Position numbers and translations under genes: made by a program | The notes under the pieces: model-generated | The model's database searches: none | What the model was told of the DNA's origin: nothing | The model's input: the letters and a program-made list of their open reading frames with translations, nothing else | IMG/VR virus record: IMGVR_UViG_3300046740_000195 | Location: 1 to 27,302 of that record | DNA: 27,302 bases | Source of the DNA: a virus | Reading direction: 5' to 3' (one strand) | Part shown: in pieces, positions 1 to 27,302 of the stretch | How the letters are laid out: the number at the start of each line of letters is the position of its first letter | Position numbering within the stretch: position 1 is the first letter of the stretch

Positions 1-127
1 GCGGCGGCGACGATCGCGAAAGACTTGTCCGGCATCCGCGCGTACTGCCGCTGGACGCTGCGCGCGCAGCTCCGGCACGACGATCCGACGCTGGAGTTGA
101 TCTGGCCGAAACGGGTCACGCCGATCC
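1..127. repeat. Terminal direct repeat, left copy (circle closure)
   Basis: Bases 1-127 are identical to the last 127 bases of the window. The integrase frame continues through the junction when the copies are merged, so this is the overlap of a circular or circularly permuted genome opened at an arbitrary point, not a biological long terminal repeat. A length of exactly 127 equals a common largest k-mer of de Bruijn assemblers, which fits an assembly overlap (inference). The unique genome length is then 27,175 bases. Confidence 0.95.
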
Positions 128-693
128 CGCGCGCGCTGAAGCTGCGCGAATTACGCCAGCTTGAAACGATCCTGAGCATGCCGCCGCCGACACTGGACGT
201 TAAGCGCCGGCGGATCGTTCGTCGCAATAATCGCGCGCTGCTGCTCATGCTCTATTGCGGGCTGCGAATCTCAGAAGTACCAGAAGTCGACTGGAGGGAT
301 GTCGATCTGGACGAGGGGGTGCTGATCGTCCGCAATGGCAAGGGCGGAAAAGACCGCGTGATCGCGCTGCATGGGCGCGTCGCGCGCAATCTGGCCGAAA
401 CGCCCGAGCGGCAGCAGACTGGCGCGGTGTGCGGGCATGCGAACGGGGAAAAGCTGTCGTATAAAAGCATGCCGCATATTTTTGGCCCGCGCTATCTCGG
501 CGCGTTCGGCCTGGATATTTCGGCGCATCAGCTCCGGCATACGTTCGCGAGTCAGCTGCTGCATGCCGGCGCGGACTTGCGAACGATCCAGACGTTGCTG
601 GGTCATGCCAGTCTGGAAACGACCCAGCGCTATCTGGCGTTAGACTTCGACGACAAACGAAGGGCGATCGACAAGCTGCCGGAGCGGTTTTAA
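1..693 (+). CDS. int: Tyrosine recombinase (phage integrase), C-terminal part
   Basis: This is the 3' part of a gene whose 5' part lies at 26939-27302. Joined across the circle the protein is about 309 aa, a normal integrase length. It holds the catalytic domain of the XerC/XerD/lambda-Int family: first Arg in GLRISEV (about residue 168 of the full protein), a Lys in the NGKGGKDR hairpin, HQLRH (His about 255, Arg about 258), LLGH (His about 281) and nucleophile Tyr in QRYLAL (about 290). All catalytic residues are present, so it looks active. It would integrate the phage into the host chromosome and, with an excision factor, release it. The stop (691-693) touches the stop of the convergent gene at 694. 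Confidence 0.95.
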   Translation, partial: AAATIAKDLSGIRAYCRWTLRAQLRHDDPTLELIWPKRVTPIPRALKLRELRQLETILSMPPPTLDVKRRRIVRRNNRALLLMLYCGLRISEVPEVDWRDVDLDEGVLIVRNGKGGKDRVIALHGRVARNLAETPERQQTGAVCGHANGEKLSYKSMPHIFGPRYLGAFGLDISAHQLRHTFASQLLHAGADLRTIQTLLGHASLETTQRYLALDFDDKRRAIDKLPERF

Positions 694-1284
694 CTAGAAA
701 AGCAATCCTTGATCAGCTGGGCGCGGCATACGCGCCCAGCGCCGCCATGCGATCCCGAACGGCGGATAGTTCGTCGGCGCGGCGACTGGCGCGATCTGGA
801 ATAGTTTGTCATGTGGCAAGATAAGAATGATCAGATCGCGCCGTTTCGTGCGCTCCGGCTGGACTTCCCAACCGGCGCATTGGTAACACCATCCATGGCC
901 GCGCTTGCGACCTTGGCTTTTCACAAACGTCGGATTGATCGTGGTATAGAATCCATCCGCCGGCAGCGGCGCCCAGATACCGCGCGTAATCGCGACCGCT
1001 TCCGTGATCAGATCCGACGCCAGCACCGTGCGCTGTTCGATACGAAACATGGTACATGCCCAGCAATCGCGCCCGTCGGGACGTTGTGCAATGCCGGGCG
1101 CTGGACGATGACTCGCCCAGAGGGCCGCCGGCGTGCCGTCCGGCGCGAAATGCATAAGAACAATCTTGTGACCATTCGCGACAAACTCCGGCGTGCCGGG
1201 CGCTTGTCGCGAATAATGCCGATCGGCCATGTCCAGCGCGCGCGGATCGGCATGGTCGATTCGGCTCCAGTACTGCGCGTACAT
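694..1284 (-). CDS. Mom-like / GNAT-fold phage protein, putative DNA-modification enzyme
   Basis: 196 aa. The ATG at 1284 is preceded by a GAGG Shine-Dalgarno; the frame is open further upstream but without typical protein character. Visible landmarks are an N-terminal ADRHYSR, a central Cys/Phe block (CTMFRIEQR) followed by a helix (SDLITEAVAITR) and the pattern YTTINPTFVK-x9-GWCYQCAGWEV. These recall phage proteins with a GNAT (acyltransferase) fold related to Mu Mom, which chemically modifies adenines in phage DNA against restriction. This is pattern memory, not a search result. It could equally be another N-acyltransferase. It sits alone between the integrase (convergent) and the repressor terminator. 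Confidence 0.5.
   Translation of the reverse strand: MYAQYWSRIDHADPRALDMADRHYSRQAPGTPEFVANGHKIVLMHFAPDGTPAALWASHRPAPGIAQRPDGRDCWACTMFRIEQRTVLASDLITEAVAITRGIWAPLPADGFYTTINPTFVKSQGRKRGHGWCYQCAGWEVQPERTKRRDLIILILPHDKLFQIAPVAAPTNYPPFGIAWRRWARMPRPADQGLLF
716..740. repeat. Perfect 10-bp hairpin between convergent genes
   Basis: The arms GCTGGGCGCG (716-725) and CGCGCCCAGC (731-740) are perfectly complementary around a 5-base loop. The hairpin sits 23 bases past the integrase stop and inside the last codons of the convergent gene. Neither side is followed directly by a T-run, so it is not a standard intrinsic terminator, but it could pause or end transcription from both sides, or bind a recombination protein. 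Confidence 0.5.
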
Positions 1285-1520
1285 TGCTGAACCTCGTTTC
1301 TCATTTGGCGGAATCCTAATCCCTGTTCCCCAGCCATGGCCCGGTCTGGACTTCTGGAGGGAGAATCGCCGTTCACCAGCCAGAAGTCCCGGATTGCGAC
1401 GCGATCCGCGCGCGCGCCGTCGGTATCGGCGTGATTCTTGCGTTGAGTAGGTTGGTAAGGTGCTACTGACGCGGCACATGCCATAGCGGTTTCGCGGTTG
1501 GCTTGGTCGTTAGGCGCGAA
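1285..1520. other. Intergenic stretch with an inverted repeat; no gene recognised
   Basis: These 236 bases lie between the start of the Mom-like gene and the repressor terminator. They contain a perfect 10-bp inverted repeat (GGACTTCTGG at 1348-1357, CCAGAAGTCC at 1380-1389, 22-base spacer). A leftward promoter for the 1284 gene should lie here, but I see no convincing -35/-10 pair. Frames that stay open on the minus strand are Arg-rich and look non-coding. Confidence 0.45.
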
Positions 1521-1587
1521 ACGCAAAAATACGAACGCCCGGTTATGCAGGCTCTAAGGCTGGCGCTGCATGGCCGGGCGTTCGTAT
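1521..1587 (-). terminator. Intrinsic terminator of the repressor gene
   Basis: Arms 1529-1542 and 1574-1587 are a perfect 14-bp inverted repeat. They extend inward through two mismatches to a further 6 bp (1545-1550 with 1566-1571) around a 15-base loop. Read leftward the stem is followed by a T5 tract (rc of 1525-1529), the classic Rho-independent form. Its right arm overlaps the last codons of the repressor gene, so it ends that transcript immediately. Confidence 0.88.
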
Positions 1588-1797
1588 ATCCTCTGGATTA
1601 TACACCTCTTCGTACAGGTCACTGATCGACACGCCCAACGCCCGCGCAATCGCCGCAAGCGTCGTCATTTTGACGTTCGTTCGTGTCCCGTCCCAAAGAT
1701 CGTTCAGTGTCGACATAGATATGTCGGTTCGGCGCGAAAGCTGCGACCGATTCACGCCCTTCGCCTCCGCGACTTCGCGAACCTTCAGCGTATACAT
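1543..1797 (-). CDS. Cro/CI-type HTH repressor
   Basis: 84 aa. The ATG at 1797 has a GGAGGT ribosome site 8 bases upstream; a GTG at 1812 is in frame but would overlap that site. Residues about 4-65 are a whole XRE/HTH_26-type domain: VREVAEAKGVNRSQLSRRT, then the recognition-helix region STLNDLWDGTR, then TTLAAIARALGVSISDLYE. There is no LexA-like cleavage domain, so this is a short repressor of the Cro/C2 kind. It is divergently transcribed from the rightward genes, and both promoters carry the same operator, so it very likely governs lysogeny and represses itself. It ends in a strong terminator. Confidence 0.88.
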   Translation of the reverse strand: MYTLKVREVAEAKGVNRSQLSRRTDISMSTLNDLWDGTRTNVKMTTLAAIARALGVSISDLYEEVYNPEDIRTPGHAAPALEPA

Positions 1798-1829
1798 TGT
1801 GTCTACCTCCACTTCATTGCGCGTAGCAC

Positions 1830-1859
1830 ACTATAGCATAGATAGTATGTCCCTGTCAA
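1830..1859 (-). promoter_or_regulatory. Leftward sigma70-type promoter of the repressor gene
   Basis: Read on the minus strand: -35 TTGACA (1854-1859), 18-base spacer, extended -10 TGC-TATAGT (1830-1835). It drives the repressor gene, whose start is 33 bases downstream. Its spacer and -10 contain the 17-bp operator copy 1832-1848. Confidence 0.85.
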
Positions 1860-1893
1860 CGTCCGCTTGACATTATATACTATCTATGCTATA
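1832..1893. repeat. Paired 17-bp operators in inverted orientation
   Basis: Bases 1832-1848 and 1877-1893 are exact reverse complements (right copy ATACTATCTATGCTATA). Each copy is itself an imperfect dyad; with base 1876 the right copy follows TATA-N2-AT-N2-AT-N2-TATA. Each lies across the spacer and -10 of one of the two divergent promoters, where a bound repressor would block RNA polymerase. The natural ligand is the HTH repressor encoded at 1543-1797 (inference). Confidence 0.85.
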
Positions 1894-1895
1894 CT
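1867..1895 (+). promoter_or_regulatory. Rightward sigma70-type early promoter
   Basis: Consensus -35 TTGACA (1867-1872), 17-base spacer, extended -10 TGC-TATACT (1890-1895). Transcription would start near 1902 and read the small genes from 1931 onward. It overlaps the right operator copy, so it should be silent in the lysogen. Confidence 0.88.
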
Positions 1896-1930
1896 ATTCG
1901 CAGTACAGAAACGACATCGGAGCCAGCATC

Positions 1931-2128
1931 ATGACCCGCAACCAAGCCAAAACTATCGCGAAGATCAACGCCCAGCACGAAGCGCAGCGCTGGGAAGCGC
2001 AGCAGGCCGCGCGCGACGTGTCCGCGCTGGACGCCGTGAGCGTCTTGTATGCTATTCAGGTCAAGATCGCAGAGGGACGGATCGACGAAGCGAAACAAAT
2101 GTATAACGAATGGAAGAAAGGACACTGA
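1931..2128 (+). CDS. Small unrecognised early protein (helical)
   Basis: 65 aa, first gene behind the rightward early promoter. The ATG at 1931 follows GGAG at 1919-1922; upstream in-frame starts would lie inside the promoter. The sequence is charged and helical (QAKTIAKINAQHEAQRWEAQ; KIAEGRIDEAKQMYNEWKKG), without Cys pairs or membrane segments. Its place opposite the repressor is where Cro or anti-repressor genes often lie, but no HTH is evident. Function unknown. Confidence 0.72.
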   Translation: MTRNQAKTIAKINAQHEAQRWEAQQAARDVSALDAVSVLYAIQVKIAEGRIDEAKQMYNEWKKGH

Positions 2129-2130
2129 CC

Positions 2131-2346
2131 ATGACAAAGCGCACGCCGCGACAAGAATTGATAGACGACGCCGCAAGCCGCGCCCGCAATGGGCGGGGCG
2201 CGCACATGGCGCTCGAGGCGGTTGTGTGCGAATGCAAGCAGCACGACGCCGGCACACTCGGCGCGGCGATTGTCGCATACTACCGCAACGTAAGCGAGAA
2301 CGGATTAGAGCGGCTTATTCATGCCGTAGAAAGACAAGCGAAATGA
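2131..2346 (+). CDS. Small unrecognised early protein
   Basis: 71 aa. The ATG at 2131 follows two bases after the previous stop and is preceded by GAAAGGA. It is mixed helical (RQELIDDAASRARNG; LERLIHAVERQAK) with two Cys in VVCEC. No family recognised. The stop TGA overlaps the next start as ATGA, so these early genes form one translationally coupled operon. Confidence 0.7.
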   Translation: MTKRTPRQELIDDAASRARNGRGAHMALEAVVCECKQHDAGTLGAAIVAYYRNVSENGLERLIHAVERQAK

Positions 2347-2579
2347 CCTACACCGGGGCATTCAGTAACGCGCCGCTCTATCTGAAAGCGGCATATCAAT
2401 TTGGTGGCGAGCTTGCCGCGAATGAGGAAGGCTACCGACAGCCAAACAAAGATGAGCGCGACGACATCGCCGGATATTGGAAGGACGGCGCGGCATGGGA
2501 CGACATGCCGAAGGACGCGCAAGCCCTTGCGCGACAATCATGGAATCAGGGGTATCAAGCGGAGCGGGCCACACAATGA
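2343..2579 (+). CDS. Small unrecognised acidic early protein
   Basis: 78 aa, starting at the ATGA overlap with the previous gene. It is rich in Asp, Ala, Trp and Tyr (KDERDDIAGYWKDGAAWDDM; ALARQSWNQGY) and reads like a compact soluble protein. Small acidic early phage proteins are sometimes inhibitors of host or defence proteins, but nothing here proves that. No family recognised. Confidence 0.7.
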   Translation: MTYTGAFSNAPLYLKAAYQFGGELAANEEGYRQPNKDERDDIAGYWKDGAAWDDMPKDAQALARQSWNQGYQAERATQ

Positions 2580-2644
2580 CCACGCCCGCCCGCCCGCCGC
2601 GCTTCAGCGCGCAGCAGGCCGCGCGCGCCGTTCGCTATTACTAG
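2576..2644 (+). CDS. Possible 22-aa peptide coupled by ATGA overlap
   Basis: An ATG at 2576 overlaps the previous stop (ATGA) and opens a 22-codon frame ending at TAG 2642-2644. It is basic and Ala/Arg/Pro-rich. The overlap matches the style of the operon, but it is short enough to occur by chance. Otherwise this stretch is a short spacer before the next promoter. Confidence 0.3.
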   Translation: MTTPARPPRFSAQQAARAVRYY

Positions 2645-2649
2645 ACCGC

Positions 2650-2668
2650 TGGACATCCCTGCTATCAT
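2650..2668 (+). promoter_or_regulatory. Putative extended -10 promoter (motif A)
   Basis: TGGACA (2650-2655), seven bases, then TGC-TATCAT (-10 at 2663-2668), lying in the 52-base gap before the gene at 2697. The same layout, T(T/G)GAC(C/A) seven bases before a TATACT-like box, recurs at 3170-3188 and 8250-8268. There is no -35 at standard distance. It could be an extended -10 promoter with a nearby activator or operator box. Confidence 0.4.
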
Positions 2669-2696
2669 TTGAGTTATCACGAAAGCGAGAACGACC

Positions 2697-3161
2697 ATGA
2701 CGACCGCCACATCCACGCCCGCCGGCCGCGACGTTGTCTACGGCAGCGATCCCCAGCTGGAAGAAAACGCATCGGCGAAATTCGCCCGCAAGCGCGCCGA
2801 AGCCGCCCGCGCCGCGAACGCGCTGAACGGCGCCGACGCCGCGCCGCTGTTCCCCGAGCCGGTCGCGGAGAAGCCGAAAGCGCCGGCGACGTTCACGATC
2901 CATGCGCTGCTGGACGATTTTCCGTTTGACGTGTCGTTTAGCGGCTCGGCCGAGCAGCTGGCCGCGACCGTCCGCAAGCTGCGCGATCTGGGCGCCGTGC
3001 CGCCGACGCAAGCCGCGCGCCAGGCCGTCGAAGCCGAGAAAGAGCGTAGCGCGCCGGTCTGCGAATTTCACGGCGCCATGAAGCCTAGCACCGCGCGGCC
3101 CGGGACATTTTATTGCCCAGCGCGGATGGGCAATGGTGAATATTGCAAGAGTAAGGGCTAA
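2697..3161 (+). CDS. Protein with C-terminal zinc-ribbon-like Cys/His cluster
   Basis: 154 aa, ATG at 2697 behind the putative motif A promoter. Residues 1-60 are Ala/Glu/Lys-rich and probably disordered. Residues about 65-100 form a small folded unit (FTIHALLDDFPFDVSFSG and a following helix). The C-terminal 35 residues carry VCEFHG, FYCPAR and EYCKSKG: one His and three Cys spaced like a small zinc ribbon. I recall similar C-terminal ribbons in Chloroflexota mobile-element proteins, but the function is not known to me. A nucleic-acid or protein-binding role is plausible. It is the last gene before the late-operon leader. Confidence 0.75.
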   Translation: MTTATSTPAGRDVVYGSDPQLEENASAKFARKRAEAARAANALNGADAAPLFPEPVAEKPKAPATFTIHALLDDFPFDVSFSGSAEQLAATVRKLRDLGAVPPTQAARQAVEAEKERSAPVCEFHGAMKPSTARPGTFYCPARMGNGEYCKSKG

Positions 3162-3169
3162 CACGTTTC

Positions 3170-3188
3170 TTGACCAGAGTGCTATACT
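3170..3188 (+). promoter_or_regulatory. Putative late-operon promoter (motif B)
   Basis: TTGACC (3170-3175), seven bases, TGC-TATACT (-10 at 3183-3188), directly before the structured leader of the endolysin-terminase operon. It has the same spacing as motifs A and C. The extended -10 with TG suggests polymerase binding without a normal -35. Confidence 0.45.
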
Positions 3189-3198
3189 GATCGCGTAC

Positions 3199-3247
3199 GC
3201 CGCTACCAACGGAACACTGTTGGTAGCGGCGTCTCCGTTGGTAGCGG
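3199..3247 (+). promoter_or_regulatory. Leader with competing hairpins before the lysis/late genes
   Basis: One arm GCCGCTACCAAC (3199-3210) is perfectly complementary to GTTGGTAGCGGC (3219-3230), and 11 bases of it also to a second copy at 3237-3247. The two pairings exclude each other. The second would bring paired RNA to within three bases of the GGAG ribosome site (3251-3254) of the endolysin gene. No T-run follows, so it is not a terminator. It could be a translation switch, a processing site or a protein operator. Confidence 0.6.
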
Positions 3248-3260
3248 TCTGGAGCTGTCC

Positions 3261-3971
3261 ATGGCCCTCGTAATCGATTCGCGCAGCTATCGATCCCCGA
3301 ACTTTAACGACCGTCCGCTGGGCGCGCGGATTGACGCGATCGTGTGTCACACGACGGAGGGCTACTGGCATACCGACATTGATTACTTGTGTTCCCCGTC
3401 CAGCGGCGTCTCATGCCATTACGTGATTGCGCCCGACGGGACGATCTATAGCATCGTCGACGACCAGAAGCGCGCATGGCACGCCGGCGAAAGTTCCTAC
3501 GCCGGGCGCGTGAATTGGAATGACTTCAGTATTGGAATTGAAGTATCGCATGTCCAGAATCAGCCGTACGACGCGCGCGTACTGCCCAGCTTAACCGCGC
3601 TGTGCAAGCAGCTCATCTCCATACACCCGATCCAGCGTTCCTATATCGTCCAGCACCGCTATGTCGCGCCGACACGCCGGAGCGACATGACCAACGTATC
3701 GGACGCGCAGTTCGAGAACTGGGCAACGAGTCTGTTTGTCGCGGCCAGCCGCCGCTATCAGGTCACGTCGCCATGCGCGATCTTTACGGATCGCCGCGTC
3801 GACGCGCCGCTGTCCGACGGCCCGGACGGCGGACAGACCCAGACATGGCTGGACGTGGGGGATGTGATCAACGTGGGGCAAATTCAGGATGGATGGCTCT
3901 GGGTCAGCGATAGCGAAACGACGCCGCCCGGGATCGGCTTTCTGCCGAGTAGCTACGCAAGGCCGCTATGA
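3261..3971 (+). CDS. Endolysin: N-acetylmuramoyl-L-alanine amidase with C-terminal SH3-like domain
   Basis: 236 aa, ATG at 3261 behind GGAG. Residues about 15-165 are an Amidase_2/PGRP domain: IVCHTTEG gives the first zinc His, then SCHYVIAPDGTIY and KRAWHAG, an acidic/hydrophobic strand (SIGIEVSH), and VQHRYVAPTRRSD for the second His and the position of the third ligand. The enzyme cuts the bond between muramic acid and the peptide stem. The C-terminal 70 residues (VGDVINVGQIQDGWLWVS) look like an SH3-type wall-binding domain. There is no signal peptide, so it needs a holin, and a candidate lies at 4853. It is unusual that lysis genes stand at the front of the late operon. Confidence 0.9.
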   Translation: MALVIDSRSYRSPNFNDRPLGARIDAIVCHTTEGYWHTDIDYLCSPSSGVSCHYVIAPDGTIYSIVDDQKRAWHAGESSYAGRVNWNDFSIGIEVSHVQNQPYDARVLPSLTALCKQLISIHPIQRSYIVQHRYVAPTRRSDMTNVSDAQFENWATSLFVAASRRYQVTSPCAIFTDRRVDAPLSDGPDGGQTQTWLDVGDVINVGQIQDGWLWVSDSETTPPGIGFLPSSYARPL

Positions 3972-3981
3972 GCGCGAAGGC

Positions 3982-4650
3982 ATGGAAGAGATCGTGATAC
4001 CAGCCGCGTACATGAATCAGATCGTGACGGGCGACGCGCGCATATTAGCCGAACGGATACCGGATGCGAGTGTCGATCTGCTCTTTACCGATCCAGTGTA
4101 TGACCGGATCGACGATTACGCATGGCTGGCCGAAACGGCAGCGCGCGTGCTGAAGCCGGATCGGGCGTGTCTCGCATTTTCAAGTATTGGTCAATTAGGC
4201 GAAACGATCGCCGCTATGCGCGCAGCCCTCGCATATCGCTGGCAATTTATCGAATACCGCACAAACGAAGTAAAACACCGGCATGCGCCCGGCGGAAAAT
4301 GCGTGTATGTACCGCTGCTGTGGTTTGATAAGGGCAATCGCCGGCCGGCGTTCGTGCTGGACGTGCGCGCGGTCGCGGTTCATACCACGGCCAGTAATCA
4401 CCGCTGGAGTAAACCGCCGCTGACGATCCGGTATTATATGCATGCGTTCACGCAACCGGGCATGGTAATTTTTGATCCGTTTTGCGGCGGCGGCACCATG
4501 CCAGCGGCGGCGATCGGACTCGGTCTGGAGTATATCGCATTTGAACGCGATCCCGCTGCCGCCGAACGCGCCCGCGCCCGCGTGGACGCGACGCAAGCCA
4601 TACACCCGATCTTTCTAGAAGAACAACATGCCATGGAGTTGAACGCATGA
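3982..4650 (+). CDS. Orphan beta-class DNA methyltransferase with DPVY motif
   Basis: 222 aa from ATG 3982; GTG 3994 (behind GGAAGAG) or ATG 4012 are alternative starts. Motif IV comes first (LLFTDPVYDR, about residue 37) and the SAM-binding motif I near the end (IFDPFCGGGT), the beta-class order of N6-adenine and N4-cytosine methyltransferases. The usual DPPY/SPPY reads DPVY, a change next to the catalytic aromatic residue, so activity or base specificity may differ. There is no restriction partner nearby. It sits between endolysin and holin genes and overlaps the next gene by ATGA. Confidence 0.85.
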   Translation: MEEIVIPAAYMNQIVTGDARILAERIPDASVDLLFTDPVYDRIDDYAWLAETAARVLKPDRACLAFSSIGQLGETIAAMRAALAYRWQFIEYRTNEVKHRHAPGGKCVYVPLLWFDKGNRRPAFVLDVRAVAVHTTASNHRWSKPPLTIRYYMHAFTQPGMVIFDPFCGGGTMPAAAIGLGLEYIAFERDPAAAERARARVDATQAIHPIFLEEQHAMELNA

Positions 4651-4853
4651 GCGTCCAGCCGCCGCCGATCACGCCGATCCCCGCGCGCTATCACTGGCGC
4701 TTCGGCTATCTGATCTGCGATACGTGCGGCCTGGAGGCGCGCTACTGCCGCTGTAGCGAACGAACGAACGCCGCGCCGCCGGGCGACGGGGCCGAGAGTA
4801 GTCTAAACGCGCGTATCCGCGACGCGCGCCGCATGATGCGAGGGAAACTATAA
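4647..4853 (+). CDS. Small zinc-finger-like protein
   Basis: 68 aa, starting in the ATGA overlap with the methyltransferase. Its centre has CDTCGLEARYCRC, a C-x2-C-x6-C-x-C cluster fit for one zinc ion, flanked by a Pro-rich N-terminus and a basic C-terminal helix (ARIRDARRMMRGKL). The role is unknown; nucleic-acid binding is possible. The stop TAA shares its last A with the start of the holin candidate. Confidence 0.7.
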   Translation: MSVQPPPITPIPARYHWRFGYLICDTCGLEARYCRCSERTNAAPPGDGAESSLNARIRDARRMMRGKL

Positions 4854-5026
4854 TGCCACCAGCAGTAAACACGATCCATATTGTCTTAACCCTGATCGCC
4901 TATGGTATCCTGATCGGGCTGGGCTGGGCGCTTGCTCAGCTGGCCGTCGCATGGCCGGCGTCGCGCGTCTCGGGCGCGTACGCGCTGATCTGTCTGCTGC
5001 TGCTGATCTTAGCCTGGATCGTGTGA
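4853..5026 (+). CDS. Holin candidate with two membrane segments
   Basis: 57 aa, start in a TAATG overlap, with AGGGAAA upstream. Two hydrophobic segments are visible: about residues 8-34 (IHIVLTLIAYGILIGLGWAL and onward) and 42-57 (YALICLLLLILAWIV), with a short Arg-containing turn between. Size and topology fit a class II holin, the pore that frees the cytoplasmic endolysin encoded at 3261. It is immediately upstream of the terminase genes. No sequence family is recognised; the call rests on topology and neighbourhood. Confidence 0.7.
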   Translation: MPPAVNTIHIVLTLIAYGILIGLGWALAQLAVAWPASRVSGAYALICLLLLILAWIV

Positions 5027-5027
5027 C

Positions 5028-5444
5028 ATGCCGCGCGCCGATCCAAAGACGAAAGCGCGCGCGGTCGCGGACTTACTGGACGGCGTCCAGCCGGCGATCG
5101 TCGCAGCGCGGTATAACATTCCGAGCGGCACGGTACGATCTTGGAAAGCCCGCCTCGATCTTCCTGCTGCATCAGCTGTTGCAACGTCTGATGCAACAGT
5201 CATCCGCAAGCCGGCGATCGAGCGCGCCCAGCTGGAGATCGCGGATCTGATTCTGGACAATCTCCGCGCGAAGCTGATCGCAACCCAAAGAATAGCTGAG
5301 TATGTCACTACACCGGACTGGATCGACAAACAAAACGCCGCCGACATGGGCGCATTATTTACAGCGATCGATAGCGCTACCACCGCTATCCTCGATCGCA
5401 TGGCCCAGCGCGGACGCAGCGCGGACGCCGCCGACGACGCATGA
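5028..5444 (+). CDS. terS: Terminase small subunit
   Basis: 138 aa, ATG at 5028 one base after the holin stop. The N-terminus is a helix-turn-helix (KARAVADLLDGVQPAIVAAR then YNIPSGTVRSWKARL), as in small terminases that bind the packaging site. A Thr/Ala/Ser linker (residues about 45-60) leads to a helical oligomerisation region (LEIADLILDNLRAKLIATQ). The gene stands directly before the large subunit. The linker DNA carries a compound inverted repeat (5168-5199) that could be the packaging site itself. Confidence 0.8.
   Translation: MPRADPKTKARAVADLLDGVQPAIVAARYNIPSGTVRSWKARLDLPAASAVATSDATVIRKPAIERAQLEIADLILDNLRAKLIATQRIAEYVTTPDWIDKQNAADMGALFTAIDSATTAILDRMAQRGRSADAADDA
5168..5199. repeat. 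Compound inverted repeat inside terS (packaging-site candidate)
   Basis: Two interlocking perfect 8-bp inverted repeats: TGCATCAG (5168-5175) with CTGATGCA (5188-5195), and CTGTTGCA (5176-5183) with TGCAACAG (5192-5199). They fall in the linker region of the small terminase, where protein constraint should be low. In P22 and SPP1 the pac site lies inside the small terminase gene, so this is a reasonable candidate (inference). Confidence 0.5.
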
Positions 5445-5490
5445 GCCGCCGCTGGACTGGGCGCGGGCGCAAGCGACGATCGTCCATCCG

Positions 5491-6690
5491 GTGCATGGCC
5501 GGCAGCCGTTCAGCCCGTATCCGTACCAGGCCGACTTTTTGACCGCGTACGCCGCGCCGCGCCGCATTATCGTGAAAGCGCGCCAGATCGGCTTTAGTCA
5601 AGTGTTCGCGCTGGAAGCGCTGTATAGCGCGATCCATGAAGCTGAGACGACGATATTACTTGTCAGTCGGTCGCAAGATTTAGCGGTCAATCTGCTCAGG
5701 TATTGTTATCTGACCTATGCCCAGCTGCGACACGCGCCCAGTCTGGTCAAAGAGAATGAAAGCGAAATGGGATTCGCGAACGGCAGCCGAATCAAGTCGA
5801 TCCCCGCGAATAGATCGACCGGGCGCGGCTTCGCGGCGCGGCGCGTCTACTTAGACGAATTCGCGTACGCCGATTACGCGGAGCATATCTATCAGTCGAT
5901 CGTTCCGACGCTCAGCGGCGGCGGCAGCTTAATCATCGGCAGTACGCCGAACGGGACGCGGAATCTCTTTCACGATCTGTATATGAGCGGCGACGGTTTT
6001 GCGCGCATGAGCGTCCCATGGCACGCATGCCCAGCGTACTATACCGACGACGAACGCGCCGCATCTATCGCGCCAGAGGACAGCGCATGGTACCGAAAAG
6101 AACGGCCGGCGTTTCCGAGTCAAGCATGGGCGTCGGAGTATGATTGCGACTTTACGGGATCGGGCGTGACCGTGTTTGCTACCGACGCGATCGACCGCGC
6201 GGAGGACGGCGCGACGGGCGATCAGGTCGCGCAAGCTGGGCATTACTATCTGAACGTCGCCGACATCGGCCGCCGACAGGATGCAACGGTGATCAATACG
6301 ATTGACATGACCGTCAGCCCGTACCAGCGCGTCGCGCACGAACGAATCGAGCGCGCGCCGTATCCTATTATCCAGCAAGCGTTAGAGCGGCGCGCAGCGG
6401 CCTATCCGGGCGTGACGGTCGTCGAAAGTAACGGCGTCGGCGATCCAGTGATCGAAAATTTGACCGTCTACGCGCAGCCGTTCACGACGACCGCGCGCAG
6501 TAAGGTGCAAGCGATCCAGGCGCTCCAGTTATTACTGGAGCATGACCGGCTGAAAGCACGCTGGACGGCCCAGGAACGCCGCGAATTGATCGGGTATCAA
6601 TGGGACGATAAGGCATTAACGCAAGATTGCGTGATGAGTCTGGCGATCGGCGCATTGTCGATCGCGCAGCTCGGGACACCGGGCGTATGA
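5491..6690 (+). CDS. terL: Terminase large subunit
   Basis: ATPase and nuclease that drives DNA into the prohead. Visible motifs: Walker A-like IIVKARQIGFSQ, Walker B VYLDEFA, coupling motif IIGSTPNGT, then nuclease acidic residues in NVADIGRRQDATV, VVESNGVGDP and LTQDCVMSLA. About 399 aa from GTG 5491. The start is unsure: protein-like sequence (DWARAQATIVHP) precedes it, but between the terS stop (5444) and 5491 the only other candidate is CTG 5452, and the nearest in-frame ATG (5302) lies deep inside terS. No good ribosome site is seen for any of them, so coupling to terS translation is likely. It overlaps the portal gene by ATGA. Confidence 0.92.
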   Translation: MHGRQPFSPYPYQADFLTAYAAPRRIIVKARQIGFSQVFALEALYSAIHEAETTILLVSRSQDLAVNLLRYCYLTYAQLRHAPSLVKENESEMGFANGSRIKSIPANRSTGRGFAARRVYLDEFAYADYAEHIYQSIVPTLSGGGSLIIGSTPNGTRNLFHDLYMSGDGFARMSVPWHACPAYYTDDERAASIAPEDSAWYRKERPAFPSQAWASEYDCDFTGSGVTVFATDAIDRAEDGATGDQVAQAGHYYLNVADIGRRQDATVINTIDMTVSPYQRVAHERIERAPYPIIQQALERRAAAYPGVTVVESNGVGDPVIENLTVYAQPFTTTARSKVQAIQALQLLLEHDRLKARWTAQERRELIGYQWDDKALTQDCVMSLAIGALSIAQLGTPGV

Positions 6691-8105
6691 GCGATAAACT
6701 CTCATTCTGGGATCTGCTCAGGGGGAAAATGACTCCCGAGCAGCAACAAAAAGCGCTGAGTATCTCGTTAGCGCCGAACGGCTTTGTCAACGAGATCCAG
6801 ACCATGATCGTCCGCGGCGGCGCGACATCGTACGGCGCGGACACGGCCGCGCTGGAAGCGACCATGGCGCAAAACGAATTAGTGTACGCCTGCATTCATA
6901 TCAAAGCGACCAGCGCGCGCGATCCGCGCTTGACCGTCCAGCAGCAGACGACCAGCGGCGGAAAGACGACCTATGAGGAGATCCCGGGCCATCCGTTTCG
7001 CCAGCTGCTCATGCACCCGAACGCGCTGATGACGGAGGGCGATCTGATGCAAGCGGCGATCGTGTCATGGGATGTATCGAATCCGCGCCGGTTCTATGCG
7101 GAAAAGGTTTACCAGAACAAGCTGCTGACCGAACTCCATCCGCTGAATCCGGCTTGCATGACGCCGCTGCTCAGTCGCGACCGGCGCGACGTGATCGGCT
7201 ACACATGGAAGGACGGCCAGAACAAGCGCGATTATTCCTTAGACGAATTACTGATCCGCGCCGCGCCGGCGTGGTACAATCCGCCGCCCTTAATCGCGGC
7301 ACTCGGCAGCGTCGGCGCGGACACGGCCCAAACCCAGACGATCGGCCAGTATTTTCAAAACGGCGGGATCCCGCCATTGTTTCTCAAATACTCCATGGCG
7401 CTGAACGACACCCAGCGCGACGACATCCGCGCGAAGTGGCGCGCGATCTACGGCGGCGGCCAGGCCTCCGGCGATATCGGCGTACTGGATGTCAACAGCG
7501 ACGTGCGCGAAGTGGGCAGCAAGCTTGACCAGCTGGCCAGCCAGACATTACGATCCGTCTCAGAGAGTCGGATCTGCATGGTGTTCGGCGTGCCGCCGCT
7601 GATTGTGTACGCCTATGTCGGCCTGCTGCGCGCGACCTATAGCAATCTCAAAGAGGCATGGGCGGGATTCTGGGATGCTACCATGTCGCCGGCGTTCAAA
7701 GAATGGCGCGACTGGTACACATGGGCGCTGCTGCCGGAGTTCGAGGACATGGCCGCTATTCGATCGGAAACGGTCAAGCTGGCGTATGACATGACCACGG
7801 TCGCGGCCTTACAAGACGATGTCGACGCGATCCAGGCGCGCGCGCGCGCGAACTTTCAAGCCCAGATCATCTCCCAGAACGAAGCGCGATCGGCGCTGGG
7901 ATACGACGCGATCGACGGCGGCGACGAGGCCTATTATCATCAGATCCCGGCCGCCGCGCCAGCGGCCGCGGGCGCGGCGGCCGGCAAGTCACGCAAGACC
8001 CGCGAAACGAAGGTCACGCGGCAGGCGATCGAGCGGCGCATGGAAAAAACGGTCGCGCGCTATCTCCAGGGCGAATACGACGCGGCCGCGCGGGCGGTAG
8101 AATGA
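6687..8105 (+). CDS. Portal protein
   Basis: 472 aa, start in the ATGA overlap with terL. It is a HK97-type portal (phage_portal family): an N-terminal region with ELVYACIHIKATSA, a core with LHPLNPACMTPLL, IGQYFQNGGIPP and VFGVPPLIV, and a long helical C-terminus ending in an Ala/Lys/Arg-rich tail. Twelve copies would form the vertex ring through which DNA enters and to which terminase and connector bind. Length and position between terminase and head genes are typical. Confidence 0.92.
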   Translation: MSDKLSFWDLLRGKMTPEQQQKALSISLAPNGFVNEIQTMIVRGGATSYGADTAALEATMAQNELVYACIHIKATSARDPRLTVQQQTTSGGKTTYEEIPGHPFRQLLMHPNALMTEGDLMQAAIVSWDVSNPRRFYAEKVYQNKLLTELHPLNPACMTPLLSRDRRDVIGYTWKDGQNKRDYSLDELLIRAAPAWYNPPPLIAALGSVGADTAQTQTIGQYFQNGGIPPLFLKYSMALNDTQRDDIRAKWRAIYGGGQASGDIGVLDVNSDVREVGSKLDQLASQTLRSVSESRICMVFGVPPLIVYAYVGLLRATYSNLKEAWAGFWDATMSPAFKEWRDWYTWALLPEFEDMAAIRSETVKLAYDMTTVAALQDDVDAIQARARANFQAQIISQNEARSALGYDAIDGGDEAYYHQIPAAAPAAAGAAAGKSRKTRETKVTRQAIERRMEKTVARYLQGEYDAAARAVE

Positions 8106-8260
8106 TGGACGACCGTACGCGGATCATGCTGCTGGCCATGCGCGCCGCGCTGATTCAGCTGTTGGGCGCGATCGAAGACTGTCTCAGCATGCCGCGTACG
8201 CTGCCCAGTCGCGCGGAGCGGCGGAACGCGCGCGTGACCTATCCGCGTATTGACCCGTAA
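8102..8260 (+). CDS. Small unrecognised protein after portal
   Basis: 52 aa, start in an ATGATG overlap with the portal stop, ending in TAA 8258-8260. A hydrophobic helix (RIMLLAMRAALIQLLGAIED) is followed by a basic, probably flexible tail (RAERRNARVTYPRIDP). It may be a small head-associated protein or a short membrane-active peptide. Its last codons overlap the TTGACC part of the putative promoter at 8250-8268. Confidence 0.6.
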   Translation: MMDDRTRIMLLAMRAALIQLLGAIEDCLSMPRTLPSRAERRNARVTYPRIDP

Positions 8261-8268
8261 GGTATACT
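8250..8268 (+). promoter_or_regulatory. Putative promoter-like motif C
   Basis: TTGACC (8250-8255), seven bases, TATACT (8263-8268), then GA: the same boxes at the same spacing as motif B (3170-3188). Unlike motif B it lacks the TG of an extended -10. It lies about 30 bases before an intrinsic terminator that precedes the next gene. Confidence 0.4.
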
Positions 8269-8298
8269 GAATCTAAACCTATCCGCTGCTCCAGACAT

Positions 8299-8339
8299 GG
8301 CGCGGTGATTCTCGAGATCGAGAGTCGCCGCGCTTTTTT
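8299..8339 (+). terminator. Intrinsic terminator or attenuator inside the late operon
   Basis: Arms 8300-8314 and 8319-8333 pair over 15 bp (two G-U pairs in RNA) around a 4-base loop AGAT and are followed by T6 (8334-8339). This is a textbook rightward terminator. The next gene's ATG is at 8346, only six bases later, leaving no room for a ribosome site outside it. All downstream head and tail genes must be read through it or from a promoter not seen here. Confidence 0.85.
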
Positions 8340-8345
8340 ATTGCC

Positions 8346-8930
8346 ATGCCGATCACGCTGAACGGTCACGCGCCGCAACTCAAAAAAGATCCGACGACCG
8401 GCCTGGACGACGGCGATCAGATCGCAGCGCTCATGAAGCCGTATTACGCGCAGCTGGCGCGGCTGGCGTTCGGCGACGCCGGCGATCAGTATGGTCTGGA
8501 CGTCAGCTTCAGCTTAGATAATCCGTACGTCCAGACCGTGCTGGCAAAATTAGCGAAACAGGTACGAAACGTGACCGACACGACGAAAGACGACATCCGG
8601 CGCTTGACCGGGCGCGCCGCGGATGAGGGCTGGTCAACTGCCGCGCTGGCGCGCGAAATTCGCAAGGCCGGCGCGGACTTGTCACGGTCGCGCAGCGTCA
8701 CGATCGCGCGCACGGAAAGCGCCGCGGGCTACACCGGCGGCAGCTTAGCCGCGTATCAGGATTCGGGCGTCGTCAGTCAGACCGAATGGATGCAAGGCCC
8801 AGACTCATGCGACATCTGTCAAGGTCTGGACGGGACGCGCGCCGATCTGGGCAAGACGTTTCCGGGCGGCTTCGACGGCCCGCCGGCGCATCCGCATTGC
8901 ACATGTGTGCTTTCACCTGTTATCGAATAG
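8346..8930 (+). CDS. Head morphogenesis protein (Mu F / SPP1 gp7-like)
   Basis: 194 aa. The middle (VRNVTDTTKDDIRRLTGRAA, then DEGWSTAALAREIRKAG and SRSVTIARTESAAGYTGGSL) and the C-terminal cluster SCDICQGLDGT with HPHCTC are hallmarks of the minor head protein family of phages Mu (gpF) and SPP1 (gp7), which binds the portal and takes part in capsid assembly or DNA ejection. It is shorter than many relatives. The ATG at 8346 follows directly after a terminator and has no Shine-Dalgarno, so the true start may lie further in (for example ATG 8433). Confidence 0.8.
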   Translation: MPITLNGHAPQLKKDPTTGLDDGDQIAALMKPYYAQLARLAFGDAGDQYGLDVSFSLDNPYVQTVLAKLAKQVRNVTDTTKDDIRRLTGRAADEGWSTAALAREIRKAGADLSRSRSVTIARTESAAGYTGGSLAAYQDSGVVSQTEWMQGPDSCDICQGLDGTRADLGKTFPGGFDGPPAHPHCTCVLSPVIE

Positions 8931-8939
8931 GACACGACC

Positions 8940-9719
8940 ATGCCAGAGTATAAGCGGCTGCCGTATGCGACGAAAGAGATCACCGATCGGACGGTCGTCG
9001 GGATCGCGGCGGTGCATGGCAATGTCGACGAGGGCGGCGATAAGTCATGGCCGGGATCGTTCGCGGACATTAGCGTCGACGGGCGTATGCGCGCGGTGTT
9101 CCTCTGGATGCACGATAGCAATGATCCGCCGACGGCCGCGATCAACTATGTCAAAGAGGTGCCGCGCGCCAGTCTGCCACAAAAAGTCTTAGCGTACGCG
9201 CCCGACGCGACCGGCGGCGTCGAAGTGTCGCGCACGTATCTGGACACGGCGCGCGGAAACGAGGTGCTGAGCGGCCTGCGCGCCGGCGCGATTACCGAAA
9301 TGTCGTACGCCTATGATGCGATTCAATACGACTTCGAAGATATTGACGGCCAGACCGTCCGCAATCTTCGCAAAGTCGAAATTTTTGACTTTTCGGATGT
9401 CTGCTGGGGCATGAACGCCGCGACCATCGGCGTCAAAAATCGCCCGTTTGAGATCGAGCATACGACGGCGCTTGCTGCCGTGAAAAGCTATACCGATCGC
9501 TGCTGCGATCTGGCCGCCTTGCGTGCGAAGGATGGCCGGGTGCTGAGCGGCGAAAACCGCAAGCGGATTAAAGCGGCCGTCGACGCGCTGAACGACGCGA
9601 TCGGCACGCTGGACGATCTGCTGCTGGCGACCGAACCGAAACAGCGACACGACATGCGCCGCTTACAGCTCGAGTATGAGCGCATGCTGGCGCAATTCAA
9701 CGGAGCGATAGCACGATGA
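8940..9719 (+). CDS. Prohead protease (HK97 family, S78-like)
   Basis: 259 aa, ATG 8940 behind AGGA. The N-terminal region has the fold signature of herpesvirus-like prohead proteases: [21 protein letters not shown], a catalytic-His candidate in [11 protein letters not shown] and a catalytic-Ser candidate in [12 protein letters not shown]. The C-terminal helical part (residues about 195-259) may act in assembly. The enzyme would cut the delta domain of the capsid protein during maturation. It overlaps the capsid gene by ATGA, as usual for this pair. Confidence 0.88.
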
Positions 9720-10957
9720 AAAAGAAGTATGAGATCGGCCAGGCCTTAGACGCGAAGCGCGACCAGCTGGCGACGATCTTTCGCGAAGCCGGGCCGGAGC
9801 TGGACATGGCGCTGGTCAAGACGATCGACGGGACAAGCGAAGAAAAGGTCGCGGCGATCCGCAATCTGAACGCGGAGCTGAGCGACCTGGGGAAACAGTT
9901 TGACCAGGCGCGCGAACTCGAGTTGATCGCCGAAACGGCGAAAGGCAACGGCGACGGGCGGCCGAAAGAGGAGCGGCGCGACTTGCGCGAGAGTGGCGGC
10001 GACGCGCGTTCGCTGGGTCAGCAATTCGCCGAAAGTCGTTTGTCGAAAGAACACGCTGGAAGATCGAAGCGCCAGTTCAGCGTGTCGTTCGACGAGTTCG
10101 ACGAGACGAAAGATCGCATGCAGCGCAAGACGCTCATGACGACCGCGGCCGGCTTCAGCGCGCCGAACTATCGTACCAATATTGTGATCTCCTCTGCCCA
10201 GCGGCGGCCGGTCGTCGCGGATCTGATTCCGCAATCGACGACGACGGCCAGCGTGATCAAGTATATGGAAGAAACGACGTTCACGAATAACGCCGCGTCG
10301 GTATCGGAGGGCGGCACGAAGCCGGAGGCCGCGCTGGCGTTTACTGAGCGCAGCCAAATGGTCGAAAAGATCGCGGTCACGCTGCCGGTCACAGATGAGC
10401 AGCTAGACGACGTGCCGCAGATCCGTAGTGTGATCGACGACCGCTTAACGCTCATGCTGGAGCTGACCGAGGAGATCGAGCAACTGACCGGATCAGGAAC
10501 GTCGCCGCATCTCCAGGGTATTCTGACGAAAACGGGCGTTCAGACGCAAGCCAAAGGCGTCGATCCAACGCCCGACAGCGTCTATAAGGCCATGACGAAG
10601 GTTCGCTTCACCGGCTTCGCGGAGCCAAGCGGCGCGGTGTTCCATCCTAATGACTGGCAAGACGTCCGGCTGCTCCGGACGACCGACGGGATCTATATCT
10701 GGGGGAACCCGAGCGAAGCCGGGCCGGAGCGGATCTGGGGGCTGCCGGTGATTCTGACGACCGCCGAAACGGAAGGCACCGCGCTGGTCGGCGACTTCAT
10801 GCTGTACAGTCACATTTCGCGGCGCATGGGTATTCGGATCGATGTCGGTTACGTCGGGACACAGTTTGTTGAAAATAAGCAGACGATCCGCGTCGAAGAA
10901 CGACTCAGTCTGGAGATATACCGCGCCGCGGCGTTTTGCATGATTACTGGCATCTAG
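9716..10957 (+). CDS. Major capsid protein (HK97 fold)
   Basis: 413 aa, start in the ATGA overlap with the protease gene. Residues 1-105 are a charged helical delta (scaffold) domain, expected to be removed on maturation. The rest has HK97-family sequence: [15 protein letters not shown], the E-loop-like region [83 protein letters not shown] and the C-terminal [18 protein letters not shown]. It builds the icosahedral shell. Confidence 0.94.
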
Positions 10958-10988
10958 GTATGTACGCTAACAGGGATCTAAGGAGGGC

Positions 10989-11525
10989 ATGATTATGCCA
11001 GTGATCGAGGGCGGCGGATTAGGCGATCCGCTCCAGAACGCCGGCGCGCCCGTCGCCGGAACCGACGAAGTCCAGACCTTAACGATCGGCGGCGCGCCGA
11101 CGGCCGGCGCCGGCAGCGGCTTTACACTCGTTTTCATGGGATTCACGACCGCGCTGATTCTCTGGAGCGCGACGAACGCGACCCTCGTCGCGGCGATCGA
11201 CGCGGCATTGGAAGCGCTGCCGGTGATCGGGGCTGGAAACGTGACGACCGCGGTCGGCGTCATGACCGCCGGCGTCGGGACGATCACGATCACGTTCGCG
11301 GGCGGGCTGGCGAAACAGTCGGTCAATACCATTACCGTCGGCGTCAATAGCATGACCGGCGCCGCGCCGACGGTCGCGGTCGCGGAAACGACGCCGGGCG
11401 TCACGCCGACGGCGTTCGGGATCGCGAAGGGTGGGTTACTGATCGACACGACGAACGCGATTCTGTATATCAATACCGGCACGCAAGCCGCGCCGACGTT
11501 CACGAAGGTCGGGACGCAAACATGA
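10989..11525 (+). CDS. Head decoration/fibre protein with Ig-like phage domain
   Basis: 178 aa, ATG 10989 right after an excellent AGGAGGG site. Gly/Ala/Thr-rich beta protein. Residues about 28-130 form a domain (TLTIGG, an FTLVFMGF strand, AAIDAALEALPVIGAGNV, ITITFAGGLA) of the type repeated in many phage surface proteins; a second copy is embedded in the connector at 12170. The C-terminus (KGGLLIDTTNAILYINTGT) resembles beta-rich decoration or fibre tips. It lies directly after the capsid gene, where decoration proteins sit. The strong ribosome site suggests high expression. Confidence 0.65.
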   Translation: MIMPVIEGGGLGDPLQNAGAPVAGTDEVQTLTIGGAPTAGAGSGFTLVFMGFTTALILWSATNATLVAAIDAALEALPVIGAGNVTTAVGVMTAGVGTITITFAGGLAKQSVNTITVGVNSMTGAAPTVAVAETTPGVTPTAFGIAKGGLLIDTTNAILYINTGTQAAPTFTKVGTQT

Positions 11526-11881
11526 CGACCGTTTCCAGCCGGCTCGGGCCGATCATTGTCCTTCAGCCGGGCGCATCGGGCGCGTCGAACGGCGTCGCGA
11601 TCGACATCACGGATGCCGCAAGCGCGGCCGTCGAAGTCAGCGGCACGTTTACGGGGCTGACGGTCAACTTTGAGGGCTCGATCGACAACGGCGCGACGTG
11701 GTATATCGTCAGTCTGATCGAGCTATTGACCATGCCACAAACGCGTGTCACGACGACGACGAAGGCCGGCATGTATTTTCTGGAATACGCGCGGCCGCTG
11801 AACGCGCTCAGGGCGCGTATCACGACGTTAGCCGTACCAACCGGCGCGGTCGTCGTGCGCGCGCGCGCTGCGCTGGTCTAA
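11522..11881 (+). CDS. Small beta-sandwich structural protein, putative decoration protein
   Basis: 119 aa, start in the ATGA overlap with the previous gene. The pattern AVEVSGTFTGLTVNFEGSID, NGATWYIVSL and GMYFLEYARPLNALRARITT suggests an Ig-like or jelly-roll beta sandwich without Cys. Such proteins next to the capsid gene often cement or decorate the head. No named family can be assigned from the sequence alone. Confidence 0.65.
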   Translation: MTTVSSRLGPIIVLQPGASGASNGVAIDITDAASAAVEVSGTFTGLTVNFEGSIDNGATWYIVSLIELLTMPQTRVTTTTKAGMYFLEYARPLNALRARITTLAVPTGAVVVRARAALV

Positions 11882-11924
11882 GACGTGCTGACGAGGTCAC
11901 AGGAACGATTCTCCGGAGGGCAGC

Positions 11925-12173
11925 ATGGAAATCCATCAGGGAAACAAGCCGATCATGTGGCAGAACGACGGACCGAACCTCTATTTAGACGCGAAACAAC
12001 AGAACGTCGTCCAGGAGGGCGATCCGCGCGCGTCGTTTTTGCTGGTCGCGGCCGGCGGGCAGCTGCCGGAGGAGGAGGCGCGAAAATGGGGGCTGCTGGA
12101 CGATGAGTCAAAAGCGAAGAAAAGCGCGCCGGCGAATAAAGCGAAAGACGAAGCGCCGAACAAAACCAAATGA
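11925..12173 (+). CDS. Small conserved-type head-tail region protein
   Basis: 82 aa, ATG 11925 behind GGAGGG. The N-terminal 60 residues (MWQNDGPNLYLDAKQQNVVQ, then FLLVAAGGQLPEEEARKWGL) recall a short protein often found just before the connector in phages with HK97-like heads. The C-terminal 25 residues are Lys/Ala-rich and likely disordered. Its function is unknown. It overlaps the connector gene by ATGA. The 43 bases before it hold only the ribosome site. Confidence 0.65.
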   Translation: MEIHQGNKPIMWQNDGPNLYLDAKQQNVVQEGDPRASFLLVAAGGQLPEEEARKWGLLDDESKAKKSAPANKAKDEAPNKTK

Positions 12174-13060
12174 GTAGTTACGCGACGATTGACCAGCTCA
12201 GAATGTATCTGCCGCAAGTGTCCGATCTGGGCATGCAGCGTATCACGATTACGGGCGCGACCGGCGGCACGTTCACGCTTTCCTACGAAGGGACGGCGAC
12301 GGCCAGCCTTGCCTTTAATGCGACCGCGACGCAAGTTCAGACCAGTCTCCGCGCGTTGAGTGCAATCGGCGTCGGCGGCTGTAAGGTCAGCGGCCGGCCG
12401 GGCGGGCCGTATACCGTCACGTTCCAGGGCGTGCTGGCGACCGACGCCGGGCCGCTTTCGGGTAACGCCGGCAGCTTGACCGGGACGACGCCCAGTATCA
12501 CGATCGAAAGCGCGACCGACGATACGCTCCAGCTGTGTCTGGACAATGCGACCGATACCGTCCGATCGAGCATGCGCAGTCTGCTGGCCGATCCGCTGTT
12601 CGATTATCTCGTGTACGGCGCGGCCGCGTCGCGGATCGTCCGCGGATCGGGCGGCCAGTATTTGACGATCGGCGCGCATAGCCTCGGCAGCGTGACGACG
12701 GTCGCATACGAAAGCGGCAGCGTGCCGGCAGCGTTCACGGCGCTGAACGACGCAGAATGGGACGAGATGTCGGACGGCCGACTCTGGCGCGCGGTCGGCT
12801 GGACATACTCGGGCGTCAGCACGATCCCGCGCTATCAAGTGACCGCAGTCTGGGGTTACGGCGCGACCGTGCCGGGCGCGATCACGGAGGTCACGCTGGA
12901 ATTAGCGGTCACGATCTGGCGCACGCGCGACCGCGGCGGCTGGGCGGAAACGGTCGGCGCGGACGGCGGCGGCGCCGTGCGCTATGTCAGCGGCTTAACC
13001 AAGCTCCAGAGTGAGATCCTGATCAGCGCGCGCGACCAATTGATCACGATCGGAGTCTGA
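12170..13060 (+). CDS. Head-tail connector (gp6-like) with inserted Ig-like domain
   Basis: 296 aa. The protein starts like a connector/adaptor (YATIDQLRMYLPQVSDL), is interrupted at about residues 20-115 by a beta domain (ITITGATGGTFTLSYEGTAT, ALSAIGVGGCKVSG, PYTVTFQGVLA, TTPSITIES), then resumes the connector helices (DTLQLCLDNATDTVRSSM) and continues with LYSG-type strands and a C-terminal helix. The insert matches the style of the domain in the 10989 protein. Adaptors form a ring under the portal; the insert probably points outward and may bind surfaces or stabilise the neck (inference). Confidence 0.78.
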   Translation: MSSYATIDQLRMYLPQVSDLGMQRITITGATGGTFTLSYEGTATASLAFNATATQVQTSLRALSAIGVGGCKVSGRPGGPYTVTFQGVLATDAGPLSGNAGSLTGTTPSITIESATDDTLQLCLDNATDTVRSSMRSLLADPLFDYLVYGAAASRIVRGSGGQYLTIGAHSLGSVTTVAYESGSVPAAFTALNDAEWDEMSDGRLWRAVGWTYSGVSTIPRYQVTAVWGYGATVPGAITEVTLELAVTIWRTRDRGGWAETVGADGGGAVRYVSGLTKLQSEILISARDQLITIGV

Positions 13061-13062
13061 CG

Positions 13063-13434
13063 ATGAGCGAAAACATGAGCTGGACAGGCCTTAGCCCGGC
13101 CGACATCGCCGCGAACGCGCGTTCGCATCCGTTCGCGGACGGCTTAGAACCGCTCATGCACAAAATCACGCTGCTGGCCTTGCGCGAAAGTCAGCGGCTG
13201 ACGCCGGTCGCGACCGGGCTGTTACGCCGCTCAGAAACGACGCGCGTCGAAGTCGGCGGGCTCCGCGGCTGGGTCGGTAGTAATGTCGTGTACGCGCCGT
13301 TCGTCCATTATGGCACGCGCTTCATGAGCGGCACGCCGTTCTTTGAGCAAGGGATCGCGGCGGCCGGGCCGGATATTGAAAAGCTACTGGCGGAAAGCGG
13401 CGACGATTACATGGCCGGGCTGGTCAAGCCATGA
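13063..13434 (+). CDS. HK97 gp10-like neck/tail-joining protein
   Basis: 123 aa, ATG 13063. A long helix (LMHKITLLALRESQRLTPVA) leads to TGLLRRSETT, then VYAPFVHYGTRFMSGTPFFE, the signature of the HK97 gp10 family of minor tail or head-closure proteins. Position between connector and tail terminator fits. It overlaps the next gene by ATGA. Confidence 0.8.
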   Translation: MSENMSWTGLSPADIAANARSHPFADGLEPLMHKITLLALRESQRLTPVATGLLRRSETTRVEVGGLRGWVGSNVVYAPFVHYGTRFMSGTPFFEQGIAAAGPDIEKLLAESGDDYMAGLVKP

Positions 13435-13856
13435 GCGCGCTATCGTGCTGGCAAGGCTTAGACGCCGCGTTTCGCACGGTCGCAGGCCTGCGCGGCGTCA
13501 CGCTCGGGGAACCGACGGGCGATCTCGATCTGCCGGCATTGTACGGCGCGTACCAGTCGTTTACCAGGCCGCTGCGCAATAGCCCGCCGGCGCGCAACGT
13601 TAGTGGCATGCATCACATTTTTGCGTGCCGCTTAGTGATTCGCCATGTCGATAACGCGCAAGCGGAAATGCAGCTGCTGACGCTGCTGGACGCGATCCCC
13701 GACGCGATCGACCTTGACCCGAAGCTGGGCGGGCGCGTGAACAGCGGCATGGCGTATTGTTCGGCCGGCGTCAGCGGCTTCGCGCGCCTGGGCGAGGTCG
13801 TGTACCGCATCGTGGATTTTACCGTCGAAATTTTAGATAAGCGCGAAGGAACATAG
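13431..13856 (+). CDS. Tail terminator/completion protein
   Basis: 141 aa. N-terminal helix (CWQGLDAAFRTVAGLRGVTL), central beta region with FACRLVIRH and DNAQAEMQLLTLLDAIPDAI, and a C-terminal strand (GEVVYRIVDFTVEILDK). This alpha/beta layout and place after gp10 fit the gpU/HK97 gp11-type ring that caps the tail tube. Sequence identity to known families cannot be claimed. Confidence 0.7.
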   Translation: MSALSCWQGLDAAFRTVAGLRGVTLGEPTGDLDLPALYGAYQSFTRPLRNSPPARNVSGMHHIFACRLVIRHVDNAQAEMQLLTLLDAIPDAIDLDPKLGGRVNSGMAYCSAGVSGFARLGEVVYRIVDFTVEILDKREGT

Positions 13857-13858
13857 TC

Positions 13859-14077
13859 ATGGACGACGAACCGATCGCCCGCTATTACGACGATAGCAAG
13901 AACGCCGACGCGGTCTATCTGCCGGGCGTGCCGCTTTCGGACATTAGCGAATCGCGCTGGGCGGCGTTTCCCCAGTGGCTACAAGACAGCGCCGACGCGA
14001 TCGGCTGGTATAGCGCGACGCGCCCGGCCGTCCGCAAAACGGCGGCCGTCCGCGCGATCGACGATCAGAGGAGATAA
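13859..14077 (+). CDS. Small unrecognised tail-region protein
   Basis: 72 aa, ATG 13859 behind AAGGA. Acidic/aromatic (ARYYDDSKNADAVYLPGVPL; WAAFPQWLQDSADAIGWYSA). Small proteins with an LPGVPL-like segment occur between tail terminator and tube genes in siphoviruses, with unknown role. No motif allows a firmer call. Confidence 0.65.
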   Translation: MDDEPIARYYDDSKNADAVYLPGVPLSDISESRWAAFPQWLQDSADAIGWYSATRPAVRKTAAVRAIDDQRR

Positions 14078-14080
14078 GCC

Positions 14081-15106
14081 ATGCCCAGCGCAGAAATACC
14101 GTTCGAACTGTTTGGACTGGCGCTGGAAGCGACGCGCGGTACGGTCGTCACGCCGCCGACGCACCTCATGACCGTCGCCGGGACGATCACGCCCGTTCGG
14201 ACGAAGTATCGCCCGGAGGAGGCGCGCGGCACGCTGGAGGAGTGGTACCGCTCTAAAACCGTGCATACCTCGTCGACCTGGGAGATCCCCGATAGTTTGC
14301 TCGATCCAAACTACGCGCCGATCCTGTTCAATCTGGTCAGTAAAGCCGGCAGCACGCCGACGACGCCGACGAACGGCGTGCTGACCCGACTCTGGACGTA
14401 TACGCCGACGTTGACCAGCGATGATATTAAATCGGCGACGCTGTATTTCGGCGATCCGAACGTCCAGATCTTCCAGGCCGCCTATTGCATGGCCGACGAG
14501 TTGACCGTGTCAAGCGACGCGACCGCCGACACCGGCGCGACGTTCGGCTTAAAGGGCATGGGGAAATTTCCGACGCGCGTCACGGCGCCGACGTTTCCGG
14601 CGGCGATCCCGGGCGATCTGCTCATGCCGGGCGCCATGCAGCTGTGGATCGATACCAGCAGCGCGATCGGCACGACCGAAATTACGGGCCGGTTTATCAA
14701 AACCGCCTGGACGATCCCCACCGGCGTCAGCTACAAAAACTACGCGAACGGGCCGACGGGCGGGCTCAGCTTTACGAAGACTGGACGCAAGAAGCGGCAC
14801 GCCGAAGCGACGATCGAAGTCGAATTAAACGACCTGAGCGTCGGTACAGGGAAAGAGTATCAGACATGGGAGGCCGATACCATTGTAAAAATGCGAATCC
14901 GGCTGAACGGCAGTCTGATTGAAAGCGTCACGCCCGATTACTATAGTTACGTCCAGCTGGACATTTACGGCGCGCTGGACGCGCTGGAGTGGGGCGCCGT
15001 CGAAGATACCAACCGCACGATGCGGTTTACCGTCCAGTCGGAATACAATAGCACGTTGGGCGCGTCGTTTAGTCTTTCAGCCCAGAATACGAGAACCGCG
15101 CTATGA
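14081..15106 (+). CDS. Major tail tube protein
   Basis: 341 aa, ATG 14081 behind GGAG. Beta-rich protein: starts FELFGLALEATRGTVVTPPT, has repeated strands such as SATLYFGDPNVQIFQAAYC, GATFGLKGMGKFPTR and ITGRFIKTAWTIPTG, and a C-terminal half rich in VELNDLSVGTGKEYQTWEAD-like strands. The EATRGT opening is typical of long siphovirus tube proteins. It would stack as rings to make the tail tube. It precedes the G/GT chaperone genes and tape measure, as expected. Confidence 0.85.
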   Translation: MPSAEIPFELFGLALEATRGTVVTPPTHLMTVAGTITPVRTKYRPEEARGTLEEWYRSKTVHTSSTWEIPDSLLDPNYAPILFNLVSKAGSTPTTPTNGVLTRLWTYTPTLTSDDIKSATLYFGDPNVQIFQAAYCMADELTVSSDATADTGATFGLKGMGKFPTRVTAPTFPAAIPGDLLMPGAMQLWIDTSSAIGTTEITGRFIKTAWTIPTGVSYKNYANGPTGGLSFTKTGRKKRHAEATIEVELNDLSVGTGKEYQTWEADTIVKMRIRLNGSLIESVTPDYYSYVQLDIYGALDALEWGAVEDTNRTMRFTVQSEYNSTLGASFSLSAQNTRTAL

Positions 15107-15633
15107 GTCGCTTTCATGTCGATCCGAACGAACATGTTGACGTGTTTGAGTTCGATCCGGACGAAACGATCAGCACGACGCCGCCGAACGTGATCACGAT
15201 CCGCGCGCGCATGAGCGTGGAAGTCGCCGGGCGCGTGTCCTCTGAACTCATGCAATTAGGCGCGGACAATAAGCTGGAAGCGCACGTCGGCGCGCACGTC
15301 GGCGCGCTGCTGCTGCATAACATTCTATCGTGGCGCGGGCCGGACTTTGACGATCTGCCGTGTACGCCGGCGAATATCCGCGCGCTGCCCAGCCCGGAAA
15401 GCGATCCGTTTATTTCCAAGGTCGCGGACGCAATCGCCCAGCGCAATCGCGCGCGGAGCAGCCCCAACCCAAAGTCAGCAGCTACGCCCGCTACATCCGC
15501 GAGCGCTGGCGTAGTCGCCTATCCGACGCAAGACAGGGACGACGATCGCGGGCCGCTGCTGCGGGCGAATGGGATCGCGAAGTCAGTCTTGCGATCCGAT
15601 TCGGATGGACGCCCGCGCAAGTTGGCGCCCTAG
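15103..15633 (+). CDS. Tail assembly chaperone, unshifted G-type product
   Basis: 176 aa, start in the ATGA overlap with the tube gene. The N-terminal domain (VFEFDPDETISTTPPNVITI, MSVEVAGRVSSELMQLG, LLLHNILSWRG) is the folded chaperone part that coats the tape measure. After about residue 124 the frame turns Ser/Ala/Arg-rich, while a second frame becomes protein-like. The CCCAAAG heptamer at 15468-15474 lets part of the ribosomes shift by -1 to make the G-T fusion. Confidence 0.82.
   Translation: MSRFHVDPNEHVDVFEFDPDETISTTPPNVITIRARMSVEVAGRVSSELMQLGADNKLEAHVGAHVGALLLHNILSWRGPDFDDLPCTPANIRALPSPESDPFISKVADAIAQRNRARSSPNPKSAATPATSASAGVVAYPTQDRDDDRGPLLRANGIAKSVLRSDSDGRPRKLAP
15468..15474 (+). 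promoter_or_regulatory. Slippery heptamer CCCAAAG for -1 ribosomal frameshift
   Basis: In the G frame the codons read C CCA AAG, an exact X-XXY-YYZ heptamer. Slipping back one base re-pairs both tRNAs as CCC and AAA and enters the frame that ends at 15701. It corresponds to the GGGAAAG site of lambda G/T. The direction (-1) is exactly that needed to join the two frames. Confidence 0.88.
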
Positions 15634-15701
15634 ATCCAGACTTTCTGGAGGAGCTGACCGCGTATCTGCTGGCTGAGTCCGATCTGAACACTGAAAGCTG
15701 A
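15474..15701 (+). CDS. Tail assembly chaperone, T-type extension (frameshift product)
   Basis: The -1 frame after the slip gives about 75 further residues and a fusion of about 199 aa in all. The extension begins VSSYARYIRERWRSRLSDAR and ends with a clearly folded-type segment, RFGWTPAQVGALDPDFLEEL. The C-terminal piece is typical of the second tail-chaperone ORF of siphoviruses. It has no ribosome site of its own. The fusion would link tape measure to tube subunits during assembly and is not expected in virions. Confidence 0.82.
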   Translation, partial: VSSYARYIRERWRSRLSDARQGRRSRAAAAGEWDREVSLAIRFGWTPAQVGALDPDFLEELTAYLLAESDLNTES

Positions 15702-15708
15702 TAGCTGC

Positions 15709-17094
15709 ATGGGCGTTAGCACCGCGACATTAGAACTCCTCGTTCAGATGAAAGACGAAGCGTCCAGCGGCCTGTCGTCGCTTTCGTCCAGTCTGGGCGG
15801 CGTCGGTATGGTCGCGGGCGGCGCGGCGGTCGCGGGCGTCGTCGCGTTCGGCGCGGCATTAGCCGGCGGCGTCGCGGACGCGCAGAACACGCGCGCGCTC
15901 ATGGCCGAGACGGAAACGATCTTAAAGAACACCGGCCAGTCGGCGACGCTCAGCGCCCAACAGGTCGCGGACTATGCGTCGGCCATGTCCGACGCGGCTG
16001 GAAAAAGCCTGTTCGGCGACGATCAGATTCAAGCGGCCGAAAATGTCATTCTGAAGTTCAAAGAGATTAAAGTCCCGATTCAAGACGTGACCCAGCTGGC
16101 GACCGACATGGCGACGACGCTCGGGACGGAGCCGGCCGACGCCGCGCGCAAGCTCGGGCTGGCCTTGCAAGATCCGTTCAACGCCGTGTCCGATCTCCAG
16201 AAGCAGGGCGTCATGCTGACCGACACGCAAAAGGCCGTGCTGGAGCAATTCAAGTCGACCGGCGACGCGGCCGGCGCGCAGCAAGTCTTAGTCGACGCGC
16301 TGAACAAGACGTACGGCGGACAGGCTGAAGCGGCGGCGAAAGCGGCCGGCGGCATGGTGCAATTCAAGGCCGGGATCGGCGAAACGTTTGAGACGCTCGG
16401 GTCGAAGCTGCTGCCGCTGCTGGATAAGTTCGGCGCATGGCTGAACAGTCCGGAGGTGCAAGCGGCATTATCCGTGTTCGCGGAGCGGCTCGGGCGCGGG
16501 ATCGAAATCGCCGCGGACTTTCTGGTCAATACCCTGATCCCCGCGCTGACCGATCTGTATAATTGGCTTGCGCCGCGGCTCGGGCCGATTATCGCGGAGG
16601 TCGTCCGCGCGCTTTCGGAAGATCTGCCGCGCGGGATCGATCGCGTGGTCACGGCCTGGAACACCATGAAACAGGCGCTGTCCGACTTTAACGACAATTA
16701 TATCCAGCCGATCGTTAGGGGCTGGAACATGGTCACGGCGGCCGTGACCGACGCGTACAATTGGTTTAATAAGATTGCGACCAGCATTAGCGCGATCCAG
16801 ATCCCGGCATGGCTCCAGGGCCATAGTCCGCCGCCCTTAGCAAATTGGTTCAGCGACATCGCCTCCTCTGCTGAGCAGGCCGGCGCGGTCGTCAGCGATG
16901 TCGCGCCGAACGCGGGCGCGCTGCCGGGTCTGCCAGTAGCCTCCGCTGCTGCCGGCGGCCAGTCGATCAATATTACGGTCAACGTCGCGGGATCGGTCAA
17001 AACTGAGCAAGATCTGATTGTGGCGATTAGGAACGGCTTAAATCAGCTGGGCGCGCAGAACGTCAGCATCTTTAGTCCGAACGTGACGCCGTAA
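15709..17094 (+). CDS. Tape measure protein
   Basis: 461 aa, ATG 15709. Opening STATLELLVQMKDEASSGL and a Gly/Ala hydrophobic segment (VAGGAAVAGVVAFGAALAGG) are typical of tape measures. Then a long helical body (QNTRALMAETETILKNTGQS, DVTQLATDMATTLGTEPADA), a hydrophobic stretch around FLVNTLIPALTDLYNWLAP and a C-terminus with INITVNVAGSVKTEQDL. It sets tail length; at roughly 0.15 nm per residue the tail would be about 70 nm, short for a siphovirus. Its stop shares a base with the next start (TAATG). Confidence 0.9.
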   Translation: MGVSTATLELLVQMKDEASSGLSSLSSSLGGVGMVAGGAAVAGVVAFGAALAGGVADAQNTRALMAETETILKNTGQSATLSAQQVADYASAMSDAAGKSLFGDDQIQAAENVILKFKEIKVPIQDVTQLATDMATTLGTEPADAARKLGLALQDPFNAVSDLQKQGVMLTDTQKAVLEQFKSTGDAAGAQQVLVDALNKTYGGQAEAAAKAAGGMVQFKAGIGETFETLGSKLLPLLDKFGAWLNSPEVQAALSVFAERLGRGIEIAADFLVNTLIPALTDLYNWLAPRLGPIIAEVVRALSEDLPRGIDRVVTAWNTMKQALSDFNDNYIQPIVRGWNMVTAAVTDAYNWFNKIATSISAIQIPAWLQGHSPPPLANWFSDIASSAEQAGAVVSDVAPNAGALPGLPVASAAAGGQSINITVNVAGSVKTEQDLIVAIRNGLNQLGAQNVSIFSPNVTP

Positions 17095-18296
17095 TGGCAT
17101 GGCCAGCTATCACGGTAGAAATAGACTTCGCGCATGGGCCGCTGACCGCGCTGGCGTCGGCGACGTGGACGGATATCACGACCTATGTCGTGAATATCGC
17201 GACCCGGCGCGGCCGCGGCGACGCGCTGAGTCGGATCGACGCCGGGACGGCGACGCTTGTTCTGGACAATAGCGATCGGCGCTTTGACCCGACGTATACC
17301 AGCAGCCCGTATTATCCGAACGTCGTGCCGATGAAAAAGATCCGCATTAGCGCGGTCTATAGCGCGACGACCTATCGGATCTATACGGGCTATATCGCCA
17401 GCTGGCCGCCCGACTGGCCGGGCGGGCTGGACGCGACGACGACGATCGCATGCGTGGATGCGTTCACGTTTTTTGCGAAGGTCAAGCTGAACGGCAGCTT
17501 CAGTAATGAGTTTTGTAACTGGGCGATCGACACGCAATTGACCAATATCGGCTGGCCGGGCGCGGCCGATCGGTCACTATTCAACGCGCAGAGTCAGATC
17601 CAGGCCGGGACGTTCTCCAATACGCCGGCGCTCCAACATTTTCAAAACGTCGCCGATGTCGAAAGCGGTTTATTTTTCATGGGCGCGGACGGCAAGCCGA
17701 CGTTTCACAATCGCCATTATCGCTTAGTGAATAGCCTTATTAGTCAAGCGACCTTCGACGATTCGTCCGGCGCGACCTTGCCATGGCTGACCGTATCGTC
17801 GACGTACGACGACACGCAAATATGGAACGAGGCGCGGATCACGCGGACGGGCGGCACGGAGCAGGTCGCGACCGACACGACCTCGCAAGCGGCGTATTTT
17901 ACGCGGACGATCGCGCGCACGCTGCCGGTGCTGAGCGACGGCGACGCGCTCGGGCTGGCGCAATGGACGGTCGGATTGTACGCCAGCCCGATCTTCCGGT
18001 TTACCGCGGTCACGCTGGACGGCCTCATGACCGATAGTGTATGGCCGCATATGCTCGGACGCGCGATCAGCGAACGGATTACGGTCACGCAACATCCGCC
18101 GGGCGCGGCCGATGTGATCACGCAAGACTGCTACATCGAGCAGATCAGTCATGACATCACGGCCAGTAACGACGGCGTATTCTGGAAAACGTCGTTCGGC
18201 CTTTCAAGCGCGGCCGCGCTGGCCGGGTCGTCGTTCTGGATCTTACAAGATCCGGTGTTCGGCGTGCTGAACAGCACGACCAAGTTAGCCTATTAG
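17094..18296 (+). CDS. Tail-tip / baseplate hub protein
   Basis: 400 aa. N-terminal beta part (ITVEIDFAHGPLTALASATW) followed by GTATLVLDNSDRRFDPTYTS and YPNVVPMKKIRISAVY, a pattern known from siphovirus minor tail proteins encoded after the tape measure. Later FFMGADGKPTFHNRHYR and ITVTQHPPGAADVITQDCYI suggest a hub-like fold. It is likely the protein that closes the tail tube and carries fibres. A Dit-like gene is not separately seen, so this protein may combine both roles (inference). Confidence 0.75.
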   Translation: MAWPAITVEIDFAHGPLTALASATWTDITTYVVNIATRRGRGDALSRIDAGTATLVLDNSDRRFDPTYTSSPYYPNVVPMKKIRISAVYSATTYRIYTGYIASWPPDWPGGLDATTTIACVDAFTFFAKVKLNGSFSNEFCNWAIDTQLTNIGWPGAADRSLFNAQSQIQAGTFSNTPALQHFQNVADVESGLFFMGADGKPTFHNRHYRLVNSLISQATFDDSSGATLPWLTVSSTYDDTQIWNEARITRTGGTEQVATDTTSQAAYFTRTIARTLPVLSDGDALGLAQWTVGLYASPIFRFTAVTLDGLMTDSVWPHMLGRAISERITVTQHPPGAADVITQDCYIEQISHDITASNDGVFWKTSFGLSSAAALAGSSFWILQDPVFGVLNSTTKLAY

Positions 18297-18303
18297 GTGA
18301 TCT

Positions 18304-19044
18304 ATGGCATGGTCAACGCCGCCGGCGTTCGCGGTCGCGGAGGTCGTCACCGCGACGCGCATGAATATTCTGTCCGACGACCTGAGCTATCTCAAATTGT
18401 CGCCGGTGTTCGACGGCGCGCCGGTCGTCGGCGCGTCCGGCAGCGCGCAAAGTTTTACGGTCTGGGGAAATTGCGATAGCGGCGCGAACGGGCCGCTGTT
18501 CGTCAAAAATACGTCGGCCGGGACGATCGGCACGTCGTTGACCGTCGACGCCAGCGGCGCCAGCGGCGGGCGAAAATATAGCTTTGTTTCGACGGCCAGC
18601 GCGGCGAATATTCCGGGCGCGTTCGCATTGTACGATTCGACCGCCGGCGCGTTTCGCTTCGCGGTCAACAGTGTCGGAAATGTCATCATCGGCGATAGCG
18701 GCGCGCTGCCGCCACAGGGCCGGCTGCATGTGTTGGGCGGAAATGGCGGCGTCGCGACCGCTGGCATGGTGCTAGGGAATGCGTCGGCCGTGACCAGTTT
18801 GCAAACCGTATTCGCGGCCGGCACGGTCGCGCGCGCGGCGGCGTTTCTGGTCGTCGATCGGAATAATACCAGTGGCGCGGTCACGCAAAACACAATCACC
18901 GCGACCGCGCTGGGCGTGTCGTCGACGTATGTCAACGCCGATACGATCACGATCGCGGTCACGGCCGGCGGCGCGGTCACGCTTCAGCGGACGGCCGGGA
19001 CGAACGGCACGCATGATATTTGTATTCTGGCGCAATTCTTATAG
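18304..19044 (+). CDS. Tail fibre / baseplate appendage protein
   Basis: 246 aa. The N-terminus (MAWSTPPAFAVAEVVTATRM-NILSDDLSYLK) is the kind found on siphovirus tail appendages. The rest is Gly/Ala/Thr/Ser-rich with short repeated strands (GTSLTVDASGASGG, FRFAVNSVGNVIIGDSG, GRLHVLGGNGG), likely a beta-helical or collagen-poor fibre, and ends in TLQRTAGTNGTHDICILAQF. It may bind receptor or carry the next proteins. Confidence 0.7.
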   Translation: MAWSTPPAFAVAEVVTATRMNILSDDLSYLKLSPVFDGAPVVGASGSAQSFTVWGNCDSGANGPLFVKNTSAGTIGTSLTVDASGASGGRKYSFVSTASAANIPGAFALYDSTAGAFRFAVNSVGNVIIGDSGALPPQGRLHVLGGNGGVATAGMVLGNASAVTSLQTVFAAGTVARAAAFLVVDRNNTSGAVTQNTITATALGVSSTYVNADTITIAVTAGGAVTLQRTAGTNGTHDICILAQFL

Positions 19045-19058
19045 CGAGGAGCAGCACC

Positions 19059-19367
19059 ATGCCACAATCACGCGACGCGATCACGCCGCTTGTCGTGACG
19101 CAAGATCAGATCGAGCAACAAAAGCGCGTTATTCTGGCGACGCGATCGACGGTCGGTCAACTGCTGAGCGCGTGCGACGGGCTGGCCGCCCAGCAAGAAA
19201 CGTACAATCGCTTAGGGCTGGCCGACGACGCGATCCTGAGCGACGCGGCGTTCGAAGGAACCGGAACCGATAAAGCGACCTATCGCGCGGCGATCGTGTC
19301 GATCGACGCGCTGTTTAGTCTGCTGGAGCAGGGCCATGGAACCAACTTTGAAAAGTTCGCGCGCTAG
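19059..19367 (+). CDS. Unrecognised tail-appendage-region protein (helical)
   Basis: 102 aa, ATG 19059 behind GAGGAG. Mostly helical: TQDQIEQQKRVILATRSTVG, LLSACDGLAAQQETYNRLGL, ATYRAAIVSIDALFSLLEQ. Small helical proteins after the fibre gene may be fibre-assembly factors or virion components. The end overlaps the next gene by 32 bases in another frame, so translation is coupled. Confidence 0.65.
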   Translation: MPQSRDAITPLVVTQDQIEQQKRVILATRSTVGQLLSACDGLAAQQETYNRLGLADDAILSDAAFEGTGTDKATYRAAIVSIDALFSLLEQGHGTNFEKFAR

Positions 19368-19539
19368 TATCACCGCCCGGCGCGACGACCTGGCCGCCCA
19401 GCTGGAGAACGGAAAGCGCCAGCTCGAGACGCTCGATCGGCAGCTATGCGTGCTGGCCGGCGGGATCCAAGAGTTGAATACCGTGCTGGACGACTGGCCG
19501 GAGGAGGTCGCGGATGTCCCTGTTCACGCCCCTGATTAA
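19336..19539 (+). CDS. Coiled-coil protein downstream of tail fibre
   Basis: 67 aa, ATG 19336 behind GGAGCAGGG. Residues about 10-52 (ITARRDDLAAQLENGKRQLE and ETLDRQLCVLAGGIQELNTV) show heptad spacing and should form a coiled coil. Such proteins are common near siphovirus tail fibre and lysis genes and may trimerise with fibres. It overlaps both neighbours (32 and 26 bases). Confidence 0.65.
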   Translation: MEPTLKSSRASITARRDDLAAQLENGKRQLETLDRQLCVLAGGIQELNTVLDDWPEEVADVPVHAPD

Positions 19540-20212
19540 TTACGCCGGCATGGAGCATGTGCTGAACGCCATGCCGTGTTTCGTCCACCCGAACGGAAAT
19601 AGGTACGGGATCGCGATCGAAAAGCGCGGCGGCGTGACGCAGAATTTATCCGTGTATCGGATGCGCAACGGCACGACCGCGCGCGAACACGTTCACACGT
19701 ATACGGGCGGCGTGGACAGCGTCGCGCAGATCGCGGCGGGCGGCTGCATTATCCGGCCGGACGGCGCGCTGGAAGTCTGGGCGGCCGCGACGCCGGTTCA
19801 GTCGCCGAACGTGACGAAAACCGGCTTCGTCGGCGGCTTCTGGGAGCCGATCCCAAACGTCGACGATCCCTATACGCTGGGCGGATCGGGCGTGACCTTG
19901 TTTCCGCACCTCATGACCGCGCCCAGCTGGGAGAATCGCACGGTCGCGGGCGGCCAGTGGGTCGACGTGCCGAGCGTGTTCGGCGTGCCGGCGTCCAGCG
20001 CGTATATCGTGCGCTTTGTCGCCGAGTCGGACGCGGCCGACGTGCGCGTCCGCGCCGGGACGGATGTGTCGCCGTCGTTCTTGACCGTGAATACCCAGCT
20101 GCCGAACGTCCAGATTCACGCGCAAGGTTGGGCGCCCGGGCCGCGCTGCTGGGTATCGGTCGCGCAAGGGACGGCCCGGGTATGGATGCAAATTTGCGGC
20201 TACTCCACCTAG
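19514..20212 (+). CDS. Putative receptor-binding or virion surface protein
   Basis: 232 aa, ATG 19514 behind GGAGGAGG. Beta-rich: FVHPNGNRYGIAIEKRGGVT, NLSVYRMRNGTTAREHVHTY, AGGCIIRPDGALEVWAAATP, then a C-terminal domain with YIVRFVAESDAADVRVRAGT and WVSVAQGTARVWMQICGY. It is the last gene of the rightward late block, where receptor-binding proteins often lie. Its stop TAG overlaps the stop of the convergent gene (shared CTAG). Confidence 0.6.
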   Translation: MSLFTPLINYAGMEHVLNAMPCFVHPNGNRYGIAIEKRGGVTQNLSVYRMRNGTTAREHVHTYTGGVDSVAQIAAGGCIIRPDGALEVWAAATPVQSPNVTKTGFVGGFWEPIPNVDDPYTLGGSGVTLFPHLMTAPSWENRTVAGGQWVDVPSVFGVPASSAYIVRFVAESDAADVRVRAGTDVSPSFLTVNTQLPNVQIHAQGWAPGPRCWVSVAQGTARVWMQICGYST

Positions 20213-20733
20213 CTTTTCGTGACCGGATACGTCGCCGGCGCGGTCGTTCCATCGTCGGCGCGATAGGCCGGCGGCAGCGTCGCCGATCGACGGTCGCGGA
20301 CTTTCGCCAGCACGGTCGCGCGGTGTCCGCCGATCGCGCTATGGATCTGATTCGCGCTGAACAGCCAATTTCCGCGCTCATCTTTTTGATCGGCCATGGC
20401 CAGTAAGAATTGATCGCGGATCGCCATGTCGTCCTGATACGGGATCGCAATAGTATCAGCAGAACCGGGCGTCTCAGGTATCGGTACATGTACCGCCGCG
20501 GGCGGTATTTTTGTGTCCGCGTCCAGCAGACTTGACATATGCGCCCAGCCCGGCAGCAGATAGCGCGCGACCATGCGCGTCAGCCCATGGTAGCGATCCA
20601 GTCCCAGCATGGTCGCGACCTCGTCGGCCAGCAGCGGCACATGGCGCAAGGCGATCAGCGCGACGATCCATGCGGCCAGCCCGAACGACGGCCGCGCGAC
20701 CAGCAGCGCGACCAGCAGCAGATCGAGGATCAT
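20209..20733 (-). CDS. Membrane protein with C-terminal HTH-like domain
   Basis: 174 aa, start ATG 20733 in an ATGA overlap with the previous gene; the frame is open further upstream but would overlap that gene. Residues 2-35 contain hydrophobic segments (LDLLLVALLVARPSFGLAAW, IVALIALRHVPLL). Residues about 110-160 (QFLLAMADQKDERGNWLFSA, then NQIHSAIGGHRATVLAKVRD) look like a winged HTH with recognition helix at GGHRATVLAKVR. It would be a DNA-binding protein anchored to the membrane, coupled to the exported protein encoded just upstream. The C-terminus is Ala/Thr/Pro-rich. Confidence 0.7.
   Translation of the reverse strand: MILDLLLVALLVARPSFGLAAWIVALIALRHVPLLADEVATMLGLDRYHGLTRMVARYLLPGWAHMSSLLDADTKIPPAAVHVPIPETPGSADTIAIPYQDDMAIRDQFLLAMADQKDERGNWLFSANQIHSAIGGHRATVLAKVRDRRSATLPPAYRADDGTTAPATYPVTKS
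20491..20512 (+). terminator. Likely terminator of the rightward late transcript
   Basis: TACCGCC (20491-20497), loop GCG, GGCGGTA (20501-20507), then T5 (20508-20512) on the plus strand: a compact GC-rich hairpin with T-run. It lies about 280 bases past the last rightward stop, inside the convergent membrane-HTH gene. A 12-bp palindrome GGTACATGTACC (20483-20494) overlaps its left arm. It would end late transcription and make antisense RNA to the gene below it. Confidence 0.6.
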
Positions 20734-21458
20734 GGCGCACCTATCGGGCCGGGCATGGCGCCGCCGCTGCCGGGCGCATGACATCCGGTTCGCGGATAAA
20801 ACACCTCGCCAGCTGGACATGTCGCGGACGTTCGCTGGGAGAGAACCGCGGCCTGTTCGGCGCTGAGTGGCGGTACCGCGACGGCGGCCGGTTCCGCATG
20901 GGCTGGATCGGCGGCGTCCGCGACCGGCTTCTGTCCGAACGGCGTGTCGCCAGCGTCCTTCGATCGGACGCCGTTCGCGCACACGCCGTTGACAATTGGA
21001 AATGGACAGCCCGCCGGCGCGACGCTGCCGCCGTTCAGCGCCGGGTCGTTCAGCGCGTCGAGCGGCGCATCCGTCGCTTGGAGAACGTCGCCGCGCGGAC
21101 TATGCTCAGCTTGCGCGCCGACGTTCGCCAGATAGGCGCTATTGTCCTCCGGCGCGACGTTCTGAGCGTCGATTTGCGGCGCGGAAACGGGCGCGGCGTC
21201 AAAAGATACGGGCGCGTCCACGATCGGCGCTGGCGTGACGGCGGGCGCGACGGAGATAGGCGTCGGCAGCGCGATCATGATCGCCGGCGTCGGTAGCGCC
21301 GGCGTCGGCGTCGCTTGCAAGATAATGATCTGCTGCGCGTCGGTTTTGGCCGGGCCGATCTGGACGATATTCGCCCAGAGGGCCAGGCCGACGAGGACAA
21401 ACACGGCCATGCGGGCGATCGGGTCGTTCTTGTGCTGGATGGACTGATTTGTTGCCAT
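20730..21458 (-). CDS. Exported/membrane-anchored Thr-Pro-rich protein with Cys motif
   Basis: 242 aa, ATG 21458 behind GGGAG. A short charged N-terminus is followed by one hydrophobic segment (MAVFVLVGLALWANIVQIG, about residues 17-35), so it is a signal-anchored protein with its bulk outside. Then comes a Thr/Pro stalk (QATPTPALPTP, ALPTPISVAPAVTPAP), an acidic spacer, and a C-terminal part with CPFPIVNGVC and TCPAGEVFYPRTGCHAPG, four Cys that could form disulfides. The TPTP stalk is common in Chloroflexota surface proteins. It may be a lysogenic-conversion or superinfection-exclusion factor; function unproven. Confidence 0.75.
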   Translation of the reverse strand: MATNQSIQHKNDPIARMAVFVLVGLALWANIVQIGPAKTDAQQIIILQATPTPALPTPAIMIALPTPISVAPAVTPAPIVDAPVSFDAAPVSAPQIDAQNVAPEDNSAYLANVGAQAEHSPRGDVLQATDAPLDALNDPALNGGSVAPAGCPFPIVNGVCANGVRSKDAGDTPFGQKPVADAADPAHAEPAAVAVPPLSAEQAAVLSQRTSATCPAGEVFYPRTGCHAPGSGGAMPGPIGAP

Positions 21459-21459
21459 G

Positions 21460-21506
21460 GTAGCACTCCCGTTCTATGGATGGGTAGTGCTACAATTTGC
21501 ACTACC
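21460..21506 (-). promoter_or_regulatory. Leader with two mutually exclusive hairpins
   Basis: Upstream of ATG 21458, arms 21483-21490 and 21499-21506 form a perfect 8-bp hairpin (8-base loop). Arms 21460-21467 and 21486-21493 form another 8-bp hairpin that would bury the ribosome site next to the start codon. The two share 21486-21490 and so exclude each other. It could be an RNA switch, or the dyads could be operator sites. The layout parallels the leader at 3199-3247. Confidence 0.55.
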
Positions 21507-21574
21507 GATGATCTTCGCTCGTCGGTTCAGCATGAGGCGCGCGGGCGGCAGCTTCAGCCGTTCGCGCGCTGCTG

Positions 21575-21580
21575 ATTATA
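21575..21580 (-). promoter_or_regulatory. Possible -10 box of the membrane-protein operon
   Basis: A perfect TATAAT on the minus strand in the 124-base gap (21459-21582) between the 21798 gene and the exported-protein gene. No good -35 is visible 17 bases upstream. The rest of the gap holds the leader hairpins and no convincing gene; a protein-like frame without a normal start runs through part of it. Confidence 0.35.
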
Positions 21581-21582
21581 CG

Positions 21583-21798
21583 TTAGAACGGCGGTTCCCC
21601 ATGCTTCCGTTCGTAGCGCGCCGCGTCAGTCTCCGCGCCGCCCTGCGTCGCCAGCGCGCGCGCGACGTTCAGCGCGGCCTCGGCCAGCAGCTCGGCCAGC
21701 TGCGCCAGCATGGCCGGATCGTTGTCGCTCAGGTCGACCTGTCCAAGCGTGACAAGGTTCTGGGTCAGTCCCGGGTATTGGTCAATTGTGATCTTCAT
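21583..21798 (-). CDS. Small unrecognised helical protein
   Basis: 71 aa, start ATG 21798 in an ATGA overlap with the zinc-ribbon gene. It begins MKITIDQYPGLTQNLVTLGQ and continues with an Ala/Leu helix (AMLAQLAELLAEAALNVARA). No membrane segment long enough and no Cys. The last gene of the coupled leftward operon before the gap with the -10 box. Function unknown. Confidence 0.65.
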   Translation of the reverse strand: MKITIDQYPGLTQNLVTLGQVDLSDNDPAMLAQLAELLAEAALNVARALATQGGAETDAARYERKHGEPPF

Positions 21799-21905
21799 TG
21801 GCGCACCCGCGCACCACACCAATCGCAGTAATCAGCATGCGGGCCGATCCGCCGGTCGCAATTCCAGCAGACGATTGTACTAATCCATTGTCGAAGCGTT
21901 CGCAT
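21795..21905 (-). CDS. 36-aa zinc-ribbon micro-protein
   Basis: 36 aa. The ATG at 21905 is preceded by GGGAGAG; the stop overlaps the next start (ATGA). It reads CWNCDRRIGPHADYCDWCGA: two C-x2-C knuckles 10 residues apart, the layout of a zinc-ribbon of the kind seen in many small bacterial proteins. Too small for more than one zinc site. A nucleic-acid or protein-binding adaptor is plausible. Good ribosome site and coupling on both sides argue that it is real. Confidence 0.7.
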   Translation of the reverse strand: MRTLRQWISTIVCWNCDRRIGPHADYCDWCGARVRQ

Positions 21906-22200
21906 GGAGACTCTCCCATCTATCAAGTGTCTCTAAAATGTAGCGCAGATCGCGCGGATCGCCGCCGGTTTCGCGCCAGCGTGCCACATCGGCGGCAAGT
22001 TCACGCAGTATGGTTAATTCCATATCGATCGTCGGCGTGGCAGCGTAGGGCGTGCCGTCGAGATTCACCAGCATGCCATTCCCATCGCGGCCATGCGTCG
22101 TGATGCGATGCTGATTGTAGGCGGCGTAATCGTCGAAGGTGCTGTAGCAGGCCGGGCATTGGTATTTCCCCGGCGGGTAGGTTTTGGCTGATTGTTTCAT
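21880..22200 (-). CDS. C2H2 zinc-finger protein
   Basis: 106 aa, ATG 22200 with AAGGAA upstream. Residues about 13-36 form a classical C2H2 finger: YQCPACYSTFDDYAAYNQHR followed by ITTHG (C-x2-C-x12-H-x4-H). The rest is helical (ELTILRELAADVARWRE; RYILETLDRWESLHA). It may bind DNA or partner proteins. The frame is open upstream through the neighbouring gene, but that part is Arg-rich and non-protein-like. It overlaps the next small gene by 26 bases. Confidence 0.72.
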   Translation of the reverse strand: MKQSAKTYPPGKYQCPACYSTFDDYAAYNQHRITTHGRDGNGMLVNLDGTPYAATPTIDMELTILRELAADVARWRETGGDPRDLRYILETLDRWESLHANASTMD

Positions 22201-22445
22201 TCCGTCGTTCCTTTCGTCGTCGCGTCCAGCATGGCGCGGAGCGCGTGATATGCGTCGTCCAGCGGGCGGCCGCCGATCTTCCAGAAATATAACGCGTCGT
22301 CGCCAGCGGCCAGCGCCAGATTGTTCAGCAGGTCGATCGCGGAGGCGCGGAGCAGGGCGCGGTCGTCGTGCGCGCGTAGCAGATCGGCATGCAGCCGCGT
22401 ATTCGCCAGCGCCAGCGCGGCGTATTGTTCGGTCAGGTCGTCCAT
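22197..22445 (-). CDS. Small unrecognised helical protein
   Basis: 82 aa, ATG 22445 with a perfect AGGAGG site. Helical and Ala/Leu-rich: DLTEQYAALALANTRLHADL, ALLRASAIDLLNNLALAAG, then ALYFWKIGGRPLDDAYHALR. The stop overlaps the start of the zinc-finger gene (ATGA). No family recognised; the strong ribosome site suggests good expression. Confidence 0.7.
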   Translation of the reverse strand: MDDLTEQYAALALANTRLHADLLRAHDDRALLRASAIDLLNNLALAAGDDALYFWKIGGRPLDDAYHALRAMLDATTKGTTE

Positions 22446-22632
22446 TGTCCTCCTCTCTGGGCGGCACGTTGCGCCCGCGCCGATTGCGGCGTAATGCCAG
22501 CGCGATCACGTCGGCGTGCGATAGGACGCGCCGCCCGATCTGATAGCGCACGTCGCCGCCGTTCAGTCCCGATCCGCCGATATACTCCGCGACGCCGGCC
22601 GGCGTGCGATAGGCCAGCATGACCGGCGTCAT
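22433..22632 (-). CDS. HTH-like small gene with a disturbed reading frame
   Basis: ATG 22632 lies in an ATGA overlap with the previous gene. It begins RTPAGVAEYIGGSGLNGGDV and runs to VLSHADVIALA, resembling an excisionase-like or MerR-like DNA-binding protein. In this frame it has no stop and would run Arg-rich through the next genes to 21880. A shift of one base near 22493-22505 instead gives ITPQSARAQRAAQRGGQW and a stop at 22433, 13 bases inside the next gene, as usual here. So there is either an indel (error or mutation), a programmed shift, or a long nested reading frame. Confidence 0.4.
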
Positions 22633-23042
22633 GATTCGCCGCGCTTGCGTTCACGCCATGCGCGAAAGTCGGCCAGCATCGCGCCCATGTGCTGATCGGA
22701 AAAATCATGCACGCGTAGCCATTCCACAAGAAACGCATCGCTGTCCGCTGCATCCGCCGCCTCCAGAATGTAGTACGCTTGCTGCCGCGCCGCTGCGCTG
22801 GTCATCTGGATGGTCGGGTTCGCGCTTTCGCTCGGGTTCGCAAGTGAAAAAGTAACAAACGGCTGTTTAGTATTGTGGCCGTAGCCGCTGCTGATACTCA
22901 GCATGGCCTCCTCCGGCCTCCCAAACGTGATCGCCAGCGCCTGCTCAGCTTCTTTGACCGCGCTGGCCAGCGACGGCGCTTTCGCGATCTTTTCCAGCGC
23001 CATGCGGTAGGCGCTGGCCGCGCTGATCGGATCAGTTTTCAT
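22629..23042 (-). CDS. Unrecognised leftward-operon protein, 137 aa
   Basis: ATG 23042 behind GGAGGGAAG. N-terminal helices (AASAYRMALEKIAKAPSLAS, AVKEAEQALAITFGRP), a beta middle (MLSISSGYGHNTKQPFVTFS) with polar loop, and C-terminal helices (QQAYYILEAADAADSDAFLV, MGAMLADFRAWRERK). It looks like a compact folded protein. I do not recognise the family. Coupled on both sides by 4-base overlaps. Confidence 0.7.
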   Translation of the reverse strand: MKTDPISAASAYRMALEKIAKAPSLASAVKEAEQALAITFGRPEEAMLSISSGYGHNTKQPFVTFSLANPSESANPTIQMTSAAARQQAYYILEAADAADSDAFLVEWLRVHDFSDQHMGAMLADFRAWRERKRGES

Positions 23043-23338
23043 GGCGTTTCTTCCCTCCAGCGATACGTGATCGCGTGCCACGTCTGGCCGTCGCGCGCGA
23101 TCTGGCGCTGCCCCTCCAGCGGAAAGCGGATCGCGGTCGCGGGTATGCCCAGGTCGCGCTTGAACGTTTCGATCTCCGTCGCGCCCAGCGGCTTTTTACT
23201 CCGGCTGATCGTCAGCGTCGTCACGCCGTCCGACACGCGGACAGCGATCCGCGCGCCGCCCTTCAGATCGAGCGACCTGTCTTCGCCGCTTTCACGCGCG
23301 CGGCGGTGCAATTCCAAGTAGAGATTGCTGAGGCTCAT
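23039..23338 (-). CDS. Unrecognised alpha/beta protein, 99 aa
   Basis: ATG 23338. The first helix (SNLYLELHRRARESGEDRSL) is followed by a beta hairpin (DLKGGARIAVRVSDGVTTLT), a helix with TEIETFKRDLGIPA and a last strand pair (RDGQTWHAITYRWRE). Proteins of this look occur in Chloroflexota genomes as uncharacterised ORFs (memory, not search). Function unknown. The ATG overlaps the TGA of another frame; the previous gene reads 46 bases into it. Confidence 0.68.
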   Translation of the reverse strand: MSLSNLYLELHRRARESGEDRSLDLKGGARIAVRVSDGVTTLTISRSKKPLGATEIETFKRDLGIPATAIRFPLEGQRQIARDGQTWHAITYRWREETP

Positions 23339-23639
23339 GATCGCTCCAGTACGCGTCGCGCGCCCGATCGACGGCGTCCACGTCGCGGCGGTCGTCGCGC
23401 TGCTGCTGCCGCCATTGTTCGGCCAGATACGTCGCGTTTCCGCCGAACGCGCGCGCCCGGCGCGGCCATGTCCAGCCCGGCGTTTGTCTGACCAGTTCGG
23501 CCAGCGCGATCCGCCGCCGGAGGGACAGAAAGAGCAGATCGCCGCGCGTCTGCCGGCGTTCGGCCAGCTGGCGCAAGCGGATCGCGTAGACGTACGTGTC
23601 GCGGTGCTGTTCGTAGTAATGCCGCATGCGATAGCTCAC
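23292..23639 (-). CDS. Unrecognised basic helical protein
   Basis: 115 aa from GTG 23639, chosen because it overlaps the previous stop as GTGA like the rest of the operon; ATG 23627 is the alternative. Sequence: RHYYEQHRDTYVYAIRLRQL, LFLSLRRRIALAELVRQTPG, FGGNATYLAEQWRQQQRDDR. Strongly basic with many aromatic residues, so nucleic-acid binding is possible. No family recognised. It overlaps the next start by 47 bases. Confidence 0.6.
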   Translation of the reverse strand: MSYRMRHYYEQHRDTYVYAIRLRQLAERRQTRGDLLFLSLRRRIALAELVRQTPGWTWPRRARAFGGNATYLAEQWRQQQRDDRRDVDAVDRARDAYWSDHEPQQSLLGIAPPRA

Positions 23640-23764
23640 GATAGTAGCTCCAGATCGCACGTCTTGACCCAGCGGAGCATGCCGCGGAGCGCGATCTGAC
23701 TCCGATCGCCGCGGGTCGCGTAGGACACGACGCGGACGACATGGCCGCGGTAGATGGCGATCAT
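23636..23764 (-). CDS. Small 42-aa beta-type protein
   Basis: 42 aa. The ATG at 23764 overlaps the methyltransferase stop (ATGA) and the stop overlaps the next GTG (GTGA). It reads MIAIYRGHVVRVVSYATRGD followed by RSQIALRGMLRWVKT, alternating like a small SH3-like beta barrel. Function unknown. Coupling at both ends is the main support. Confidence 0.6.
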   Translation of the reverse strand: MIAIYRGHVVRVVSYATRGDRSQIALRGMLRWVKTCDLELLS

Positions 23765-24399
23765 AGCAGCACCCGCTGACTCTCGATCTGAATCTGTTCA
23801 GCTAAGAATCGACTATAGGCCGGCGGGATCGCCTGTGATAGCTCTTTTCCTGTCATCCAGTCGATCGCCATGGCCGGGCCGCAATAACTCCCGACATCCC
23901 CCGTAATGGTCACATGGCCGCCGGCCATGTAGAACGCCTTGCGCTGGCGCTGCGCTTTATGCCCGCCCGATCGTATGACATGCTGCGGATGATCGGGCTG
24001 AAAGATCATCATGGACGTTTCGAAGCGCCGATGTCGATATGTTCGCAGCCCGAACATGCCGCCACAAAGCATAATATAGTAATCAAGTGGCGCGCCCGGC
24101 ACATTTTCCATAATCCATGGCGCGGATTGCGCGTGGAGGCGCGCGCGGATCGGCGCAATGAGATCAGGATAGACGCGATCAGGATGAAGCGCGTGGAGCG
24201 GAGTGTATGCTTGACACGGCGGCGATGCCCAGATCAGATCATACCCGTCCAGATCGACGGTCAGCGCGTCTCCTAAGATAAACACATCGCCGCAATAGTG
24301 CGGCTGCGGACGAATATCCACGCCCGTAACGTGATACCCGGCCAGCTGTAATCCGCGCGTCGCGCCGCCGGCGCAACAAAACAGGTCAAGCGCTTTCAT
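23761..24399 (-). CDS. C5-cytosine DNA methyltransferase (short orphan type)
   Basis: 212 aa, start in an ATGA overlap. Motifs of 5-methylcytosine methyltransferases: I (LDLFCCAGGATRG), catalytic Cys in IV (ASPPCQAYT), VI (MENVPGA), VIII-like (YRHRRFE) and C-terminal X (LSQAIPPAYSRFLAEQI). The whole is about half to two thirds of the usual length; only about 50 residues lie between VIII and the end, so the target-recognition region is very small. Likely an orphan phage enzyme protecting DNA from host restriction. No endonuclease gene is adjacent. Confidence 0.9.
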   Translation of the reverse strand: MKALDLFCCAGGATRGLQLAGYHVTGVDIRPQPHYCGDVFILGDALTVDLDGYDLIWASPPCQAYTPLHALHPDRVYPDLIAPIRARLHAQSAPWIMENVPGAPLDYYIMLCGGMFGLRTYRHRRFETSMMIFQPDHPQHVIRSGGHKAQRQRKAFYMAGGHVTITGDVGSYCGPAMAIDWMTGKELSQAIPPAYSRFLAEQIQIESQRVLL

Positions 24400-25382
24400 C
24401 GCCGCACCCCCTTGCGCCGTGTCGAAAGCGACGCCAGCGCGCCCGTTTCCGTGTCGCCGCGCGCTAAGCGCGTCTGGACGTAGATCCAGTCCGGGCCGCT
24501 GGCGTCGGCGGGCAAGATGCGCCGCGCGATGTCGCCGATCGACTCGACCTCCGGCGGGCCGGGTGGCGCACCTCCGAGCGCGAAGCCGGGCCGATCGCGG
24601 TACGCTTCTGGGTCTAGGGGCTGCTGGGGATCGGGCGGCGCGGTATGCAGCTGGCCGCGTTTGATTGCGTTAAAAAAGGCGCCGGCGGTACAGAGTCCTG
24701 CGCTGATACGCTGCTCAAAATGCGCCCAGCTGGCGCGGATCTGTTCGGTCGTCACGTCCGGCCGGGCGCGGAGCGCGTCGCGAATAATCTTCGCGTCGGC
24801 GCCCAGTTCGGCCAGCAGCAGCGCGCGGTGATCGGGTGGATCGATCGATTCGGCGCTGCATGGTATCTTAGATCTAGCAGCAGCAGACTCAGAGTCTAAT
24901 GCTGCTGCTACTAGATCATGATCTTCCATGCATTGCGGATTCGATCGATCGGATCGATCGCTTTCCGTTTCCGCGTCCAGATGCGCCGCGTCGCGATCGA
25001 TCCGATCGATCAGCGCCGAATCGTCACGGTCTGATCGATCGATCAGATCGATCGATCGGTCGTCGCCATAGTCGCGCAGCAGCATGATCACGCCGCTTGT
25101 CGCATCGTAGCGAATCCAGTCCAGGCATGCAAGCTGACAGAGCAGCGCCGGGATCGGGCTGGCGCTTGCATAGCCTAGCCAGTCGGCCAGCTGGCGATTA
25201 CCCGGGCGGAAAGAACCGCCGACGCCGATATGCGCGCGAACGCAATCCAAGAGTCGACCGATCGGCGGCACAACTTCATAGGCGAAGGGATTACGCGGCG
25301 CGGTCGTATCTCCATTTTCCCTGACAGACGTGTCGGAATATCCGCCACTAGACAGGCTAGAATTGATCTGGTATGATTCCAT
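24396..25382 (-). CDS. Replication initiator / replisome organiser candidate
   Basis: 328 aa from ATG 25382, with AAGGA 8 bases upstream (GTG 25388 is possible but too close to that site). N-terminal residues about 30-105 look like a winged HTH (PIGRLLDCVRAHIGVGGSFR, NRQLADWLGYASASPIPALL). The middle is Asp/Arg/Ser-rich and low in complexity (RSIDLIDRSDRDDSALIDRI). The C-terminal third (AKIIRDALRARPDVTTEQIR; GAFFNAIKRGQL) is helical. The layout recalls lambda O-like or DnaD-like phage initiators, and the middle coding sequence is a dense repeat cluster, as in genes with an internal origin. Inference, not homology. Confidence 0.6.
   Translation of the reverse strand: MESYQINSSLSSGGYSDTSVRENGDTTAPRNPFAYEVVPPIGRLLDCVRAHIGVGGSFRPGNRQLADWLGYASASPIPALLCQLACLDWIRYDATSGVIMLLRDYGDDRSIDLIDRSDRDDSALIDRIDRDAAHLDAETESDRSDRSNPQCMEDHDLVAAALDSESAAARSKIPCSAESIDPPDHRALLLAELGADAKIIRDALRARPDVTTEQIRASWAHFEQRISAGLCTAGAFFNAIKRGQLHTAPPDPQQPLDPEAYRDRPGFALGGAPPGPPEVESIGDIARRILPADASGPDWIYVQTRLARGDTETGALASLSTRRKGVRR
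24838..25062. repeat. GATCGATC repeat cluster in the replication gene (origin candidate)
   Basis: Seven non-overlapping GATCGATC copies start at 24839, 24943, 24952, 24995, 25004, 25033 and 25046. Two pairs are spaced exactly 9 bp and one 13 bp. Such crowding in 225 bp is far beyond chance, even in this GATC-rich genome. By analogy with lambda ori inside gene O they may be iterons for the protein encoded there. The plain alternative is a low-complexity Asp-Arg-Ser-Ile protein segment. Confidence 0.55.
24871..24917. repeat. Long imperfect hairpin beside the repeat cluster
   Basis: GATCTAG (24871-24877) and CTAGATC (24911-24917) are the outer arms. AGCAGCAG and its complement follow inward after one mismatch, then ACTC/GAGT close the stem after a bulge on one side. 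The core AGACTCAGAGTCT is a palindrome around one base. It lies inside the replication gene between repeats 1 and 2 of the GATCGATC cluster and could be part of an origin. Confidence 0.5.
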
Positions 25383-25503
25383 TGTCACATTCCTTGGTGA
25401 TTAGATCAGCCGCCCGCGCCGCGAACGCATTGGGCGGCTGATTGCTTGTCCAGACAATGCCGGCGGTCGCGGCCGGCGCGTCGCGCCGTTCATGGGCGCG
25501 GTG
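25357..25503 (-). pseudogene. Open frame without a start, in frame behind the 25-aa peptide
   Basis: After the TAA at 25504-25506 the same frame stays open for 48 codons to TAG 25357-25359. Its last 33 residues look protein-like (IVWTSNQPPNAFAARAADLI, then TKECDNGIIPDQF) and overlap the replication gene start by 26 bases. There is no ATG, GTG or TTG in frame. Either the TAA broke a once longer gene of about 74 aa, or stop readthrough is used, or a rare start is used. Coding status is uncertain. Confidence 0.3.
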
Positions 25504-25581
25504 TTAGCCTGGCGCGGGATCGCTGTCGTCCGGGCCGTGCGGCGGCGTCGGACAGGGGTTCGGGCCGAGTGGATAGATCAT
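25504..25581 (-). CDS. 25-aa Pro-rich peptide coupled to the methyltransferase
   Basis: The ATG at 25581 overlaps the methyltransferase stop (ATGA). The peptide reads MIYPLGPNPCPTPPHGPDDS and ends DPAPG before TAA. Pro/Asp-rich, no fold expected. It may be a real micro-gene, or the N-terminus of a broken longer gene, since the frame is open again after the stop. Confidence 0.4.
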   Translation of the reverse strand: MIYPLGPNPCPTPPHGPDDSDPAPG

Positions 25582-26510
25582 GTAAACAATTCTTTCTGTA
25601 CCTTGTCGGTACGCTGCTGCTGGAGTTCTAGATAGTCCTGATTAAGATCAATGCCGATCGCGTCGCGCCCGAACCGCTCCGCGACGCGCATGACCGTGCC
25701 GCTGCCGGCGAAGGGATCGAGAATCGTGTCGCCAGCCCGCGACCCGGCCAGGATACACGGCTCGATCAATGCCTCCGGCATCGTCGCGAAATGCGCGCCG
25801 GCGTAGGGATGGGTCGCGATCGTCCAGACCGTGCGACGATTGCGGGTCGCGGATTCTTTACTGCGGATCGTCGTTCTGCCAGTCCCGTTGTTTGTTTGTC
25901 CATTGCGCGCGGCTTTGTCTGGCGTGGCAATAACGCCGCCGCCGGTATGCGTCGCCGCCTCCGCAATCGCCGCCGCGTCGTAAAAATACCGCGGCTGTTT
26001 CGCAAACAGGAACACGTATTCGTGCGCGCGGGGCGGTCGGTCGGTCACGCTTTCGGGCATGGGGTTCGGCTTACTCCAGATCACGTCCGATCTGAGGATC
26101 CAGCCGGCGTCCTGAAGCGCGAACGCGACGCGCCAGGGCATGCCGAGCAGGTTCTTTTCTGGTAAAATCGCCGCTGCCGCGCCATAGCTGCCGGCATCGG
26201 TCACGGCTTTGTGCGCGTTCGTGCCGCGCGTCGCGTCGCCGCTCCAGTTTACCCGCGTACCGCGCCCGTACGAATCCCCCAAATTAACCCACAGCACCCC
26301 ATCGTCGCGCAGCACGCGCCAGACCTCCGCGAATACCGCGACCAATGCCGCGACGTACGCTTGCGGCGTCGCTTCCGTGCCGATCTCGTTCGCGTCGTCG
26401 GTATATTTCCGCAGGCCATAGTACGGCGGCGACGTGATCACGCATTGCACCGATCCTGCCGGCAGCGTCGGCAGCACGGCGCGACAGTCGCCATGCAGCA
26501 GCGTGATCAT
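25578..26510 (-). CDS. Orphan beta-class DNA methyltransferase (N4-C or N6-A)
   Basis: 310 aa, start in an ATGA overlap. Motif IV at the N-terminus (VITSPPYYGLRKY, about residues 25-37) and motif I at the C-terminus (ILDPFAGSGTVMRVAE), with the conserved middle WILRSDVIWSKPNPMPESVT and HEYVFLFAKQPRYFYD. The SPPY form is more often N4-cytosine, but adenine enzymes also use it. Full length, so probably active. It has no partner endonuclease. It is the second gene of the leftward operon. Confidence 0.92.
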   Translation of the reverse strand: MITLLHGDCRAVLPTLPAGSVQCVITSPPYYGLRKYTDDANEIGTEATPQAYVAALVAVFAEVWRVLRDDGVLWVNLGDSYGRGTRVNWSGDATRGTNAHKAVTDAGSYGAAAAILPEKNLLGMPWRVAFALQDAGWILRSDVIWSKPNPMPESVTDRPPRAHEYVFLFAKQPRYFYDAAAIAEAATHTGGGVIATPDKAARNGQTNNGTGRTTIRSKESATRNRRTVWTIATHPYAGAHFATMPEALIEPCILAGSRAGDTILDPFAGSGTVMRVAERFGRDAIGIDLNQDYLELQQQRTDKVQKELFT

Positions 26511-26731
26511 GATGGTTGCTGCTGCTGCTGCCGGAGCAGCCAGCCCGGCAGCTCATCCGCTAGGCGCGGCGGCGGCGGATCGTCCCAGCCGAATCGCTCT
26601 AAGTGATCGTCCACGATCGCCAGCAGCAGCTCCGGCCAGAGCAGCGGCCCGGCGATAGCACACAGCCGCATGCGGATGTCGGCCAGGGTCGCGATCTCGT
26701 CGTCGCTCCAGACCGTGGTAGAATATTCCAT
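26507..26731 (-). CDS. Small unrecognised protein, first gene of the main leftward operon
   Basis: 74 aa, ATG 26731 with AAAGGAAAGGAAG upstream. It is acidic and helical: YSTTVWSDDEIATLADIRMR, LCAIAGPLLWPELLLAIVDD, HLERFGWDDPPPP, and it ends in a glutamine run (QQQQQ) encoded by CAG repeats. The stop overlaps the methyltransferase start. A perfect hairpin lies just before its ribosome site. Function unknown. Confidence 0.68.
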   Translation of the reverse strand: MEYSTTVWSDDEIATLADIRMRLCAIAGPLLWPELLLAIVDDHLERFGWDDPPPPRLADELPGWLLRQQQQQPS

Positions 26732-26746
26732 CGCTTCCTTTCCTTT

Positions 26747-26777
26747 GGGCGCGTCGCACGTACACCGCGACGCGCCC
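26747..26777. repeat. Perfect 11-bp hairpin before the leftward operon
   Basis: GGGCGCGTCGC (26747-26757) and GCGACGCGCCC (26767-26777) pair perfectly around a 9-base loop. It lies right in front of the ribosome site of the 26731 gene. No T-run follows on either strand, so it is not an intrinsic terminator. An operator, an mRNA-stabilising 5' hairpin, or an integrase/excisionase arm site are options. Confidence 0.6.
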
Positions 26778-26784
26778 GATTCAA

Positions 26785-26949
26785 TTATTCCGTTACCACT
26801 TCAAACAGCACCCCGTTTCTACGCAAGCCACGGCGGCCCGCGCGGCTGGGCGTATGCCAGGTCGCATACGCGCAAGCGCCCGCGTCGCCGCGTTCTTTTT
26901 CGTGTCGCGCCAGATCGGCGCGCACCGTAGGAGGGGCTGTGCTGGACAT
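26785..26949 (-). CDS. Possible small protein divergent from the integrase
   Basis: 54 aa from ATG 26949, or 46 aa from GTG 26925. It reads ADLARHEKERGDAGACAYAT, WHTPSRAGRRGLRRNGVLFE, with codon use like its neighbours (GCG, CTG, ACG, GAA). No Shine-Dalgarno is seen for either start, and it overlaps the integrase start region head to head. The alternative is that this stretch (26732-26938) is non-coding and holds promoters and the attachment site. Confidence 0.38.
   Translation of the reverse strand: MSSTAPPTVRADLARHEKERGDAGACAYATWHTPSRAGRRGLRRNGVLFEVVTE
26850..26871. repeat. 8-bp inverted repeat upstream of the integrase
   Basis: GCGTATGC (26850-26857) and GCATACGC (26864-26871) with a 6-base spacer CAGGTC. 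With the hairpin at 26747-26777 it makes the 200 bases before the integrase rich in dyads, as expected for a region bound by integrase or excisionase. No host-like tRNA end is visible that would fix the attP core. Confidence 0.4.
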
Positions 26950-27302
26950 ACAGACCAAAACGGGGATGGAAACGCGGCTGGCCACGTCGCCGGCGATCGT
27001 GGGCACACTGGGCAGCTTCAGCGCGGCATTAGCCGGGCGCAAAGTCCGGCCGCGGACGATTGCGACCTATCAGAAAGTCGTGACCGCGTTCGCGACATGG
27101 CTGGGCGACGACGCGACGATCGTCGACATCGATGTCGACGCGATCGGGCGCTATCAGATCGCGCGCGGACATTTAGCGGCGGCGACGATCGCGAAAGACT
27201 TGTCCGGCATCCGCGCGTACTGCCGCTGGACGCTGCGCGCGCAGCTCCGGCACGACGATCCGACGCTGGAGTTGATCTGGCCGAAACGGGTCACGCCGAT
27301 CC
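26939..27302 (+). CDS. int: Tyrosine recombinase (phage integrase), N-terminal part
   Basis: The GTG at 26939 follows AGGAGGGG (26929-26936), making it preferable to ATG 26966. The first 121 codons run off the window end and continue at base 128 of the left side, the last 127 bases being duplicated. The visible part is the SAM-like core-binding domain: TLGSFSAALAGRKVRPRTIA, TYQKVVTAFATWLGD, then IGRYQIARGHLAAATIAKDL. There is no obvious separate arm-binding domain, so it is closer to the XerC/D-like simple integrases. Whole protein about 309 aa. Confidence 0.92.
   Translation, partial: MLDIQTKTGMETRLATSPAIVGTLGSFSAALAGRKVRPRTIATYQKVVTAFATWLGDDATIVDIDVDAIGRYQIARGHLAAATIAKDLSGIRAYCRWTLRAQLRHDDPTLELIWPKRVTPI
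27176..27302. repeat. Terminal direct repeat, right copy (circle closure)
   Basis: Exact copy of bases 1-127, in direct orientation and in the same integrase frame. It should be removed once when the circle is closed. It falls inside the integrase coding sequence, which argues against a natural terminal redundancy fixed at this point. Confidence 0.95.

Follow-up and report, generated by a model that had tools for sequence, protein, structure and literature searches.

A phage gene for a predicted membrane-anchored HTH-like protein carries a repeat array in its own linker-coding DNA

The described systems that appear closest, by analogy, to the locus analyzed here are SpdA2/sps of plasmid pIJ101, protein p16.7 of phage phi29 and TubY. 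SpdA2 is a small DNA-binding protein whose gene is one of the spread (spd) genes that Streptomyces plasmids carry; the SpdA2 of pIJ101 binds a palindrome within its own coding region, the sps palindrome is short and present in 2-3 copies, and loss of either SpdA2 or sps lowers segregational stability (PMC4170104). Phage phi29 encodes p16.7, a DNA-binding integral membrane protein by which viral DNA is recruited to the membrane (PMC4974454). TubY, which belongs to type III partition (TubR-TubZ), is an HTH DNA-binding and membrane-binding protein needed for plasmid maintenance (PMC7762940). An in-gene site is also described for bacteriophage lambda, whose gene O has ori-lambda at its center (PMC3985674).

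The whole stretch of DNA that we analyzed, referred to as the window, is a linear IMG/VR virus record of 27,302 bp. Its plus-strand genes encode terminase, portal, HK97-type capsid, tape measure and tail proteins; the Amidase_2 endolysin lies at 3261-3971, the integrase gene is located at the left end, and a leftward operon spans from about 26.5 to 21.6 kb. Genes A and B are situated between this operon and the convergent tail module. The last gene of the operon before the cassette is a small ORF of 79 aa (21583-21822, minus strand), with a homologue at the same place in the related contig L003 (1367-1579). A hydropathy scan of the window showed that A and B look like its sole dedicated membrane proteins, the hydrophobic stretches of the portal and tape-measure proteins being ascribed to chance. 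An Rfam search of the 19-23 kb region gave no match, and scans of genome contigs with B and with the tail gene as queries returned zero relatives.

Several other window genes were also noted. An XRE-type repressor-like gene (1543-1812) has a cluster of ATACTA/ACTAT words directly upstream (1830-1850), which are probable operators. Within the leftward operon, gene 25578-26510 matches PHROG DNA methyltransferases, and gene 23761-24399 resembles a cytosine methyltransferase as judged by eye only. Gene 24396-25388 (minus strand, 330 aa) has an initiator-like layout and no Pfam match; its middle part is encoded by CGATC/ATCGAT repeats (around 24943-25090, 10 CGATC within one 100-bp stretch), a candidate phage origin. 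A CTGATC cluster in L002 (at about 1146) may be the counterpart of these repeats.

Gene A (20730-21458, minus strand) encodes a protein of 242 aa for which the ORF, hydropathy and relatives indicate a membrane anchor, a Thr/Pro-rich exported stalk and two Cys pairs. The single hydrophobic segment is N-terminal (approximately residues 14-34; best 19-residue mean hydropathy 2.09), and the four cysteines, paired as C151/C160 and C214/C226, are all invariant in the A homologues of two relatives (L002, 61% identity; L003, 54%). Gene B (20209-20733, minus strand; ORF and AlphaFold2) encodes 174 aa counted from the ATG, with a hydrophobic N-terminus, a linker, an HTH-like C-terminal domain and a conserved C-tail; the two reading frames overlap as ATGA at 20730-20733. 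The hydrophobic N-terminus of B comprises residues 2-31 (best 19-residue mean hydropathy 1.99). B homologues of 41% and 43% identity are present in L002 and L003, respectively, and a shorter one in L005. Judged by dN/dS (0.19-0.38 for A, 0.34-0.56 for B), both genes are coding and under purifying selection. Searches of A and of B gave no usable PHROGs match and no PDB match by sequence; in Pfam nothing usable was found for A, and B had no match at E<=1 and thus no assignment to a KfrA-type, MerR, TetR or other known HTH family. A tblastn search of B against named phages likewise gave no match.

In the AlphaFold2 model, B residues 99-149 (20287-20439, minus strand) are predicted to form a tri-helical domain, with helices 99-114, 127-134 and 138-149 in an HTH arrangement. 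In the full protein the C-terminal part had a pLDDT of about 80; folded alone with ten sequences, the domain reached 82-88. No single Foldseek match in the PDB was significant; by our own reading, the top 50 consisted mostly of DNA-binding proteins with an HTH, among them homeodomains, TrpR, BirA, TetR-type regulators and the centromere-binding TubR. These results support an "HTH-like" C-terminal domain, with no specific family supported. An earlier sequence-only reading had described two genes overlapping by ATGA, an exported surface-type protein with four Cys and a TM protein with an HTH-like domain; the overlap and the invariant Cys residues are present as described, and hydropathy, the Thr/Pro stalk and the predicted B helices agree with the remainder.

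That reading overlooked what is the main feature of the locus, an array of short repeats in the DNA coding for the linker of B (20436-20494). Within 59 bp there are five GRTAC/GTAYC half-sites (20436, 20453, 20478, 20483 and 20490) which vary in frame and orientation; positions 20483-20494 form the palindrome GGTACATGTACC. As raw k-mer counts are dominated by G+C-rich words and were uninformative, the significance of motifs was evaluated by background-corrected ranking and synonymous recoding. GRTAC density in the window reaches 5 per 80 bp in the array and is <=3 per 80 bp elsewhere; when the B protein was recoded synonymously 5,000 times, the array had p=0.0016, and the corresponding values for L002, L003 and L005 were 0.0002, 0.0002 and 0.0074. 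The palindrome GRTACATGTAYC, searched across the window, did not occur outside the B linker. Between phages the array palindrome differs on both arms in a compensatory manner (GGTACATGTACC vs. GATACATGTATC), and GRTAC sites occupy different reading frames from phage to phage. In L002, L003 and L005 the array is flanked by a 15-bp inverted repeat, TTATGTCACGATCGG...CCGATCGTGACATAA, with zero changes in any copy.

Linker clusters were also found in eleven other phage contigs whose B gene sits in an equivalent cassette, with a motif that varies by subtype. Six types were distinguished, each represented by few sequences: GRTAC (window, L002, L003, L005), CAGAC (L006, L022, L023, L043), AAACCG (L015), GAAC (L014), GAACC (L011) and ATACC (L045). 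In most cases few short-motif clusters elsewhere in the contig are as strong as the one in the linker, which for 5-mers was ranked first in L003, L006, L015, L023 and L043. L022, L023, L043 and L045, which were retrieved once the pattern had been stated and so serve as tests of it, all show a linker cluster, that of L045 being the weakest: there, GRTAC was not above synonymous recoding and the cluster did not take first place among the 5- and 6-mers of its locus. L011 was alone in having a linker cluster that did not exceed synonymous recoding. Part of the DNA repetition in the CAGAC contigs is accounted for by a repeated Gln-Thr peptide.

A further DNA-level element, the box TTATGTC(ACG), occurs at the border of the membrane segment and the linker of B genes in differing reading frames (L002 4648/4746, L003 2633/2746, G003 21467/21577, and also L022, L023, L043, L015 and L045). 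It encodes Met-Ser in some B genes and Tyr-Val in L015 and L045; at its position the window, L011 and L014 carry just ATGTCAAG. The conserved Met-Ser codons might have marked a translation start inside B, but this idea was abandoned, given that TTATGTC lies in a different frame in L015 and L045.

The sequence-only reading had also taken A and B for a two-gene module and suggested a search for the pair in other phages. The linkage recurs: A and B adjoin in L003 as in the window, one extra gene lies between them in L002, and A-like and B-like genes are found alongside other membrane genes in L005, L006, L014, L022, L023 and L043, yet in L011 B is present and no A was recognized. This wider cassette was probed with the neighboring tail gene, the 4TM gene and the B subtypes. 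Its members are an exported TM-stalk protein, often with a small terminal Cys loop (L005, L006, L014, L022, L023, L043), a 4TM protein (L005, L006, L011, L014, L015, L022, L023, L043, L045) and, in some, a multi-TM protein with a C-terminal HTH (L014, L015, L045); the B-type gene is the final gene. Exported wall-hydrolase-like proteins with a similar N-terminal domain are encoded within the cassettes of L014 (14486-15403, M23 peptidase) and L043 (2322-3341, weak VanW match). The 4TM and multi-TM genes of the relatives gave no match when compared with phages and plasmids. In L006 (1632-1690), where the B gene has been exchanged, DNA for the conserved C-tail of B (QFRQDDGSTAPAEYPVTK) persists beyond the stop codon of that gene, and this remnant is a trace of recombinational cassette replacement.

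Upstream of A, none of 200 shuffles of the leader folded as stably as the leader itself (z=-5.2). A G+C-rich hairpin identified by folding (21527-21575, minus strand) lies between the upstream operon and A and is kept in four relatives (L002, L003, L005, L006) with an almost invariant loop: CCGAGTGCATGCCACGCCCGG is identical in L003 (1624-1644), L005 (4154-4174) and L006 (186-206), and L002 has one change. Pair covariation in the hairpin is weak; the loop is conserved beyond what pairing alone needs. L014 and L023 have other hairpins at this position. Downstream, folding and relatives define a palindrome, GGTAGTGC-N8-GCACTACC, around a conserved core ATTGTAGCRC (21483-21506, minus strand); its 3' arm could alternatively pair with 21460-21470, over the ribosome-binding site, and the alternative leader hairpins are at most a candidate switch. 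The combination CTGAAC-N28-ATTGTAGCRC follows the hairpin in the window, L005 and L006, where it lies within a palindrome with differing arms, and occurs with other spacing in L002 and L003. The upstream hairpin may belong to the mRNA leader, act as a terminator located before the true promoter, or do both. The sequence-only reading had noted a structured leader and a TATAAT box; the strong fold and conserved hairpin uphold the former, but the TATAAT at 21575-21580 is absent from the relatives, which read AGAATCA or similar at its position, and a promoter scan found nothing.

Compared with the described systems, the locus shares with SpdA2/sps a sequence feature, namely repeats inside the coding region of the putative binding protein. 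However, SpdA2 has a zinc-finger-like N-terminal domain, whereas the predicted DNA-binding domain of B is C-terminal, and B has a predicted membrane anchor, none being reported there for SpdA2 (PMC4170104). The sps motif is constant across plasmids, whereas the motif of the B array changes between subtypes; the sps palindrome CGTCACGTGACG had 0 matches in the window at <=2 mismatches. The layout of p16.7 is approached by B in its predicted N-terminal membrane segment and C-terminal DNA-binding domain, but p16.7 binds displaced single strands and terminal protein, with no in-gene site array of its own reported (PMC4974454). Homology of the two received no support from Pfam or PHROGs, and p16.7 was absent among the Foldseek matches listed. 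B and TubY would have in common an HTH and membrane association, and TubR recurs among the Foldseek matches to B at a similarity that is not significant; TubY differs in having a coiled coil and an amphipathic helix and in working with the TubZ GTPase, and no such motor was noticed here. With lambda O the likeness, again at the level of sequence, is that iteron-type sites lie within the gene of their putative binding protein, but O is a soluble replication initiator, whereas B appears membrane-anchored and another window gene looks like an initiator. The linked ParA-type ATPase that marks type I ParABS was found near the cassette in none of the B-bearing records. The sole AAA_31 gene was seen in L010, a 7-kb record of a phage with a related tail gene, where ParA (AAA_31) and a ParB-like gene are among the leftward genes (5038-7236) and no B gene was seen.

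The combination of a membrane anchor, a DNA-binding domain and one dense candidate in-gene site is best interpreted as a tether between DNA and membrane: B may be a membrane-anchored, sequence-specific DNA-binding protein, the array its site, and the phage genome thereby held at the membrane, a reading to which we give a probability of about 0.5. The HTH-like domain would bind a single cis-site, the array in B's own linker-coding DNA, and B bound there would hold the phage genome on the cytoplasmic membrane, positioning it for segregation, as an episomal prophage, or for replication. On the envelope side, the anchor would be made up of A and, in relatives, the extra membrane or wall genes, possibly through an A-B interaction. 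In favor of tethering are the predicted membrane segment at one end of B and the predicted HTH at the other, the excess of the array over synonymous recoding in the window, L002, L003 and L005, the linker clusters across B subtypes, four of them in contigs retrieved once the pattern had been stated, the mixed frames and orientations of the motifs, the compensatory palindrome, the unchanged bracketing repeat and the SpdA2/sps precedent. Against it count the lack of a ParA-like ATPase with the cassette, of a significant Foldseek match and of strong array statistics in L011 and L045, as well as the Gln-Thr peptide behind part of the CAGAC repetition. The window phage also has an integrase, and as an integrated prophage needs no partition, this function is not obviously required.

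Other explanations account for parts of these observations. The sequence-only reading had suggested an outside-to-DNA signalling pair, and a membrane-bound transcription regulator, with A sensing the outside and anchored B altering phage transcription, would agree with the membrane and HTH parts joined in B and with an exported A bearing conserved Cys pairs. One-piece membrane regulators of the ToxR/CadC type exist. Yet the sole dense candidate sites fall in the middle of B, within its linker and about 960-1020 bp downstream of the A start rather than at a promoter, and L011 carries B without a recognizable A. A transcriptional role is also less likely because the palindrome is found nowhere else in the window, which together with the low GRTAC density elsewhere gives no sign of a regulon; signalling thus received no specific support, and we consider it unlikely. 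HTH proteins often autoregulate, and since the candidate sites fall inside B itself, the array could be a road-block or operator limiting B's own expression, with no structural role. Such a site would, however, lie deep within B, the second gene in the unit, and neither the membrane anchor nor the 15-bp bracketing inverted repeat would be explained, which makes autoregulation quite improbable.

A lysis or envelope-attack cassette, in which A, B and the 4TM and wall-hydrolase genes would be holin- or spanin-like and the HTH incidental, is suggested by the apparent status of A and B as the only dedicated membrane proteins of a window whose endolysin has no other holin candidate, and by the exported wall-hydrolase-like proteins of L014 and L043. 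It becomes less likely because G003 and G011 hold separate two-TM holin-like genes close to their endolysins; moreover, the window's cassette is not adjacent to the endolysin, and the array and the HTH would remain unexplained, so that we regard it as rather improbable. Alternatively, phage replication might start at the array, with B as its membrane-bound initiator, given that origins within initiator genes are known, as with ori-lambda in mid-gene O (PMC3985674). B has no similarity to any initiator family, and because gene 24396-25388 with its own repeat cluster is the better origin candidate, this is the least probable of the explanations considered.

Beyond a DNA-to-membrane tether in the strict sense, the cassette could represent a phage-borne, envelope-spanning apparatus for anchoring or transferring DNA, in which no NTPase was noticed, composed of a membrane-tethered HTH protein reading a private array within its gene, an exported stalk protein with a Cys loop, a 4TM protein and, in relatives, a secreted wall hydrolase and a second, multi-TM HTH protein. 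We consider this broader proposal doubtful, if somewhat less so than the rival explanations above. Such an apparatus would keep the DNA of the phage in place at the envelope or septum; its DNA code, like an incompatibility determinant, would become diverse among phages.

If the tether reading is true, the locus of these uncultured temperate phages would be a compact device that keeps a protein and a DNA address in one gene and links that address to the membrane. It would provide a simple model of how DNA tethered to the membrane can be positioned with no motor protein, a model for the joint change of a DNA-binding domain and its site, with six motif types on one scaffold, and a model for phage incompatibility. 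It would also offer a rule by which anchors might be sought in uncultured phages, namely repeats within the linker-coding DNA of a TM-HTH gene.
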